A stretch of DNA of 64,000 nt, from the NCBI GenBank assembly GCA_900604495.1, contig UWOR01000002.1, positions 124,001-188,000 of the forward strand, read 5' to 3'. This stretch comes from Desulfovibrio sp. Marseille-P6017. Lineage in GTDB: Bacteria; Bacillota_A; Clostridia; Peptostreptococcales; Peptostreptococcaceae. Below the pieces are notes generated by a model. It did no database searches, was not told where the DNA came from, and saw only the letters and a program-made list of their open reading frames with translations. Below, one piece after another: positions 1 through 64,000 of the stretch. Position numbers and translations under genes: made by a program. Numbering within the stretch: position 1 is the stretch's first letter; every line of letters starts with the position of its first letter.

Positions 1-459
1 GAAGTATTAATTGATTTACTAAAATTATTTGATGAAAATATAGTAGATATAAATTTTACATCAGATAAAGAAATATATATTACTAAGAAAAATAAAGAAA
101 TAATGAACATGTCAAGCTTTGGTGATGGTCTAAAAAAATCTATTGCTCTTATATCAAAATTAATAGAGGCTCAAAATGGAATATTACTTATAGATGAGCT
201 AGAAACAGGGATACATAAAGATTTATTGGGAAAAGTATTTAAAAGTATTATTAAAAATATAAAAAAATATAACATTCAAATTATTGCAACAACTCATAGT
301 ATAGAAATTTTAGAGATACTACTTGAAAATTTAGATGAAAACTTGGATGATATAGCTTTATATAGATTAGAAGAATTTAGAAATAAACATTATGTAAGAC
401 AATTTTCAGGGAAAGATGCTTATGAAATAGTAATCCAAGGTGGTGGTGATTTAAGATGA
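1..459 (+). CDS. AAA family ATPase, C-terminal part (OLD/PARIS-like), cut by window start
   Basis: The frame is open from base 1, so this is the C-terminal 152 residues of a larger protein. It shows an ABC-type signature-like segment (SFGDGLKKSIALI), a Walker B strand ending in acidic residues (GILLIDELETGIH) and a switch histidine (ATTHS). This is the nucleotide-binding end of an AAA15/AAA_21-type ATPase, as in OLD-family and PARIS-type defence proteins. The stop overlaps the start of the next gene (ATGA), so the two are translationally coupled. Partnering an ATPase with a Toprim protein suggests an abortive-infection or nuclease system; that role is inferred. The Walker A motif lies outside the window. 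Confidence 0.8.
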   Translation, partial: EVLIDLLKLFDENIVDINFTSDKEIYITKKNKEIMNMSSFGDGLKKSIALISKLIEAQNGILLIDELETGIHKDLLGKVFKSIIKNIKKYNIQIIATTHSIEILEILLENLDENLDDIALYRLEEFRNKHYVRQFSGKDAYEIVIQGGGDLR

Positions 460-1643
460 TAAATCAATATATTTTCATAGTAGAAGGTGTTCATGATTTA
501 GCATTAATTTCAAAACTACTTATTATCTTGGATTATGCAGAACTTAAAAAAACAAAAGAATTAGTAAGTCCAATTAATAAATTAATGTTAAGAAGTATTC
601 CAAATACTGAAGATAGAATAGATTGTTATAATGAAATACCATATTTTTTAAAAAAAGAAAATGATTATATAGCAATAATAAATGCTAATGGAGAACAAAA
701 CTTATTAAGGGAATTAGATTTAAATTTAAAGAAATTAAAGTTTAAAGAAATGCAAAAACTAACTAAAATAATAGTGTTTTGTGATGGAGACCTTGATAAT
801 AGAGAAGAAAAAATAAACAAAATAACTGATAAAAAGTTTAAGAATATAAAAAATATAAAAATGTTTGATGTATCTTATATTAAGCATGGTGGATTAAAAA
901 TAACTGATATAGATGATTTTATTATACCATTTGAAGTTTTTGTATTTCCAAATAATAAAGATTTAGGTAGATTAGAAAATGTATTATTAGAAAGCATAGA
1001 TGTAGTGGATAATGAGCTTTTAAAATCAGTAGAGATATTTTTAAATAATGTTCCTTATAAGTATAAAGAAAAATGGTCGATTAAAAATTCTAAGTCTGAT
1101 AAAGCAAAAATATCATGCTTAGGAAGCGTATTACATCCAGGTGTGGGTAATAGTTTTCATATAAAGGAAAGTGATTGGATTAGTAAAAAAACTATAAATA
1201 AATGTGAATATTTAAGTTATATATATAACTATATAAAACATGAATTGAGATTAAAATATATAATCATTTTATATATGGATAAATTTCTGAAAATTGAGAA
1301 AATAAAATTTGTAAAAAGTTTATATAGTACTATACTTATCATAAATAAAATTATTAAACAAAAGGAGTATATTATTATGAAATTAGGAAATTTAGCAAGA
1401 CGATTTTTTAGCTTTTTTAGCTGGGGCTATTATTATTTTAGCGCTAGAAAATTTTTATGCAAATTTAAGAGAAGCTATTTTCCTAATGAGAATAATGTCT
1501 ATATGAAGTATAGTTATACCTGTATTATACTAACTAAATACAATATTATAACTTTACAATTTTACTATAGTATGAAAAAGAGCTCATTAGAAGGCTCTTT
1601 TTTTATTGAAAAAATAAATATTAATTTAAGGGGGATTTTATAA
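456..1643 (+). CDS. Toprim-domain protein (OLD/DUF3226/DUF4435-like), C-terminus abnormal
   Basis: The N-terminus carries the Toprim glutamate motif (FIVEGVHD, Glu10), followed by the acidic DxD motif FCDGDLDN at residues 109-115, the metal-binding residues of Toprim nucleases and primases. The gene overlaps the upstream ATPase by 4 bases. The first 260 or so residues look like real protein. Beyond about base 1270 the open frame runs through a second ribosome binding site and small-gene start (1377), a terminator hairpin (1575-1604) and the ribosome binding site of the next gene, which is not what a natural C-terminus looks like. I infer that the native stop was lost by deletion or frameshift somewhere between 1200 and 1376. 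A nuclease partner in phage defence is the likely role; the exact family is unresolved. Confidence 0.65.
   Translation: MINQYIFIVEGVHDLALISKLLIILDYAELKKTKELVSPINKLMLRSIPNTEDRIDCYNEIPYFLKKENDYIAIINANGEQNLLRELDLNLKKLKFKEMQKLTKIIVFCDGDLDNREEKINKITDKKFKNIKNIKMFDVSYIKHGGLKITDIDDFIIPFEVFVFPNNKDLGRLENVLLESIDVVDNELLKSVEIFLNNVPYKYKEKWSIKNSKSDKAKISCLGSVLHPGVGNSFHIKESDWISKKTINKCEYLSYIYNYIKHELRLKYIIILYMDKFLKIEKIKFVKSLYSTILIINKIIKQKEYIIMKLGNLARRFFSFFSWGYYYFSARKFLCKFKRSYFPNENNVYMKYSYTCIILTKYNIITLQFYYSMKKSSLEGSFFIEKININLRGIL
1377..1506 (+). pseudogene. Frameshifted small membrane protein gene (about 42 aa)
   Basis: An AAGGAG ribosome binding site sits 7 bases before ATG 1377. The frame starts MKLGNLARRF and then meets a run of six T (1404-1409). 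If the run is read as five T, translation continues LAFLAGAIIILALENF and so on to a TGA at 1504-1506, giving a 42-residue protein with one hydrophobic helix. As written, the frame instead fuses with the upstream Toprim frame. A terminator follows at 1575. I do not recognise the family. A one-base homopolymer error or mutation explains it best. Confidence 0.5.
1575..1604 (+). terminator. Rho-independent terminator
   Basis: The stem AAAGAGC / GCTCTTT is followed by a T run. It closes the transcript of the defence pair and small gene, and lies inside the over-extended Toprim open frame. Confidence 0.75.
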
Positions 1644-2626
1644 TGAAATTACTAAACAATATTGAAAAGATAGGGAAGATAATGTCAAAGTATATGACTT
1701 TTTTAATAATAGGTGCTTGTATATATTCATTTATTAAACCTAAAACATTATTGTGGGTTGTGCCTAATATGAATACAATATTACAAGTTATGATGTTTAG
1801 TGTTGGAGTTACAATAAGTTTAGACCAATTTAAAACTGTATTAGAAAGACCAAAAGATGTACTTATAGGAGCTTTAGGTTAGTTTACTATAATGCCATTT
1901 GTAGAATATCTTATATGTAAACTTTTAAATTTACCACAAGATATATGCATAGGTCTTATATTAGTAGGAAGTTGTGCAGGTGGGATTTCATCAAATATGA
2001 TGAGTTTTATTGAAAAAGGGGATGTGGCACTTTCTGTTAGTTTAACAACGGTATCTACACTTATAGCACTAATAGCTACACCAATTATAACATTAGCTTT
2101 AGCTGGAAGTTATATAGATGTATCTGTATTATCAATGTTTTTATCAATAGTAAAGGTAGTTTTAGTTCCCATAATAGCAGGAGGTATATGTAATAAATAC
2201 TTACCTAGAGTTAGTAATGAAGTTGAAAAATGTATACCTATGCAATGTATACCTATGCTATCAAGTGCGGCATTAATGTGCTTGGTAGGTGGAGTAACTG
2301 GCAACAGTATTGATAATTTAAAAAGTACAGGAATATTACTATTTACAGCCGTAATAGTGCATAATGTATTTGGTCATTTTTTAGGATATCTTTTAGCCGC
2401 AAAATTTGGTATGGGCGAAGAAAAAAGAAGAGTTGTTTCACTAGAAGTTGGTATGCAAAATACAGGTCTAGCTACTACACTAGCAGTAAATCATTTTTCA
2501 TTAATTGTAGCTTTACCAGCAGCTATTGCAGGAACATGGCAAACAATATTTGCAGTAATACTTTCTAAATACTGGGCAAGTAAGTCAAAGAAAAAAGATA
2601 CTGAGTTAGAATTAGTAAAAGGTTAG
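1643..2626 (+). pseudogene. Bile acid:sodium symporter family protein, interrupted by an in-frame TAG
   Basis: Two segments in one frame (1643-1882 and 1883-2626) join into a roughly 327-residue BASS/YocS-type transporter with about ten membrane helices. The conserved GxSSNxM-type segment is present as GSCAGGISSNMMSF. The interruption is a TAG at 1880-1882 within GALG-stop-FTIMPFVEYL. Homologues usually carry a polar residue such as Gln here, so a CAG-to-TAG change is the simplest explanation. An AGGGGG ribosome binding site precedes ATG 1643. Substrate would be an organic anion such as a bile or keto acid with Na+; it cannot be narrowed from sequence. Unless the stop is suppressed or restarted at 1892, the protein is non-functional. 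Confidence 0.8.
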
Positions 2627-2682
2627 TAATAATTAGTATAATTTCAATAAATAAAAAATATGATTTAATAACAACAAATAAG

Positions 2683-2712
2683 GACTAGTATTATATAATG
2701 CTAGTCTTTTTA
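2683..2712 (+). terminator. Terminator after the symporter pseudogene
   Basis: GACTAG and CTAGTC arms flank an AT-rich loop, followed by TTTTTAT. It separates the symporter from the Zorya-like operon. Confidence 0.7.
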
Positions 2713-2766
2713 TATATTAATACCAAGTAATAATAAAAAAGTATATAAGTAAGGGAGAGGGTAAGT

Positions 2767-4236
2767 TTGGAACAAATAGTAACAATAGTCTTTGCATTAT
2801 TAGTTGTATGGATAGTTTATAAGTTTTTAAAAGATAAACAATATTCTAATGAGTCATCACTAGGAAATATTGCATCAACTATAGGAGTATTAGGTACCTT
2901 TGTTGGTATATCAATAGGACTTTGGAAATTTGACCCTAGTAATATAAGTGAGAGTGTACCCATGTTACTTACTGGTATGAAGATAGCATTTGCAACATCT
3001 ATAGTTGGTATGAGTGCGGCGATATTTATGAAGTATACTGCATTAAAGCATGAAGACGATGAAAATATAGATGATATTATGGAGCTATTTAATACCATGA
3101 TAAATGAAAGTAGAGCAGTAAATAATACACTTATAGAAAATCAAAAAAATACGGAACTTGTATTTAATAAAATAAGTGAAGTTTGGATAAGTAATCAAAG
3201 TAAATTTACTAGTGATATAAGCAATGAAATTTTGAAATTAAATAATAATACAATATCTAAACAAAATGAGCTTATAGACGAATTTAAAAAATTAGGTGAA
3301 ACTTTCAAAATTTTAAATAACGGAGTAGAGAATTTATTATCTTGGCAAGAAAATTATAAGAATACAATAGAAATGACAACAAAAGAATTAAATACAGTGG
3401 TAAAATCAATAACTTATATAGATGATTCTATAAAAGATATATCACAAAATTCACTATTAATAAAAGAAAACAATGAAAACCTAAGTGATATTTTAAGAGA
3501 TATAAAATGTGCTCAAAGTATAATTGTAGATGGAACAAAATCAATAATTAGCATATCTCAAAAAGCCGAGCAGTCAATACCTCTAATAAATTCATATTTT
3601 GAAAATATAGACACTAATACAAATGAAGCTGTAAACAACCTACAAGGTTCACTTTATGAAAATATACATAATGTAGAAGCGCATTTAGAAAATATAGTAT
3701 CTGAGGTTATATCAAAAGTTGAAGAAAATAAAAATATATTTAATGAAGAAGTTAAAAATTATATAAGTGAATTTAAGAAAATGGTATACGATATAAATTT
3801 ATGCATACCAGAAATAAGCAACAGTCTACAAAGAAGTAGTGATAAATTTAATAATGAGTTAAGTTCATTTACAAGAGAAATTCAAAATGCACTACAAGAA
3901 AATTATAACTGCATAAATCATCAAGTTAATAATTTAAAAAAATCTACAATTAGTATAAATAATAATTTAGATAATACAATTTCACAATCAACTAAAAGAT
4001 TAGAAAATATGAATATAGCAACACAAAATCAAATAAAAATTATGGTAGAAGATATGGAAGATATATTTACAAGAAAAATTGAGCATTTAGATAACACTCT
4101 TGAAATAGAACTTGAAAAGTCTTTAAATTCATTAGGTAAACAATTAGCTACTATATCTAATAGATTTGCTAAAGATTATATACCTCTTGCTGATAAGTTA
4201 AAGGATGTAGTTAAAATAGCAGAAGGAGTTAGATAA
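2767..4236 (+). CDS. zorA: ZorA-like MotA/TolQ/ExbB-type proton channel protein with long cytoplasmic tail
   Basis: 489 residues starting at TTG behind a GGGAGAGGG ribosome binding site. Three hydrophobic segments lie near residues 3-21, 33-55 and 65-95, the last two with the Gly/Thr-rich pattern of MotA/TolQ/ExbB channels (TIGVLGTFVGIS; GMKIAFATSIVGMSAAIF). From about residue 100 to the end the protein is a long Asn/Glu/Lys-rich predicted coiled coil, as in ZorA, whose tail projects into the cytoplasm. It is followed by a MotB/OmpA-like gene (3-base gap) and an HNH gene, the order of Zorya type II. In the known system the ZorA-ZorB complex is a proton-driven motor that senses phage attack and activates the nuclease effector. 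The assignment rests on motifs plus synteny. Confidence 0.85.
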   Translation: MEQIVTIVFALLVVWIVYKFLKDKQYSNESSLGNIASTIGVLGTFVGISIGLWKFDPSNISESVPMLLTGMKIAFATSIVGMSAAIFMKYTALKHEDDENIDDIMELFNTMINESRAVNNTLIENQKNTELVFNKISEVWISNQSKFTSDISNEILKLNNNTISKQNELIDEFKKLGETFKILNNGVENLLSWQENYKNTIEMTTKELNTVVKSITYIDDSIKDISQNSLLIKENNENLSDILRDIKCAQSIIVDGTKSIISISQKAEQSIPLINSYFENIDTNTNEAVNNLQGSLYENIHNVEAHLENIVSEVISKVEENKNIFNEEVKNYISEFKKMVYDINLCIPEISNSLQRSSDKFNNELSSFTREIQNALQENYNCINHQVNNLKKSTISINNNLDNTISQSTKRLENMNIATQNQIKIMVEDMEDIFTRKIEHLDNTLEIELEKSLNSLGKQLATISNRFAKDYIPLADKLKDVVKIAEGVR

Positions 4237-4239
4237 TAT

Positions 4240-4974
4240 ATGAGCAAACTTGATAAATTTAAAAGAAAGAAAAAAACGGAAGAAAATGGATTTTCTTCAA
4301 TATCAGATCTCATGTCAGGTCTAATGATAATATTTTTATTTATATCAGTAGCTTTTATGAGTAGGGTTGTAGATGAAAATATAAAAATAAAAAAACAGCA
4401 AGAAACAGTTGAAAATATAGTAGAAACTTATGAAGAAAATAAAGTAAACTTATATGATGATTTATATAATGAGTTTAAAAGTGATATGAATGGTTGGGAT
4501 ATGGAAATAGATAAGGATGGTACTATAAGGTTTAAAGAACCAGATGTTTATTTTGAAAAAGGTAAATCAGAACTTAAAGATGAATTTAAAGAAATATTAA
4601 ATTCATTTTTTCCTAGATATATAAAGTTAGTATATGATAATTACAAAGATAATGTAAATGAAATAAGAATAGAAGGGCATACGTCTAGTGAATGGGAAGA
4701 AAATTCAACTAAGAAAGAGTCATATTTTGGAAATATGGAATTATCTCAAGATAGAACTAGAAATGTACTTAATTATGTTATGAATATGGATGAATTACAA
4801 GTATATGAAGATTGGCTTATTGATAATATAACTGCAAATGGAATGTCTTATAGTAAGCGTATATTAAAAGAAGATAATACTGAAGATGAAAGTGCATCTA
4901 GAAGAGTTGAGTTTAAAATTATTACTAATTCAGAAGAAACTATTAATGATATTTTAGATAATTATAATGAGTAG
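4240..4974 (+). CDS. zorB: ZorB-like MotB/OmpA-domain motor protein
   Basis: 244 residues. A basic N-terminus precedes a single membrane helix starting ISDLMSGLMIIFLFIS; Asp23 at its start matches the proton-carrying Asp of MotB/ZorB. A short coiled coil follows (about 45-70). From about residue 75 is an OmpA-like peptidoglycan-binding domain with the typical FEKGKSEL strand, the EIRIEGHTSS motif and the late SASRRVEFKI segment. OmpA-domain proteins use the latter two to bind diaminopimelate. Starts 3 bases after zorA and ends 9 bases before the HNH gene, so one operon. Together with ZorA it should form the inner-membrane motor anchored to the wall. Confidence 0.87.
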   Translation: MSKLDKFKRKKKTEENGFSSISDLMSGLMIIFLFISVAFMSRVVDENIKIKKQQETVENIVETYEENKVNLYDDLYNEFKSDMNGWDMEIDKDGTIRFKEPDVYFEKGKSELKDEFKEILNSFFPRYIKLVYDNYKDNVNEIRIEGHTSSEWEENSTKKESYFGNMELSQDRTRNVLNYVMNMDELQVYEDWLIDNITANGMSYSKRILKEDNTEDESASRRVEFKIITNSEETINDILDNYNE

Positions 4975-4983
4975 AGGTATATT

Positions 4984-5322
4984 ATGAGATTACCTGATTT
5001 TAATGAAAATAGAGTTTTTACAAACATAATAGACAATATGAAAATTAAAAAAGATGAGTATGTTGATTGTAATTTTAATGTTGAATATAAAAGTATTCAA
5101 TTTAATGATAAAAGTTACACAAGAGATTGGGCAAATGTTGCTCAAAGTTATATGATATCAAAAGGTTGGGCTTGTGAAGAGTGTGGACTTGATTGTTCAC
5201 TTACTAAGTACTATTTACATGTTCATCATATTAATGGAAATAGATATAATAATAGTTATAGAAATTTAAAATCATTATGTAGAAAATGTTATTTAGAGTT
5301 AAATAAACCATATTGCAAATAA
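4984..5322 (+). CDS. zorE: ZorE-like HNH endonuclease
   Basis: 112 residues. The C-terminal half is an HNH/beta-beta-alpha metal nuclease: zinc-type cysteine pairs C64-x2-C67 and C99-x2-C102 surround HVHHINGNRYNN (His81-His82) and NLKSLC (Asn94). The position of the final His of classical HNH is Tyr103 here. The first 50 residues have no recognised domain. As third gene after zorA and zorB it fits ZorE, the HNH effector that defines Zorya type II and is thought to cut or nick DNA when the motor is triggered. The stop codon lies in the loop of the terminator hairpin. Confidence 0.85.
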   Translation: MRLPDFNENRVFTNIIDNMKIKKDEYVDCNFNVEYKSIQFNDKSYTRDWANVAQSYMISKGWACEECGLDCSLTKYYLHVHHINGNRYNNSYRNLKSLCRKCYLELNKPYCK

Positions 5323-5341
5323 GCAATATGGTTTATTTTTA
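5305..5341 (+). terminator. Terminator overlapping the zorE stop
   Basis: A perfect 12-base stem (AAACCATATTGC / GCAATATGGTTT) with the TAA stop in its 6-base loop, followed by ATTTTTATT. It ends the Zorya-like operon and may also serve the opposing gene. Confidence 0.85.
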
Positions 5342-5352
5342 TTATTTTAATA

Positions 5353-6471
5353 TTAAGATGTCAAATCAGTTTCTTTTTTTATAAATCTATTAGCATACAT
5401 TAAAAGTACACCAGTAATAGGCACTGATAATAATATACCAATAAATCCTGTATATTTACTAGCAAATGTAACAGCTAATATTGTAAATATAGGAGGAACA
5501 CCAACTTGTTTTCCTACAAAGAAAGGCTCAAGTACAGCACTTTCTAATTGTTGAACTATTATCATTACTATTAACACAACTATAGCTTTATCAAGAGAGA
5601 AGAATAAGTTAACAACTACAGCTACCACTGTACCGATTATAGGTCCAAAGAATGGTATCATATTAGTAATACCAGCAATTATACCTAAGAATAAAGCATA
5701 TTTAGATCCTACAATAGAAAGAATGATTATACATATAACTGAATAAATGGCTGAATCAGTGGCTTTTGCAACTATATATACTCCTATATTTTTATCTAAA
5801 ACATTAACAAATTCTTTTACGACTAAGTAATACTTTTTCAATAATTTTTTAGATAAAATATTTATTACATTTATACATTTTTCTTTAGATAATAGTAAAT
5901 AAACAGATATAACTATTCCTAAAAATACATTAAATACATAAGAGACTATGGTACTAGTAGTGTTTATTATCATTTCGCTAAGTATACTAGCTGTTGATGT
6001 AGATAGTGGAAGCAATATATTTGTTATAAAGTCATTTATTTGAAGCTTTATTTCTTGGTTATTTATATTAAACTTATAATTTGTAGATAGATTATTTATA
6101 AATTCTTGTATACTATCAACACCTTGAGGTATATAAGCATAAATATCATTTATATTTGATTTTATAACTGGAATTATAAATAGCCAAGAAAATATTATTA
6201 CTGCTATTACAAAACCATAAACTATAGCTAATGATATTGGTCTTTTAAGTTTAAATTTATTTTCTAAAATTTTTAAAGGTTGATTAAGTATATATGCTAT
6301 TACAAAACCTATAAAAAATGGAGCAAGTAAATCACTAATATTAGATAAATTTATTGCTATAAAATTCGATATTGAAGAAAAATGTTTTAAAATTAGTATT
6401 CCTATAAAGATAAGTATAATTGGAATTACGTATTTTATAGATTTATATAATTCATCTTTTATTTTGTTCAT
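5353..6471 (-). CDS. AI-2E family transporter (UPF0118/YtvI-like)
   Basis: 372 residues, normal length for this family, with about eight membrane helices: two near 15-60, one near 70-90, then a large loop, one near 160-190, and a C-terminal bundle from 230 on. The conserved GxxNxIPFFGPIIG motif is present as GITNMIPFFGPIIGTVVA. Family members export diverse solutes or ions; no substrate is fixed by sequence. The 5' leader (6494-6640) is a yybP-ykoY type manganese riboswitch with a terminator, so this copy is probably controlled by Mn2+. A GGAAGG ribosome binding site lies directly upstream. It is a single-gene transcript. Confidence 0.85.
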   Translation of the reverse strand: MNKIKDELYKSIKYVIPIILIFIGILILKHFSSISNFIAINLSNISDLLAPFFIGFVIAYILNQPLKILENKFKLKRPISLAIVYGFVIAVIIFSWLFIIPVIKSNINDIYAYIPQGVDSIQEFINNLSTNYKFNINNQEIKLQINDFITNILLPLSTSTASILSEMIINTTSTIVSYVFNVFLGIVISVYLLLSKEKCINVINILSKKLLKKYYLVVKEFVNVLDKNIGVYIVAKATDSAIYSVICIIILSIVGSKYALFLGIIAGITNMIPFFGPIIGTVVAVVVNLFFSLDKAIVVLIVMIIVQQLESAVLEPFFVGKQVGVPPIFTILAVTFASKYTGFIGILLSVPITGVLLMYANRFIKKETDLTS

Positions 6472-6493
6472 ATTTTAATACCTTCCTTATTAA

Positions 6494-6550
6494 AAATAAA
6501 AAACCTCTAAAGATAAATTCATTTAATGAATGAAAATATCTTTAAAGGTC
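6494..6550 (-). terminator. Riboswitch-controlled attenuator
   Basis: Read on the minus strand, CCTTTAAAGATA pairs with TATCTTTAGAGG to make a long hairpin followed by TTTTTTATTTTT. Its 5' arm shares CCTTTAA with the 3' strand of riboswitch helix P1, so the two folds exclude each other. Manganese binding should stabilise P1 and allow readthrough into the transporter gene. Confidence 0.75.
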
Positions 6551-6640
6551 TTGCAAACAAGATTTCTTGCTAATCAACCGGGATCTTAATCCGAAATGAC
6601 GATTGATTATCACATTTGTGAAAGCTACTCCCCTTTAAGG
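6542..6640 (-). promoter_or_regulatory. yybP-ykoY (manganese) riboswitch aptamer
   Basis: Minus-strand reading begins TTAAAGGGGAGTAGC and ends GCAAGACCTTTAA, the two most conserved ends of this class, which pair as P1. Between them are CGTCATTTCGG and CCGGTTGATTAGC, matching the conserved internal loops of the Mn2+-sensing aptamer. It lies in the leader of the AI-2E-family gene, 70 bases before its start. Confidence 0.85.
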
Positions 6641-6660
6641 AACTCAATTATATAGATTAA

Positions 6661-6689
6661 ATTATATTATATGTTATGTTTAATATCAA
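6661..6689 (-). promoter_or_regulatory. Sigma-A type promoter for the riboswitch transcript
   Basis: On the minus strand TTGATA (6684-6689) and TATAAT (6661-6666) are spaced by 17 bases, just upstream of the aptamer. Confidence 0.7.
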
Positions 6690-6831
6690 CAATTATTATT
6701 TATTATAGATAAAATAAATATATAAATTAAAATAAAACAACTGTTTAATGGTTAATATATTAATGAGTTTGAGATGAGGGGTATATAGATTTAGAGGTCT
6801 ATAAGTTTATTTTGATATAAGGAGGATGGTT

Positions 6832-7728
6832 ATGAGCAATAAAAAGATTTTTTTGTCAGAATTAAAAGATGGAAATATAAAAGTATCTCTTATGGTAATG
6901 AAGAAATTATACAAAGATGGAAACAAAGTTGTATATTTATTAAGTGATAAAAGTGGATACATAAATGGAAAAGTAGCTCAAAAAATCAAATTAGAGCCAG
7001 GTCAAGTTATAGAAATAGAAGGAAATAAAGACTATACAATAGATATTACAAATTTAAAGTTAATTGAAAATTATGAACTAGAGGATTATCTTGTAAGTGT
7101 AAAAAGACCTATAGAAGATATAATGAATGATATAGAAGAATTAACTAAAATATATATAACTTCACCACAAGGCAAAATGTTAAATGATTATTTTTTTAAG
7201 GATGAAAAATTCTTAGACAAGTTCAAAAAAGGTATAGGTGGTGTATCTATGCATCATAATTATATCGGTGGACTTGCAGAGCATACTCTTAATGTAATGT
7301 ATTTAACAAGTGTACTTTGTGATAGATATGATTGTAGACATAAGGAAATAGCAGTTCTTAGTGCAAAGCTACATGATATAGGAAAGATTTATGAGTTAGA
7401 TTATAACGGTCCTTTTAAATATACTTTAGAGGGAGAATTAGAAGGTCATATTGTTATAGGCATTCAAATGATAGATAGAGCAATTATTGATTTAGATATT
7501 CCATTTAGTGATGATTTTATTAGAAGAATTAAGGGGTGTATAGTACAACACCATGGTAAACTTGAATATGGTTCTCCAAAATCTTGTAATATGGAGGAAT
7601 CATTTATATTAAATTATGCAGATACTGTTGATGCTACTATGAATAAGATAGAACAATTAAAGGAAAATACAAGAGAAAATACATGGTCATCATATGATAG
7701 AAGGATAGAAACTAAGCTTTATCTTTAA
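6832..7728 (+). CDS. yhaM: 3'-5' exoribonuclease YhaM family (OB fold + HD domain)
   Basis: 298 residues from ATG 6832. An earlier ATG at 6826 overlaps the GGAGG ribosome binding site itself, so 6832 (6-base spacing) is preferred. Residues 1-85 resemble an OB-type nucleic-acid binding fold (SGYINGKVAQ, PGQVIEIEG). The HD hydrolase domain has H-x-HNYIGGLAEHTLNV and LHDIGK, with the late QHHGKLEYGSP histidines and a final NYADTVDA segment. YhaM trims RNA from the 3' end and degrades single-stranded DNA, in the cytoplasm. It appears to be transcribed alone. Confidence 0.9.
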   Translation: MSNKKIFLSELKDGNIKVSLMVMKKLYKDGNKVVYLLSDKSGYINGKVAQKIKLEPGQVIEIEGNKDYTIDITNLKLIENYELEDYLVSVKRPIEDIMNDIEELTKIYITSPQGKMLNDYFFKDEKFLDKFKKGIGGVSMHHNYIGGLAEHTLNVMYLTSVLCDRYDCRHKEIAVLSAKLHDIGKIYELDYNGPFKYTLEGELEGHIVIGIQMIDRAIIDLDIPFSDDFIRRIKGCIVQHHGKLEYGSPKSCNMEESFILNYADTVDATMNKIEQLKENTRENTWSSYDRRIETKLYL

Positions 7729-7816
7729 TCATTAAAATAAAAGTAGTAAGTAATATTATTAAAAAACATTATGAAATATGTTAAAAATATAAATATTTAG
7801 AATTTAAATTATTCTA

Positions 7817-7845
7817 TTGACGATGTCAACTAAAAGGTCTATAAT
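7817..7845 (+). promoter_or_regulatory. Promoter with inverted repeat, before the antiporter
   Basis: TTGACG (7817-7822), a 17-base spacer and TATAAT (7840-7845). The -35 box is half of an exact inverted repeat, TTGAC-GAT-GTCAA (7817-7829), which could be an operator. Confidence 0.65.
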
Positions 7846-7897
7846 TGCTTTTATCAATTTATGAATTAATAAAAATATACACAAAGGAGACATCGGT

Positions 7898-9160
7898 ATG
7901 GAAAGTACAGTAGAAGCAATATCAGCAAATAATTTAATTTTAATATTTGCAATTATAGGTGTCACAGGTATAGTTTTAGGAAGAGTTAGTGAAATACTAA
8001 AAATTCCAGATGTAATACTATATCTAATCGCAGGAATTATAATCGGGCCATCAATGCTAAATATAATAAGTATACAATCTTTTCCAGTAGAAAATAATCT
8101 TATACTTACATTTGGATCAGCATTTATATTATTTGAAGGTGGTAAAGAAATAAATTTAAAAATATTAAATAAAGTAAAGCTTAGTGTAGGTATGTTAGCA
8201 ACAGTAGGAGTTGTGATATCAGCACTTATAGTAGGCGGTGTATCAAGTAAGGTATTTGGACTACCTATAATGACAGCACTACTTTTAGGATCAGTAATTG
8301 CATCAACTGACCCAGCAGCGCTTATACCAGTATTTAAGCAAGTTAGTATAAAAGATAAAATAAAGCAAACAGTAGTAAGTGAATCAGCGTTTAATGATGC
8401 TGTAGGAGCAATACTAGTATCTACATTACTAGGGGTTGTAACTAGTGGAGAGTTTTCAGCACTAGATAGTGTAAAAGAATTACTAATGTCTGCAGGAGTA
8501 GGAGTAGGAGTAGGTATATTAGTTGGATATGTATTAACAGTATTCGTTTCTGATAAGAAAATAGGAGTATTCCACTCATATGCACCTATCATGGCAATAC
8601 TTAAAGTTGCTTTAGCTTATGAAATAGCTATTGCACTTGGAGGTAGTGGATATATGGCTGTATTTATGGCAGGGCTTATATCAGGAAATAAAAAACTATT
8701 TGGACTTTGGATACCAGAATACGATTTTCAGTCTATACACCATTTTTCAGAGAGTGTAGGAACAATGTGTCGTATGTCTATATTCGTGGTTTTAGGAACA
8801 CAAGTAGACTTAAACTCACTTGTAAAATATTGGGCTCCAGCATTAGTAATAGTATTAGTTTTAATGTTTGTAGCAAGACCATTATCAGTTTTAATATGTA
8901 CAGCATTTGATAAAAATTCAAAATGGACTTTTAAAGAAAAATTATTTATGATGTGGGTTAGAGAAACAGGCGTTATACCTGCTGCATTATCAGGAATAAT
9001 TGTTTCTATGAAACTTCCAGGATATGAAATTATATCATCAGTAGTATTTATGACTATTTTAGTTACTCTTATAGTACAAGCAAGTACTACAAAGATGGTT
9101 GCAAAAAAACTTGGTGTTTTAGAAGATGAATCATTAGATGAATTACAAGAAGCTATATAA
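7898..9160 (+). CDS. Cation:proton antiporter (monovalent cation/H+, CPA family)
   Basis: 420 residues with about 12-13 membrane helices and a short acidic tail, usual for the family. The transport core shows T137-D138-P139 (ASTDPAALIPVF) and N166-D167 (SESAFNDAVG), the Asn-Asp pair typical of electroneutral CPA1/NhaP exchangers. The FEGGKEI segment near residue 80 is also characteristic. It exchanges Na+ or K+ for protons at the cell membrane. It has an AAAGGAG ribosome binding site, its own promoter at 7817-7845 and its own terminator at 9168, so it is monocistronic. Whether it prefers Na+ or K+ cannot be told. Confidence 0.88.
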   Translation: MESTVEAISANNLILIFAIIGVTGIVLGRVSEILKIPDVILYLIAGIIIGPSMLNIISIQSFPVENNLILTFGSAFILFEGGKEINLKILNKVKLSVGMLATVGVVISALIVGGVSSKVFGLPIMTALLLGSVIASTDPAALIPVFKQVSIKDKIKQTVVSESAFNDAVGAILVSTLLGVVTSGEFSALDSVKELLMSAGVGVGVGILVGYVLTVFVSDKKIGVFHSYAPIMAILKVALAYEIAIALGGSGYMAVFMAGLISGNKKLFGLWIPEYDFQSIHHFSESVGTMCRMSIFVVLGTQVDLNSLVKYWAPALVIVLVLMFVARPLSVLICTAFDKNSKWTFKEKLFMMWVRETGVIPAALSGIIVSMKLPGYEIISSVVFMTILVTLIVQASTTKMVAKKLGVLEDESLDELQEAI

Positions 9161-9167
9161 ATAATAT

Positions 9168-9206
9168 AAAAGGAGATAATTTTATTTTGAAATTATCTCC
9201 TTTTAT
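9168..9206 (+). terminator. Terminator after the antiporter
   Basis: AAAAGGAGATAATTT pairs with AAATTATCTCCTTTT around a 6-7 base loop. Confidence 0.85.
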
Positions 9207-9296
9207 ATTATTTATACAAGTAATTATATATAAATTGATTCTTATTATTATAATTTAGTATAATAAATAAGAGAATATAGCTGAAAGGAATTATTT

Positions 9297-9821
9297 ATGA
9301 TGAAGAAAAAATTTATAGATATGAAAAAAGAAGAATTTGAATCATTTTTTAATATACTAGAAAAATCATTTCCAGATAATGAAAGAAGAAAATATGTAGA
9401 TCAATTATCTCTTTTAGATAAAGAAAACTATAGACCCCTTATTTTTAAAGAGAGGGATGAAGTACTAGCAATAATGGCTACATGGGAGTTTGAAAAATTT
9501 GTATTTATAGAGCACTTAGCAGTTGATAATAAATTAAGAGGAAAAGGTGTAGGAACCTCTTTAATTGATAATTACTTAAAAGAATGCAACAAAGAAGTAT
9601 TTTTAGAGGTAGAACCCCCACAATGTGAAATATCTACGAAAAGAATTAAATTTTATGAAAAGTTAAATTTTTATTTAAATGATTTTTATTATTTACAACA
9701 ACCTTTAAATGAAGGAGATTTACCATTTGAATTAAAAATTATGAGCTATGATAAAAAGATAGATTCAAAAGACTTTGAAGAATATAAAAATATTATATAT
9801 AAAGAAGTATATGGAAAATAG
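9297..9821 (+). CDS. GNAT family N-acetyltransferase
   Basis: 174 residues (173 if the second ATG at 9300 is used; both fit the GAAAGG ribosome binding site). The acetyl-CoA binding motif A is clear: IEHLAVDNKLRGKGVGTSLID, the R-G-K-G-V-G loop near residue 82. Motif B follows as KFYEKLNFYLNDFYYLQQP. The acceptor is unknown. The C-terminal 35 residues, rich in Lys/Glu, are outside the core fold. It sits alone between terminators. Confidence 0.88.
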   Translation: MMKKKFIDMKKEEFESFFNILEKSFPDNERRKYVDQLSLLDKENYRPLIFKERDEVLAIMATWEFEKFVFIEHLAVDNKLRGKGVGTSLIDNYLKECNKEVFLEVEPPQCEISTKRIKFYEKLNFYLNDFYYLQQPLNEGDLPFELKIMSYDKKIDSKDFEEYKNIIYKEVYGK

Positions 9822-9911
9822 ATAATTTAAATATAATAAAATATAGAAAATCAACATAAATTTCTATATAAAATAATATACCTATACTAATGTATAATAG
9901 GAGGTATTTAT

Positions 9912-11234
9912 ATGGATTATAGAGATTTATACGATGGCATAGATGAACCTATTGAATTAGGGGATGGAACTTATATAACACCTATTAACTTTGATAATGG
10001 AGCAACAACGCCGCCCTTTAGAAGTGTAACAAAATTAATTTCAGATAATATAAAATATTATGGACCTATTGCTAGAGGCGTAGGATTTAAAGGTGAGTAT
10101 TGCACTACCATGTTTAATAAGGCTAGAGATACTATATTAGACTTCTTTGGCTTAGGTAGTTGCAATACTCATACTGTAGTATATACAAAATCTGATACAG
10201 AGTCATTAAATATACTAGCAAATATACTTATAAAAAATAAAGAAGATATGATTCTTACAACTAGAATGGAACATCATGCTAATGATCTACCCTTTAGAAA
10301 ATTAGGAAAAATGGTTTATGTAGATGTAGACTGTTTAGGAAGAATTAATATAGATGATATAGAAAAAGAGCTTATAAAAGCAAATGGAAAAATTAAAATT
10401 GTAACTATAACAGGTGCATCAAATGTAACAGGATATGTTACACCAATACATGATATTGCAAAATTAGCTCATAAATATAATGCAATTATAATAGTTGATG
10501 GAGCACAATTGGTAGCACATAAAGAGATTAATATGAACGGAAATTGTGCAGAAGAATCTATAGACTTCTTAACATTTTCAGCACATAAAGCTTATGCACC
10601 TTTTGGAAGTGGAGCTATTGTTGGAAGAAAAGAATATCTAAATCAATCAGATCCATTCTTATCTGGAGGTGGATGTGTTGCAGGTGTATTTGATGAGAGT
10701 ATTATTTGGACATCAATACCAGAAAAGTTTGAGGCAGGAACTCAAAACTTTTTTGGTGTAATATCAATGGCACAAGCATTAAATGATTTAAAAAATATTG
10801 GATTTGAAAATATAGGAGAACATGAGTCTAACCTAAAAAACTATATTATAAATAATATGAAAAGTATAAAAAATGTAGTTATGTATGGAGACACAAATAA
10901 TACTGATGATAGACTAGGTGTAATAACATTTAATGTTAATGAAAGAAATTACGAAGATTTAGCTATAAAAATGGCTACAGAAAAAGCAATATCACTAAGA
11001 GCAGGTAAATTCTGTGCACACCCATATGTATATAGACTGTTAGGAGCTAGTGATAGTGATGCATATAGAGATATAGTTTCAGGGGATTATTACTATGGTA
11101 TGGTAAGAGCGAGTCTTGGTCTTTATAATACAAAAAATGAAGCAGATAATTTTTTAAATCATTTAGAATTTATTGCAAATAGAAGAAATCCTAATCGTAG
11201 ATATAGAAGATCTAAAGGAATAATAAGATTTTAA
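9912..11234 (+). CDS. PLP-dependent aminotransferase class V, cysteine desulfurase-like
   Basis: 440 residues. Class V features in order: the N-terminal FDNGATTPPF segment, HHANDLPFR, the cofactor-binding VDGAQLVAHKEI (Asp-x-x-Gln) and the Schiff-base lysine in SAHKAYAPFGSGA. SufS/NifS-type cysteine desulfurases share this plan. There is a Cys-containing segment (LRAGKFCAHPYVYRLLG) where the SufS-type catalytic cysteine would lie, which supports desulfurase activity. No suf or isc partner is nearby, so it may be a stand-alone sulfur donor or a related lyase. The leader has ATACC and GGTAT arms that could mask the ribosome binding site. Confidence 0.8.
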   Translation: MDYRDLYDGIDEPIELGDGTYITPINFDNGATTPPFRSVTKLISDNIKYYGPIARGVGFKGEYCTTMFNKARDTILDFFGLGSCNTHTVVYTKSDTESLNILANILIKNKEDMILTTRMEHHANDLPFRKLGKMVYVDVDCLGRINIDDIEKELIKANGKIKIVTITGASNVTGYVTPIHDIAKLAHKYNAIIIVDGAQLVAHKEINMNGNCAEESIDFLTFSAHKAYAPFGSGAIVGRKEYLNQSDPFLSGGGCVAGVFDESIIWTSIPEKFEAGTQNFFGVISMAQALNDLKNIGFENIGEHESNLKNYIINNMKSIKNVVMYGDTNNTDDRLGVITFNVNERNYEDLAIKMATEKAISLRAGKFCAHPYVYRLLGASDSDAYRDIVSGDYYYGMVRASLGLYNTKNEADNFLNHLEFIANRRNPNRRYRRSKGIIRF

Positions 11235-11327
11235 AATTTAAAGAAAGTTTTATTTGACATAAGTATATGATGATAGATATAATCTATAATCAGAGAAAAA
11301 TTATAAATAATAATCTAGAGGTGAATT

Positions 11328-12689
11328 ATGACAAATGATATGACAAAAGGAAGTCCATTAAAGATTTTCATGTTATTTTCAATACCACTACTTATAGGTA
11401 ATATATTTCAACAATTATATAGTATGGTTGATACTATAATAGTTGGAAGGTTTGTAGGCGTTGATGCACTTGCGGCAGTAGGTTCTACAGGTTCTATGTT
11501 CTTTTTAGTAAATGGTATGATACTAGGACTGACTAGTGGTTTTTCGGTATTAGTATCACAAAAATTTGGAGCAAAAGATGAGGTTGGTCTTAAAAAAGCT
11601 GTAGCAAGTAATATAAAGTTAACAATAATCTCAACAATTATAATGACTACAGTTTCTTTAATAGTAAAAAATCCATTACTTTCTCTTATGAATACTCCAG
11701 ATAATATTTTTAATGATGCAAACACATATATAACTATAATATTTGCTGGTATATTTACTCAAACGGCTTATAATATGGCAGCAGGAATATTAAGAGCATT
11801 AGGGGATAGTAAAACTCCTCTATATTTCTTAATAGTATCTTCAATACTTAATATAGTTTTGGATTTAGTGTTTATTATAAACTTTAAAATGGGTGTAGCA
11901 GGAGCGGCTTATGCTACAAATATAGCTCAAGGTATATCTGCAATATTATGCTTAGTATATAGTTATAAAAAGTTTAAAGTTTTAAGACTTAAAAAAGAAG
12001 ACTTTAAGGTAGAAAAAAGCTATTATAGTACACATTTAAAAATTGCTATACCAATGGGATTACAATTTTCAGTGACAGCAGTTGGTATAATTATAGTTCA
12101 AAGTGCTGTAAATGTATTTGGTTCAAATATAATAGCAGCATATACAGCATCGTCTAAAGTACTTCAATTAGTTATGCAACCATTAGTATCATTTGGAGTT
12201 ACTATGGCTACTTATGCAGGTCAAAATTTAGGTGCGAAAAGATTTGATCGTATAAGAAATGGTGTTAGTATAATGAATAAAGTTTCTATTGTAACAAGTT
12301 TAATTGCAGGAGCTGTTTTAGTTTTCTTTGGAAAGTATTTCGTAATGCTATTTATGGAAAATCCAAGTGCGGAGATAGTTGGATATACTCAAGAAGTGCT
12401 TAATTATTCTGCAATTTTTATGATATTCTTAGGATTTATATTTGTCTATAGAAATGTACTACAAGGTATGGGAGAATCTTTTATACCAATGATGGCAGGA
12501 GTTTATGAATTAGTTGCTAGAAGTATAGTTGCATTTACTCTTCCTAAATTTATTGGATTTACAGGAATATGTTTATCAGATCCACTTGCTTGGATAGCCG
12601 CAGCTGTTCCTTTAATGTTTGCTTATTATAGCAAAACTAAAAAGATTATAGATGAAAATGAAAAGGAAAAGAATATTGCGACTGTATAG
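11328..12689 (+). CDS. MATE family multidrug efflux transporter
   Basis: 453 residues with 12 predicted membrane helices in two homologous halves, normal MATE size. Typical elements are MTKGSPLKIFMLFSIPLLIGNIF-type helix 1 (first 20 residues basic then hydrophobic), YSMVDTIIVGRFVG, RALGDSKTPLYF and TYAGQNLGAKRFDRI. It exports cationic or organic compounds in exchange for Na+ or H+. It is one of three MATE genes in the window. An AGAGGTG ribosome binding site precedes it and it ends in a strong terminator just before the PadR operon. Confidence 0.9.
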   Translation: MTNDMTKGSPLKIFMLFSIPLLIGNIFQQLYSMVDTIIVGRFVGVDALAAVGSTGSMFFLVNGMILGLTSGFSVLVSQKFGAKDEVGLKKAVASNIKLTIISTIIMTTVSLIVKNPLLSLMNTPDNIFNDANTYITIIFAGIFTQTAYNMAAGILRALGDSKTPLYFLIVSSILNIVLDLVFIINFKMGVAGAAYATNIAQGISAILCLVYSYKKFKVLRLKKEDFKVEKSYYSTHLKIAIPMGLQFSVTAVGIIIVQSAVNVFGSNIIAAYTASSKVLQLVMQPLVSFGVTMATYAGQNLGAKRFDRIRNGVSIMNKVSIVTSLIAGAVLVFFGKYFVMLFMENPSAEIVGYTQEVLNYSAIFMIFLGFIFVYRNVLQGMGESFIPMMAGVYELVARSIVAFTLPKFIGFTGICLSDPLAWIAAAVPLMFAYYSKTKKIIDENEKEKNIATV

Positions 12690-12702
12690 TATAATTTAAA
12701 TT

Positions 12703-12737
12703 AAAAAAGCTTAGAGTAAACACTCTAAGCTTTTTTT
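12703..12737 (+). terminator. Terminator after MATE gene
   Basis: AGCTTAGAG / CTCTAAGCT stem with a TTTTTTT tail. Confidence 0.9.
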
Positions 12738-12771
12738 ATAAAATAATGCATATTATATATTATAAAAAGTA

Positions 12772-12800
12772 TTGTGCAAAACACAGTACTGTGTTATCTT
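12772..12800 (+). promoter_or_regulatory. Promoter with operator of the padR operon
   Basis: TTGTGC (12772-12777), 17-base spacer, TATCTT (12795-12800). The spacer is filled by an exact 16-base palindrome AACACAGTACTGTGTT (12780-12795). A second partial copy, ACACAGTACTATG, lies at 12821-12833. This is a likely autoregulatory PadR operator. Confidence 0.7.
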
Positions 12801-12871
12801 AAAAGTAGGTATTATGTTTTACACAGTACTATGCATTTTATACAAGATAAAGAATAAGAAAGGAGTAGTTG

Positions 12872-13180
12872 ATGAATACTCAATTTAGAAAAGGTGTTCT
12901 TGAAATTTGTGTTCTTACATTAATATCAAAAAATGATATGTATGGATATGAAATAGTTCAAAATATCTCAAAAGTAATCGAAGTAAATGAAGGAACAATA
13001 TATCCTATACTTAGACGACTAACGAAAGAAGGATATTTCGAAAACTATATATTAGAATCAAGTGAAGGGCCAGCAAGAAAGTATTATAAAATAACAAAAG
13101 ATGGTATAGAAAATTTAAATAGGTTAAAAGAAGAATGGAATGAGTTTGTAGTGGCTGTAAACTCATTTATAAATGATTAA
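12872..13180 (+). CDS. PadR family transcriptional regulator
   Basis: 102 residues from ATG 12872; the TTG three bases earlier is less well placed against the AGGAG site. The winged helix is complete: LEICVLTLISKNDMYGYEIVQ, GTIYPILRRLTKEGYF and the wing with SSEGPARKYYKIT, all PadR hallmarks. The short C-terminal helix is the PadR-s2 dimerisation arm. It probably represses its own operon through the palindrome between the -35 and -10 boxes. The next two genes (DUF1700, DUF4097) are its usual partners; this set responds to envelope stress in relatives. Confidence 0.92.
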   Translation: MNTQFRKGVLEICVLTLISKNDMYGYEIVQNISKVIEVNEGTIYPILRRLTKEGYFENYILESSEGPARKYYKITKDGIENLNRLKEEWNEFVVAVNSFIND

Positions 13181-13192
13181 GGAGGGATAAAG

Positions 13193-13882
13193 TTGAAAAA
13201 AGAAGATTTTTTAGAAATATTAAAAGATTATCTTAAGAAGGGTTTTTCTGAAGATGAAGTAATGGATATATTAAGAGATTACGAAGAGTATTTTATAGAT
13301 GGAGCTATAGAAGGTAAAAGTGATATGGAGATAATATCAGGTTTAGGATCCCCAAAAGAAATAGCTAATGAATTATTATCTGAAAGTAATTCTAAAAATA
13401 CAAGTAAAATAAAGAGTAAAGCTGAAGGCATATTAATAGAAGTAAAAGGTAAATTGAAAAGATATTCAAATAAATTTAAAATAAATCTAAATGATAAAGA
13501 TCATGCTAAATCAAGAAAGAAAACAAGACTTTTACAAGTACTAATTACTATAATATTAATACCAATTGTAATAAGTATTTTCTTAGGAACAGCTAGCTTT
13601 GCATTAGGGCTTGTAAGCTCAGTAGTTTTAGCGGCAGTAGGAGCTCCTTTTGCAGTAAGTTTAATGTCTGTAATGCCTGAAGTTAAGTTAGTAGTTATAT
13701 TTGGAGTAATTGCTTATATAGGTTTTGAAATATTAATATGGCAATTATTTATTGAACTTATAAAATTAGAAAAAAAATATACAAAAAGATATATAAGATG
13801 GATTAATACAAATCAAAGATATATAAATGCAAGTATACAGAAAGAAGAAAATGATCAATATGGAGGTGATCTAGATGAATAA
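13193..13882 (+). CDS. HAAS/DUF1700 membrane protein
   Basis: 229 residues from TTG 13193 behind AAGGAGGG. Residues 1-65 form the HAAS (DUF1700) helical domain, with ILRDYEEYF and GSPKEIANELL. A basic linker precedes two or three membrane helices (about 105-185). The tail is cytoplasmic and charged. HAAS proteins accompany PadR regulators and are thought to act as signalling adaptors, possibly binding PadR at the membrane. It overlaps the next gene by 8 bases. Confidence 0.85.
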   Translation: MKKEDFLEILKDYLKKGFSEDEVMDILRDYEEYFIDGAIEGKSDMEIISGLGSPKEIANELLSESNSKNTSKIKSKAEGILIEVKGKLKRYSNKFKINLNDKDHAKSRKKTRLLQVLITIILIPIVISIFLGTASFALGLVSSVVLAAVGAPFAVSLMSVMPEVKLVVIFGVIAYIGFEILIWQLFIELIKLEKKYTKRYIRWINTNQRYINASIQKEENDQYGGDLDE

Positions 13883-14909
13883 AAAACATATAGCTACAAC
13901 TATTGGAGTAGTATTTCTTACAACGGGTGTTATAGGTGGAATCATATCAGGAATAAATGCTATGCCATCACTTATGAGTAAATACGATGAGGTACAAAGC
14001 AAATTTAATGAAAATGAAGTTTTATACGATGGAGAATTAAATATATCTAAGTTAAGTGTAGAATTACCAGTTAGCCATATTGAGATAAGACATCATAATA
14101 AAAACAATGTTTTAGTTGAAAGAACTGGAAATAAAGATATAAGCAATATTACTATTAATAATGAAAATAATGAATTAATAATAAGTGAAGAAAGTAAAAG
14201 AGTCAAGAAAGATGCTAAAAATGTAGATGATATTGTTCAGCAAATAATAGATGAGATATATACGTATGATATGTCTACTATAGTAATTTATTTACCTAAA
14301 GAAACTGATATAGATGTAAAAACTATTAATGGATATTTAAATGTTGAAAAAGATGTAGTATCAGATACTTTAAATTTTGAAACTAATAATGGTAATATAT
14401 CATTAGATCCAAGTTTAAGTTTTAAGAATTTAAATATCAAGTCTAACCTTGATGTATATTTATCTACTTCGGAAATGTACGGTATAAAAAATATCAAAGT
14501 AGAATCATATAGTGTAAATATACATGATGGAAGCACTGTTTATGAGGATTCTATAATACCTAATAAAGTAGAAATATATACACTAAATAGTGATTATTAT
14601 AATAATATAAGTATTGATACAAATTTACCAATAGCTAAAAACCTTACAATAAACTCAAACTCTAATGTGCGTCTAGATTTACCTATATTAAAGTATAAGT
14701 TTAATTTTAATATAAATACTTTAAGTGGTATATCATATGAGAATTCAGATTATGATAAGTATGTAGGGACTCCTTTAGAAAAGTATTTTAATGAAGATAA
14801 TGAAGATACTACAAAACGAGAATTTATTGGTGTCATGAATGAATCTCTTTTAGAAAAATCTGATGAATATGTTATTAATATAGAGAGTGACTCTGTAACT
14901 TTTGAATAG
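13875..14909 (+). CDS. DUF4097 family beta-strand repeat protein, membrane anchored
   Basis: 344 residues. One N-terminal membrane helix (about 5-25) is followed by an extracytoplasmic region made of repeated short strands with Asn/Ile/Asp turns (SKLSVELPVSHIEIRHH, NGYLNVEKDVVSDTL, NGNISLDPS), typical of the DUF4097 adhesin-like beta-helix. The start overlaps the DUF1700 gene. Likely a cell-surface or envelope-stress protein; the molecular role is not known for the family. A strong terminator follows. Confidence 0.83.
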   Translation: MNKKHIATTIGVVFLTTGVIGGIISGINAMPSLMSKYDEVQSKFNENEVLYDGELNISKLSVELPVSHIEIRHHNKNNVLVERTGNKDISNITINNENNELIISEESKRVKKDAKNVDDIVQQIIDEIYTYDMSTIVIYLPKETDIDVKTINGYLNVEKDVVSDTLNFETNNGNISLDPSLSFKNLNIKSNLDVYLSTSEMYGIKNIKVESYSVNIHDGSTVYEDSIIPNKVEIYTLNSDYYNNISIDTNLPIAKNLTINSNSNVRLDLPILKYKFNFNINTLSGISYENSDYDKYVGTPLEKYFNEDNEDTTKREFIGVMNESLLEKSDEYVINIESDSVTFE

Positions 14910-14932
14910 TAAAATCTAAAGATAAAATTTAT

Positions 14933-14974
14933 AAAAAAGGAGTGTAGATAAATATTTTCTACACTCCTTTTTAT
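14933..14974 (+). terminator. Terminator of the padR operon
   Basis: AAAGGAGTGTAGA / TCTACACTCCTTT stem with trailing T. Confidence 0.88.
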
Positions 14975-15018
14975 TTGTAAAATAGTATAATAAATAAAAC
15001 AGAAAGGAATAAAATTTT

Positions 15019-15915
15019 ATGGAATTAATACAAAGTAAATCAATAGTATCGTCTACGTATAAAGAAAATCCACATTGGTTTGGTATAAACTATAATATGA
15101 ATATATACAAAGGTTGTTGTCATGGTTGTATATACTGTGATTCTAGAAGTAGTTGCTATCAAATTATTGAATTTGATAGAGTTAGAATAAAAGAAAATTC
15201 AATAGAAATAATAAAGAAAAATCTTAAATCAAAAAAAACAAAAGGTGTTGTAGGTACAGGGGCTATGAGTGATCCGTATAATCCATTTGAAAAAAAATAT
15301 ATGTTAACAAGAGAAGCTTTGAAATTAATTGATGAAAATCGATTTGGAATAGCTATTGCAACAAAAAGTAACTTAGTTACTAGAGATATAGATATATTAA
15401 AAAAGATACAAAGTCATTCACCTACTATTGTAAAAATAACAATAACAACATATGATGATGAGCTATGCAAAAAGATAGAGAGAAATGTATGTCCAACTTC
15501 TGATAGATTTAAAGCTATAAAAGAGCTATCTGATAATGGAATATATGTTGGTGTATTATTAATGCCAATTATGCCTTTTATTAATGATAATGAAGAAAAT
15601 ATAAAAAATATTATAAAATCAGCATATAAATGCGGAGCAAAATTTATATTTTCTTATGGATTAGGAGTTACATTAAGAGATAACCAAAGGGAGTATTATT
15701 TTGAACAATTAAGAAAAATATTTCCGAATCAAGAATTAGATAAAAGGTATACAGATTCTTATGGTAAGTCTTATGAGAATCCTGCAAGGAACTATGAATA
15801 TTTATTCAATGTATTTAAGAGAGAGTGTGAAAAGTATAATCTATTATATGATATGAAAGATATTATAAATGATTATAAAAGAAAGTATGAAAAACAGCAA
15901 CTTAGTTGGTTTTAA
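15019..15915 (+). CDS. Radical SAM protein of the SPL family
   Basis: 298 residues. The iron-sulfur ligand motif is CCHGCIYC, giving Cys33-x3-Cys37-x2-Cys40. It is preceded by NYNMNIYKG, the pattern seen in spore-photoproduct-lyase-like radical SAM proteins. GTGAMSDPYNPFEKKY and ITTYDDELCKKIERN match the barrel. True SplB is longer and has a conserved catalytic Cys near residue 140; the Cys150 region here is not clearly equivalent. I therefore call it an SPL-family radical SAM enzyme of unknown substrate. Its GAAAGG ribosome binding site is close. Confidence 0.83.
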   Translation: MELIQSKSIVSSTYKENPHWFGINYNMNIYKGCCHGCIYCDSRSSCYQIIEFDRVRIKENSIEIIKKNLKSKKTKGVVGTGAMSDPYNPFEKKYMLTREALKLIDENRFGIAIATKSNLVTRDIDILKKIQSHSPTIVKITITTYDDELCKKIERNVCPTSDRFKAIKELSDNGIYVGVLLMPIMPFINDNEENIKNIIKSAYKCGAKFIFSYGLGVTLRDNQREYYFEQLRKIFPNQELDKRYTDSYGKSYENPARNYEYLFNVFKRECEKYNLLYDMKDIINDYKRKYEKQQLSWF

Positions 15916-15931
15916 GTACAATTAATATATG

Positions 15932-15956
15932 TTGTATACTTATATAAAGTATACAA
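15932..15956. promoter_or_regulatory. 25-base perfect inverted repeat
   Basis: TTGTATACTT, ATATA, AAGTATACAA: exact 10-base arms with no following T run, so more like an operator than a terminator. It lies 119 bases before the fucO-like gene. Confidence 0.5.
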
Positions 15957-16074
15957 AGTGAAAATTATTATATTTATATTCTATAAAAGTTATACAAAAC
16001 TAAAAATAAACATACTATAATAATTATAAGAACTAAAACAAAAATTTAACAATAACTTAAGGGGAGATATTATT

Positions 16075-17241
16075 ATGGTGAATAGAATAGTACTAAATGA
16101 AACATCATATCATGGATCAGGGGCAATAAAAGAAATAGTAACAGAAGTAAAAAGAAGAAATTTTAAAAAAGCATTTGTATGCTCAGACCCAGATTTAATA
16201 AAATTTGAGGTAACTACAAAGGTAACTAATTTATTAGATGAAGAAAATCTTGAATATGAATTATATTCTAATATAAAGCCAAATCCAACAATAGAAAATG
16301 TTCAAAGTGGTGTAAAGGCATTTAAAGATTCTAATGCAGATTACATAATAGCTATAGGTGGAGGTTCATCTATAGATACAGCAAAGGCTATTGGTATAAT
16401 AATAAATAATCCAGAATTTGAAGATGTTAGAAGTTTAGAAGGTTTATCACAAACTAAAAATAAATCTGTACCTATAATAGCTGTACCAACAACAGCAGGA
16501 ACTGCTGCAGAAGTTACTATAAACTATGTAATTACAGATGTTGAAAAAAATAGAAAGTTTGTATGCGTAGATACTAATGATATACCTGTTGTAGCAATAG
16601 TAGATCCAGATATGATGTCAAGCATGCCAAAAGGTTTAACTGCTGCTACTGGAATGGATGCATTAACTCATGCAATAGAAGGGTTTACAACAAAGGCTGC
16701 TTGGGCTATGAGCGATATGTTCCATATAAAAGCTATAGAATTAATATCACAAAATTTAAGAGGTGCAGTTAAGAATACTACAGAAGGTAGAGAAGGTATG
16801 GCACTTGGACAATATATAGCAGGAATGGGATTCTCTAATGTAGGACTTGGAATAGTTCACTCAATGGCACATCCTCTAGGTGCATTATATGATACTCCTC
16901 ATGGTATAGCTAATGCAATAATATTACCAACAGTTATGGAATATAATGCAGATGTAACAGGAGATAAGTATAAGTATATAGCAAAAGCTATGGGTGTTGA
17001 AAATGTTGAGACTATGAGTGTAGAAGAATATAGAAAAGCTGCAATAGATGCAGTTAAGAAACTTTCTAGTGATATAGGAATACCATCTAACTTAAATGAT
17101 ATAGTTAAGGTTGAAGATATAGATTTCTTAGCAGAATCAGCATATAATGATGCTTGTAAACCAGGAAACCCAAAAGAAGCTAGTAAAGAAGATATTGTTA
17201 ATTTATATAAATCTTTAGTTTCAGTTGAAACTTTAGCATAA
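16075..17241 (+). CDS. fucO: Lactaldehyde reductase / 1,2-propanediol oxidoreductase (iron alcohol dehydrogenase)
   Basis: 388 residues, the standard FucO length. It has the NAD-binding GGGSSIDTAKA (residues 96-105), and the Fe ligands line up as Asp195 (GMDALTHA), His199, His262 (VHSMAHPLG) and His276 (DTPHG). The N-terminus (VNRIVLNETSYHGSGAI) resembles E. coli FucO. It reduces L-lactaldehyde, made by fuculose-phosphate aldolase, to 1,2-propanediol, regenerating NAD+. It is transcribed separately from the other fucose genes, with the AraC regulator between. A GGGGAG ribosome binding site is present. Confidence 0.88.
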   Translation: MVNRIVLNETSYHGSGAIKEIVTEVKRRNFKKAFVCSDPDLIKFEVTTKVTNLLDEENLEYELYSNIKPNPTIENVQSGVKAFKDSNADYIIAIGGGSSIDTAKAIGIIINNPEFEDVRSLEGLSQTKNKSVPIIAVPTTAGTAAEVTINYVITDVEKNRKFVCVDTNDIPVVAIVDPDMMSSMPKGLTAATGMDALTHAIEGFTTKAAWAMSDMFHIKAIELISQNLRGAVKNTTEGREGMALGQYIAGMGFSNVGLGIVHSMAHPLGALYDTPHGIANAIILPTVMEYNADVTGDKYKYIAKAMGVENVETMSVEEYRKAAIDAVKKLSSDIGIPSNLNDIVKVEDIDFLAESAYNDACKPGNPKEASKEDIVNLYKSLVSVETLA

Positions 17242-17245
17242 AAAT

Positions 17246-17289
17246 AAAAAATAGCTCCAGTCATTAACTAATGACTGGAGCTATTTTTT
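17246..17289. terminator. Bidirectional terminator between fucO and araC-type gene
   Basis: A long stem with arms AATAGCTCCAGTCATTA and its complement, flanked by A-rich and T-rich tails usable in both directions. Confidence 0.88.
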
Positions 17290-18154
17290 ATTTTTCTAAA
17301 TAATGATTTTGTTTTATGTACTGTTTTGGTGTTACACCTCGGTGCTTTTTAAAAGTTTTTATAAAATAACTACTATCATTAAATCCACAATTTAAAGCAA
17401 TTTCAGTTATAGAGTAATCAGTTGTAAGAAGTTGTTCGCAAGCACTTTCTATTCTATAATAATTTAAATATTCAATAGGTGTTTTATTAGTCATCTCATG
17501 AAAGAATTTACAAAAATATTTAGGAGTCATACCTGCAGCTCTTGATAAATCATCAAGAGTAAGAGGACTGCTATATTCACTTTCTATTAATGATAATACA
17601 TTTTTAAAATGAAGTATTCTTTCTTCAGTTCTCTTATTACTTTTATTTTTATTTTTATATAATTTATATTTTAATATTATACCTATTAAATAATATAAAG
17701 AGCCTTGTGTAATAAATTCATATCCTACATTTTCATCTTTCATTGATTTAAATAATCCATCACAACAAGACCTTAATTCATCACAATTGCTTTTTAATAT
17801 AGGTCCGATGATTTTTTTTTGATTTATTATATCTTGGATTTGTTTTGTACAAGTATGATTTTCTTTTAATAAAACCTTCATATCAAATACAATGCATTCA
17901 TAAATACAGTTATTTGGAGTTCCACCATGAAACATGCCTTCGTGAATAAAAATTATATCATCTTTTTTTGCTAGTATATTTTCATCATTAATTATTAATG
18001 AAAATTCGCCTTTTAAGATTCTTATTATTTCACACTCCGTATGCCAATGATAAGGCATATTATACCTAGGATGAGATGGGGTAACATGATAAAATTCAAT
18101 TGGAAAATCAAAAGTACCGTGTTGCTTTTTTTCTTTATAATCAAAGTATTTCAT
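17288..18154 (-). CDS. AraC family transcriptional regulator with cupin domain
   Basis: 288 residues. The N-terminal half is an AraC-type cupin (PYHWHTECEIIRILKGEFSL, HEGMFHGG), and the last 100 residues carry two helix-turn-helix motifs (LDDLSRAAGMTPKYFCKFF and ITEIALNCGFNDSSYFIKTF). It is divergent from fucI across a 187-base intergenic region and convergent with fucO, so it is the probable activator of the fucose genes, with fucose or fuculose-phosphate as effector. The effector is inferred from location only. Confidence 0.88.
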   Translation of the reverse strand: MKYFDYKEKKQHGTFDFPIEFYHVTPSHPRYNMPYHWHTECEIIRILKGEFSLIINDENILAKKDDIIFIHEGMFHGGTPNNCIYECIVFDMKVLLKENHTCTKQIQDIINQKKIIGPILKSNCDELRSCCDGLFKSMKDENVGYEFITQGSLYYLIGIILKYKLYKNKNKSNKRTEERILHFKNVLSLIESEYSSPLTLDDLSRAAGMTPKYFCKFFHEMTNKTPIEYLNYYRIESACEQLLTTDYSITEIALNCGFNDSSYFIKTFKKHRGVTPKQYIKQNHYLEK

Positions 18155-18212
18155 AAGACTATCCCCCTAATATAAAAAGTGAATATTATTATATTTTTAA
18201 ACCATTATATCA

Positions 18213-18242
18213 CAAGAAAACGTTTCTTGGGATGCGTATAAT
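18213..18242 (+). promoter_or_regulatory. fuc promoter region with operator
   Basis: CAAGAAA-ACG-TTTCTTG (18213-18229) is an inverted repeat with perfect 7-base arms and resembles a CcpA cre box at its centre. A good -10 TATAAT lies at 18237-18242 with no TTGACA at the -35 spacing; the repeat occupies that place. This fits an activator-dependent, catabolite-repressible promoter. Confidence 0.55.
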
Positions 18243-18341
18243 TAAAGTATAAAAGGTAAGAAAAAAAGAAAAAGTCTTACTTTTTAAACTAAAAAAAGAA
18301 AATTATAAAATATATTATAAAAATATAAGGGGGATAAAAAA

Positions 18342-20135
18342 ATGGCAAAAAGTAGATTAGTAGGAGGATACCCAGTAATAGGGATAAGACCAACAATTGA
18401 TGCAAGAAAAGGAGTTTTAGATGTAAGAGGTTCTCTTGAAGAACAAACAATGAATATGGCTAAATCAGCTGCTAAATTATTTGAAGAAAACTTAAAATAC
18501 TCTAATGGTGAACCAGTTAAAGTTGTTATAGCAGACACTACAATAGGTAGAGTTCCAGAATCAGCAGCATGCCAAGAAAAATTTAGAAAAGAAGGCGTAG
18601 ATATAACTCTTACAGTAACACCATGTTGGTGCTATGGATCAGAAACAATGGATATGGATCCTACAACTATAAAGGGAGTATGGGGATTCAATGGAACTGA
18701 AAGACCAGGAGCTGTTTATTTAGCATCAGTTTTAGCAACTCATGCACAAAAAGGTCTTCCAGCATTCGGTATATATGGTCATGATGTTCAAGATGCAGAT
18801 GCAACAGAAATTCCAGAAGATGTTAAAGAAAAATTATTAAGATTTGGTAGAGCATCAGTAGCAGCAGCTTCTATGAGAGGAAAATCTTATTTACAAATAG
18901 GTTCTATATGTATGGGAATAGGTGGATCTATAATAGATTCTGCTTTTATAGAAGAATACTTAGGAATGAGAGTTGAATCAGTTGATGAAACTGAAGTAAT
19001 AAGAAGAATGACTGAAGAAATATATGATAAGGATGAATATGAAAGAGCATTAAAATGGACTAAAGAGAAGTGTATAGAAGGATTTGATAAAAATCCAGAG
19101 CATGTTCAAAAAACTCGTGAACAAAAAGATGCAGATTGGGAATTTGTTGTTAAAATGATGTGCATAATAAAAGACTTAATGAATGGAAATGAAAACTTAC
19201 CAGAGGGGTGTGAAGAAGAAAAATTAGGTCACAATGCAATAGCTGCAGGATTCCAAGGTCAAAGACAATGGACTGATTTCTATCCAAACTGTGACTTCCC
19301 AGAAGCACTTCTTAATACTTCATTTGACTGGAATGGAAAAAGGGAACCATATATATTAGCAACTGAAAATGATGTATTAAACGGAATAAGTATGCTATTT
19401 GGAAAACTACTTACTAATACTCCACAAATATTCTCAGATGTTCGTACTTATTGGAGTCCAGAAGCAGTTAAAAAAGCAACAGGATATGAACTAGAAGGTG
19501 TAGCTAAGGAAGCTGATGGGTTTATACATTTAATAAATTCAGGAGCATCTTGCTTAGATGCTTGTGGCCAAGCAAAAGATGAAAATGGAAATGGTGTAAT
19601 GAAAGCTTGGTACGATATAACAGAAGAAGATCAAGAAGCTATATTAAAGTCAACTACATGGAATGCAGCAGATAATGGATACTTTAGAGGTGGTGGATAT
19701 TCTTCAAGATTTTTAACAGAAGCTGAAATGCCAGTAACAATGATGCGTTTAAACTTAGTTAAAGGACTTGGACCTGTTGTTCAATTAGTAGAAGGATATA
19801 CTGTAAAACTTCCAGATGATGTATCTGATAAATTATGGAAGAGAACTGATTATACTTGGCCTTGTACTTGGTTTGCTCCAAGACTTACTGGAAAAGGTGC
19901 ATTTAAATCAGCTTATGATGTAATGAACAACTGGGGAGCTAACCATGGAGCAATAAGTTATGGACATATAGGAGCGGATATAATAACTTTATGCTCTATA
20001 TTAAGAATACCTGTAAGTATGCATAACGTAGATGAAGAAAAAATATTTAGACCAGCTGCATGGAATGCATTTGGTATGGATAAAGAAGGTCAAGACTACA
20101 GAGCTTGTAGTACTTATGGACCAATGTATAAGTAA
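18342..20135 (+). CDS. fucI: L-fucose isomerase
   Basis: 597 residues, full length. Characteristic segments are the start [54 protein letters not shown], and the C-terminal [15 protein letters not shown]. FucI is a Mn2+-dependent ketol isomerase that converts L-fucose to L-fuculose in the cytoplasm as a hexamer. It is first gene of a five-gene operon. An AAGGGGG ribosome binding site precedes ATG 18342. Confidence 0.95.
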
Positions 20136-20155
20136 TATGTGTAGAAGGTGATATC

Positions 20156-21658
20156 ATGAAAATTGAAAATTTAAAAACTCAAGTCTTAGCATTTGACTTT
20201 GGAGCATCTAGTGGAAGATGTATGCTTGGTGTATATGATGGAACAAAAATAAGTATTAAAGAAATACATAGATTTTCTAATGATCCAGTTATTGTTAATG
20301 GAACTATGTATTGGGATGTACTTAGATTGTTCTTTGAAATTAAGCAAAGCCTAATAAAAGCAAAGTCATTTGGAAAAATTCAAAGTATAGGAATTGATAC
20401 ATGGGGTGTTGATTTCGCACTACTTGATGAATATGGAAATATACTTGAAAATCCTGTTCACTATAGAGATGGTAGAACAGCAGGAATGGTTGAGGAAAGT
20501 TTTAAAAAAATATCAAAAGAAGAGTTTTATGATATAACCGGTAATCAATTTATGGAGATAAATACGGCATTTCAATTACTATCATTAAAAGAAAAAAGAT
20601 CACATCTGCTAGAAAGAGCAGATGTGATGCTACTAATGCCTGACTTATTTAATTATTTATTAACAGGTAAGAAGGTTACTGAAAACTCTATAGCATCTAC
20701 AACTCAATTATTTGATGCTAAAAATAGAAATTGGTCTAATAAAGTAATTGATTCATTGGAACTACCTAAAAAAATATTTACAGAAATAGTACCAAGTGGA
20801 ACTATAATAGGAAAAATATCTGAGGATATAAGTGAAGAATTAGGTATAGATATGTGTGATGTTGTTGCTGTAGCAGGACATGATACTCAAAGTGCATTAG
20901 TATCAGCGCCAGCAATGGAAGATGATTTTGTATTTTTAAGTTGTGGAACATGGTCTCTTTTAGGAACGGAGATTGATGAACCTATAATAAATGAAAAATC
21001 AGAACATTATAATATAACTAATGAAGGCGGATATGAAAATAAAGCATCATTTTTAAAAAATATTATAGGTCTTTGGTTAATTCAAGAAAGTAAAAGACAA
21101 TGGGAAAGAGAAGGAAAAGAATATAGCTTTAGTGAGTTAGAAGAGTTAGCGAAAAAAACAAAACCATTTAAATGTTTTATAGATCCAGATGATCCAGTAT
21201 TTGTTCCAGCTGGAAATATTCCAAATAGAATCAAAGAATATTGTATGAAAACAAATCAAGAAGTACCACAAAATGAAGGTGAGATAGTTAGATGTATTAA
21301 TGAAAGTTTGGCACTTAAGTATCGTTATGCACTAGAAGAAATCAAAGACTGTACAAATAAAAATTATAAAACTCTTTATATGCTTGGTGGAGGTATACAA
21401 AGTAAACTTTTATGTCAAATGACTGCAAATGCTTGTGATATTAATGTATCAGCAGGTCCTATAGAAGCTACAGTACTTGGAAATATAGCAATTCAATTGA
21501 TGGCAAGAAATGAAATTAAAGACTTAAAAGAAGCACGCCAAATAATTAAAAATTCACAAGATATAATCAACTATTATCCTACTAATACAAAAGTATGGAA
21601 TGAAAAGTATGATACTTTTAAAGAAATAATTGAAACTAAGGAGGCAGTAAAATGTTAA
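20156..21658 (+). CDS. fucK: L-fuculokinase (FGGY family, rhamnulokinase-like)
   Basis: 500 residues. FGGY kinase features: the first strand VLAFDFGASSGRCMLG, IGIDTWGVDFALLD with the catalytic Asp, VVAVAGHDTQSALVSAP, and the nucleotide-binding YMLGGGIQSKLLCQ. The family is closest to rhamnulokinases; operon position between fucI and fucU makes L-fuculose the substrate, phosphorylated at O1. Its 3' end overlaps fucU by 7 bases. Confidence 0.9.
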   Translation: MKIENLKTQVLAFDFGASSGRCMLGVYDGTKISIKEIHRFSNDPVIVNGTMYWDVLRLFFEIKQSLIKAKSFGKIQSIGIDTWGVDFALLDEYGNILENPVHYRDGRTAGMVEESFKKISKEEFYDITGNQFMEINTAFQLLSLKEKRSHLLERADVMLLMPDLFNYLLTGKKVTENSIASTTQLFDAKNRNWSNKVIDSLELPKKIFTEIVPSGTIIGKISEDISEELGIDMCDVVAVAGHDTQSALVSAPAMEDDFVFLSCGTWSLLGTEIDEPIINEKSEHYNITNEGGYENKASFLKNIIGLWLIQESKRQWEREGKEYSFSELEELAKKTKPFKCFIDPDDPVFVPAGNIPNRIKEYCMKTNQEVPQNEGEIVRCINESLALKYRYALEEIKDCTNKNYKTLYMLGGGIQSKLLCQMTANACDINVSAGPIEATVLGNIAIQLMARNEIKDLKEARQIIKNSQDIINYYPTNTKVWNEKYDTFKEIIETKEAVKC

Positions 21659-22092
21659 AAAATATACCTCAAATTTTATCCCCAGAACTACTAAAGGTTT
21701 TATGTGAAATGGGACATAGTGATCAAATAGTAATATCTGATGGGAATTTTCCAGCTGAAAGCATGGGAAAGGACTGTATAGTAATTCGATGTGATGGTCA
21801 TGGAGTACCAGAGTTGCTAGATGCAATATTAACAGTTTTTCCACTAGATACTTATGTAGAAAAGCCAGTTAATTTAATGGAAGTTATGAAAGGTGATAAT
21901 GTAGAAACTCCTATATGGAATGAATATAAAGATATAATTAAAAAACATGATAGTCGTGGAGAAGATACAGTAGGAACTATAGAAAGATTTAAATTTTATG
22001 ATGAAGCTAAAAAAGCGTATGCAATAATTGCAACAGGTGAAAAAGCTTTATATGCAAATATAATATTACAAAAAGGTGTAGTAGTAGACTAA
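21652..22092 (+). CDS. fucU: L-fucose mutarotase (RbsD/FucU family)
   Basis: 146 residues, as expected. The start LKNIPQILSPELLKVLCEMG, then GHSDQIVISDGNFPAES with the catalytic His, and the C-terminal EKALYANIILQKGVV, are RbsD/FucU signatures. It interconverts alpha and beta L-fucose anomers so that FucI sees its preferred form. It overlaps fucK and has its own GGAGG ribosome binding site inside fucK. Confidence 0.93.
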   Translation: MLKNIPQILSPELLKVLCEMGHSDQIVISDGNFPAESMGKDCIVIRCDGHGVPELLDAILTVFPLDTYVEKPVNLMEVMKGDNVETPIWNEYKDIIKKHDSRGEDTVGTIERFKFYDEAKKAYAIIATGEKALYANIILQKGVVVD

Positions 22093-22112
22093 AATTTAAG
22101 GGGGCAAATTAA

Positions 22113-22817
22113 ATGGAATGTGTAAAAACTTTATCATATATGGAAATAAGAGAACAAATATGCGATGTATGCCATAAAATGTGGCAATTAGGATGGGTTG
22201 CAGCTAATGATGGTAATGTAAGTGTAAAACTAGAAGATGGAACTTTTTTAGCAACTCCAACAGGAATAAGTAAAAGTTTTATAACTCCAGAAAAATTAGT
22301 TCATATAGATGAAAATGGTGAAATACTAGATGGGCCAGAAGGTGCAAAACCATCATCAGAAATAAAGATGCATTTAAGATGTTATAAAGAAAGAGAAGAT
22401 GTAGGGGCAGTAGTTCATGCACATCCACCAACAGCAACAGGATATGCAGTAGCTCACTTAGATATGGATAGATATACTATGATAGAGACAGTAATAGCAA
22501 TAGGATCAATACCAGTAACTCCATATGGAACACCATCTACTTATGAAGTTCCAGATGCAATAGCGCCATATTTACAAGAACATGATGTATTATTACTTGA
22601 AAATCATGGAGCACTTACAGTAGGTTCTGATTTAATAACAGCATATTATAGAATGGAAACATTAGAATTATATGCAAAAATAAGCTTAACAGCACATTTA
22701 TTAGGAGGAGAAAAAGAAATATCAGAAAAGAACATAAATAGATTAATTGGAATGAGAAAAGGATACGGAGTAACAGGAAGACATCCAGGATTTAAGCGTT
22801 ATAGAAATAGAAAATAA
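22113..22817 (+). CDS. fucA: L-fuculose-phosphate aldolase (class II)
   Basis: 234 residues. Zinc ligands are seen in VVHAHPPTATGYA (His-x-His) and ENHGALTVG (third His); the Glu acid/base is in the KPSSEIKMHL segment. NDGNVSVKLEDG is the phosphate-binding loop. It splits L-fuculose-1-phosphate into dihydroxyacetone phosphate and L-lactaldehyde, the latter going to FucO. The ribosome binding site is AGGGGG. Confidence 0.93.
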   Translation: MECVKTLSYMEIREQICDVCHKMWQLGWVAANDGNVSVKLEDGTFLATPTGISKSFITPEKLVHIDENGEILDGPEGAKPSSEIKMHLRCYKEREDVGAVVHAHPPTATGYAVAHLDMDRYTMIETVIAIGSIPVTPYGTPSTYEVPDAIAPYLQEHDVLLLENHGALTVGSDLITAYYRMETLELYAKISLTAHLLGGEKEISEKNINRLIGMRKGYGVTGRHPGFKRYRNRK

Positions 22818-22861
22818 TTAAGGTTAAGTATGCAAAGAGAATATATTAGGGGGGAACTAAA

Positions 22862-24196
22862 ATGGAAGGTAAGTTAAAAAGTTCTGTAGGAAATAAACAA
22901 GATTCAACACCAATTGTTCCAAAAAAATATACAGTACATTTTATAATGCTTGTATCATGTTTTATACTATGGGGATTATTAAATAATATGACAGATAACT
23001 TGGTACCTGCATTTGGTAGAATATTTATGCTAGAGGCTGCAGATGCATCATTAACTCAAGTTGCATTTTATGGTTCGTATGCAGTATTAGCACTTCCAGC
23101 AGCAATACTTATAAAAAAATATTCATATAGAACTGGAGTATTAGTAGGATTAGGCTTATATATAGTAGGGGCTATGGGATATATACCAGCAGCAATATCT
23201 CAAAACTTTAATTTATTTTTAGGTTCAGTATTTGTTTTAGCAGGAGGGTTATCTATATTAGAAACAACTTGCAATCCTTATGTAATATCTCTAGGACCAG
23301 AAGAAACTAGTGTACGTCGTCTTAATCTAGCTCAAGCATTTAACCCATTAGGATCATTAACAGGTATTATAATGGCTAAATATTTTATTTTAAGTAATTT
23401 AAATCCTGCAACTTATGAAGAACGTATAGCTATGAGTCCAGAAGCATTAAGCTCTATTAGAGCTAATGAATTACTATGGGTATGTGTACCATATGTAGGA
23501 TTAGTTGCAATAGCAATAATAATATGGGCATTTTTCAAAAAGCATAAAGATTCAGAAAAGGATACATCAGGGGATCTTAATATAGTAAGTTCAATTGGTA
23601 AATTAGTAAAAATACCTAGATATATATTTGGAGTAATAGCACAATTTTTCTATGTTGGAGTTCAAATAGCTGTATGGACTTGGACTATAGGATATGTAAT
23701 GACTAATCTTGGATTAGATGAAGCTACAGCATCAGGATATTACTTAATAGCTATAATATCATTCATAGTTTGTCGTTGGATATGTACAGCTTTAATGAAA
23801 TATATAGATCCAGCGATAATGATGGCAGTATTTGCAGTCGGAGGTATATTATGTAGCTTAGGAACTATATACTTACCAATAAATCAATCTGTATGGTGTT
23901 TAGTAGCAATTTCAGCTTGTATGTCATTAATGTTCCCAACAATTTATGGTATAGCACTTAAGGACTTAGGAGAAGAAGTTAAGGTTGGAGCAGCAGGTCT
24001 TATAATGGCAATATTAGGAGGTGCAGTTATAACTCCTATAATGGGAAAAATGATAGATACAGGAATGTTATCATCAATAGTACCAGCATACTCAGGAGCT
24101 CAAGCAGCAGTTCGTTCATCATTTTTAATTCCAGTAGTATGTTTTGCAGTAGTATTAATATACTCTATATGTTTTAGAACTAAGAAAAATGCTTAG
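22862..24196 (+). CDS. fucP: L-fucose permease (MFS, FucP family)
   Basis: 444 residues with 12 membrane helices. FucP-type motifs are HFIMLVSCFILWGLLNNMTDN at the first helix (the charged Asp/Asn in helix 1), ETTCNPYVISLGPEE and LNLAQAFNPLGSLTG. The family imports L-fucose with a proton. It is last gene of the operon. No clear terminator follows; the next 100 bases are AT-rich before the T-box promoter. Confidence 0.93.
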   Translation: MEGKLKSSVGNKQDSTPIVPKKYTVHFIMLVSCFILWGLLNNMTDNLVPAFGRIFMLEAADASLTQVAFYGSYAVLALPAAILIKKYSYRTGVLVGLGLYIVGAMGYIPAAISQNFNLFLGSVFVLAGGLSILETTCNPYVISLGPEETSVRRLNLAQAFNPLGSLTGIIMAKYFILSNLNPATYEERIAMSPEALSSIRANELLWVCVPYVGLVAIAIIIWAFFKKHKDSEKDTSGDLNIVSSIGKLVKIPRYIFGVIAQFFYVGVQIAVWTWTIGYVMTNLGLDEATASGYYLIAIISFIVCRWICTALMKYIDPAIMMAVFAVGGILCSLGTIYLPINQSVWCLVAISACMSLMFPTIYGIALKDLGEEVKVGAAGLIMAILGGAVITPIMGKMIDTGMLSSIVPAYSGAQAAVRSSFLIPVVCFAVVLIYSICFRTKKNA

Positions 24197-24302
24197 AAAA
24201 ATATAAATAAAAATTACTATAGAAATTATTATAGTATCAAGAATAACATTATACTTAATTATAATATTTAGAAAATATTTAAAATTAATTAAATAAAAAA
24301 TA

Positions 24303-24332
24303 TTGACATAAAAATAAATATAATAGTATAAT
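24303..24332 (+). promoter_or_regulatory. Promoter of the T-box transcript
   Basis: TTGACA (24303-24308), 18-base spacer, TATAAT (24327-24332). The stretch 24197-24744 has no gene; it contains this promoter, a T-box leader, and a second antiterminator/terminator unit. Confidence 0.75.
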
Positions 24333-24339
24333 TGAAAAA

Positions 24340-24579
24340 AACGATAACAAAATTCTATGAAAAAGAGAGTAGCATAATTTAATTTTATAGAGAGCATAGG
24401 ATGGTGGAAGCTATGCATTGAGGGTTATGTGAAAAGAGCTTTGGAGAAGACTGCAGGAAAATTGAGTATGGCAGTAGGTGTTCTCGCCTTAAGAGATTGA
24501 GTGGGTAAGTTTTTTACCAATAAGAGTGGTAACGCGGAGATAGTTCGCCTCTTGGATTTTATTCCAAGGGGCTTTTTTT
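24340..24579 (+). promoter_or_regulatory. T-box riboswitch with terminator
   Basis: The leader shows the early AGAGAG and GGTGGAAGC elements, a GAGTGGGTAAG spacer, the antiterminator bulge element AAGAGTGGTAACGCGG (24522-24537), and a terminator whose arms GCCTCTTGGA / TTCCAAGGGGC (24547-24572) are followed by TTTTTTT. Aligned by eye to Trp-type leaders, the specifier after GAA at 24431-24433 reads AAG, so lysine is likely; AAA (also Lys) or AGA (Arg) cannot be excluded. It should permit expression of the transporter genes when the matching tRNA is uncharged. Confidence 0.82.
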
Positions 24580-24624
24580 ATTAAAATATTTCTATGTTAT
24601 TATTCTTATATTGATATTTATATA

Positions 24625-24690
24625 AACTTACCAATAAGAGTGGTACCGCGGAAACTCGCCTCTTAGCATAATTGCTAAGAGGCTTTTTTT
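24625..24690 (+). promoter_or_regulatory. Second, partial T-box: antiterminator plus terminator only
   Basis: The sequence CTTACCAATAAGAGTGGTAC repeats the first T-box core (with the canonical TGGTACCGCGG), then GCCTCTTAGCA / TGCTAAGAGGC and TTTTTTT make a second terminator (24658-24690). No second stem I precedes it, so this is a duplicated 3' module. Confidence 0.78.
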
Positions 24691-24744
24691 ATGATAAGTT
24701 TGGCCAACTATCATATGAAATTATAACTGAAATGGAGAAAGAGT

Positions 24745-26175
24745 ATGGAACTATCAAAAATAAAACAACAAAAGAATAGCAAAATAGATAAAAAAGGTAT
24801 AAAAGTACCACATACATTAGTAATTATTGCATCAATTATTATGATCGTATCTATAGCAACTTATTTTATACCAGGTGGAAAATATGAAACAGTAATAAAT
24901 GAAGCTGGAAAATATATAGTAGTAGATGGATCATTTAAATATATTGAAAGTCAGCCACAAAATTTATTTAAAATTTTACAAGCACCTATACAAGGGATTA
25001 TAGATGGAGCAGAAATTATAGCATTTTTATTTATTATAGGAGGCGCATTTAATTTAATAGCTGAAACTAGAGCTATTGACTTTGGAATAGTCAGAATAGT
25101 TAATTTATTTAAGGGTAAAGAGATTTTATTATTACCAATTATCATATTTTCATTTTCATTAGGAGGAGCTACATTTGGAATGAGTGAAGAGTCAGTTGCA
25201 TTTATATCAATTTTAGCACCTCTAACATTAGCATTAGGATATGATAGTATAGTTGCAGTTGCAATAACTAGTTTAGCTTGTACACTTGGATTTTCATCAG
25301 CAATGCTTAATCCATTTACAGTAGGTATTGCACAGTCTATAGCAGGTATTCAATTATATTCAGGTATAGAATTTCGTACTATTATATGGTTTATGACAAC
25401 TGCTGTAGGAACTGCATTTATAATGGCTTATGCAGTGAAAGTTAAGAAAAATCCAGAAATAAGTACAGTTTATGAAAGTGATCAAGTAAAGCGTAAAAGC
25501 CTACAAAGTTTTGAAGAGAGAAAAGATGATTTTACATTATCTCATAAATTTATATTATTAACTTTTGCAATAGCTATAGGAGTAATAGTATGGGGAGTAT
25601 TAGATAAAGGTTTTTGGATATCAGAAATAGGAGCAGTATTTTTAGCTGTAGGATTTATAAGTGGAGTTCTTGGAAAATTATCTCTAGATCAAATGGCAAA
25701 TGCATTTATTGAAGGTGCAAAGGGAATGATAGGCCCAGCAATTATGATAGGATTTGCTAGAGGAATAATGATAATAGCAGAAAATGCAAATATAATAGAT
25801 ACTATTTTATACAATTTATCTAATATAATAGGAAACTTACCATCTTTACTTGCTGCATATGTAATGTATCCTATACAAATGTTTATAAACTTCTTTATAA
25901 ACTCTGGTTCGGGGCAAGCAGCTTTAACAATGCCAATACTTGCACCATTAGGAGATTTAGTAGGAATATCTCGTCAATTAACAGTTTTAATATATCAATT
26001 AGGGGATGGATTCTCTAATGCAATGTTTCCTACATCAGGAGTACTAATAGCATGCTTAGGTATAGCAGGGGTTCCTTATGGTAAATGGTTAAAATGGATA
26101 ATACCATTACAAATTATATTATTTATATGTTCAATAGGGTTTATAACAATAGCATCATTAATAGGATGGGCTTAA
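24745..26175 (+). CDS. YfcC family (DcuC/ArsB superfamily) transporter
   Basis: 476 residues with about 12 membrane helices. A basic N-terminus precedes KVPHTLVIIASIIMIVSIAT and YFIPGGKYE; then GGATFGMSEESVAF and the re-entrant INSGSGQAALTMPILAPLGD segments typical of the YfcC family. Proteins of this family are annotated as basic amino acid antiporters or as dicarboxylate carriers. A lysine-type T-box upstream and a following M20 amidohydrolase suggest uptake of a lysine-containing or acylated amino acid that is then hydrolysed. Start ATG 24745 with GGAG upstream. Confidence 0.85.
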   Translation: MELSKIKQQKNSKIDKKGIKVPHTLVIIASIIMIVSIATYFIPGGKYETVINEAGKYIVVDGSFKYIESQPQNLFKILQAPIQGIIDGAEIIAFLFIIGGAFNLIAETRAIDFGIVRIVNLFKGKEILLLPIIIFSFSLGGATFGMSEESVAFISILAPLTLALGYDSIVAVAITSLACTLGFSSAMLNPFTVGIAQSIAGIQLYSGIEFRTIIWFMTTAVGTAFIMAYAVKVKKNPEISTVYESDQVKRKSLQSFEERKDDFTLSHKFILLTFAIAIGVIVWGVLDKGFWISEIGAVFLAVGFISGVLGKLSLDQMANAFIEGAKGMIGPAIMIGFARGIMIIAENANIIDTILYNLSNIIGNLPSLLAAYVMYPIQMFINFFINSGSGQAALTMPILAPLGDLVGISRQLTVLIYQLGDGFSNAMFPTSGVLIACLGIAGVPYGKWLKWIIPLQIILFICSIGFITIASLIGWA

Positions 26176-26197
26176 AAATATTTTGGAGGGATATAAA

Positions 26198-27334
26198 ATG
26201 AAGAATATATTATTAGAAAAAGGACAAGAAGTACATGAAAAGTTATGTGAAATAAGTGATTATATTTACGAAAATCCAGAGCTTGGGAATAAGGAATATA
26301 AAGCTGTTGAAGTATTAACTAACTTTTTAAAAGAGCATAATTTTGAAATAGAAAAAGAGTTACTGGGTATAGAGACTGCTTTTAGAGCAATTTATGATAG
26401 TAAAAAAGAAGGTCCAACTATAGGGTATTTATGTGAATATGATGCTCTTCCTTTAATAGGTCATGGATGTGGTCATAATATGATAGGAACTATGTCAACA
26501 GGAGCAGGAGTAATTTTAAGCAAAGTAATAGATGAAGTAGGAGGACGTATTATAGTATATGGAACTCCAGCAGAAGAAACTAATGGAGCAAAAGTTATAC
26601 TTGCAGAGGAAGGCGTATTTGATGAATTAGATGTAGCTATGATGGTTCATCCAGCAGATATAACTGCTAAAAGTGGTACATCTATGGCACTTTACCCACT
26701 ACAGTTTACTTATAAAGGAAAAACAGCTCATGCAGCATCATGTCCACAAGATGGAATAAATGCATTAAATAGTGTAATACAATTATTTAATGGTATAGAT
26801 GCCCTACGTCAACATGTTACTCCAGATGTTAGAATGCACGGAATAATAACTAATGGTGGAGTAGCTGCAAATATAGTTCCAGATGAAGCAACAGCGCAGT
26901 TTTATTTTAGAGCAGATAAGAAAGAAACTTTAGATGAATTATTAGAAAAAGTTAAAAAAATTGCAAAAGGAGCTGCTCTTATGACAGGTGCAACTCTTGA
27001 AATGAGTAGATATGAATTACCTAATGATAACTTAGTTACAAATGAAAATTTATCAGAAGCCTTTACTGAAAATTTAAAAAACTTAGGAATTACGGATATT
27101 TATGAGTCAAGACAAAGTGGATCAAGTGATATTGGAAATGTAAGTCATAAGACTCCTACTATACATCCATATATTGGAATAACTGACTGTTGCATAACAA
27201 GCCACAGTGTAGAAATGGCAGATGCAACAACAACCAAACTAGCTCATGAAAGATTATTAATTGGAGCATTAGCTCTTGCCTATACAGGATATGATGTATT
27301 AACTAATAATATTGATTTAGATAAAAATAGTTAA
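26198..27334 (+). CDS. M20 family amidohydrolase / metallopeptidase
   Basis: 378 residues from ATG 26198; a TTG at 26183 overlaps the GGAGGG ribosome binding site, so it is rejected. Metal-site segments are EYDALPLIGHGCGHNMIG, the ETNGAKV Glu and the late SGSSDIGNVSH. The GKTAHAASCPQDGINAL stretch is the lid/dimerisation domain. This is the AbgB/IAA-hydrolase-like branch that cleaves N-acyl or amide bonds. It is co-transcribed with the YfcC transporter (22-base gap). Confidence 0.87.
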   Translation: MKNILLEKGQEVHEKLCEISDYIYENPELGNKEYKAVEVLTNFLKEHNFEIEKELLGIETAFRAIYDSKKEGPTIGYLCEYDALPLIGHGCGHNMIGTMSTGAGVILSKVIDEVGGRIIVYGTPAEETNGAKVILAEEGVFDELDVAMMVHPADITAKSGTSMALYPLQFTYKGKTAHAASCPQDGINALNSVIQLFNGIDALRQHVTPDVRMHGIITNGGVAANIVPDEATAQFYFRADKKETLDELLEKVKKIAKGAALMTGATLEMSRYELPNDNLVTNENLSEAFTENLKNLGITDIYESRQSGSSDIGNVSHKTPTIHPYIGITDCCITSHSVEMADATTTKLAHERLLIGALALAYTGYDVLTNNIDLDKNS

Positions 27335-27360
27335 AAAACTAAATAAAATGAAAAAAATAA

Positions 27361-27392
27361 AAAAAGTGGACTGTATATGTCCACTTTTTTTA
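27361..27392 (+). terminator. Terminator of the YfcC-M20 operon
   Basis: AAAAAGTGGAC / GTCCACTTTTT stem with a long T tail. Confidence 0.9.
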
Positions 27393-27535
27393 TTATTATC
27401 TAATATATAATTTATACGTATAAATTTATGAAGTGTAAAATTATATAGTATATTAATTTAATTACATACTTAACTGAATTAATATATTTAGATATGCTAA
27501 AAATAAACTAAATCAAAAACATATGAGGTGAAATT

Positions 27536-28720
27536 ATGAATAAATTCATAGAACAAGCTAAAGAAATAAAAGACGATTTAATAGATTATAGAAGAACAAT
27601 TCATAGTAATCCTGAAGTAGGAGCAGTATTACCTAAAACAAAAGCTTATGTAATGGATAAGTTAAGAGAATTTGGATATGAACCTAAAGAAATATGTGAA
27701 AGTGGTATAGTAGCTACTATTGAAGGTCCTAAGCCAGGAAAGACTTTCTTATTAAGAGCCGATATGGATGCTCTTCCAATGGAAGAATCTACATCATGTG
27801 ATTTTGCTGCTACAAATGGATGCATGCACTCTTGTGGACATGATATGCATACTGCAATGTTACTTGGAGCTGCTAAATTACTTAAGCAAAACCAAGATGA
27901 AATAGAAGGAACAGTTAAGTTAGTATTCCAACCTGATGAAGAAGGGTTCACTGGAGCTAAAAAAATGATAGAAGCTGGAGTACTTTCAAATCCTAAAGTA
28001 GATGCTGCAATGGCGATGCATGTTAACTCTGGAACACCATCAAACTTAGTAGTATGTGGACTAGGAACAAGTATAGGTGGATGTAACAGATTTAGAATAG
28101 TTGTAAAAGGAACTGGATGTCATGGGGCTATGCCAGAAACTGGAGTAGATCCAATAAACATAGCAGCTCATATATACTTAGCTATACAAGGAATAACAAG
28201 TAGAGAAATAGTTGCTACTCAACCAGTAGTTGTAACAATAGGTAAATTTGCAGGTGGAGATGCACCAAATATAATACCTGGTGAAGTTGTTATGGAGGGA
28301 ACAATAAGAACTTTAGATAAAGAAGTAGGAGAATTCATATTTAACAGAATGAATGAAATAGTTACTACAACTGCTAAAATGTTCAGAGGAGAAGCTGAAT
28401 TAATAGAATTATCTTCTGTTCCACCATTAGCTAATGATAATGATTTAGCAAATGAAGTTACTGGATACTTAAAAGACATCGTAGGTGAAAGAGGGATCTA
28501 CATGTTTGAAGGTGGAGGAATGGGTTCTGAAGACTTCGCTTCTTACTCATATGAAGTTCCAAGTTTATATATAATATTAGGAGCTGGAGCTGCTAATGAG
28601 AATCCAGAGTTCGGTAAACCAATGCATAATACTAAAGTAGTGTTTAATGAAGATGTTTTACCAACAGGTGCTGCTATACATGCATACAGTGCAATAATGT
28701 GGTTAAAAAATCATAAATAA
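27536..28720 (+). CDS. M20 family amidohydrolase (hippurate hydrolase/N-acyl amino acid amidohydrolase type)
   Basis: 394 residues. The dinuclear metal site is visible as LLRADMDALPMEE, MHSCGHDMHTAMLLG and QPDEEGFTGAKKM; the last ligand His is in KPMHNTK. The lid domain has GCHGAMPETGVDPI. It hydrolyses N-acyl amino acids or small peptides in the cytoplasm. It is separate from the previous M20 by a terminator and carries its own AGGTG ribosome binding site. Noticeably fewer rare codons and more GC than its neighbours suggest higher expression. Confidence 0.9.
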   Translation: MNKFIEQAKEIKDDLIDYRRTIHSNPEVGAVLPKTKAYVMDKLREFGYEPKEICESGIVATIEGPKPGKTFLLRADMDALPMEESTSCDFAATNGCMHSCGHDMHTAMLLGAAKLLKQNQDEIEGTVKLVFQPDEEGFTGAKKMIEAGVLSNPKVDAAMAMHVNSGTPSNLVVCGLGTSIGGCNRFRIVVKGTGCHGAMPETGVDPINIAAHIYLAIQGITSREIVATQPVVVTIGKFAGGDAPNIIPGEVVMEGTIRTLDKEVGEFIFNRMNEIVTTTAKMFRGEAELIELSSVPPLANDNDLANEVTGYLKDIVGERGIYMFEGGGMGSEDFASYSYEVPSLYIILGAGAANENPEFGKPMHNTKVVFNEDVLPTGAAIHAYSAIMWLKNHK

Positions 28721-28755
28721 TTATACTATAAATAATAACTTCGAAGGTAATATTA

Positions 28756-29402
28756 ATGAGACTACTAGACATTGTATTTTATTTATTAAGAAGTAGTTCT
28801 AAAGTTACAATTAAGGAACTATCTAAGGTTTTTAATGTATCTACAAAAACTATAAGAAGAGATTTAGACAAATTATCTATAATAGGAATACCTATAATAA
28901 CATATAGAGGTGTAAATGGAGGTGTAGAGATTGATAAAAACTATATAATAGCAAAGCATGTATTAAAATATAGTGATTATGAATCTTTAATATTTGCACT
29001 TTATATAGGTGAAAGTATCAGCAAAAACATAAGCGAATCTTTTTTAATAGATAAGTTTAAGTCTGTAGATAAAAGTAAGTGTACTAAAATTTTAGATAAT
29101 ATTAAAGATAGATTTATAATAGATTTATTTGAAGATAAGTTTGATACTAAAACTGAAATATGTAAAGATATAGATATAGCACTAGATAATAAATCTTTTA
29201 TAGAATTAGAAATAAATGATGAAAAATTTGAAGTATATCCAATTTCTTATATATTAAGGAAGGATGGATTATGTTTATATTGTTATAAGAATATATTGTT
29301 ATTAATATTAACAAAATATCTAATGTTATAATATGTAATAAAATTTATGATGGTAATATAATTAGTTACAATGAAAATAAAGATAAAATAAAATTTATTT
29401 AA
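28756..29402 (+). pseudogene. HTH-WYL family regulator, frameshifted
   Basis: The frame from ATG 28756 gives an HTH_11/DeoR-like domain (VTIKELSKVFNVSTKTIRRDLDKL, residues 19-42) and a WYL-like half (EKFEVYPISYILRKDGLCLY) but ends abnormally at 29331. From about 29298 the -1 frame continues smoothly as VININKISNVIICNKIYDGN to a TAA at 29400-29402, which is the expected end of the WYL strand region. A one-base deletion near 29293-29298 explains this. Even repaired, about 215 residues is shorter than typical 300-residue WYL proteins. It lies immediately upstream of the agr promoter. Confidence 0.7.
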
Positions 29403-29404
29403 AT

Positions 29405-29441
29405 AAAAAGTACTCATATATTATCTATGAGTACTTTTTAT
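29405..29441 (+). terminator. Terminator before the agr promoter
   Basis: AAAAAGTACTCATA / TATGAGTACTTTTTA. Confidence 0.88.
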
Positions 29442-29472
29442 TTTGAAAAAATTAAACTTAATATATTTGCGT

Positions 29473-29503
29473 GACAGTAAAACTTATTAAAATGACGATT
29501 AAT
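29473..29503 (+). promoter_or_regulatory. LytTR (AgrA-type) direct repeat
   Basis: GACAGTAAA at 29473 and GACGATTAA at 29494 are 21 bases apart, the two-turn spacing of AgrA/LytTR binding repeats (consensus near ACAGTTAAG, 12-base gap). The second half ends 8 bases before the -35 box of the agr promoter. Confidence 0.6.
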
Positions 29504-29510
29504 GTCAAAG

Positions 29511-29539
29511 TTTACAAAATAGTCTAAAAATGGTAGAAT
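29511..29539 (+). promoter_or_regulatory. agr promoter
   Basis: TTTACA (29511-29516), 17-base spacer, TAGAAT (29534-29539). Confidence 0.7.
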
Positions 29540-29607
29540 ATATAATAATAATTAGCATCTAATTAAATATTAGAATTAGTGCTAATTAATATATTAGGAG
29601 ATATAGT

Positions 29608-30924
29608 ATGTTAGAAAAATTAAATATAGAATTATGGGATATTATTAATATAGCCACAGGGACTGTAGACTGGATTATTTTCTTTTTATCAATTGACTCA
29701 TTTGGAAAGAGAAAATTATCTAATATAAAATATATACTTGGAATTATGTTCATATTTATACTTATGGGATCTATCAATGTATCTGGTATTAATCCAAATA
29801 CAAAGATTATCATATGTATGATAGTAGGAGGTATATTCTATTCTTTATTTTATAAAGATAAAATATATAAATGTGTATTAGTTACACTATTATTTTGGTT
29901 AGGGTTAATTCTTGCTGAAGGGTTAGCTGTAAGTATAGTAGTAATGATGAATGAACTAAATAATATTAACATAATTTTAAATGGTAATTTATTTAGGATA
30001 GAAGCTATTATAGTATCAAAAATATTTTTATCTATAACTCTTATAATCTTTAAGTATTTTAAATTATCATTAGACTTTAAACCAAAAGATATGATACTAA
30101 TAAGCTTGCCATTATTATCAAATATAGTTAGCTTATTGTTAATTTTTGGGTATAACTTAAAAAGTGATGGAATTAGTACGGAACATATTATTATGTTAGT
30201 ATTTACAACAGCACTTATAGTATTATCAAGTATAGTACTTTTAATAGTAATAAGAAAAATTATAGAAGATGATAAAGTTAAATTAGAGTATGAGCTTATA
30301 AATGAAAGAATAAAAACAAATCACAAAAACTATGAAAATATATATGATATATATGATAGATTAAAATTTGTTTATCATGATTTAAAAAATCATATGATCT
30401 GTATGAAGGGGTATGACACAAAAGAAGAAATAATATCTTACATAAATAATTTAGAAAATCAAATAGGTGATTTTGAGAAAGTTAAAAATACAGGAAATAA
30501 AACATTAGATATAATTTTAGGCGAAAAAATACATCTTTGTAAAAAACATAATATTAAGTTTGAAGATAATATAAATATATCTAAGTTAGGTTTTATTAAA
30601 GATATTGATATATGTGCTATATTTGCAAATGCAATAGATAATGCAATAGAAGCATGTGTTAATATAGATAATGAAATAGAAAAAAGGATAGAGGTAAAAG
30701 CCACATATATTAATGGTTTTTCAATAATAAAATTTATAAATTCTAAAGTGAATGATATTAGAATTATTGATGAACGTATAAAAACTAGTAAAGATGATGA
30801 AAAGATACATGGGATAGGTCTTGCTAGTATTGAATATATAGTTGATAAATATGATGGTGAAGTAGTTGTTAATTACTCAGATAATGAATTTATATTAAAA
30901 ATAATGATACCAATAGGTGGATAG
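29608..30924 (+). CDS. agrC: AgrC-type sensor histidine kinase (GHKL)
   Basis: 438 residues. Six or seven membrane helices occupy residues 14-215, the peptide-sensing part; a linker helix leads to FVYHDLKNHM with the phospho-acceptor His257. The GHKL ATPase follows: NAIDNAIEAC (N box) and IHGIGLASIEYIV (G box). It should bind the AgrD-derived cyclic peptide from outside and phosphorylate an AgrA-type regulator. No response regulator is encoded in the window. It is first gene of the operon agrC-agrD-agrB, with GGAGA ribosome binding site. Confidence 0.92.
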   Translation: MLEKLNIELWDIINIATGTVDWIIFFLSIDSFGKRKLSNIKYILGIMFIFILMGSINVSGINPNTKIIICMIVGGIFYSLFYKDKIYKCVLVTLLFWLGLILAEGLAVSIVVMMNELNNINIILNGNLFRIEAIIVSKIFLSITLIIFKYFKLSLDFKPKDMILISLPLLSNIVSLLLIFGYNLKSDGISTEHIIMLVFTTALIVLSSIVLLIVIRKIIEDDKVKLEYELINERIKTNHKNYENIYDIYDRLKFVYHDLKNHMICMKGYDTKEEIISYINNLENQIGDFEKVKNTGNKTLDIILGEKIHLCKKHNIKFEDNINISKLGFIKDIDICAIFANAIDNAIEACVNIDNEIEKRIEVKATYINGFSIIKFINSKVNDIRIIDERIKTSKDDEKIHGIGLASIEYIVDKYDGEVVVNYSDNEFILKIMIPIGG

Positions 30925-30936
30925 GAGAGTAGACTA

Positions 30937-31077
30937 ATGAAAAAAATAGCATTAAAGTTATTAAAAAATATGTCAGCATTAAGTTTAGGGATAGCTGTAT
31001 TATCAGCAAATAGTGCAAGTTCATGGATAGCACATCAAGCAAAAGAACCTCAAGCTTTAAATAAACTAAAGAAATAA
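30937..31077 (+). CDS. agrD: AgrD autoinducer peptide precursor with Ser at the ring position
   Basis: 46 residues, 12 bases after agrC, with a TAGGAGAG ribosome binding site. The amphipathic basic leader (MKKIALKLLKNMSALSLG) is followed by the core VLSANSASSWIAHQ and the acidic/proline tail AKEPQALNKLKK, the three parts of every AgrD. In clostridial AgrD proteins the core normally reads ANS-x-Cys; here the Cys position is Ser28 (or Ser29). AgrB would then form a lactone instead of a thiolactone, with a predicted ring Ser-Ser-Trp-Ile-Ala ending before His33. The peptide boundaries are inferred. Confidence 0.9.
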   Translation: MKKIALKLLKNMSALSLGIAVLSANSASSWIAHQAKEPQALNKLKK

Positions 31078-31087
31078 TATAAGAGAT

Positions 31088-31120
31088 AAGCCTCTCCTTA
31101 ATTATAAGGAGAGGCTTTAT
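31088..31120 (+). terminator. Strong hairpin between agrD and agrB
   Basis: A perfect 13-base stem (AAGCCTCTCCTTA / TAAGGAGAGGCTT) with an ATTA loop but only TTTAT after it. It may be a partial terminator or a stabiliser that keeps AgrD mRNA in excess over AgrB. Confidence 0.7.
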
Positions 31121-31135
31121 GAATGAGGAGGAAAT

Positions 31136-31708
31136 ATGTTTAAAAGTTTATCATATAAGTTTGCTGATATGCTTAGTAAAAATGATATAATAGAGGACGA
31201 AGATTTTGAAATATATAGGTATGGTTTTGAAACATTGATTTATTTTATAGTAAATATATCAGTAGCATTATTTATAGGTGCTATTTTTGATAGATTTATA
31301 CATACAATTATCTTTTTAACTTGTTATTGCAGTATAAGACAATTTACTGGTGGGTATCATGCTAGAAATTATACAGAGTGTACGTTGACATTTGTTGTTA
31401 TTTATACCATAACTATTTTTATGGCTAATAACATAAATATTAATAAATATAAGTATTTATTAATATTATTTATGATTTTTAGTATGTATATAATTTATAA
31501 GATTGCTCCTCAAGAGCATAGAAATAAACCACTTAGCAAGGAAGAAAAAGAAAAGTATAAAAGAGTTGTTATGAAAATAGTTGGACTTATAAGTATTATA
31601 TTTATAGCTAGTATTTTATTTAATATTTTTAAAGAATATATTATATATTCTTTACTTGCTATAATTTGGACTTGTATATTATTACTATTAGGAATTTATA
31701 CAAAATAA
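31136..31708 (+). CDS. agrB: AgrB-type peptide-processing membrane protease
   Basis: 190 residues, with four to six membrane helices. The catalytic pair is His75 in QFTGGYHARNYTEC and Cys82 in the same motif, matching His77/Cys84 of staphylococcal AgrB. The protein removes the AgrD tail and closes the ring, and takes part in export. Its GAGGAGG ribosome binding site lies just after the agrD hairpin. Confidence 0.93.
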   Translation: MFKSLSYKFADMLSKNDIIEDEDFEIYRYGFETLIYFIVNISVALFIGAIFDRFIHTIIFLTCYCSIRQFTGGYHARNYTECTLTFVVIYTITIFMANNININKYKYLLILFMIFSMYIIYKIAPQEHRNKPLSKEEKEKYKRVVMKIVGLISIIFIASILFNIFKEYIIYSLLAIIWTCILLLLGIYTK

Positions 31709-31715
31709 ATATTAA

Positions 31716-31757
31716 AAAAAAGATATTAACATGAAACTATGTTAATATCTTTTTATT
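31716..31757 (+). terminator. Terminator of the agr operon
   Basis: AAAGATATTAACAT / ATGTTAATATCTTT stem and T tail. Confidence 0.88.
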
Positions 31758-31899
31758 TCAATAAAAGTATTTTAGAATAGATAATAAAATTTTTTTACAT
31801 ATATTTAAGAAATATATTAATTTTATACTTTATGTTATAATATAAAATATAAGAATACGGGAAATAGTAACTATATTAGACACTTAGAAAGGGGGATTA

Positions 31900-33411
31900 T
31901 TGTTGCAAATTAAATTGAAAAATAATGATAAAAATTATTTTTATAGATTTATAGGAATTGAAGATTTTTTTAAGTATAATGATGAATTAAAAACACTTCA
32001 ATCAAAATGTAGTGAACTAGAAAATGCATGTTTAATATTTGATAATGAAATTGTATTAAGTGGAGAAATGGAACTTATACAATATATATATAATGAATTA
32101 CAAACTATGAATATAAATGATTTGATTAATCAAGATATAACTATATTTGATGATTTTCAAATTAACAATAAGTTTTTAGAAGCATTACAATATGCAGTTA
32201 ATTTAGGCATGAAAAATGAAAATTTTTTTAATGATAATATAAGAAATAACTTTATAACAAAACTTATAGTTTGGACATATATGTACGTTAAAAATATTGA
32301 TTTTAATAAGGGCTATAATCCTCTATGTATTTATTACGGAAAAATAGAAAGACATGAAATCTACTTTTTAATGTTACTTTATAAGATGAATTTTGATATT
32401 TTATATATAAACCCTTTAAAAGAAGAATATTTCGAAGAAATAGATAAAGATAAATTGAGTATATGTAAAAAAAGTATGAAAATAGACTCAATAGAATCTT
32501 TTAATGAAAGATGTAAAAAGGGAAAAATAATAGAGAATATAGAGACTATCACAAAACAAATTCAAAAAGAAATACATGAAGAGCTTTTTGTAAATACAGG
32601 AATGTTTAAACCATGGCAGTTTAGAAATGGATTTACTAAAAGTGTACTTTTAGACACTATAGTAGAAGATATAGAGATTTACTTTAATGAGCCAGCTAAG
32701 TTAAGAGATGGATTTGATGTTGATGGAAATATAGTTAAAGTTCCAACTTTCTTTTATAAAATAGATGGTGCGTATGCTGATAGAAGTAAATATGTTAAAT
32801 TAGTATCTAAATGCTTAGAACCATATCCTATTTCATCTTCAAATAAATTATTCTTTGAGAATGGAAAAATATCATATGATGAAGGCATAAGTGATGAGAT
32901 GTTTCAACTTATGTTTTGTCAACTAAGTGATGGTACTTTTGATATAGGAAATTAAAAATTAAATATCTATAAATTTCAAAAATACAATGAAGTAGTACAA
33001 AACTTTTTACTTAATAAATTTAATGAAGTAATAAAAAGGAATGATTTATTTGTAAATAAATTAGATAAAGATAGTTGCTTAAAACTACTTGTATTAGTTC
33101 TTAATTTGAACCATGATATTATAAGAATAATAGATAATTTTGATTTTGTTGGAGATATTCCTAAAATAGTTATATTTTTAAATAAAGAAGATACTATAAG
33201 TGAAAATATGATTATGTTACTTGGATATCTTCATAATATAGGAATTGATATTATAATATTCAATCCTTCTGGAATGTGTAATTTAAGTAATGTAATAAGA
33301 AGTGATAAATTTAACCAAGTAAGATTAGATAAAATAAGCTATGACACAACATACAATAAGTTAGTCTTTAGTTTAATAAAACCAAGTGTATTTACAAAGC
33401 TATTTAAATAA
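31900..33411 (+). pseudogene. yceG: YceG family protein (Ter-associated), interrupted by TAA
   Basis: A 503-residue frame from TTG 31900 to TAA 33409-33411 is broken by one in-frame TAA at 32953-32955 (DIGN-stop-KLNIYKF). Both sides match in frame the YceG-type protein found next to TerD and TelA genes in Bacillus (537 residues there). The first part ends in the YceG segment MFKPWQFRNG and FFYKIDGAYADRSKY; the second has IPKIVIFLNKED, FNPSGMCNLSNVI. It appears to be a component of the Ter stress module of unknown activity. Residues 1-351 may still be made. It is first gene of the ter operon. Confidence 0.75.
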
Positions 33412-33435
33412 AAGTAACAATATAGGAGATATATC

Positions 33436-34509
33436 ATGAATGAATTTAACAGTGAAGTAGATATAATAGAACAAAGTGATATTTATAAACAAAATTTAAG
33501 ACAGTTACCAGAAGTTCAAAATTTAACTAATGAAATAGAAGTACAAAATTTAAATTCTATAATTCAATTTGGACAAAAAGCAAGTGAAAATATATCAAAA
33601 ATATCTGATGAATTATTATCATCTATGAAAGAAGTGAAAGCTGAGGAAGCAGGAGAAATGCTTGTAAGTCTTACTAAAATTATGGACAAGTTTGATATAA
33701 AAGAACTTGAAAATCAAAAGCAATCAAGTTTAATGACAAAATTGTTTAAAAAGGCAGGCGATACTATAGCTAAGTTATTCCAAAAATATGATACTATGGG
33801 ATATGAAATAGAAAAAGTTTATGTACTTCTTAAAAGGTATGAAAATGAAATAAAAGAATCAAATGCAAAGCTTAAAAAGCTATATGATGGAAACTTAGAA
33901 CATTATAAGCAGTTAGAGAAATACATTGTTGCTGGTGAATTAGCAGCTGAAGAAGTTGATATGTATATAAATCAATTTACAAATGACAACACTATGAATC
34001 CTGAAGAAAGATATATGATGATTCAAAAACTTGAAGTTTGTAAGGAAATGCTACAACAACGTTTATATGATTTAAAAGTAGCTGAAAATATAGCTATACA
34101 AGCAGCGCCGATGATTCAGACAATGCAAATGTCAAACTTTAATTTATTAAGAAAGATAAATACATCTTTTATAATAACATTGCCAATATTTAAGCAATGT
34201 TTAGCACAAGCTATAATTTTAAAAAGACAAGAAATACAAGCAAAATCTTTAAAACAATTAGATGATAAAACTAATGAGCTTATAATGAGAAATGCACAAT
34301 CTACTGCTAGACAATCTGTAGATATAGCTAGAATGAGTTCAGGAAGTGTTGTAGCAATTGAAACATTAGAAAAATCCTACCAAACAATAATAAAAGGTAT
34401 AGAAGATACTAAAGCAATACAAAATGAAAATAAAGCAAGAAGAAATGAAAATACTATAAAATTAGAGCAAATGAAGGCTAGTATGAAAAGAAATATACCA
34501 AGCGCATAA
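33436..34509 (+). CDS. telA: TelA/YceH family toxic anion resistance protein
   Basis: 357 residues, almost entirely alpha-helical and coiled coil, as in TelA (PF05816). The start is MNEFNSEVDIIEQSD; a characteristic region is LKRYENEIKESNAKLKKLY and the central NFNLLRKINTSFIITLPIFK stretch, followed by ARQSVDIARMSSGSV. TelA proteins are linked to resistance to tellurite, peptide antibiotics and envelope stress. It is the second gene of the ter operon, 24 bases after yceG, with TAGGAGA ribosome binding site. A cytoplasmic or membrane-associated location is likely. Confidence 0.88.
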   Translation: MNEFNSEVDIIEQSDIYKQNLRQLPEVQNLTNEIEVQNLNSIIQFGQKASENISKISDELLSSMKEVKAEEAGEMLVSLTKIMDKFDIKELENQKQSSLMTKLFKKAGDTIAKLFQKYDTMGYEIEKVYVLLKRYENEIKESNAKLKKLYDGNLEHYKQLEKYIVAGELAAEEVDMYINQFTNDNTMNPEERYMMIQKLEVCKEMLQQRLYDLKVAENIAIQAAPMIQTMQMSNFNLLRKINTSFIITLPIFKQCLAQAIILKRQEIQAKSLKQLDDKTNELIMRNAQSTARQSVDIARMSSGSVVAIETLEKSYQTIIKGIEDTKAIQNENKARRNENTIKLEQMKASMKRNIPSA

Positions 34510-34527
34510 TATAAAGGGGGTAAATAA

Positions 34528-35127
34528 ATGGCTATAAATTTAGGAATAAATAAGAACACTGTAAATGCATTAAACTTACAAAAAAATGATATATTAGATT
34601 TAACTAAAAAGAATCCAGGTCTTGAAAATGTAATTCTAGGAGCTGGATGGGATGTAGCAAGTATAGGTCAAGATTTTGATATAGATATAGCAGCATTTTT
34701 ATTAGATGCAAGTAATAAAGTTACTCAAGTTCCACAAGATGTAATATTTTTCAATAATAAGTTTGGAGATGGAATTTATCTAGAAGGAGATAATAGAACT
34801 GGTACAGGTGATGGTGATGATGAAAGAATACAAATTGATTTAAGTAAAATAAGAAGTGATATTCAAAAAATAGTATTCATAGTTACTATACACAATGCAC
34901 AAGAAAAAAGACAAACTTTCGGTATGGTAAATAATTCTTATGTAAGATTATTAGATGCTAAAAATAATGAAAAAGAAATCTGTAGATTTAACTTAAAAGA
35001 AAATGGATCAACTGTTACTTCAGTTATATTCGCAGAGTTATACAAAGATGGTTATGAATGGTATTTCAAAGCTTTAGGTGATGGTAAAATAGCAGACTTA
35101 AATGGTATGCTAGGTTTATATATGTAA
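34528..35127 (+). CDS. terD: TerD family protein (first copy)
   Basis: 199 residues. Features of the TerD beta-sandwich: GAGWDVASIGQDFDIDIAAFLLDA, the acidic Ca2+-binding DNRTGTGDGDDERI, and the late FGMVNNSYVRLLD. TerD proteins bind calcium and act in stress-associated complexes with TelA and ATP-grasp or YceG-type partners. The protein is closely similar to the third copy (35741-36337), so one arose by duplication. Start ATG 34528 after AAAGGGGG, 18 bases after telA. Confidence 0.92.
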   Translation: MAINLGINKNTVNALNLQKNDILDLTKKNPGLENVILGAGWDVASIGQDFDIDIAAFLLDASNKVTQVPQDVIFFNNKFGDGIYLEGDNRTGTGDGDDERIQIDLSKIRSDIQKIVFIVTIHNAQEKRQTFGMVNNSYVRLLDAKNNEKEICRFNLKENGSTVTSVIFAELYKDGYEWYFKALGDGKIADLNGMLGLYM

Positions 35128-35155
35128 TAAAAAAATACAACTAAGGGGAAATCTT

Positions 35156-35737
35156 ATGAATTTATTAAACTTACAAAAAAATGATATATTAGATTTAACT
35201 AAAAAAGATCCTTCATTAAACAATATAGTATTAGCAGCAGGATGGGATGTAGTTAAAAGAGGATTCTTTAATTTTGGTGCACCAGATATGGACCTAGATT
35301 TATCAGCAATATTATTAGGTGAAGATGGAAGAATAATAGGCGAAGAAGGCATAATATACTTTAGAAATCAAAGAGGCCCAGGTATATTTTTACATAATGA
35401 CAATAGAACAGGAGAAGGACATGGTGATGATGAAAAAATATCTATAACATTAAATAGTTTACCTTCTAACTGTAAAAAGGTTATTTTCTCAGTAAATATA
35501 TATCAAGGAAAAGAAAGAAGACAAGATTTTTCAAAGGTAAGAAACGCCTATGTTAGAGTTCTTAATAGCGATAAAGGTGATAGTGAGATATGTAGATATA
35601 ACTTAAGTGAAGATGGTGGAAAAGCCACATCACTTATATTTGCAGAATTAGAAAAAATAGGTTCTGACTGGAATTTTAAAGCAGTTGGACAATTATTAGA
35701 GGGTAACTTAACTACATTAATACAAAAATATCAATAA
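35156..35737 (+). CDS. TerD family protein (second, divergent copy)
   Basis: 193 residues. Same fold as its neighbours, with the start NLLNLQKNDILDLTKKD, AAGWDVVKRGFF and the acidic loop DNRTGEGHGDDEKI. It differs by an insertion (FNFGAPDMDLDLSAILLGEDG) and a distinct C-terminus. One Asp of the GDGDDE loop is His here, so metal affinity may differ. It lies between the two near-identical TerD copies, with an AAGGGG ribosome binding site. Confidence 0.9.
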   Translation: MNLLNLQKNDILDLTKKDPSLNNIVLAAGWDVVKRGFFNFGAPDMDLDLSAILLGEDGRIIGEEGIIYFRNQRGPGIFLHNDNRTGEGHGDDEKISITLNSLPSNCKKVIFSVNIYQGKERRQDFSKVRNAYVRVLNSDKGDSEICRYNLSEDGGKATSLIFAELEKIGSDWNFKAVGQLLEGNLTTLIQKYQ

Positions 35738-35740
35738 GAG

Positions 35741-36337
35741 GTGAATAATATGGGAATAAATTTAGGTGGAACACCACAAATATTAAACTTACAAAAAAAT
35801 GAAATATTAGATTTAACAAAGAGAAATCCAGGACTTAAAAAAGTTACTCTAGGAGCTGGATGGGATATATCAAATGGTGGAGTTGATTTTGATATAGATA
35901 TAGCAGCATTTTTATTAGATGCAAATAATAAATTTAATACTGTATCAAATGTAATATTTTTCAATAATAAACAAGGGCAAGGAATAGCTTTATCAGGAGA
36001 TAATAGAACTGGTGCTGGAGATGGTGATGATGAAACTATTTCAATAGACTTAGATAGTATAAATCCAAGTATACAAAAAATAGTTTTCGTAGTTACAATA
36101 CATGAAGCTCAATCTAGAAGACAAACATTCGGGATGGTAAATAATTCTTATGTAAGACTATTAGATACTGTAAATAATGATAGAGAACTTTGTAGATTTA
36201 ACTTAAAATCAGATGGATCAACTGCTACATCAGTTATATTTGCAGAGCTTTATAGAGATATGGGAGAATGGCAATTTAAAGCTCTTGGAGAAGGGAAAAT
36301 AGCTGACCTTAATGGGGTATTAGCTTTATATAACTAA
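35741..36337 (+). CDS. TerD family protein (third copy)
   Basis: 198 residues, closely related to the first copy (VDFDIDIAAFLLDA, DNRTGAGDGDDETI, FGMVNNSYVRLLD). It begins only 3 bases after the second TerD stop, with a GAGGTG ribosome binding site. As last gene of the operon it is followed by a terminator. The set of three TerD proteins plus TelA and YceG matches the Bacillus yceCDEGH-type tellurite/stress module but lacks the TerC membrane partner. Confidence 0.92.
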   Translation: MNNMGINLGGTPQILNLQKNEILDLTKRNPGLKKVTLGAGWDISNGGVDFDIDIAAFLLDANNKFNTVSNVIFFNNKQGQGIALSGDNRTGAGDGDDETISIDLDSINPSIQKIVFVVTIHEAQSRRQTFGMVNNSYVRLLDTVNNDRELCRFNLKSDGSTATSVIFAELYRDMGEWQFKALGEGKIADLNGVLALYN

Positions 36338-36366
36338 ATAGAAAATTTAAAATTAATATGTTTTAT

Positions 36367-36402
36367 AAAAATAGAGTGTAATTACTTACGCTCTATTTTT
36401 TA
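36367..36402 (+). terminator. Terminator of the ter operon
   Basis: AAAATAGAG with CTCTATTTTT around an AT loop. Confidence 0.85.
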
Positions 36403-36484
36403 TGCTTAAAAATTTGAGAATAAATAAGGAATTTTATTAATAGCTATAAATAAAAATATACTAAAGTAATAGAGGGGATTTTAT

Positions 36485-36907
36485 ATGGAATTGGAGATAA
36501 AAAAAGATAAAACAGAAAAATATTTAGATAATCAGTTTTATGAATACTATCATATAGAAGGGTTACCTAAAGGTATAGAGTGTAATTTTAAAATTATATA
36601 TGGAGAAAAATATAGTGATTTCAATATATCACCGAATGACTATTATGCAACATTTGTAGATATAGAAAAGAAAAGTGTATTTATTTCATTATGGTATGAC
36701 AATTTTGATATTAATTATAATAGACAAGGCAATTTTGAAGAAATTATAAAAGCAATTATAAAATATATGCCAGATAATTTTAGCGATTATAATATTTTCT
36801 TTTATGATGTAGATAGTAATATTGAAAGCAAGATAGTAGAAAAATATGCACCAAAACTTGAAATAGGAAAATACAAAGCTAAGTTATATTTAATTTATGA
36901 AGGATAA
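36485..36907 (+). CDS. Acidic hypothetical protein
   Basis: 140 residues, rich in Asp, Glu, Tyr and Phe, with no membrane segment or signal peptide. Alternating beta strands (ECNFKIIYGEKYSDF, YYATFVDIEKKSVFISLWY) and a helix (NFEEIIKAIIKYMPDNF) suggest a small alpha/beta domain. I do not recognise the family. It has a good AGAGGGG ribosome binding site and is a single gene between terminators, so it is probably real. Confidence 0.7.
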   Translation: MELEIKKDKTEKYLDNQFYEYYHIEGLPKGIECNFKIIYGEKYSDFNISPNDYYATFVDIEKKSVFISLWYDNFDINYNRQGNFEEIIKAIIKYMPDNFSDYNIFFYDVDSNIESKIVEKYAPKLEIGKYKAKLYLIYEG

Positions 36908-36965
36908 ATATAGTCTTAATTAATAAATATTATAAAATGATTTATTATAAAGAGTTAATATACAA

Positions 36966-37016
36966 AAAGAACTGTAGATAAATTTGATTTTATACAAACC
37001 TTACCTACAGTTCATT
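36966..37016 (-). terminator. Terminator of the symporter gene
   Basis: Minus strand GAACTGTAGGTAA pairs with TTATCTACAGTTC, followed by TTTTTG. Confidence 0.8.
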
Positions 37017-37029
37017 AATTTATTATTTA

Positions 37030-38382
37030 TTATCCATTATAAATTTCTTCATTTAAGTTATTTTCTGATTTAGATACATAAACAGCAGTTGCAGCATCTC
37101 CAACTACATTTAGTGAAGTAACAAGCATTTCTATTGGTCTGTTTATTGCTAGTATTAATGAATAAGCAAGTACTGCTGCATCATTTTGATATCCCATACC
37201 TGTTAAAACTGTAAATAATATTATAGCTCCAGCACCAGGTGCAGCAGGTGTACCAATTGATGCTATTAAAGCTAATAATGATATTATCAATATATTTCCT
37301 ACAGTAACATCATATCCAGCACTAGATGCTATAAATATAGCTGCAATAACTTGCATTATAGCAGTTCCGTTCATATTAATAGTCATACCAAGTGGTAATG
37401 TAAAAGAAGCTATTTCTTCACTTACACCTAAATCTTCAACAATAGTCTTCGTATTTAAAGGAAGTGTTGCAGCAGATGAAGAAGTAGAGAAACCAAATAA
37501 AGCTACTTTTGAAATTTTCTTTACAAATATTATTGGATTTAACCCAGTAGTAAAGTAAATAAATAAAGCATATCCAACAGTTAAAAATAACAGTAAGGCT
37601 ATAGTAGTAGTACCAACATATGCAAGGGCTGGTTTTAAATGATCAATACCATAAATTGCAAAAGTTCTTGTTATTAAAACAAAGATAGCTATTGGTCCAA
37701 ACTTAGTTATTATAAATGTTAAGAAAGTAGTGATTATTTTATTTATATCTTGTAATAACTTTTTTAATACTAAAATTTCATCACCTAATGAGTTAATGCA
37801 AATTCCAGTAACACTAGCTAAGAAAACTATAGATAAAACACGTCCATTTTCACCAAATACTGAAGTTATATTGTTTGGTATAGCTTGTACAAATACTAAA
37901 AGTGGATTGCTAGAAACAGCTCCTTCACTTGAAGATATATTGTTTATACTTACATTAAATAATCCGAGTTTATTAGCAGTCATTCCGAATAAACCAGCTA
38001 ATATTAATGCAAAGATAGATGTACCTAAAAATCCTAATATTGTTTTATAAGATATACGACCTAATTTTTTTGTATCACTTATATTACACATAGCAAGAGT
38101 TATTGATGTAAATACCATAGGTACTATTACTAATTGTAGTGAATTTATAAATAGTTGACCAACTATATAAAAGATTCCAATTGCCTTATTTGCATCTGGT
38201 TTAGTTATATCTTGGAATAATAAATTATTTATTATTGTCCAAGTGTCACCATTTCCATTTGAGATTAAGTTTTCTCTTAAGAAAATAAATGATGTTCCAG
38301 CTATTAATCCTATTATTAAGGCAGTTGCCATTTTGATAGCCAATTTGTTGGCGTGATTTATTGAAGTTTGAATTTTACTCAT
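37030..38382 (-). CDS. Dicarboxylate/amino acid:cation symporter (DAACS, GltP/DctA-like)
   Basis: 450 residues with eight helices and two re-entrant hairpins. The family motifs are the serine-rich hairpin FGFSTSSSAATLPLNT, MTINMNGTAIMQ (the NMDGT-like motif) and GTPAAPGAGAIIL. These proteins import glutamate, aspartate or C4-dicarboxylates with Na+ or H+. The leader is a PyrR-type attenuator (38414-38510), so the transporter is tied to pyrimidine supply. Aspartate, the precursor of the ring, is the most sensible substrate; that is inferred. AGGAGG ribosome binding site. Confidence 0.88.
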   Translation of the reverse strand: MSKIQTSINHANKLAIKMATALIIGLIAGTSFIFLRENLISNGNGDTWTIINNLLFQDITKPDANKAIGIFYIVGQLFINSLQLVIVPMVFTSITLAMCNISDTKKLGRISYKTILGFLGTSIFALILAGLFGMTANKLGLFNVSINNISSSEGAVSSNPLLVFVQAIPNNITSVFGENGRVLSIVFLASVTGICINSLGDEILVLKKLLQDINKIITTFLTFIITKFGPIAIFVLITRTFAIYGIDHLKPALAYVGTTTIALLLFLTVGYALFIYFTTGLNPIIFVKKISKVALFGFSTSSSAATLPLNTKTIVEDLGVSEEIASFTLPLGMTINMNGTAIMQVIAAIFIASSAGYDVTVGNILIISLLALIASIGTPAAPGAGAIILFTVLTGMGYQNDAAVLAYSLILAINRPIEMLVTSLNVVGDAATAVYVSKSENNLNEEIYNG

Positions 38383-38413
38383 ATAGTATCCTCCTAAAAT
38401 TTTTTTTAGGATA

Positions 38414-38447
38414 CCAAAAAAGCCTTAATACCAAAAGATATTAAGGC
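38414..38447 (-). terminator. Attenuator terminator in the symporter leader
   Basis: Minus strand GCCTTAATATC pairs with GGTATTAAGGC followed by TTTTTTGG. An alternative pairing uses ATACC and AAGATA upstream with TATCTT and GGTAT of the terminator, forming an antiterminator. Confidence 0.85.
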
Positions 38448-38467
38448 AAAAATACTACGTTACGTAC

Positions 38468-38510
38468 ATTTCCTTATTAGTCTCACAGGACTATCTTAAA
38501 GGTATCCTGT
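38468..38510 (-). promoter_or_regulatory. PyrR-binding element
   Basis: Minus strand AGTCCTGTGAGACTAATAAGGA is split here as AGTCCTGTGAGACTAA then TAAGGA (38471-38492). It matches the PyrR consensus ARUCCNGNGAGGYU...AAGGA with one A for G. It precedes the terminator as in pyr operon attenuators: PyrR with UMP would favour termination. Confidence 0.75.
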
Positions 38511-38515
38511 TTTTT

Positions 38516-38544
38516 AATATACAGTATAGAAAAGTATGTGTCAA
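38516..38544 (-). promoter_or_regulatory. Promoter of the attenuated symporter gene
   Basis: Minus strand TTGACA (38539-38544), 17-base spacer, TATATT (38516-38521). Confidence 0.75.
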
Positions 38545-38663
38545 TAAAAAATTACATTAAAATATATATTTTGACATATAACAATTAGAGGATAAATAAA
38601 TATTAAAGTAAATTTAAACTATAGATATTATTTTTAATATAAATTTATTAAGGGGGCGATTTA

Positions 38664-39841
38664 GTGATATTAAAAGGAAATATAATATTTACATCAAGGC
38701 CAGATAAATTTGAAACCTATCCTAATAGCTATATATTAGTTATAGATGGTAAAGTAAAAAGTATTACAAAAGAAATTCCTAAGGGGTATACAAAAGAAGA
38801 TGTAGAAGACTTAGGAAATTCACTTATTATTCCAGGCTTTGTAGATATACATGTACATGCACCGCAACTATATAATGTAGGGATTGGATATAGTAAGCAG
38901 CTTATTCCATGGCTTAATGAATATACATTTCCACTAGAAAGCAAGTTTAAAGATATAGAATTTGCATATAAGGCATATGAAAAATTTGTAAAAGAGTTAT
39001 GCAAAGTAGGAACAACTAGGTCTTGTGTTATGGCAACACTTCATAAAGATGCAACAAAGATTTTAATAGAACTTTTTGAAAAATCAGGTTTAGGTTCATA
39101 TATTGGTAAAGTAAATATGGATAGAAATTCACCAAGTTATTTAATAGAAAATACAAAAGAATCTATACGAAATACAAAAGAACTTATTCTAGAACTAAAA
39201 TCAAGAAATAGAACTGATGATAATTTTAAACCATTAGTTAATTATATAATTTCCCCTAGATTTGTACCAAGCACTACACCAGAGCTTATGAAAGGATTAG
39301 GAAAAATATCGAAGGACCATGAGATACCAATTCAATCTCATTTAGATGAAAATAATGATGAAATTAGATGGGTTAAAGAACTTCATCCAGAATGCAATAG
39401 TTTTTGTGAGGTTTACGAATATTATGGACTTCTTAGAAAAAATAAAACAATAATGGCTCATTGTATTTATAATGAAGAAGATGAAATTGAGATTTTAAAA
39501 AAATATAATATAATGGTAGCACATTGTCCTCAATCTAATTTTAATTTATCCAGTGGTATTATGCCTCTTAGAAAATATTTAAATAAAGGTATATCAGTAG
39601 GGCTAGGTTCAGATGTAGGCGCAGGTCATACTTTGGATATGACATTAATGAAGCATACTATTTAGCAACAAAAGGTGGAGGAAGTTTCTTTGGCAAAGTT
39701 GGTAGTTTTGAAGTTGATTATGAATTTGATGCTCTTATAGTTGATGATAATTTAGATAATAGAAGTCTTAAGTTAGAAGAAAGACTTGAAAGATTTATTT
39801 ACTCTGGTAATAATAATTGGGTTAAGAGGTTAATATATTAA
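38664..39841 (+). pseudogene. guaD: Guanine deaminase with internal deletion and frameshift
   Basis: GTG start behind AGGGGGCGAT. The first 333 residues are a typical amidohydrolase-type guanine deaminase: GFVDIHVHAPQ (zinc His pair), SHLDENNDE, MAHCIYN and GLGSDVGAGHTLDM. The frame then ends in MTLMKHTI at 39665. In the +2 frame the normal C-terminus resumes as NEAYYLATKGGGSFFGKVGSF to TAA 39839-39841. Compared with the family, about 25-30 residues between GHTL and EAYYL are missing, so a deletion of unequal frame removed them. Zinc-site Asp (SD) is retained but the fold is probably lost. It would convert guanine to xanthine. Confidence 0.75.
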
Positions 39842-39959
39842 GTAATATATAGGTTATAAAATATGAATAATTTTTAAAATAAAAGTAAAAAATTCTTGTT
39901 TTGTGATATAATTTGATTATTTAAAAAACTTATAAGAGACATTGGAGGGATAATCAATT

Positions 39960-40655
39960 ATGAAATACAAAGCTATATTATTTGACGCAGATGAAACTTT
40001 ATTTGATTTTAAGAAAGCTGAAAGAGAAGCCTTTAAAAATACTATGATAGAATTTGGATTCGATTATGATGAAAATTATCATTTTAGTATATACAAAGAA
40101 ATAAATGATGCTATATGGAAGGAACTTGAAGAAGGACTTATAACTCAATCAAAATTAAAAATAGAAAGATTTAAAAGATTTAGTGATAAATTAGAAGTTA
40201 AATTTGATGAAAATAAATTTGCAGCTTCTTATATGAAGCACTTAGGGAATGGGTCATTTTTATTTGATGGAGCAGTGGAGCTTATAGAAGATTTAAGTAA
40301 TAAATATACACTTTCTATTGTTACTAATGGACTTACTTCAGTGCAAGAGAATAGAATTAAAAAATCTGTTATAGCAAAGTATTTTAAAGATATAGTTATT
40401 TCAGAGGAATTAGGCGTATCAAAACCAAATCCAGAAATTTTTGAACATGCTATAAGTAATTTAGGTGGTTTTAGTAAGGATGAAGTCCTTATGATTGGAG
40501 ATAGTTTAAGCTCTGATATAAGGGGTGGCATTAACTATAATATAGATACTTGCTGGTTTAATCCAAATAATGTAGAAAATAAAACAGATTTAAGTCCTAC
40601 TTATGAAATATCTAATTTTGATGGTATAAGAGATTTATTACTAAATAAGTTTTAG
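39960..40655 (+). CDS. HAD hydrolase, YjjG family pyrimidine nucleotidase-like
   Basis: 231 residues. HAD motifs I (LFDADETLFDFKK, nucleophile Asp), II (IVTNG), III (Lys in SEELGVSKPNPEIF) and IV (MIGDSLSSDIRGG) are all present, with a helical cap between residues 20 and 90. The combination matches YjjG, a 5'-nucleotidase active on non-canonical pyrimidine nucleotides. It is a single gene with GGAGGG ribosome binding site. Confidence 0.88.
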   Translation: MKYKAILFDADETLFDFKKAEREAFKNTMIEFGFDYDENYHFSIYKEINDAIWKELEEGLITQSKLKIERFKRFSDKLEVKFDENKFAASYMKHLGNGSFLFDGAVELIEDLSNKYTLSIVTNGLTSVQENRIKKSVIAKYFKDIVISEELGVSKPNPEIFEHAISNLGGFSKDEVLMIGDSLSSDIRGGINYNIDTCWFNPNNVENKTDLSPTYEISNFDGIRDLLLNKF

Positions 40656-40660
40656 TAATC

Positions 40661-40702
40661 AAAAAGTCTAATTGGACATTATGTCCAATTAGACTTTTTA
40701 TA
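40661..40702. terminator. Bidirectional terminator
   Basis: Long perfect hairpin AAAAAGTCTAATTGGACAT and its complement. It serves the HAD gene and the opposing protease pseudogene, whose stop overlaps it. Confidence 0.9.
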
Positions 40703-41540
40703 GTTTAATGTTTTTTAGATTATATAAAATAGATAAAATAACTAAGCTAGATAATGAAAATAAAATTATAAAAGATAAGAAAAATCCAATAATAATATTC
40801 CATTTAATGATAAAAATTTTAAGGATATTATAATCAAATCCAAATACAGTAAATATTGTATTTAAAATAAACATTCCTAAAAATAAAGTGATTAATCCTG
40901 AATAACTTCCTTTTAAGTCATTGCTACTTAAATTCATATTTATAGAAATAGAAAAAGTTATAAATACAAAAATCCAAAATCATATAGTAAAAAAAGGATT
41001 ACTTAATAAAATAATCATAACTATGTTATAAAAATCAGAAATATAAAGGTTAATTAAGCTTATAATATTGAAACTTTCAATTAAAGTATTATAAGAATTT
41101 ATATTAATAGAACTTATAATATTACCACATAAATGAGGTATTAGAATTCTAAAACTAAAGGCTATAACAAGTGGTCCCATAATTATAGGGCCAATACCTA
41201 TAAAAAAGTTTCCAATCTTTTGATACAAGCTACTTCTACTATATGAATGACTTACATACCCTAAAACCCCATCATTTTTACTTTCAATAGGTCTATATAG
41301 CTTAATATCACTTACTTTATGATTAAATAGCTTTGCTATTATATAGTGACTTACTTCATGTACTGGCACACCGATTATACCTGTTATTGTAAGAGAATTG
41401 CTATCAAATATCCAATAAAGATATTTATTTAGTTTTTTATTTATCAATGTTATTAATAGGGCAAATACCATAAAAATACCTATTAATGAGATTGTTGTTA
41501 TTAGTGTATATTTTATTATATTTATCATATTTTTCTCCAT
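40698..41540 (-). pseudogene. Membrane zinc metalloprotease-like protein (HEVSH), interrupted by TGA
   Basis: Two segments in one frame (41540-40983 and 40979-40698) would make a 280-residue membrane protein. The first has a VPVHEVSHYIIAKLFNHK motif (HExxH, site-2-protease-like) within one of its helices and LGYVSHSY; the second supplies the remaining helices and a basic tail. The break is a TGA at 40980-40982 (PFFTI-stop-FWIFVF); TGG-to-TGA is an easy one-base change. No partner genes are near. A family assignment beyond M50/DUF3267-like is not possible. Confidence 0.65.
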
Positions 41541-41679
41541 TAATATAGTTTTGTTTTATATGATAGCACTAGAGCTTGATTTGTGCAAATTATAAAAAAC
41601 ATTTAATGCTTATATAACGTAACTTTTATATATAAGTGAGAATAATATATTAAGTGATAATAAGCATAGGGGGTGCAAA

Positions 41680-44600
41680 ATGGCAAATATATCGGGGCGA
41701 TTAATATTTGATATAAATAGAAATGCCAAAATTGATGTACAAGATTATGGAATTATAGACATACCTATAGTATTGCAAAACATATCAACAAATGAAAAAT
41801 TGGGAGTATATACAGATAAAGAAGGAAACTATACTTTTACAAATGTACAAAATGGAAATTATCGTATAGTTTTGGTATATGGCTATAGTGGCAAAATACT
41901 TAGTACACCGGCAGAATTCATAAATACAAATACGGAGGTAGGAGAAATACCAACTGCAAAACTTCCTCCATATACAGTTTTAACTGGAAGTTACCCTAAA
42001 CAAACAAATACATTAAATGCTGTAACACCTACAACTATATTTGTAACAGTTTCTGATGATAAAAATATAGAGGCAGAAACTATTTTTATTGGACCAGCAA
42101 GATATGAATCAATTAATTTATTATTAGATAGCTCTGCAACAATATCAGAAGTGAATTTATTAGATGCTGTAGATTATGGAACATTTGGAGATGTAGAAGC
42201 TGGAACACATCCAAATGGAGGTCCACTTATAAATCCCTATCCAGGAATAGCATATAGTTTTACTTTTGTTCCTCAAAGAGAAGTTATTCATGATGGATAT
42301 TATAGTATAGGTAATACAATAGACCCATATCCACATTTTTTTTGGTGGAGATTATCAGACCATACAACTAGTATAGAAACTGGTAGAATGGAAATTGTAA
42401 ATGGAGCATATGAAGGAGCTAGTTTTTTTCATACAAGAATTGATGTTGATACTAATACTGATTATGTATTTTCTGCATGGTTAATAAATCTTGATGATAA
42501 TGCATCTCAAGAAGCACCTAAATTTGGTGTTGAAATTATGGGAGATACACCTGAGGAGATATTATATAATGATAAATTGGAAGATCTCTTTAGACCAACT
42601 GAGTCAATTTTGCCAATATGGAAAGAAATAGGTACAGCCTTAAATACAAGTGATAATAAATCAATAGGACTAAATTTTTATAGTGAAGGAGCAGCGGCTC
42701 CAGGAAATGATTATGCAGTTGATGATGTGAAGTTAAGATTAATAAGGTATCCTGTGATTTCTCCAGTAAAAGAAGTTGACAGTGGAACTTCAAATGTTGG
42801 AAATACAATACAATACACTGTAACTTTAGATAATACAAATGATAATCCATTAACGGATGTTATATTTAAAGATCCACAACCATCATCATTAGAATTTATC
42901 AGTGGAAGTGTAACTATAAATAACATATCATATCCATCATATAATCCAAATGATGGATTTAATGTACCTAACATTGAAGGAAAAAGTAAAACAATCATTA
43001 CTTTCAAGGTAAAAGTAATAAGTTTGCCACAAGATCCAAATATAATCAATAAAGCCAATGTAACTTATAAATATACTCCAATAAGAGGTGGAATACCAAA
43101 TACTTTTAATAGAGATAGTAATGACACCAAAGTCTATATTGGTAGAGCTATTATAGGTGGAGTAACAGAACCAAATGCAAGTTTTTCAAAATTAGTTGAT
43201 AAAGAATATGTACAAATTGGAGATACACTAACATATACTATAATTGCACAAAATAGAGGTAATATTGAGGCTAATAATATAAAAATAGATGATGTTATAC
43301 CAAATGGAACAAGTTATATAGAAAATTCAATAACATCAACAGTTGCATTTACAGGAAGTCCACTTACAAGTATAAATTTAACAAATCCGCTACAACCAGG
43401 AGAACAAGCAGTGATAATGTTTCAAGTAAAAGTAAATACTCTTCCTAATCCAAATCCAATACCAAACGTAGCAAATATAACATATAGTCATATTGTAAAT
43501 CTAGATGAAGGTGAAGTAGTTGAACATAGTATTAGTAATACAGTTTATACATTAGTAGTGAATCCAAATGTATCAATAGTAAAATCAGAAAATATAAGCA
43601 AAGCAATTATTGGAAATGAAGTAACTTACACTTTACTTGTGGAAAATATAGGCAATATAGAATCTATAAATACTATAGTAAAAGATAGTCTTGTACCACA
43701 ACTAACTTTCGTTCCAGGCAGTTTAGTTATAAATAATAGAGCTTCTAATTATAGTATAGTTACAGGTGTAAACTTAGGGACTTTAAATGTAGGTGATAAA
43801 GTTATATTAACATTTAAAGCAATAGTAAATGATACACCACCAACGTTAACTATAGATAATAGTGCAAATGTTACTTATAGTAGTTTAATTGGAGGAATAA
43901 GTATTGATAGTAGTGCAACAAGTAATGTAGTTCAGTTAGATGTTTATACTCCTAGTATTGAAGTAACTAAGCAGTCAAGTAAGCAAGAAGTGTGTGTAGG
44001 AGAAACTTATATTTACACTATAAATGTTACAAATACTAGTGACTTAGATATATCAAATGTTATACTAAATGATAATTTACCATCAGCATTTAAAGTTATA
44101 AGCATAGATGTAAATGGGATAATAATACAAAGCACTGAACTTAATGGACTTAATATAGGAAATTTAAATATAGGAGAAACGGTAACAATATTAGTAACAA
44201 TACTTGTAACGTCAAATAATATTAATAACTTTAAAAATATAGTAACTACAAGTGGAACAGTTCAAGTAAATACAGCTAACCCACCAGTAACAGTAAGAGG
44301 ATCAGCAATAGATAAGCAATCTGTAATAGTAATAGATAAGAATCCAAATATATCAATCGTAAAATCAGAAAATATAGATGAAGCTATAGTAGGAAATATA
44401 GTTACCTATACATTAGTAGTTAAAAATACAGGTAATACACTTAATACCAATGTAATTGTAGAAGATAAGCTTGAGCCAGAATTAACATTTGTATCTGGAA
44501 GTTTGAAAATAAATGAAGTACAATCAAATTTAAATATAACAACAGGAGTAAATATAGGAAATTTAGATGTAAATGAAGAAGCAATATTAACTTTTGAAGC

Positions 44601-45885
44601 TAAAGTAAATTCTGTTTTAGAAAATTCAACTATAACTAATTATTCAACAGTTAGTTATGATGTTATAGATCAAAGTTCGATTACTAGCTATAGTTCAACT
44701 AGTAACACCGTTTCATTAAACGTTTATAATACGGGCATTAAAGTTACAAAAGTATCAAATGAAAATATTGTATACCCTGGGGAAACATTTAACTATACAA
44801 TAACAGTTACAAATAATAGTGGATTAAAAGTATCTAATGTCATATTGCAAGATAGTCTACCATCTCAGTTATCAATACGAAGTATAAGTGTAAATGGAAC
44901 TATTGTAGGAACAACTAATCTTAATGGATTAAATATAGGTGATTTATTAGTAGGACAGACAACGACTATAGTAGTTACAGTATATGTATTATCAGATAAT
45001 CTTAATAATTTTAAAAATATTGTTACTGCAAGTGGAACAGTACAAGCTAATAATGCTAATCAACCAACTACAGTAAGTGGTTCAGCTACAGATACTCAAT
45101 CAGTTACAAGTATATGTCCCAATTTAAGTATATGTATAGTCAAACTAGAAAGTACATCTATAGCAACTGTTGGTAAGACGATAATTTATACTATAATAGT
45201 TAGAAATACGGGTAATATGACATATGAAAATACGATAATAGAAGATCCACTTTCATCACAACTTACATTTGTTCCAGATAGTTTAATCATAAATGGAGTT
45301 CCTTCAAATCAAAATATAATAAATGGAGTTAATATTGGAACTTTAAATGTAAATCAACAAGTTGTATTGACTTTTAAAGCAGTAGTAAATTCAATATGCC
45401 CAAGTCTAGTTATATCAAATAATGCAAATGTAAGATATAGTGTTGTACGAAATATGAGTACTAATAATTTAATTGATGAAAGTAATACTGTATATTTGGA
45501 GATATTAAATCCTCAGCTAAATATAATAAGAAAAGTTGATAAAGAGAATATATGTGTAGGAGATATTATAACTTATACTATAATAATTGAAAATATTGGT
45601 GATATAGAAATAGGTTCTAATAATATACCATTAGTTTTTTTCGATAAGTTATGTGAAAATGTTGATTTTATAAGTGATAGCTTAATGATAAATGGATATA
45701 AAGTTTATAATAAGAGCATTGAAAAAGGAATAATATTAGGTACTGTTGGTATAGGAGAAAGAGCTGTTATAGAATTTAAAGTTAAGGTTCGTTCTTGTTG
45801 TGATATTATGATAAAAAATAAACCTATACTAATGTATGGAATAAAAGGTATGAAAGGATTTATTGTAACAGATTTTGTTAAATAA
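41680..45885 (+). CDS. Large DUF11/SdrD-B repeat surface-type protein
   Basis: 1401 residues. Residues 1-85 resemble an SdrD/CnaB-like domain (SGRLIFDINRNAKIDVQDYG, TDKEGNYTFTNVQNGNYRI). About 85-360 is a unique beta-rich region with aromatic ends. From about residue 370 there are eight DUF11 repeats of about 120-130 residues, recognisable by VGNTIQYTVTLDN-like strands. Repeats 3, 5 and 7 (KSENI-type) alternate with 4 and 6 (SGTVQ-type). The protein lacks a signal peptide, LPXTG or membrane anchor, so export is uncertain. It may be spore- or wall-associated, as similar proteins are. AGGGGG ribosome binding site. Confidence 0.85.
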   Translation: MANISGRLIFDINRNAKIDVQDYGIIDIPIVLQNISTNEKLGVYTDKEGNYTFTNVQNGNYRIVLVYGYSGKILSTPAEFINTNTEVGEIPTAKLPPYTVLTGSYPKQTNTLNAVTPTTIFVTVSDDKNIEAETIFIGPARYESINLLLDSSATISEVNLLDAVDYGTFGDVEAGTHPNGGPLINPYPGIAYSFTFVPQREVIHDGYYSIGNTIDPYPHFFWWRLSDHTTSIETGRMEIVNGAYEGASFFHTRIDVDTNTDYVFSAWLINLDDNASQEAPKFGVEIMGDTPEEILYNDKLEDLFRPTESILPIWKEIGTALNTSDNKSIGLNFYSEGAAAPGNDYAVDDVKLRLIRYPVISPVKEVDSGTSNVGNTIQYTVTLDNTNDNPLTDVIFKDPQPSSLEFISGSVTINNISYPSYNPNDGFNVPNIEGKSKTIITFKVKVISLPQDPNIINKANVTYKYTPIRGGIPNTFNRDSNDTKVYIGRAIIGGVTEPNASFSKLVDKEYVQIGDTLTYTIIAQNRGNIEANNIKIDDVIPNGTSYIENSITSTVAFTGSPLTSINLTNPLQPGEQAVIMFQVKVNTLPNPNPIPNVANITYSHIVNLDEGEVVEHSISNTVYTLVVNPNVSIVKSENISKAIIGNEVTYTLLVENIGNIESINTIVKDSLVPQLTFVPGSLVINNRASNYSIVTGVNLGTLNVGDKVILTFKAIVNDTPPTLTIDNSANVTYSSLIGGISIDSSATSNVVQLDVYTPSIEVTKQSSKQEVCVGETYIYTINVTNTSDLDISNVILNDNLPSAFKVISIDVNGIIIQSTELNGLNIGNLNIGETVTILVTILVTSNNINNFKNIVTTSGTVQVNTANPPVTVRGSAIDKQSVIVIDKNPNISIVKSENIDEAIVGNIVTYTLVVKNTGNTLNTNVIVEDKLEPELTFVSGSLKINEVQSNLNITTGVNIGNLDVNEEAILTFEAKVNSVLENSTITNYSTVSYDVIDQSSITSYSSTSNTVSLNVYNTGIKVTKVSNENIVYPGETFNYTITVTNNSGLKVSNVILQDSLPSQLSIRSISVNGTIVGTTNLNGLNIGDLLVGQTTTIVVTVYVLSDNLNNFKNIVTASGTVQANNANQPTTVSGSATDTQSVTSICPNLSICIVKLESTSIATVGKTIIYTIIVRNTGNMTYENTIIEDPLSSQLTFVPDSLIINGVPSNQNIINGVNIGTLNVNQQVVLTFKAVVNSICPSLVISNNANVRYSVVRNMSTNNLIDESNTVYLEILNPQLNIIRKVDKENICVGDIITYTIIIENIGDIEIGSNNIPLVFFDKLCENVDFISDSLMINGYKVYNKSIEKGIILGTVGIGERAVIEFKVKVRSCCDIMIKNKPILMYGIKGMKGFIVTDFVK

Positions 45886-45900
45886 ATTGAGTAAACTTAA

Positions 45901-45940
45901 TAAAAGAATGGTAGATGCTTATATCTACCATTCTTTTATT
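45901..45940 (+). terminator. Terminator after the DUF11 gene
   Basis: TAAAAGAATGGTAGAT / ATCTACCATTCTTTTA. Confidence 0.9.
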
Positions 45941-46095
45941 AAATTAATATTATAGATTAAATTTAATGATAAATAGAAATATTTAAATTAAAAATATATT
46001 ACATTTATGACAAAGTTCAACAAATTTCTATTAAAGTGTATATTATAATACATTAGTTCGCATATTTTATATTTTGCAAATTGAGGGAGGAATTT

Positions 46096-47163
46096 ATGTT
46101 TAAATTAAAAAAATGTGGTATTATAACAGCTATTTTTATAGTTGGTATGAGTAGTTTTTCAAATGCTCATTCTGGGAGAACTGATGGTTCGGGAGGTCAT
46201 AGAGATAATCAAAATAAATCTGGACTAGGTAGCTATCATTATCATTGTGGAGGATATCCTGCACATTTACATACTAATGGATGTCCGTATAAAAGTTCAG
46301 GTGAAACTACACAATCATCGGCGACAGTACAATCGTCAACATCAACACAATCATCAGTAGAAAGTGATAAGAAGAAAGCGAAAACTAAGGGATATGATCA
46401 AGGGTATAAAGATGGATATAATAATAGTTATATAGATACATCATCTTACACTGGAAATTATCGTGAGGAATATAGTGAAGGATACAAAAATGGGTATGAT
46501 GAAGGAAGTAAAAAACTTGAGTTAGAAATAGATTCTGTAAAAAATAGTGGATATAATATTGGTTTATCAGGAGCTTTATTAAATAATATTTATACAAATA
46601 AGGCATTATCACAAGCATATGAAGAAGGATATAATAAAGGCTTTAGTGAATATAAAAAAGTAAAAATAGAAGAGTATACTTTACAAGGTAAAAATGATAG
46701 TTATGAAGATAAGGCAATAATAGATTTTACAGATGATATTGAAGAAGAATTTAAAAATGCATATATACAATCATATAATGATGTTCAATTAGAATTAAAA
46801 AATAAATACTATAAATTAGGTTTTACATCAGCTATTAAAGGTGAAGAATATAAATCTATAGATGAAAATAATGAAAAATATATAGGATGGTTTAAGACTG
46901 GTTATGACGATGGAACTTCTAGCCTAGAAGATGGAATAGAAAAGGCTTATAATTTAGGTTATGAAGGTGAAGAGCTAGATATAAGTGAAGAAATGAACTT
47001 GGCTGAATATGTAATTAATGAATCTTATGTCAAAGGTGTTAGTGATAAAAAGAAAGAAACAACTTCTGGTATTGTTGGCTTAGGAGCAATAGCTGGAGTT
47101 GGTGGAGCAATTTATTACAAAGCTAGAAAGAATAGAATGAATAGAGATAAAGATAAAGTTTAG
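46096..47163 (+). CDS. YHYH domain-containing exported protein
   Basis: 355 residues from ATG 46096; the TTG at 46081 overlaps the GGGAGG site. A signal peptide (KKCGIITAIFIVGMSSFSNA, residues 5-24) leads into a YHYH domain: HSGRTDGSGGHRDN, SGLGSYHYHCGGYPAHLHTNGCPY. After a Ser/Thr linker come at least five GY-x2-G-type repeats (GYDQGYKDGY, EGYKNGYDEG, EGYNKGF, TGYDDG). A C-terminal helix (GIVGLGAIAGVGGAIYY) and basic tail anchor it. Role unknown; cell-surface. Confidence 0.85.
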   Translation: MFKLKKCGIITAIFIVGMSSFSNAHSGRTDGSGGHRDNQNKSGLGSYHYHCGGYPAHLHTNGCPYKSSGETTQSSATVQSSTSTQSSVESDKKKAKTKGYDQGYKDGYNNSYIDTSSYTGNYREEYSEGYKNGYDEGSKKLELEIDSVKNSGYNIGLSGALLNNIYTNKALSQAYEEGYNKGFSEYKKVKIEEYTLQGKNDSYEDKAIIDFTDDIEEEFKNAYIQSYNDVQLELKNKYYKLGFTSAIKGEEYKSIDENNEKYIGWFKTGYDDGTSSLEDGIEKAYNLGYEGEELDISEEMNLAEYVINESYVKGVSDKKKETTSGIVGLGAIAGVGGAIYYKARKNRMNRDKDKV

Positions 47164-47170
47164 AATAGTA

Positions 47171-47224
47171 TATAGGATTTATAGGTAAGTTTAATTTTAC
47201 ATAAACCTACTTATAGATCCTATA
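47171..47224. terminator. Bidirectional terminator
   Basis: ATAGGAT-TATAGGTAAG and the matching CTTATAGATCCTAT arms around an AT loop, between convergent genes. Confidence 0.7.
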
Positions 47225-47249
47225 TCTAATAATTAAGTATAAATAAAAA

Positions 47250-47543
47250 TTACTTTTTCTTTATAGTACTACCTATAATAAGACCACCTAACATTCCAAA
47301 ACATATTCCATAAGAAATAGCCTCTGGACCGAAGATACTTGTAAATGCGGAACCTAGTGCAACTCCAAAACACATTCCTAAGGTCATTCCCATAGACATA
47401 TAATCATCTTCTATATAATCACTTCTTTTATTTGATTTATCATTTATCAAACTTTTTCTTTTTTTGTTAACTCTTTTAACTTTATTTATGAACATAATAG
47501 CTAAAAGACCTACAGCTAATAATGGTAAAATAATATTAATCAT
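47250..47543 (-). CDS. Small membrane protein with glycine-rich hairpin
   Basis: 97 residues. A first membrane helix (IILPLLAVGLLAIMFIN), a basic linker (KRVNKKRKS), then two glycine-rich hydrophobic segments (MGMTLGMCFGVALGSAF; ISYGICFGMLGGLIIGS) typical of a glycine-zipper hairpin. Ends in KKK. No family recognised. AAGGAG ribosome binding site on the minus strand supports it. Confidence 0.7.
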   Translation of the reverse strand: MINIILPLLAVGLLAIMFINKVKRVNKKRKSLINDKSNKRSDYIEDDYMSMGMTLGMCFGVALGSAFTSIFGPEAISYGICFGMLGGLIIGSTIKKK

Positions 47544-47597
47544 AAATCTTACTCCTTATAATCTATTTAAAATAGCAGAATATATAAATATAATGTA

Positions 47598-47655
47598 TTA
47601 GAATTATATTATCATATTAGAATTATATTATCATATTAGAATTATTTTACAATCG
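47598..47655. repeat. 19-base tandem repeat
   Basis: ATTAGAATTATATTATCAT occurs twice head to tail, then a third partial copy. In the otherwise featureless region 47544-47764. Confidence 0.75.
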
Positions 47656-47764
47656 AAAATTAGTTACAAATTCTATTCATGAAGAAATTAACCTGAAATA
47701 TTATCCAAATTATACAACCTATTTGTTATAATAAATATAATAATTAACATTATAGGGGGATAAA

Positions 47765-47929
47765 ATGAAAAATAAAAAAGAAAACAAACTAATAGGAAAC
47801 TTATTAAAAAGTGGTAATGTATATAAATTAAAATGTGAAAAATGCAAAAGCATATCAGTACAAATAAGTGAAGATAAACAACCAGACCTTGTATGCTTAG
47901 AGTGTGGAGGAGTATGCAAAGTTTTATGA
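47765..47929 (+). CDS. Zinc-ribbon small protein
   Basis: 54 residues. An N-terminal Lys/Asn-rich stretch precedes a four-cysteine ribbon: CEKC (residues 24-27) and CLEC (44-47), about 17 residues apart, then GGVCKVL. It begins after AGGGGG and overlaps the next start by 4 bases, so both are translationally coupled. No homologue is recognised; possibly a nucleic-acid or protein interaction module linked to the acetyltransferase. Confidence 0.75.
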   Translation: MKNKKENKLIGNLLKSGNVYKLKCEKCKSISVQISEDKQPDLVCLECGGVCKVL

Positions 47930-48846
47930 TAGAAATTAAGAGCTCAAATATAGATAATAAAGGTAATATACATAAAATTATAAACTATGAAAATCCAACA
48001 CAAAGTCAGATACAAAGTATATATAAGTTACTAAAAAATCAAAATAAAATAAATGATAAAGAGGAACTAAAAGATAAATTTCAAAATAAAGCATACAAAA
48101 ATGGTAAGGGTGCATTATTTTATTTTATAGATAATGAAGCAGTTGCAAGTATATGTGTAGTACTTGAAAGCGCAAAAACTATAGGAAATAGCTTTATATA
48201 TGATATAACAATAAATAAAGAAATAAACAACAAATATGCAATACTAGAGTTACTTATAAAAGAAGGAATATCACTATCAAAAGAGCATGGAGCAAATGAT
48301 ATTAGATTAGGCATAAGTCCTGATGTAATAGAAGTTTTTAAAAGTCTTGGATTTAAGGATGAATATAGAGCATTACAAATGGAACTAAATGATACTGATA
48401 AGAGGTGTGAAATTTTACAGCTAAAAGAATTGAATTATTATAATAAAGAAAAGTATATAAAAATATATAATAGTTCATTTAAAGATATGCCTCATGGGTG
48501 TATTATTTGTGAAGAAGATGTAAAAGAGTATTTAAGAAAAATTAATAATAATAATGATAAAACTCACTTTTACTATATTGTATGTGATAATCAAGATGAA
48601 ATAGGATTTATGGAAGTTACTATTGAAGATGGAAAAGGAATGTTTGATATTGGTCTTTGTAAAAAATATAGAGGTATGGGATATGGTAGTAGATTATTAG
48701 AAACTGCAATTTCTTTTTTAGTAGAATTAGGAGCTAGTGTTAATTTAATTGTTATTGAAGATAATAAGGTTGCTTATGAAATGTATAAGAAAAGAGGATT
48801 TGAAGAAAGTTTTATAAAAAGCTATTGGAAAAAACTTAATGTTTAA
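47926..48846 (+). CDS. Double GNAT-domain N-acetyltransferase
   Basis: 306 residues from ATG 47926, whose ATGA overlaps the zinc-ribbon stop; the longer frame is not used. Two GNAT-like halves: the N-terminal one is degenerate (IYDITINKEINNKYAILEL) and the C-terminal one has the acetyl-CoA motif GLCKKYRGMGYGSRLLETA near residue 250, followed by IEDNKVAYEMYKKRGFEES. Similar two-domain proteins acetylate small molecules such as mycothiol or antibiotics. The acceptor is unknown. Confidence 0.85.
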   Translation: MIEIKSSNIDNKGNIHKIINYENPTQSQIQSIYKLLKNQNKINDKEELKDKFQNKAYKNGKGALFYFIDNEAVASICVVLESAKTIGNSFIYDITINKEINNKYAILELLIKEGISLSKEHGANDIRLGISPDVIEVFKSLGFKDEYRALQMELNDTDKRCEILQLKELNYYNKEKYIKIYNSSFKDMPHGCIICEEDVKEYLRKINNNNDKTHFYYIVCDNQDEIGFMEVTIEDGKGMFDIGLCKKYRGMGYGSRLLETAISFLVELGASVNLIVIEDNKVAYEMYKKRGFEESFIKSYWKKLNV

Positions 48847-48854
48847 AATAAATA

Positions 48855-48880
48855 TGACTAGGTAAAATCTAGTCTTTTAT
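48855..48880 (+). terminator. Terminator after the GNAT gene
   Basis: GACTAG / CTAGTC stem with TTTTAT. Confidence 0.65.
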
Positions 48881-48988
48881 TAATAAATCATAATATGTTT
48901 TTTTGTAAAGTTAGCAAGTGTAGAAAGTTTTACTAAGAGAACAAATAATTTAATTTAATTTATTAATTATACCAAATAGGAGAATAGT

Positions 48989-49309
48989 ATGGGGAATGTA
49001 GTATTTACAGTTTATATAAGCATAGCATTGATTTTCTTAATATATAGTATAATATCGTGTAAAAAGAAGCGTATAATTTACACCATACGTAATAAAAGGA
49101 TAAATGTTTCAAAAGATAATTATTATAATTTACAATTATTATTTTGTATAGCAAATTGTATTTTATTAATATTAGAGAGTGTAATTGCTTATAATAAAAC
49201 GAGCACAAGCCTTTTTGTATCATATTATCTTGCTACATTTTGGTTAGTAAACTATTTATTAAAGTTTATAGGAATTAAAATGAAATACTTAAATACAAAT
49301 TATAAATAA
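48989..49309 (+). CDS. DUF3784-like small membrane protein
   Basis: 106 residues with three hydrophobic segments (4-22, 45-65, 74-95) and a basic loop between the first two (CKKKRIIYTIRNKRINVSK). Charge bias puts the N-terminus outside. This layout resembles DUF3784 proteins, but the match is weak. TAGGAG ribosome binding site. Single gene, followed by a strong terminator. Confidence 0.65.
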   Translation: MGNVVFTVYISIALIFLIYSIISCKKKRIIYTIRNKRINVSKDNYYNLQLLFCIANCILLILESVIAYNKTSTSLFVSYYLATFWLVNYLLKFIGIKMKYLNTNYK

Positions 49310-49324
49310 TTTTAGAATAATATG

Positions 49325-49370
49325 AAAAAAAAGTAGGGATATCCTAATTGGTATACCCCTACTTTTTTAT
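49325..49370 (+). terminator. Terminator before the sigma-factor gene
   Basis: AAAAAAGTAGGG / CCCTACTTTTTT stem. Confidence 0.9.
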
Positions 49371-49445
49371 TATTGAAATATTTTCAATAATAAATTATAA
49401 CTTTTTGATACTTTCATTAGTCTAATATATGAGAGGAGACATAAT

Positions 49446-49952
49446 ATGGATGAAAAATTAGTTAAAAAAGCGATCAAAGGAAACTTCAATGCATATAGCA
49501 TTCTAGTGCATAATTTGAAGAATGAAGGATATAAAATAGCTTATACAATTTTGAAAAATGAACATGACAGTATAGATGCATACTTACAAGCAGTAGAAAA
49601 AGGATTGAAAAATATTACAAGCTTAAAAGAGGCTAAATACTTTAAAACATGGTTTTTAAAAATTGTTATAAACGAAGCTAAAAATATTATTAATAAAAAT
49701 AACAAAGTAATTTATCTAGAAGAATTAGAGGAAAGAAAAGATGTTAAACATGAGGATAAAGAATCTAAGCTAGATTTAGAAGTATGTTTACAGAAAGTAG
49801 AACCACAAATTAGGGAAATGATAAGACTTAAATATTATATGGGATATAAATTAGAAGAAATATCCAGCATTTTAGATGTACCAATAGGAACTGTGAAAGG
49901 AAAGATGTATACAGCATTAAAAGATATGAAAAAACAGTTGGAGGTGAAGTAA
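49446..49952 (+). CDS. ECF-type RNA polymerase sigma factor (SigV-like)
   Basis: 168 residues. Region 2 (FNAYSILVHNLKNEGYKIAYTI; the AYLQAVEKGLKNI and FKTWFLKIVINEAKN segments) and region 4 (MIRLKYYMGYKLEEISSILDVPIGTVKGKMYTALKD) are complete. The next gene is a DUF4179 protein 1 base later, the normal cognate anti-sigma. Together they regulate an envelope stress regulon and probably themselves. GAGAGGAG ribosome binding site. Confidence 0.9.
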   Translation: MDEKLVKKAIKGNFNAYSILVHNLKNEGYKIAYTILKNEHDSIDAYLQAVEKGLKNITSLKEAKYFKTWFLKIVINEAKNIINKNNKVIYLEELEERKDVKHEDKESKLDLEVCLQKVEPQIREMIRLKYYMGYKLEEISSILDVPIGTVKGKMYTALKDMKKQLEVK

Positions 49953-49953
49953 T

Positions 49954-51219
49954 ATGAGAATTTATGATAATGATATAGAAAAGTTACTTGAAGAATTTGA
50001 AAGTGAAGAAATAAAAGTTCCAGATAAATTAGACGATAAGTTAAATTTGAAATTAAAAGAACTAAAGCTTAACCCTTATAAAAAATGGATAGTATCTTCT
50101 GCTGCATCTATTTTAGTAATAGGAATTTCTTATATTACAATTCCATCTTTTAGGAGTTTTGGAGATTCAGTTTTTAAATATATATTTAGTGATATTGGTG
50201 TTGAGAATGCAGTTAATAATGAGTATAGTAGTGGAGAAAATCAAAAAATAAAAATAGGTAATTATAATATTAGTATAGAAAATATATACATAGATACTTT
50301 GAGAATCAGTTTTGAAGCAGTAATTTTAGGTGATATTAAATATATTGATGATATGGATGCAAATAGTAGTTTATATGTTGAAGGAATTAGCTTTGAAGAG
50401 ATATCAGTAAATAACGGCGTTTTTTATGAAGAAGATAATAAGTTAAAAGCTAATGTTCAAATTATTGGTGATGGAGTTTCTAATTTAATAAAAAATAAAG
50501 ACAGGTTAAATTTAAAATTAAAATTAGTAAAGTATATTGATACTGAAGAGGAGATATTAGGTAAAACGGACATAACTATTAATATACCTAAGGATGTACA
50601 AAATACAAAAGAAATTAAAATAAATAAAGTAATAAAAGATGATGGTTTAAATATTAGTATAGAAAAGTTAGTAGTATCGCCTACAATGATGTATATGGAT
50701 ACATCAGGCGAATTAGAGGAAGTTGGAAATATACAAGGATTATACAACTTTAAGATATTATCAGATAATGGAAGTATGTATAATGAAAGTTTATCACTAT
50801 CAGGTATTGGAAAAGATGGTGGATGGAGACAAACTATAATTCCATCAGTTTATTATGATAAAAGCAAAAGTTTAAATTTAAAAGCTGAGGGTGTACTTAT
50901 TGATGCCAATAAAGAAATAGAAATTAATTTAAATGATACTTACCCAAAAGAAATAGATTATTTTGGACATGTATTAACTATAAGAAAAGTTGAGTATATA
51001 GATAACAAATTAATTGTGGAAGTTTTAGAAGATGATAATATTAGCTATGCTGGAGCAAGTTCTATAGATAAAGAATATGCAAGTTCTGGTTATTATATAT
51101 CTGAAGGGTGGTATGGAAGTAGGTTTGATATTGATAAAAAAGATAGTTATAATTTAAATTTAGCATTAATATTAAAATATAACTATCCTATAGATGTTAA
51201 GATTAATGTGATTAGGTAA
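49954..51219 (+). CDS. DUF4179 anti-sigma factor
   Basis: 421 residues. A cytoplasmic anti-sigma domain (about 1-45, acidic then LKLNPYKKW), one membrane helix (WIVSSAASILVIGISYITI, 47-65), and a 350-residue extracytoplasmic region starting FRSFGDSVFKYIFSDIG, which is the DUF4179 start. The remainder is beta-rich with IDxxx repeats. It would hold the upstream sigma factor at the membrane and release it on an outside signal. Stop of the sigma gene and start here are 1 base apart. The stress signal is unknown. Confidence 0.87.
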   Translation: MRIYDNDIEKLLEEFESEEIKVPDKLDDKLNLKLKELKLNPYKKWIVSSAASILVIGISYITIPSFRSFGDSVFKYIFSDIGVENAVNNEYSSGENQKIKIGNYNISIENIYIDTLRISFEAVILGDIKYIDDMDANSSLYVEGISFEEISVNNGVFYEEDNKLKANVQIIGDGVSNLIKNKDRLNLKLKLVKYIDTEEEILGKTDITINIPKDVQNTKEIKINKVIKDDGLNISIEKLVVSPTMMYMDTSGELEEVGNIQGLYNFKILSDNGSMYNESLSLSGIGKDGGWRQTIIPSVYYDKSKSLNLKAEGVLIDANKEIEINLNDTYPKEIDYFGHVLTIRKVEYIDNKLIVEVLEDDNISYAGASSIDKEYASSGYYISEGWYGSRFDIDKKDSYNLNLALILKYNYPIDVKINVIR

Positions 51220-51254
51220 AATATATAAGCCTAAACTATAAGGGGGAAACCAGT

Positions 51255-52013
51255 ATGAATGAGGTTATACAAACTATAAACAAAAGGGTATCGCTAAGAA
51301 AATATCAAGCAAAAAATATATCAAAGGAACACATAGACATAATAATAGACAGTGCCATAAAAGCACCAACAGCAGGTAATATGATGATGTATTCAATATT
51401 AAAAATACAAGATGAAAAAACAAAAGAAATTTTAAGTAAAAGCTGCGATAATCAACCATTTATAAAAAAAGCACCTTTAATACTTATATTTTTGGCGGAT
51501 ATGCAAAAATGGTATGACTATTATAAATTATGTAATATAGAAAATATAAAATATCCAGGTATGAATGATTTTATGTTATCTATAAATGATGCAATAATAG
51601 CATGTGAAAATGCTGTTTTAGCATCAGAAAGCTTAGGTATTGGAAGTTGTTATATAGGGGATATTATGGAAAATTATGAAGTACATAAAGAATTATTAAA
51701 CTTACCCAATTATACATTTCCAGCAGCTATGATAACTCTTGGATATTACCCGGAAAATATTAAGAGAATATATAGGGAAAGATTTAAAAAAGATTACGTT
51801 GTATTTGATGAAAAATATAGAAGATTAGATGATAAAAGTTTAATAAAAATGTTTGAAGAAAAAGAAGAGAATATGCCTAAGTATAATGCTTTTAATGCAA
51901 AAAATTTTGGGGAGTTAACTTATAAAAGAAAAACTAGTGCAGATTTTTCTATTGAGATGGATAGATCTATAAAGAAGTGGATTAAGAGTTTTACTAATTA
52001 TTTAGAAGATTAA
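51255..52013 (+). CDS. Nitroreductase family protein
   Basis: 252 residues. The FMN-binding nitroreductase pattern is present: INKRVSLRKYQAKNISKEHID (the S-x-R-x-Y motif), APTAGNMM, DAIIACENAVLASESLGIGSCYIG with the FMN phosphate region and FPAAMITLGYYPE. The tail (210-252) is family-variable. It reduces nitro, quinone or flavin substrates with NAD(P)H. AGGGGG ribosome binding site; transcribed after the anti-sigma gene, 35 bases away, possibly as part of the stress operon. Confidence 0.9.
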   Translation: MNEVIQTINKRVSLRKYQAKNISKEHIDIIIDSAIKAPTAGNMMMYSILKIQDEKTKEILSKSCDNQPFIKKAPLILIFLADMQKWYDYYKLCNIENIKYPGMNDFMLSINDAIIACENAVLASESLGIGSCYIGDIMENYEVHKELLNLPNYTFPAAMITLGYYPENIKRIYRERFKKDYVVFDEKYRRLDDKSLIKMFEEKEENMPKYNAFNAKNFGELTYKRKTSADFSIEMDRSIKKWIKSFTNYLED

Positions 52014-52017
52014 TAAC

Positions 52018-52050
52018 AATAAAAACTAGTGCTTGGTATTTTCCCAAGCA
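52018..52050 (-). terminator. Terminator of the 29-aa gene
   Basis: Minus strand AGTGCTTGG / CCAAGCACT stem followed by AGTTTTTA. Confidence 0.8.
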
Positions 52051-52140
52051 CTATCTAAAGAAACCTACGCTTGCTAAAATTATACCTATTACACCTAGCC
52101 CTGCTAACCAAGTGATTATAATATTTGTAATAACTGTCAT
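52051..52140 (-). CDS. 29-residue hydrophobic peptide
   Basis: MTVITNIIITWLAGLG, then VIGIILASVGFFR: one membrane helix and a basic end. A strong GGAGGTG site lies 6 bases before the ATG on the minus strand and a terminator follows directly, so this looks like a real gene. The size and single hydrophobic helix are like type I toxins or small membrane regulators; no antisense RNA or family could be identified. Confidence 0.65.
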   Translation of the reverse strand: MTVITNIIITWLAGLGVIGIILASVGFFR

Positions 52141-52286
52141 AAATTCACCTCCATTAGTAAATATAGTCAATTATATGAAAATATAAACTAATAAAGGGAA
52201 GATATATAGTTTAAAATAAAAAGGTATCTATTATTAGGAATGTGTGATATAATAATATTTGTAGCGATACACAAATAAATTAAGAA

Positions 52287-52304
52287 AAACCTAGTAATAG
52301 GTTT
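52287..52304 (+). promoter_or_regulatory. Leader hairpin of the cold-shock gene
   Basis: AAACCTA / TAGGTTT with a GTAA tetraloop, ending 3 bases before the CAGGAG ribosome binding site. Possible temperature-sensing element. Confidence 0.55.
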
Positions 52305-52319
52305 ACAGGAGTATTTTTA

Positions 52320-52520
52320 ATGAAAAATGGAATAGTAAAATGGTTTAACAATGAAAAAGGATTTGGTTTCATATCAGTAGAAGGTGGAGATGATGTATTC
52401 GTACATTTCACAGCTATACAAACTGATGGGTTTAAATCATTAGAAGATGGTCAAAAAGTAAGCTTTAATATAGTTGAAGGTTCTAGAGGCCCACAAGCAG
52501 AGAACGTAACTATATTATAA
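52320..52520 (+). CDS. cspA: Cold-shock protein, CspA family
   Basis: 66 residues, standard length. RNA-binding motifs RNP1 (KGFGFIS) and RNP2 (VFVHFTAI) are intact, preceded by GIVKWFNNE. The protein binds single-stranded RNA/DNA and acts as an RNA chaperone. A 60-90 base leader with a small hairpin is in keeping with control of cold-shock mRNAs. It ends in two successive hairpins. Confidence 0.95.
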
Positions 52521-52538
52521 TATATATACATGTTCATG

Positions 52539-52566
52539 GAAAAGACACATTATGTGTCTTTTTTAT
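52539..52566 (+). terminator. Terminator of cspA
   Basis: AAAGACACAT / ATGTGTCTTT stem and T tail. Confidence 0.9.
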
Positions 52567-52576
52567 TGCAATTGAA

Positions 52577-52636
52577 ATAAAAAGTAGATGTCTTAATACA
52601 TTAAAATAATATAAAGACATCTACTTTTTATTATAA
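52577..52636. terminator. Bidirectional hairpin between cspA and ArsR-like gene
   Basis: AAAAAGTAGATGTCTT and AAGACATCTACTTTTT arms about 18 bases apart. Confidence 0.8.
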
Positions 52637-52662
52637 AAAAATAATGAATATTAGCTTATTTA

Positions 52663-53592
52663 TTATTTATAATAACATTTTACTTTAATATTTTGGTTAA
52701 AATTTCCAAAGTTTGAACCAAAGATATTAATACCACCAGGATTCTGAGTATCTTTAGGGCATTCTATCTTGAAAGATAAGCTATCCATATCATCTTTGAT
52801 TAAATCAGATAATTTAATATCTGAAAGTTTAATACCATCAAGGAATGATCCTTCATCATTAATTTTAATCATCTTTAATAAGCCATATTCAGTTCCTAAA
52901 TCCCACCAACTAGGAGTGAAAACTCCCTTTCTATCACCAAAATCACCTGGACTTGTCCATTTGCCTAAAGATAGATTATTTAGATAAAAATAAATATCAG
53001 ATTTAAAGGAATTATTATATCCTGGAAACTCAGAGCAAATTTCTAAAGAAATTTCTATCTCAGTTAAATTGTTAAAGTCTATATCATAAATTGGTATAGA
53101 ATATTCTAGATAACCAGATGTAAACCATATAAGAGAAATTTCGCTACGATTAGGAGAAGCAAAATATCTTGGATCATCTAATATACCAAATAGCTTATCT
53201 TTTGAAGCCAATCCACAAGGAGCATAAATTTTAAAAGCTGAGTAAGATCCTATAGGAATATCTATTTCAGTGTAATTACTAGGATTTTCCTCATAATTAT
53301 TATTTAGTATGACTTGTACTTCACTAGTCTTTATTTTACATAACTTTAGTAATCCTCTTACACCAGGTTGAGAATAAGATTCTACAATTCCAACGCTTTC
53401 TAGTTGATTTATATGTTTAGTAATTACTGCAGACGACATATTAAGTTCAGAACTTAAATCTTTTATAGACATTTCTTTATTTTGTATTAAAGAAATAATT
53501 TTTAATCTAGTTTCACTTGCTAATGCTTGAAAAAATGCTAAGTTTTTATCTAAAGCTTTTATATATATCTTACTTAAATTCTTATTACTCAT
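52663..53592 (-). CDS. ArsR-like winged-helix regulator with large C-terminal sensing domain
   Basis: 309 residues. The winged helix occupies residues 15-85 (LASETRLKIISLIQNKEMSIKDLSSELNMSSAVITKHINQLESVGIV). The remaining 220 residues form a beta-rich domain with aromatic clusters (GYLEYSIPIYDID, GKWTSPGDFGDRKGVFTPSWWDLG), which is not found in metal-sensing ArsR proteins and looks like a carbohydrate-binding module. It is divergent from the GH2 operon and is the likely regulator acting on the TTAACT-N4-AGTTAA boxes. GGAGG ribosome binding site. Confidence 0.85.
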   Translation of the reverse strand: MSNKNLSKIYIKALDKNLAFFQALASETRLKIISLIQNKEMSIKDLSSELNMSSAVITKHINQLESVGIVESYSQPGVRGLLKLCKIKTSEVQVILNNNYEENPSNYTEIDIPIGSYSAFKIYAPCGLASKDKLFGILDDPRYFASPNRSEISLIWFTSGYLEYSIPIYDIDFNNLTEIEISLEICSEFPGYNNSFKSDIYFYLNNLSLGKWTSPGDFGDRKGVFTPSWWDLGTEYGLLKMIKINDEGSFLDGIKLSDIKLSDLIKDDMDSLSFKIECPKDTQNPGGINIFGSNFGNFNQNIKVKCYYK

Positions 53593-53689
53593 TTTTAAAT
53601 TGTACCTCCGTATTATAAGAATATTATAACATAATGCTTATGTAGATTAGAAAAAATGTGAAATTTTAAATAAAAAATAAAGGAAAACG

Positions 53690-53718
53690 TTGACAATAGA
53701 TATTTCATATATTATATT
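53690..53718 (+). promoter_or_regulatory. Promoter of the GH2 operon
   Basis: TTGACA (53690-53695), 17-base spacer, TATATT (53713-53718). Confidence 0.75.
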
Positions 53719-53733
53719 TATACTGTAATTAAG

Positions 53734-53749
53734 TTAACTAAAGAGTTAA
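53734..53749. promoter_or_regulatory. Operator 1 of the GH2 locus
   Basis: TTAACT-AAAG-AGTTAA, inverted repeat just after the transcription start. Confidence 0.7.
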
Positions 53750-53827
53750 TAAAACAACTGAAAAGTTTATGATAATTATTAAATTCTATAAAAATACTGA
53801 AAATAGAATGTGTAATTAGTTATATAA

Positions 53828-53843
53828 TTAACTGTATAGTTAA
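53828..53843. promoter_or_regulatory. Operator 2 of the GH2 locus
   Basis: TTAACT-GTAT-AGTTAA, the same arms as operator 1, 94 bases further; a degenerate third site (AGTTATATAATTAACT) adjoins it. Confidence 0.7.
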
Positions 53844-53872
53844 CTTTATATAATTAAATTAGGGGGTATCAT

Positions 53873-55654
53873 ATGTTAAAGAAGTTATATTATCCAAATC
53901 CTCAATTTATAAGAGAAAATTGGATAGATTTAAATGGACAGTGGAAATTTACTTTTGATGATGAAAATTTAGGGGAAATAAGTAAAGAATTTTTAAATGA
54001 TGATTTTTATAAAATGAATATAATTGTTCCATATAGTTATCATACTAAAAATTCAGGTATAGGATTAAATGAAGATCATCAAATAGTATGGTATAAGAAA
54101 GATTTAAACCTAGAAGTTAAGAAAAATAAGAAGTACATATTAAACTTTGGAGCAGTAGATTATAAGTGTGATATATGGATTAATGAAAATCATATGTTTA
54201 CTCATAAAGGAGGACATACACCTTTTAACTTAGATATTACTAATTATCTTAAAGAGGAAGGTAATTCAATAGTAGTAAAAGTTGAAGATAGAAATTCTTG
54301 TAGACAACCAATAGGAAAACAATCATGGAAGGATACAAACTTTTTATGTTGGTACACAAGAACTGTGGGTATATGGCAACCTGTATGGATTGAAGAAGTA
54401 GGTCAAAATTACATAACAAATATAAAAATGACACCAGATATAGATAATGCATCTATTGATTTAGATATATTTATAGGTGAAGATGATAATGATACAAGCC
54501 TTGTAGGAGAGATATATTTTGAAGATAAGCTAATCAATAAATTTACAACAATGTTCAAAGCACAAAGGAGTAGACTAAGTGTAGATGTAAGTTCTGAAAA
54601 TCCTCATTTTAGACTAAATTTCTGGACTCCAAATACACCAAATCTATATGATATAAAATTCAAGTTATACAAAAACAATGAACTAGTTGACTCTATAGAT
54701 AGTTATTTTGGAATGAGAAATGTAGAGTCTATAGGTAAAAAGATATATTTAAACAATCAAGAATTTTATCAAAAACTAGTACTAGATCAAGGATACTTTA
54801 AGGATGGTGGATTAACAGCAACTCCAGAAGAGTTAAAAGATGATGTACTTAAAATAAAGGAAATGGGATTCAATGGAGTTAGAAAGCATCAAAAAATTGA
54901 AGATAATAGATTTATGTATTTATGTGATACTTTAGGTTTAGTAATGTGGGCTGAGATGCCAAGTACATTTGAATATAGTAAAGAAACTAATGAAAATGTA
55001 ACTAGAGAATTATATGAATTTATAGATAAGCATTACAATAATCCATCAGTAATAATATACACATTATTAAATGAGTCATGGGGAATTAATGAAGTATATA
55101 AAGATGTAAGACAACAAAACTTTGTAAATGCTTTAGTATATTTAACAAAATCATTAGATAGTACTAGATTAGTAGTAGGAAATGATGGATGGGAACATAC
55201 AACAACTGATATATTAACGATACATGATTATAATTCTGATAAAGATACAATGAGAGAAAGTTATAAAAACATAAATGAAGCAGCAAATGGATCGCCATCA
55301 AGAACAAGTACAAGAAGATGTTATAGCAAAGGGTATGAGTATAATAATGTACCAATCATAATAAGTGAATATGGTGGTGTAGCATATGATACAAGTAAAG
55401 ATGATGAAAAAGATGCTACATGGGGATATGGAGAAAGACTTATAGGAGAAGAATCAGTACTTAATAAGATTAAGGAATTAACAGAAGTAGTAATGGACAT
55501 TGAAGATGTTTGTGGTTTATGTTATACACAGCTTTCAGATGTAGAACAAGAGATAAATGGATTGTTAGACCATAACCATGAATATAAATTTGATCCAAAG
55601 ATAATAAGGGAAATACTAGAGTATAAACATAATTTAGGTTTTATTTTTAAATAA
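53873..55654 (+). CDS. Glycoside hydrolase family 2 beta-glycosidase
   Basis: 593 residues: sugar-binding jelly-roll (about 1-180), immunoglobulin-like domain (about 180-280) and catalytic barrel (about 285-590). The acid/base Glu401 lies in YTLLNESWG and the nucleophile Glu499 in IISEYGG. Intracellular (no signal peptide). The C-terminus has CYTQLSDVEQEINGLLDHNHEYKF, typical of GH2 beta-galactosidase-like enzymes, and lacks the NxK motif that recognises the carboxylate in beta-glucuronidases, so beta-glucuronidase is less likely. The exact aglycone or sugar is unresolved. AGGGGG ribosome binding site. Confidence 0.85.
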   Translation: MLKKLYYPNPQFIRENWIDLNGQWKFTFDDENLGEISKEFLNDDFYKMNIIVPYSYHTKNSGIGLNEDHQIVWYKKDLNLEVKKNKKYILNFGAVDYKCDIWINENHMFTHKGGHTPFNLDITNYLKEEGNSIVVKVEDRNSCRQPIGKQSWKDTNFLCWYTRTVGIWQPVWIEEVGQNYITNIKMTPDIDNASIDLDIFIGEDDNDTSLVGEIYFEDKLINKFTTMFKAQRSRLSVDVSSENPHFRLNFWTPNTPNLYDIKFKLYKNNELVDSIDSYFGMRNVESIGKKIYLNNQEFYQKLVLDQGYFKDGGLTATPEELKDDVLKIKEMGFNGVRKHQKIEDNRFMYLCDTLGLVMWAEMPSTFEYSKETNENVTRELYEFIDKHYNNPSVIIYTLLNESWGINEVYKDVRQQNFVNALVYLTKSLDSTRLVVGNDGWEHTTTDILTIHDYNSDKDTMRESYKNINEAANGSPSRTSTRRCYSKGYEYNNVPIIISEYGGVAYDTSKDDEKDATWGYGERLIGEESVLNKIKELTEVVMDIEDVCGLCYTQLSDVEQEINGLLDHNHEYKFDPKIIREILEYKHNLGFIFK

Positions 55655-55674
55655 ATTAAAGGGGGAAAAGAATA

Positions 55675-57036
55675 ATGGAGAGTTCATTAAAAAATAATAT
55701 AAGCACATCTGTAAGTAAAAAGGAGTACTTTGGATATTTTGCTTATGGATTTGGACAATGCTTTAGTTACGGATTAGTTGGTTCATTTATATTATTTTTC
55801 TATACTAATATATTAAAAATATCAGTTGCAGCAGCAAGTACAATATTTTTAATAGCTAGAGTTTGGGATGCAGTAAATGACCCAATGGTAGCAGGGTTTA
55901 TGGATACAAGAAGAACAAAATCAGGTAAATTCAAAGGATATATGAAGTTTGCTCCACTTTTTGTAATGATATCAAGTATATTATGCTTCGTATCTCCAGA
56001 CATATCTACAAGTGGTAAGGTTATATATGCTGGTATTACATATATATTATGGGGAACAGTTTATACAATATCAGATATACCATTTTGGTCATTATCAGCA
56101 GTTATATCAGATGATCCACAAGAAAGAACTAGCTTAGTAACTGCAGCTAACTTAGGAGTTTTTGCAGGTATAGGTATAGTTGGATCAGTATTACCTCCAT
56201 TAGTTATAATGTTTGGAAAAGGTGACTTATCTAAAGGATATTTACTAGGTGTTATAGCTATAATGGTAGTTGGTTATGCATTTATGATGTTTGGATATTC
56301 TACTATAAGAGAAAGAGTAGAGCCATCTAAAGCAGAAAAAGTTGCAGTAAAAGATGTTGTAAATACTTTAAAAGCAAATAAACATTTATTCAAAATGTTA
56401 ATAATATTCTTTATGAATTTATTTATGAATATTGTAAACGGAATGGTAATATACTTCTTTACTTATAATATGGGAAATGATGGACTTATGACTATATTTG
56501 GTATAGTAGGAACTGCAAGTGCGCTAGGGTTCTTCTTTATACCAATGTTAACTAAGAAGTTTAAGAAAAAACATATATTATTAGGAATTGCTTCAATTGA
56601 TATAGCAGTAAGAGTAGCTCTTTACTTAATGGGGTACGATAATGCAACGTTATTAATGATAATGCTTGCTGCAACACAATTCTTACATGCATCTGCAGGT
56701 CCTATAATGTCTACTATGATAGCAGAAACTATAGAATATAGTGAAGTACAAACTGGCAAAAGATGTGAAGCTATAATATTTAGTGGACAAACATTTACTG
56801 GGAAACTTGCAGCAGCAATATCAGGAGCTTTAAGTGGAGCAGTATTAACATTTATAGGATATAATGCTAATGTTTCAGTACAATCACCAGAAACACTTAA
56901 TGGATTATTCTTAGCTATATCTATAATTCCTGTATTAGGATCAGTTATAAGAATAATAGTACTATCTACATATAAATATACAGAAGACGAATATAAAAAC
57001 GACTTAGAAATATTAAAAAATAGAAAAGCAATATAA
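55675..57036 (+). CDS. Glycoside-pentoside-hexuronide (GPH):cation symporter
   Basis: 453 residues with 12 membrane helices. GPH features are EYFGYFAYGFGQCFSYGL at the first helix, ARVWDAVNDPMVAGFMDTRRTK (the Asp pair of the cation site), SKGYLLG and SGQTFTGKLAAAISGA. It imports the glycoside with Na+ or H+, to be cut by the GH2 enzyme encoded 20 bases upstream. Melibiose/LacS/UidB-like members share this fold; the substrate is unknown. Confidence 0.9.
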   Translation: MESSLKNNISTSVSKKEYFGYFAYGFGQCFSYGLVGSFILFFYTNILKISVAAASTIFLIARVWDAVNDPMVAGFMDTRRTKSGKFKGYMKFAPLFVMISSILCFVSPDISTSGKVIYAGITYILWGTVYTISDIPFWSLSAVISDDPQERTSLVTAANLGVFAGIGIVGSVLPPLVIMFGKGDLSKGYLLGVIAIMVVGYAFMMFGYSTIRERVEPSKAEKVAVKDVVNTLKANKHLFKMLIIFFMNLFMNIVNGMVIYFFTYNMGNDGLMTIFGIVGTASALGFFFIPMLTKKFKKKHILLGIASIDIAVRVALYLMGYDNATLLMIMLAATQFLHASAGPIMSTMIAETIEYSEVQTGKRCEAIIFSGQTFTGKLAAAISGALSGAVLTFIGYNANVSVQSPETLNGLFLAISIIPVLGSVIRIIVLSTYKYTEDEYKNDLEILKNRKAI

Positions 57037-57045
57037 TATAAATCA

Positions 57046-57095
57046 TAAGAAATAGATAAGAATTATTAAATATAACTCTTATCTATTTCTAGTTA
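57046..57095 (+). terminator. Hairpin between the symporter and epimerase genes
   Basis: AGAAATAGATAAGA / TCTTATCTATTTCT arms. Only a weak T run follows, so it may be partial. Confidence 0.65.
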
Positions 57096-57115
57096 TATAA
57101 AAATGGGAGAGATAA

Positions 57116-58156
57116 ATGAGTATACTAAAAACAGAATTTGGAATTGATAAAAACAAAAATAAAATATATGAATTTAAATTAGAAAATAAAAAAGGGAATT
57201 ATATAACAGTTTTAAACTATGGAGCAACAATAAGAAATATAGTTATATCAGATAAAAATAGTGAAAAAGTTGATGTATGCCTTGGATATAAAACAATATC
57301 AGAATACGAAAATAATGATGGATACTTAGGAGCTGTTGTAGGTAGACATGCAAATCGTATAAAAGAAGGTAAATTTAAACTTAACGAAAAAGTATACAAC
57401 TTGGCAACTAATGATAGAGGTAATCACCTACATGGTGGAGATAAGGGATTTGATAAACATATATGGGAATATGAAGTAAAGGATAACAAGCTAGTCTTAA
57501 AAAGAGAATCAAAACATTTAGAAGAAGGATATCCAGGAAACTTAATTGTAAAAGTTGAATATGAATTTAATGATGAGAATGAATTAATAATAAACTACGA
57601 AGGAAAAAGTGATGAAGATACTGTAGTAAATCTTACTAACCATACATATTTTAATTTAAATGGAGAAAGTAGTGGAACTATATTAAATCATACGTTAAGT
57701 TTAGAATCCAGTTATTATACTGAGAATGATGAAAAATGCTTACCGACAGGAGAAATATTAAGTGTAGAAAATACGCCTTTTGACTTTAGATGTGAAAAGC
57801 AAATTGGAAAAGATATTAATGATACATATGTACAATTAAAAAATGGAGTAGGGTATGATCATAACTATATATTAGATTCAAAGCAAGATTTAAAATATGC
57901 AGGCTTTTTATGTGGAGATGAAAGCAATATAAAAATGGATCTTTACACTACTTGTCCAGCAGTTCAATTTTATAGTGGGAATGTATTATCAAATCGTCTT
58001 GGAAAAAATGGAGTTAATTACAATGAAAGATACGGGTTATGCCTAGAAACACAGTATTATCCAAATGCATTAGAGCATAAGCATTTTCCATCTGTAGTAT
58101 TAAAAAAGAATGATTTATTTAAGGAAAAGACAATTTATAAATTCTCATTAAAATAA
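57116..58156 (+). CDS. galM: Aldose 1-epimerase (galactose mutarotase)
   Basis: 346 residues. Mutarotase landmarks are NYGATIRNI, VGRHANRIKEGKF (general base region), NHLHGGDKGFDKHIWE with catalytic His, TNHTYFNLNGES and the catalytic Glu in YGLCLETQYYPNALEH. It interconverts anomers of the sugar released by GH2, such as galactose or glucose. It belongs to the same locus but may have its own transcript because of the intervening hairpin. Confidence 0.92.
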   Translation: MSILKTEFGIDKNKNKIYEFKLENKKGNYITVLNYGATIRNIVISDKNSEKVDVCLGYKTISEYENNDGYLGAVVGRHANRIKEGKFKLNEKVYNLATNDRGNHLHGGDKGFDKHIWEYEVKDNKLVLKRESKHLEEGYPGNLIVKVEYEFNDENELIINYEGKSDEDTVVNLTNHTYFNLNGESSGTILNHTLSLESSYYTENDEKCLPTGEILSVENTPFDFRCEKQIGKDINDTYVQLKNGVGYDHNYILDSKQDLKYAGFLCGDESNIKMDLYTTCPAVQFYSGNVLSNRLGKNGVNYNERYGLCLETQYYPNALEHKHFPSVVLKKNDLFKEKTIYKFSLK

Positions 58157-58182
58157 TATAAATTTAAATAGAAATATAAAAG

Positions 58183-58220
58183 ATTCTAAAAGTTCATATT
58201 GAACTTTTAGAATTTTTTTT
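58183..58220 (+). terminator. Terminator of the glycoside locus
   Basis: ATTCTAAAAGTTCA / TGAACTTTTAGAAT and T8. Confidence 0.92.
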
Positions 58221-58278
58221 AGGACAAGCACCTAAAAATAATTTTTAAATATAATAATTAATAATTATATATAATTAG

Positions 58279-58632
58279 GTGGTGATTTATATTAAAACTG
58301 CAACTAATATAGGTAAATGTCCTGAATGTGGCGAACATGTTGACTTAAGAATATTTAAATCAAAAATGACAAGCATAGCTATAATAATATTATTAATTGC
58401 AGTATCATTATTAATATTAATAGGAGCTATATATGAACCAATGATAGAATTGGTATCAGTAATTATACTATTAGCATCTATATTATATTTTAAGTTATCA
58501 TTAATATTGATATATGTATTGTTCTTTAAATTAGGATTATATATAGTACCAGCATTTCGATGTAAAAAATGTGGAGCATTAATTAAATTTTCTAAAGATG
58601 AATATGAAAATATTAAAGGAACAATAGAGTAA
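58279..58632 (+). CDS. Membrane protein with split zinc ribbon
   Basis: 117 residues. Two Cys pairs, CPECGEH near residue 14 and CKKCGALI near residue 96, flank two or three membrane helices (30-50, 55-85). The ends can form a single zinc ribbon on one side of the membrane, like other zinc-ribbon membrane proteins. The only in-frame GTG codons (58279, 58282) overlap the AGGTGGTGA ribosome binding site; translation may really begin at the ATT 58291. The role is unknown. Confidence 0.65.
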   Translation: MVIYIKTATNIGKCPECGEHVDLRIFKSKMTSIAIIILLIAVSLLILIGAIYEPMIELVSVIILLASILYFKLSLILIYVLFFKLGLYIVPAFRCKKCGALIKFSKDEYENIKGTIE

Positions 58633-58740
58633 ACATATATAGAAGGATAAACTATTTAATTTTTAATGGAATTATATTTACTAATATAAAATTTGAAAGT
58701 TTAGCAAGAATTAATATAAACTTAATGGATTATTAAAGTG

Positions 58741-58776
58741 TAAGGATATGCAAAAACAAAAATGCATATCCTTTTT
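58741..58776 (+). terminator. Terminator before the TetR gene
   Basis: AAGGATATGCA / TGCATATCCTT with T tail. Confidence 0.85.
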
Positions 58777-58876
58777 ATCTAATTTAGATAGTAATCAATA
58801 AAAATAAACTTTTTATTATTTAATAATTATAAAGTTACTGTATTAATTGACATGATAAAATAAAGGTGATATATTA

Positions 58877-58896
58877 TATACCAAACGGTCGGTATA
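58877..58896. promoter_or_regulatory. TetR-type operator
   Basis: TATACCAAACGGTCGGTATA, a 20-base near-palindrome 17 bases before the TetR start, matching the ACCGACC(N)GGT-type operators of TetR regulators. Confidence 0.75.
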
Positions 58897-58912
58897 GAAA
58901 GGGTAGAAATTA

Positions 58913-59509
58913 ATGACTAAAAATAGTACTAAGGAAAATTTAATTAAAGCTATGTATAAATTAATTGCTGAAGAAGGTTATGAAAAAGCATCTATAAACA
59001 AGATTTGTACATTAGCTGGTGTGAAAAAGCCAACATTTTATCATTATTTTAATTCAAAAGAAGAAGTATTTATTAATATAATTAAAGAAACATATCCATC
59101 TAACTTTGGTATTATTTTAGATGAAATAAAGTCTATTACATCAATTGAAGATTATAAAAAAGCATTATATGAGTATGGTGATAAGTTTATTGAATCATAT
59201 GAAGAAGATATAGATATACGCAAAATTTGTGCTGAAATAGATTTACAAACAACTAGAATTGATGAAGCAAAAAAGATAGTAGATGAATGTGAAAATATTA
59301 TAGCAGATAATTTGTACAAAATTGCTTTGCATGGTAGGGAAATAGGTGCATTTAGTAAAGAAGCAGACCTTAAAACATTTTCTCAAAATATACATAATAT
59401 GATCATAGGTTTAGATAAATCATTTATTTGTAATATTAAAATTGATGCAAGAAAGATTTGGAGATTTAATATTGATGCTATGTTTGCACTTTGTAAGGAG
59501 ATAAGATAA
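58913..59509 (+). CDS. TetR/AcrR family regulator
   Basis: 198 residues. The N-terminal helix-turn-helix is complete (ENLIKAMYKLIAEEGYEKASINKICTLAGVKKPTFYHYFNSKEEVF). The C-terminal ligand domain is all helical. It should repress its own operon through the operator at 58877-58896. The start of the MATE gene overlaps its last base, so they are co-transcribed and the ligand is likely a pump substrate. Confidence 0.92.
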   Translation: MTKNSTKENLIKAMYKLIAEEGYEKASINKICTLAGVKKPTFYHYFNSKEEVFINIIKETYPSNFGIILDEIKSITSIEDYKKALYEYGDKFIESYEEDIDIRKICAEIDLQTTRIDEAKKIVDECENIIADNLYKIALHGREIGAFSKEADLKTFSQNIHNMIIGLDKSFICNIKIDARKIWRFNIDAMFALCKEIR

Positions 59510-60843
59510 TGAATCAAGAACATTTTGGAATAATGGAACCGAAAAAGTTATTTGCTAAGCTAGCAGTACCAAGTTTAATTAGTATGCTATTTTCATCTAT
59601 ATATATGATGGCAGATGGAATATTTGTTGGTAAAGTAATAGGAAGTAAGGCTTTAGCAGCTATAAATCTTGTATTTCCAATAATTATGATTGTTTTTGCA
59701 TTTGGAGATATGATAGCATCAGGAGCAGCTGTAAAGATAGGGATTAAACTAGGTGAAAAGAAAGAAGAAGAAGCAAGTGAAATTTTCTCAGTAGCCATTT
59801 TATTTATATTCATTTTAAATATTGTTTTTGCAGCCTTAAGTTTAATTTTTGCAAGAGATATTATTTTTATTTTAATTAAAGATAAGCAACTTGCAGAGCA
59901 TGCATATAAGTTTGCTTATGTTTTTATTTGGTTCTTACCAATTATAGCTCCTTTTTTTGCTATAGATAATTATTTAAGAATATGTGGTAAGGCTAATATG
60001 AGTATGTGGATAAATATAAGTGTATCAGTACTTAATATTATTCTAGATGCTATTTTTATAGGATATTTAAAACTAGGGATAGAATACGCAGCTCTTGCTA
60101 GTTCATTAAGTATGTCTATTGGAACAGTAATTTTAATATATCCTTTTATTATGAAAAAAGTAGTACTTAAATTTACAAAACCAAAAATAAAAATAAAAGA
60201 GATATTAGGAATTATTTACAATGGTAGTTCAGAATTTTTTAGTAATATTTCTGGATCTGTTATGGCAATTATTATGAATATTTTTTTACTTCATTTTGGT
60301 GGAGCAGTAGGAGTAGCGGCATATTCTATTGTTATGTATATAGAATCATTAATTGTACCAATGCTTTTTGGAATGATAGATTCTGTACAACCTGTTATTA
60401 GTTATAACTATGGTGCTAAAAATAATAAACGTATAATGACTTTTTTCAAAATAACTTGTACTGTAGCACTTACTATTTCTATTTTAACAATGATTATAAT
60501 ATTTGTATTTCCTAATTTTTTAGTTAGATTGTTTTCTTCTAAGTCAGACATAGCTGTCATAAACATGGCTAAGAAGGCACTACTTTTATATGCACCATCA
60601 TATTTATTTATTTGGTTTATTATGACGGTAAGTGGATTTTTGACAGGACTTGAAAAAGCTACTTCATCTATTGTACTTATGTTAGCAGAGTCAGTAGTAT
60701 TACCATTATTTATGACTTTAGTTTTAACTAAATTTATTGGTGTTTATGGAATATTTGTAACTCCAACAATTAGTGGGGCAATATCTGTAGTTGTTGCTCT
60801 TATTCTTTGGAGAAAATGTATCAAAAATGAAATGAACCTTTAA
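59509..60843 (+). CDS. MATE family efflux transporter
   Basis: 444 residues, 12 helices. Begins EHFGIMEPKKLFAKLAVPSLIS; further motifs are SMLFSSIYMMADGIFVGKVIG, GKANMSMWINISVSV and NYGAKNNKRI. It exports a toxic compound with Na+ or H+ exchange. Regulation by the TetR gene immediately upstream is likely. It shares less similarity with the two other MATE proteins in this window than they share with each other, by eye. Confidence 0.9.
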   Translation: MNQEHFGIMEPKKLFAKLAVPSLISMLFSSIYMMADGIFVGKVIGSKALAAINLVFPIIMIVFAFGDMIASGAAVKIGIKLGEKKEEEASEIFSVAILFIFILNIVFAALSLIFARDIIFILIKDKQLAEHAYKFAYVFIWFLPIIAPFFAIDNYLRICGKANMSMWINISVSVLNIILDAIFIGYLKLGIEYAALASSLSMSIGTVILIYPFIMKKVVLKFTKPKIKIKEILGIIYNGSSEFFSNISGSVMAIIMNIFLLHFGGAVGVAAYSIVMYIESLIVPMLFGMIDSVQPVISYNYGAKNNKRIMTFFKITCTVALTISILTMIIIFVFPNFLVRLFSSKSDIAVINMAKKALLLYAPSYLFIWFIMTVSGFLTGLEKATSSIVLMLAESVVLPLFMTLVLTKFIGVYGIFVTPTISGAISVVVALILWRKCIKNEMNL

Positions 60844-60875
60844 TATAGGATAATAAAAAAGGAATAATTCAGAGA

Positions 60876-60923
60876 CAAAATAAAGTAAAGGTAGCATAGC
60901 ATTGCGACCTTTACTTTATTTTG
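60876..60923. terminator. Bidirectional terminator overlapping the mscL stop
   Basis: 17-base perfect stem with arms CAAAATAAAGTAAAGGT and complement. Confidence 0.9.
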
Positions 60924-61306
60924 TTTTTTAGTAAATCACGTATCTCTTCTAATAAGGCTATATCATCAGGTTTTGAAGGTTCACTATTTAAACTTATAGC
61001 ATCTCCTTTTTTTATTTTATTTACCATCTTAACAAATAAAAACAATATAATTGTTATTAATAATAAATTCATTAAATTATCAATAAAACTTCCTATAGCA
61101 ATAGAAGCACCACCATTTCCAATAGGTATTGTATAATCTTTATAATCACTAATTTTAAAGAAAATACTAATTATAGGCATAACTAAGTCAGAAACTACAG
61201 ATGATATAACTTTAGAAAAAGTATTTCCTATAATAACACCTAAAGCAAAATCGATTACTTTACCTTTGGTAATAAAATTTCTAAATTCTACTAAAAATTC
61301 ACTCAT
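60911..61306 (-). CDS. mscL: Large-conductance mechanosensitive channel
   Basis: 131 residues, standard length. N-terminal helix EFRNFITKGKVIDFALGVIIG, first pore helix with AKVISSVVSDLVMP-like segment, GASIAIGSFIDNLMNLLLITIILFLFVKMVN, and the C-terminal helix LLEEIRDLLKNK. It forms a pentameric channel that opens under osmotic downshock. Single gene with GGAGG-type ribosome binding site (minus strand). Confidence 0.95.
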   Translation of the reverse strand: MSEFLVEFRNFITKGKVIDFALGVIIGNTFSKVISSVVSDLVMPIISIFFKISDYKDYTIPIGNGGASIAIGSFIDNLMNLLLITIILFLFVKMVNKIKKGDAISLNSEPSKPDDIALLEEIRDLLKNKIK

Positions 61307-61489
61307 GATAATCCTCCGTATTAAAGTTATATAAATTTAATATGAGTAAATAATATACATTCTATTCTTATTTAAAATAATAAGATGAGTATAAAAATAT
61401 ATGTAAAATTAAGAAGTTAATAACTAGTATAATTGTCTAAGCTATATTATAATTGAACAATCGAACCTATTAACTATGAGGAGACTTTT

Positions 61490-61890
61490 ATGAGAAATGA
61501 CAAAAATATAAAAGATGTTATATTAATGATAATTGCTGGAATTATACTAATTTCAATAATTTATGGATTTATATTTTTTTTCGGAGGATCTATTTTATTA
61601 TTATTTGGACTAAAATACGATAGTTTTTGGTCTTTGGCGAAGTTTTTTGGAGTATTATTGATTTTAAGTATACCAATAGATTTTATAGTGGTATGCTTTT
61701 TAAAGGTATTAAAAGAGATAAAAGGATTAACAGATATTCAACATAATATATTATATTTTATATTAGATATACCATTAACTATGATTATAATTGAATGTCA
61801 GAATACCTTATTAAAGGTGTTTCTTGTTCAATGTTAACTGCATTTATATTTTCTATAATAACTTATTTATTTAATTTATTTTTTAGATAA
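61490..61890 (+). pseudogene. YrvL-like regulatory membrane protein, frameshifted near the end
   Basis: Frame from ATG 61490 gives 115 residues ending CQNTLLKVFLVQC at 61837. In the +1 frame the sequence continues EYLIKGVSCSMLTAFIFSII to TAA 61888-61890, a natural-looking last helix. So a one-base change near 61799-61803 has broken the tail. The hydrophobic pattern (three to four helices, FFFGGSILLLFGLKYDSF) resembles the YrvL family, which affects membrane lipid or signal functions in Bacillus; the match is weak. AGGAG ribosome binding site. Confidence 0.55.
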
Positions 61891-61913
61891 AAAGATAAGT
61901 GAAGAATAGCTAT

Positions 61914-61957
61914 TATAATAAGAACTCTAATATGATAATTATATTGGAGTTCTTATT
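61914..61957. terminator. Bidirectional terminator
   Basis: AATAAGAACTCTAATAT / ATATTGGAGTTCTTATT arms, between convergent genes. Confidence 0.88.
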
Positions 61958-61976
61958 ATAATTTATTTAGATTATA

Positions 61977-63341
61977 TTAATTTGCAATATCTAATATCAT
62001 ATCTTCTTTTTTTGATTTTCTTGATAAAAATACAAAGAAAGATACACATAATATAATTTGAATTAAAGTAGATATTGGTGTTGCAAGACCTACTTTAAAT
62101 AAAGATACAGGTTCTAGCTTACTCATTAAATATGATACAGGTATTCTAACGCAAAAAGCACCGACTATACCTTGAATCATAACAAATGTTGTTTTGCCAC
62201 ATCCATTGAAATATCCAACCATACTAAACATGATAGCAGTAAATAAACAGTCAACTCCATAAGCTTTCATATAATCCCAAGAAGCTAAAATAACAGCATC
62301 ATCTTTAGAGAATATTCCTGAAAGTAAATTTCCATGTAAGAATGTAATATAAAACATTAAAACTCCACAGCATAAAGATGATAATACAGCATAGAATAAA
62401 ACTTTTTTAGCTCTATCATACTTCATAGCACCATAGTTTTGTGCCACAAATGCAGATACTGATTGAGAGAATGATAATGGTATTAACATTATAAATCCAA
62501 CCAACTTTTCAGCAACACCTATACCTGCTGATGCAATTACTCCCATTGAGTTACCTATCATCATAATTACTAAAAATGATAAGTTTACAAGGACATCTTG
62601 TAGAGCTATTGGAGCACCATATTTAATTATTTGTGAAGTTAAATTCTTATGGAACTTTATACTTTTTTTAGAAAACTCAAAAGGAAGTCCGCGTTTTTTT
62701 ATTAATATTAAAGATAAAATTACACTAGTTGATTGAGCCAAAACAGTAGCACAAGCTGCACCTGTTGCTGCCATTTTAAATACACCAACGAATATTAAAT
62801 CACCTATAATATTTGTTATACAAGCTATACCAACTGTTATAAATGGTGTTTTTGAATCTCCAAGACCCCTAAATACTCCTCCAATAACATTATAAGAAAT
62901 TACGAAAACTGCACCCATAGCACAAATTCTTATATATGAAGTTGTATTATTAAAAGCTTCTGCTGGAGCATGCATTAAAGTTGCAATAGAAGGTGCAAAG
63001 CTAACAACAGTAATAGTTATAATTATAGCTAGAACAGCAAATATTGAAATACCACTTCCTACAACATTTCCTGCTTCTTCTCTTTTTCCTTCGCCAAGTT
63101 TTTGTCCTATTAATATAGTAACTCCCATAGTAAGTCCAGTAATCATTGATGTTATAGCAAGCATTACCTGACTTCCAGTTGAAACAGCAGATACATCAGC
63201 AGCATTACCAAACTGCCCAACTATAAGTAAATCTACAGCTCCATACATAGTCTGTAAAAACAGAGCCATTAGTATTGGTATTGTAAATTTTAATAAAGGT
63301 GAAAATATTTTACCTTCTGTAAAATTAGATACTTTTGTCAT
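61977..63341 (-). CDS. MATE family efflux transporter (MarR-linked)
   Basis: 454 residues, 12 helices. Motifs: TEGKIFSPLLKFTIPILMAL, YGAVDLLIVGQFGNAADVSAV, GGVFRGLGDSKTPFITVG and VAQNYGAMKYDRAKKV. An AAGGAG site lies upstream on the minus strand. It follows a MarR gene by 77 bases with an operator-like GTTTTGCACAAAAC between, so it is probably derepressed with the regulator. Substrate unknown. Confidence 0.9.
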   Translation of the reverse strand: MTKVSNFTEGKIFSPLLKFTIPILMALFLQTMYGAVDLLIVGQFGNAADVSAVSTGSQVMLAITSMITGLTMGVTILIGQKLGEGKREEAGNVVGSGISIFAVLAIIITITVVSFAPSIATLMHAPAEAFNNTTSYIRICAMGAVFVISYNVIGGVFRGLGDSKTPFITVGIACITNIIGDLIFVGVFKMAATGAACATVLAQSTSVILSLILIKKRGLPFEFSKKSIKFHKNLTSQIIKYGAPIALQDVLVNLSFLVIMMIGNSMGVIASAGIGVAEKLVGFIMLIPLSFSQSVSAFVAQNYGAMKYDRAKKVLFYAVLSSLCCGVLMFYITFLHGNLLSGIFSKDDAVILASWDYMKAYGVDCLFTAIMFSMVGYFNGCGKTTFVMIQGIVGAFCVRIPVSYLMSKLEPVSLFKVGLATPISTLIQIILCVSFFVFLSRKSKKEDMILDIAN

Positions 63342-63366
63342 ATATCAATCTCCTTACTTAAATTAA

Positions 63367-63380
63367 GTTTTGCACAAAAC
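63367..63380. promoter_or_regulatory. MarR-type operator, downstream copy
   Basis: GTTTTG-CA-CAAAAC, exact arms, in the marR-MATE gap. Confidence 0.6.
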
Positions 63381-63418
63381 AATATTTATATAATATCTTA
63401 TAGTCTAGAGATTAAAAA

Positions 63419-63862
63419 TTATTCTAGACTATTTCTCATTTTATTAAGAACTTTATAAAACACTTTTATTTCTTCTTGTGTTAAATCATTAGATAATTTA
63501 TTTTCAATTGAATCAATTGCATTAGAAATTTTCTCGTTAAGTTCTATAGATTTTTCTGTTAAAACTATTTTCTTTAAACGAGCATCTTTAGCAACAGGTA
63601 TTCTTTGAATTAAATCACTTTTCTCCATATTATTTAGCATAAGACTAATAGATGAACGTTTTAAGTCGAATTGTTTTTCTAAGTCTTTTTGAAATATATC
63701 TTTACTTTTTTCTATATTAGAAATAAAATCTATTACATAAGCTTGAGATACAGTTAAATTATCATCTATTGCGTTAATTACAGCAGCATCCATCTTTCTT
63801 GAAATTATGTGGTTTATTTTACTAATATCAAGTCCTAGCTTTAATTTATCTTTATTTATCAT
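63419..63862 (-). CDS. MarR family transcriptional regulator
   Basis: 147 residues from ATG 63862, with AAAGGTGATATT in front; a longer frame begins at 63907 but would run through the operator, so the shorter start is preferred. The winged helix is seen as SKDIFQKDLEKQFDLKRSSISLMLNNMEKSDLIQRIPVAKDARLKKIVLTEKS, with the DxR wing of MarR. First gene of a two-gene operon with the MATE pump. Autoregulation is likely. Confidence 0.92.
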   Translation of the reverse strand: MINKDKLKLGLDISKINHIISRKMDAAVINAIDDNLTVSQAYVIDFISNIEKSKDIFQKDLEKQFDLKRSSISLMLNNMEKSDLIQRIPVAKDARLKKIVLTEKSIELNEKISNAIDSIENKLSNDLTQEEIKVFYKVLNKMRNSLE

Positions 63863-63883
63863 AATATCACCTTTTTTAAATAT

Positions 63884-63897
63884 GTTTTGTACTAAAC
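63884..63897. promoter_or_regulatory. MarR-type operator, upstream copy
   Basis: GTTTTGTACTAAAC, related to the site at 63367. Region 63908-64000 beyond it holds no gene that I can support. Confidence 0.55.
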
Positions 63898-64000
63898 TAT
63901 AATACATAGTATATATATTTGTGTCAATAGTAATTATTAATTATATTATTAAATTAATGTAATTATATACAAAAATAAAATTCGAATTGGAGTATTTGGA

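Follow-up and report, generated by a model that had tools for sequence, protein, structure and literature searches.

How an agr system is to be understood when its sensor, signal precursor and processing enzyme genes stand side by side with no agrA adjoining them is the question raised by the window (the whole 64,000-nucleotide stretch of DNA that was analysed). Our comparison with related loci points to a likely answer, namely an agr2-type locus, from the clade of Clostridioides difficile agr2, in which agrA has been deleted and the tandem operator of the clade is missing, and from which the signal is still sent, the response having been lost or now depending on a non-cognate LytTR regulator.

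Gene content and clade of the locus

The three genes form an operon-like row on the forward strand, with all frames intact. The first, agrC (29608–30924), encodes a sensor histidine kinase of 438 aa that matches PF14501 (GHKL domain, E 1.3e-24) and, besides this domain, has full-length homology to the agrC products of complete agr loci. It is followed by agrD (30937–31077), a 46-aa signal precursor that passes the NCBIfam model TIGR04223 (quorum_AgrD; 42.8 bits, cut-off 19), has 36 homologues and adjoins agrB (31136–31708), the 190-aa product of which belongs to the AgrD-processing membrane endopeptidases (PF04647, E 6.2e-45; 153 bits against a cut-off of 23). The AgrB motif GGYHARNYTEC carries a His and a Cys that are spaced like the AgrB catalytic pair; a PDB sequence search with AgrB as the query returned no match. 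The gene order C-D-B, as described in an earlier note on this DNA, is thus borne out by both the ORFs and the domain matches. Between agrD and agrB, a hairpin with a 13-pair stem is predicted on the forward strand (31088–31117). Such hairpins are predicted in all five loci that were compared (the window, L001, L070, L071 and L069), with different stem sequences and raw folding energies of −21.0, −17.6, −14.9, −17.1 and −8.5 kcal/mol (the weakest, −8.5, in L069), and the element is perhaps a retained attenuator or processing element.

The nearest loci, from Romboutsia sedimentorum VA2 (L001) and from L069, L070 and L071, are all arranged as agrA-C-D-B (with a broken agrB in L071), and in all four agrA runs into the 5′ end of agrC. 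Using the C. difficile primer sequences printed in PMC7497831, we found among 14 tested loci that the agr2R primers fitted L071 best (0 and 2 mismatches), the agr2M primers L070 (0 and 0 mismatches) and the agr1 primers the Cys-type locus L055 (0 and 0 mismatches). These primer matches, together with the arrangement of the nearest loci, identify the window locus as a member of the agr2 clade. In the AgrB tree, a 99/100 branch sets the agr1 rows apart from the window and its relatives L001, L070 and L069, with the long-branch rows L043 and L048 placed on the window’s side. The window therefore has the tree placement and the C-D-B order of an agr2-clade locus, while agrA is missing from the head of the operon and so is the upstream 21-bp tandem operator, the latter being a feature that comes from this analysis and not from the published definition.

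C. difficile agr2 is given as agrACDB with an AgrD of 46 aa in the account of Martin et al. 2013 (PMC3754575). The agr2 loci of C. difficile (R20291, agr2M types) are like the window locus in the C-D-B order, the 46-aa AgrD and the Ser ring, and the window AgrC stands at 69% to those of L070 and L071, the carriers of the agr2M and agr2R primer sites. The differences are that the ring is printed as [SSWVA] there and reads [SSWIA] here, and that agrA, present in C. difficile, is apparently deleted from the window save for its tail, with the tandem operator absent. The R. sedimentorum VA2 locus has the same predicted AgrD core as the window (SANSASSWIAHQAKEPQ), with AgrC at 74% and AgrB at 66–68%; unlike the window locus, it is a complete A-C-D-B operon and lies on a plasmid-like contig with terminal repeats. 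Its agrB is followed by ABC-transporter-like and radical-SAM-like genes (recognised by eye), so that agr may control a putative ribosomal peptide cluster there. Two copies of this locus were seen on a 79,571-base contig (G001:C5), 64,536 bases apart, a spacing that a circular plasmid of ~64.5 kb would give if assembled with overlapping ends.

Other agr types differ from the window locus in various ways. The agr1-type loci (e.g., L055) have a Cys ring, an agrD that comes after agrB and a place on another branch of the AgrB tree. According to published accounts, C. difficile agr1 (agrDB) and the agr3 of phage phiCDHM1 (agrC, B, D) are likewise without agrA.

We considered whether the window locus rides on a mobile or viral element and set this aside, with no phage DNA match and no related viral contig for either AgrB or AgrC. 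AgrB matches were present in 13 phage records, all below 60% identity and the phiCDHM1 AgrB not among them, and plasmid DNA matches to the window came from 10 records (nine Paraclostridium, one Clostridioides), with 60–80% identity at the best places. Just upstream of the locus lie a gene for an HTH (HTH_11/DeoR-like) regulator of 191 aa (28756–29331), whose C-terminus looks cut short by eye, and a terminator-like hairpin at ~29410–29436, also seen by eye. Directly downstream, positions 31900–36337 hold YceG-domain, TelA and TerD-like (by eye) stress genes. The bacterium is most likely a Romboutsia, since an L-fucose isomerase encoded in the window shares 100% identity with that of Romboutsia sp. 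1001713B170207_170306_H8, the highest value for Paraclostridium versions being 96%.

The trace of agrA ahead of agrC

The absence of a local agrA, which the earlier note had pointed out, held up: no agrA adjoins the locus, and no LytTR protein was found among the 99 ORFs of 60 aa or more in the window using 11 LytTR queries and a profile made from them (the profile having no positive control). What remains is the 3′ tail of the gene, which makes this a case of deletion. On the forward strand, positions 29567–29614 read ILELVLINILGDIVC and overlap the agrC start; they encode ..INILGDIVC*, and the agrA genes of relatives end in ..NILGDIVC* or near it. When the 36 nt that precede the agrC ATG are compared with the agrA tails of seven relatives, 30 of the 36 agree with one of them, and no other place in the window does as well (127930 positions on both strands; the next best is 25). 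In length the remnant falls far short of an AgrA, and its reading frame is not that of agrC; the AgrA LytTR response regulator is represented in the operon by its 3′ end only. The presence of an agrA tail ahead of agrC implies an ancestral A-C-D-B operon that has since lost agrA, and the gene appears to have been removed in place with its tail left behind. The ribosome-binding site of agrC (AGGAGA, 29596–29601) lies inside the remnant, which may be the reason why the tail survived.

A probable tandem duplicate of the remnant precedes it on the same strand (29550–29573, AATTAGCATCTAATTAAATATTAG); by eye it is like 29574–29600, and it was recovered by local alignment to the L070 agrA tail. The same stretch contains two AATTAG-N-CTAATT palindromes, at 29550–29564 and 29574–29587, where 0.2 are expected; two or more occurred in 4 of 100 shuffles and in 2 of 139 fetched loci. 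The stretch also folds as RNA (z −2.45, with 3 of 200 shuffles equally good). We dropped the pair as a candidate repressor operator, in our judgement, as each copy is similar to the agrA tail and the two have the look of a tandem duplication of it.

In five of eight relatives (L001, L070, L071, L132 and L133), a tandem 21-bp unit near GTAATATTTAAAGTCCAAAAA lies 128–135 bp before the agrA start codon. The operator matrix was built from copies chosen by eye from these same five loci, which makes leave-one-out scoring the fairer measure; the scores so obtained range from 25 to 42. Scores before agrA fell below 5 in the other three relatives (L069, L134 and L089). The window has no such operator, its best scores anywhere in the 64 kb being 9.9–11.7, and on these scores a LytTR operator inherited from agrA was rejected. 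As the operator is also missing in three of the eight relatives, its absence alone is no proof of deletion.

Erosion of other kinds was found elsewhere in the clade, and agrA was lost only in the window among the eroded loci compared (the window, G057, G029, G027, G028 and G005). G057 (L132) has an intact orphan agr2-clade agrA (6220–6936) that keeps its tandem operator, with agrC reduced to a 41-aa piece, and is a near-reciprocal of the loss in the window. G029, G027 and G028 have agrA-agrC only, and G005, which is C. difficile-like by its primer matches, has a broken agrB. Searches with tblastn did not find agrD or agrB in the stretches fetched around the G057, G029, G027 and G028 loci, and no close agrB was found in these four genomes. 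The pairs of G027 and G028 (L134 and L135) and one in a Paraclostridium bifermentans plasmid (L089, with a ParA gene close by) are distant agr2-clade agrA-agrC pairs with no agrD/agrB found nearby, and these are possible listeners that carry no signal gene.

Serine rings in the agr2 clade and in the family

The window AgrD reads ..SANSA-SSWIA-HQAKEPQ.., with Ser28 in place of the ring Cys of the agr1-type AgrD used for comparison (..SANST-CPWII-HQPKVP..). The serine that had been noted at the ring position (ANSA-SSWIA-HQ) is confirmed by this alignment with agr1-type AgrDs, from which the ring codons S-S-W-I-A (Ser28–Ala32) are predicted at 31018–31032 on the forward strand. It had also been stated that clostridial relatives have Cys here, which is right for agr1-type loci (..STCPWIIHQ..) and wrong for the direct relatives: of 37 rows (the window AgrD and its 36 homologues), 35 have Ser at this position, the exceptions being P0018 (Arg) and P0035 (Lys). 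The commonest rings in these rows are SSWVA (9/37) and SSWIA (8/37), and the window ring is identical to that of L070, a Clostridioides agr2M-type locus.

The signal of the window is probably a lactone-type AIP, as far as can be read from the ring residue. This proposal of the earlier note is well supported by inference, yet a Ser-type signal is typical of the agr2 clade and has already been predicted in print for C. difficile agr2. The C. difficile agr2 signal is printed as NSA[SSWVA] in a 2025 primer (PMC12312760), from which the window ring differs by one residue (I for V), and the Table 1 section of a 2013 review gives it as ‘NSA SWVA’ (PMC3673130), the coloured ring residue being missing from the text version. 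Since the agr2 Ser ring is in print, that of the window is not new; our literature search found no paper naming both ‘Romboutsia’ and ‘AgrD’, and two in which ‘AgrD’ occurs together with ‘Peptostreptococcaceae’. The serine is ordinary for the agr2 clade, and the novelty is the scarred loss of agrA. In published descriptions, the AIP of S. pseudintermedius and the Fsr signal GBAP of E. faecalis are Ser-based lactones instead of thiolactones, as predicted for the window; both come from other genera and are likened to the window signal by description, with a GBAP ring of nine residues.

At the level of the family, AgrB relatives were present in 47 of 71 genomes. Our hand-compiled table of 39 Peptostreptococcaceae agr loci, each with an identifiable AgrD and one of them the window locus, has 17 Ser and 22 Cys rings. 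It omits L071 (agrB broken; AgrD Ser), the distant L044–L047 (AgrDs C, C, C and probably S), those in which AgrD was not found (L039/L088, L040–L042, L067 and L068), the G014:C11 match and lower-scoring AgrB matches. On the AgrB tree, which has long branches, the distribution of Ser and Cys needs six changes, at least five of them forced by well-supported branches, where shuffles average 13. Two loci with the order C-B-D, L065 (G012) and L066 (G011), have the Ser rings TTSVWYI and TTSLWHV and no agrA found adjoining, a layout that resembles the agr3 of phiCDHM1 as published. The repeated interchange of Ser and Cys rings within one family means that ‘thiolactone’ is not to be assumed for Peptostreptococcaceae signals.

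Proposed sending without a dedicated response

Under the reading that we favour, AgrB would cut AgrD after Ala32, as expected from its family, and the acyl-enzyme would then be attacked by Ser28, closing a lactone of five residues, [SSWIA], for which the S. pseudintermedius signal and GBAP are precedents. AgrC would still be able to bind this lactone. The agrCDB genes would be transcribed from the remaining upstream promoter, and with AgrA and its operator gone the locus would have no positive feedback of its own. The cell would then send the signal, its response being lost or passing through a non-cognate LytTR regulator.

We hold it possible, though with distinctly less confidence, that the locus is decaying, with agrA lost first, the rest following and no present function. 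The piecemeal losses in the clade (agrA with a truncated agrC in G057, agrA-agrC in G029, G027 and G028, and the broken agrB in G005) fit such a course, and so does the window AgrC branch, which is somewhat long in the AgrC tree (0.16, against paths of 0.09 and 0.13 to sister rows) and could reflect early decay. This has to be set against three frames, an AgrB His/Cys pair and an agrD-agrB hairpin that are all intact, as well as P0038, the AgrC of another assembly that bears the label ‘uncultured Clostridium sp.’, which is one residue apart from that of the window. Pairwise agrC dN/dS is not raised either, being 0.23–0.33 between the window and its relatives and 0.25–0.31 among three relatives, a measure that is blind to selection in the time since the agrA deletion.

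The earlier note had seen a fully functional system here, with a LytTR regulator from another part of the genome that is phosphorylated by AgrC, binds a repeat upstream and drives agrCDB, and this we regard as unlikely. The repeat in question, LytTR-like with 21-base spacing, does exist on the forward strand (29474–29503, ACAGTAAAA(N12)ACGATTAAT) and lies directly before a promoter-like sequence. Its match of 13/18 is to the staphylococcal AgrA consensus and is marginal, with 91 of 2000 dinucleotide shuffles equally good; with the operator matrix of the agr2-clade AgrA it scores −9.6. Being marginal and unlike the operator of the cognate clade, the doubtful repeat is unusable for inferring a regulator, and the contention that an AgrA-type regulator must be encoded elsewhere does not follow. 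The promoter fared in a similarly mixed way: a sigma-70-like sequence, TTTACA-17-TAGAAT with TG before the −10, is there on the forward strand (29511–29539, 10/12 in a consensus scan), but such matches are no commoner within 29250–32000 than in shuffles (29 found, 31.3 expected). A partner of AgrC encoded in trans is possible in itself, given intact agrC, agrD and agrB and plentiful LytTR domains (16 PF04397 matches in G001); the full AgrA query was matched in 70 of 71 genomes, although its receiver domain will also pick up response regulators of other kinds. G057, with its intact orphan agr2-clade agrA, is 77% identical to the window in one stretch of DNA and 84% in another. In G051, the nearest of the genomes compared as judged from one stretch (91%), no close match to AgrA is present (best E 7e-15).

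An assembly error as the cause of the missing agrA is very improbable, for although the partial tandem duplication of its tail (29550–29587) might be a sign of a faulty join, the agrA sequence at the junction is diverged and not identical (30/36), a promoter-like sequence precedes the new arrangement, and the clade operator is absent as well.

The locus is thus best seen as a natural agr2-type system from which the regulator has been removed while the signal and sensor genes are intact, and the molecular scar shows that the complete operon came first. Together with its relatives that have suffered other losses, it offers natural separations of sending from responding. The signal groups of staphylococcal agr have diversified, in contrast to the near-identical peptide predicted here across genera, which makes cross-genus signalling directly testable. 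A far-reaching and rather improbable extension is that a commensal, probably of the gut, has discarded its own response regulator and still makes and senses a conserved inter-genus signal, in which case the strain would be a sender that triggers or quenches the agr2 responses of neighbouring Peptostreptococcaceae without responding itself.
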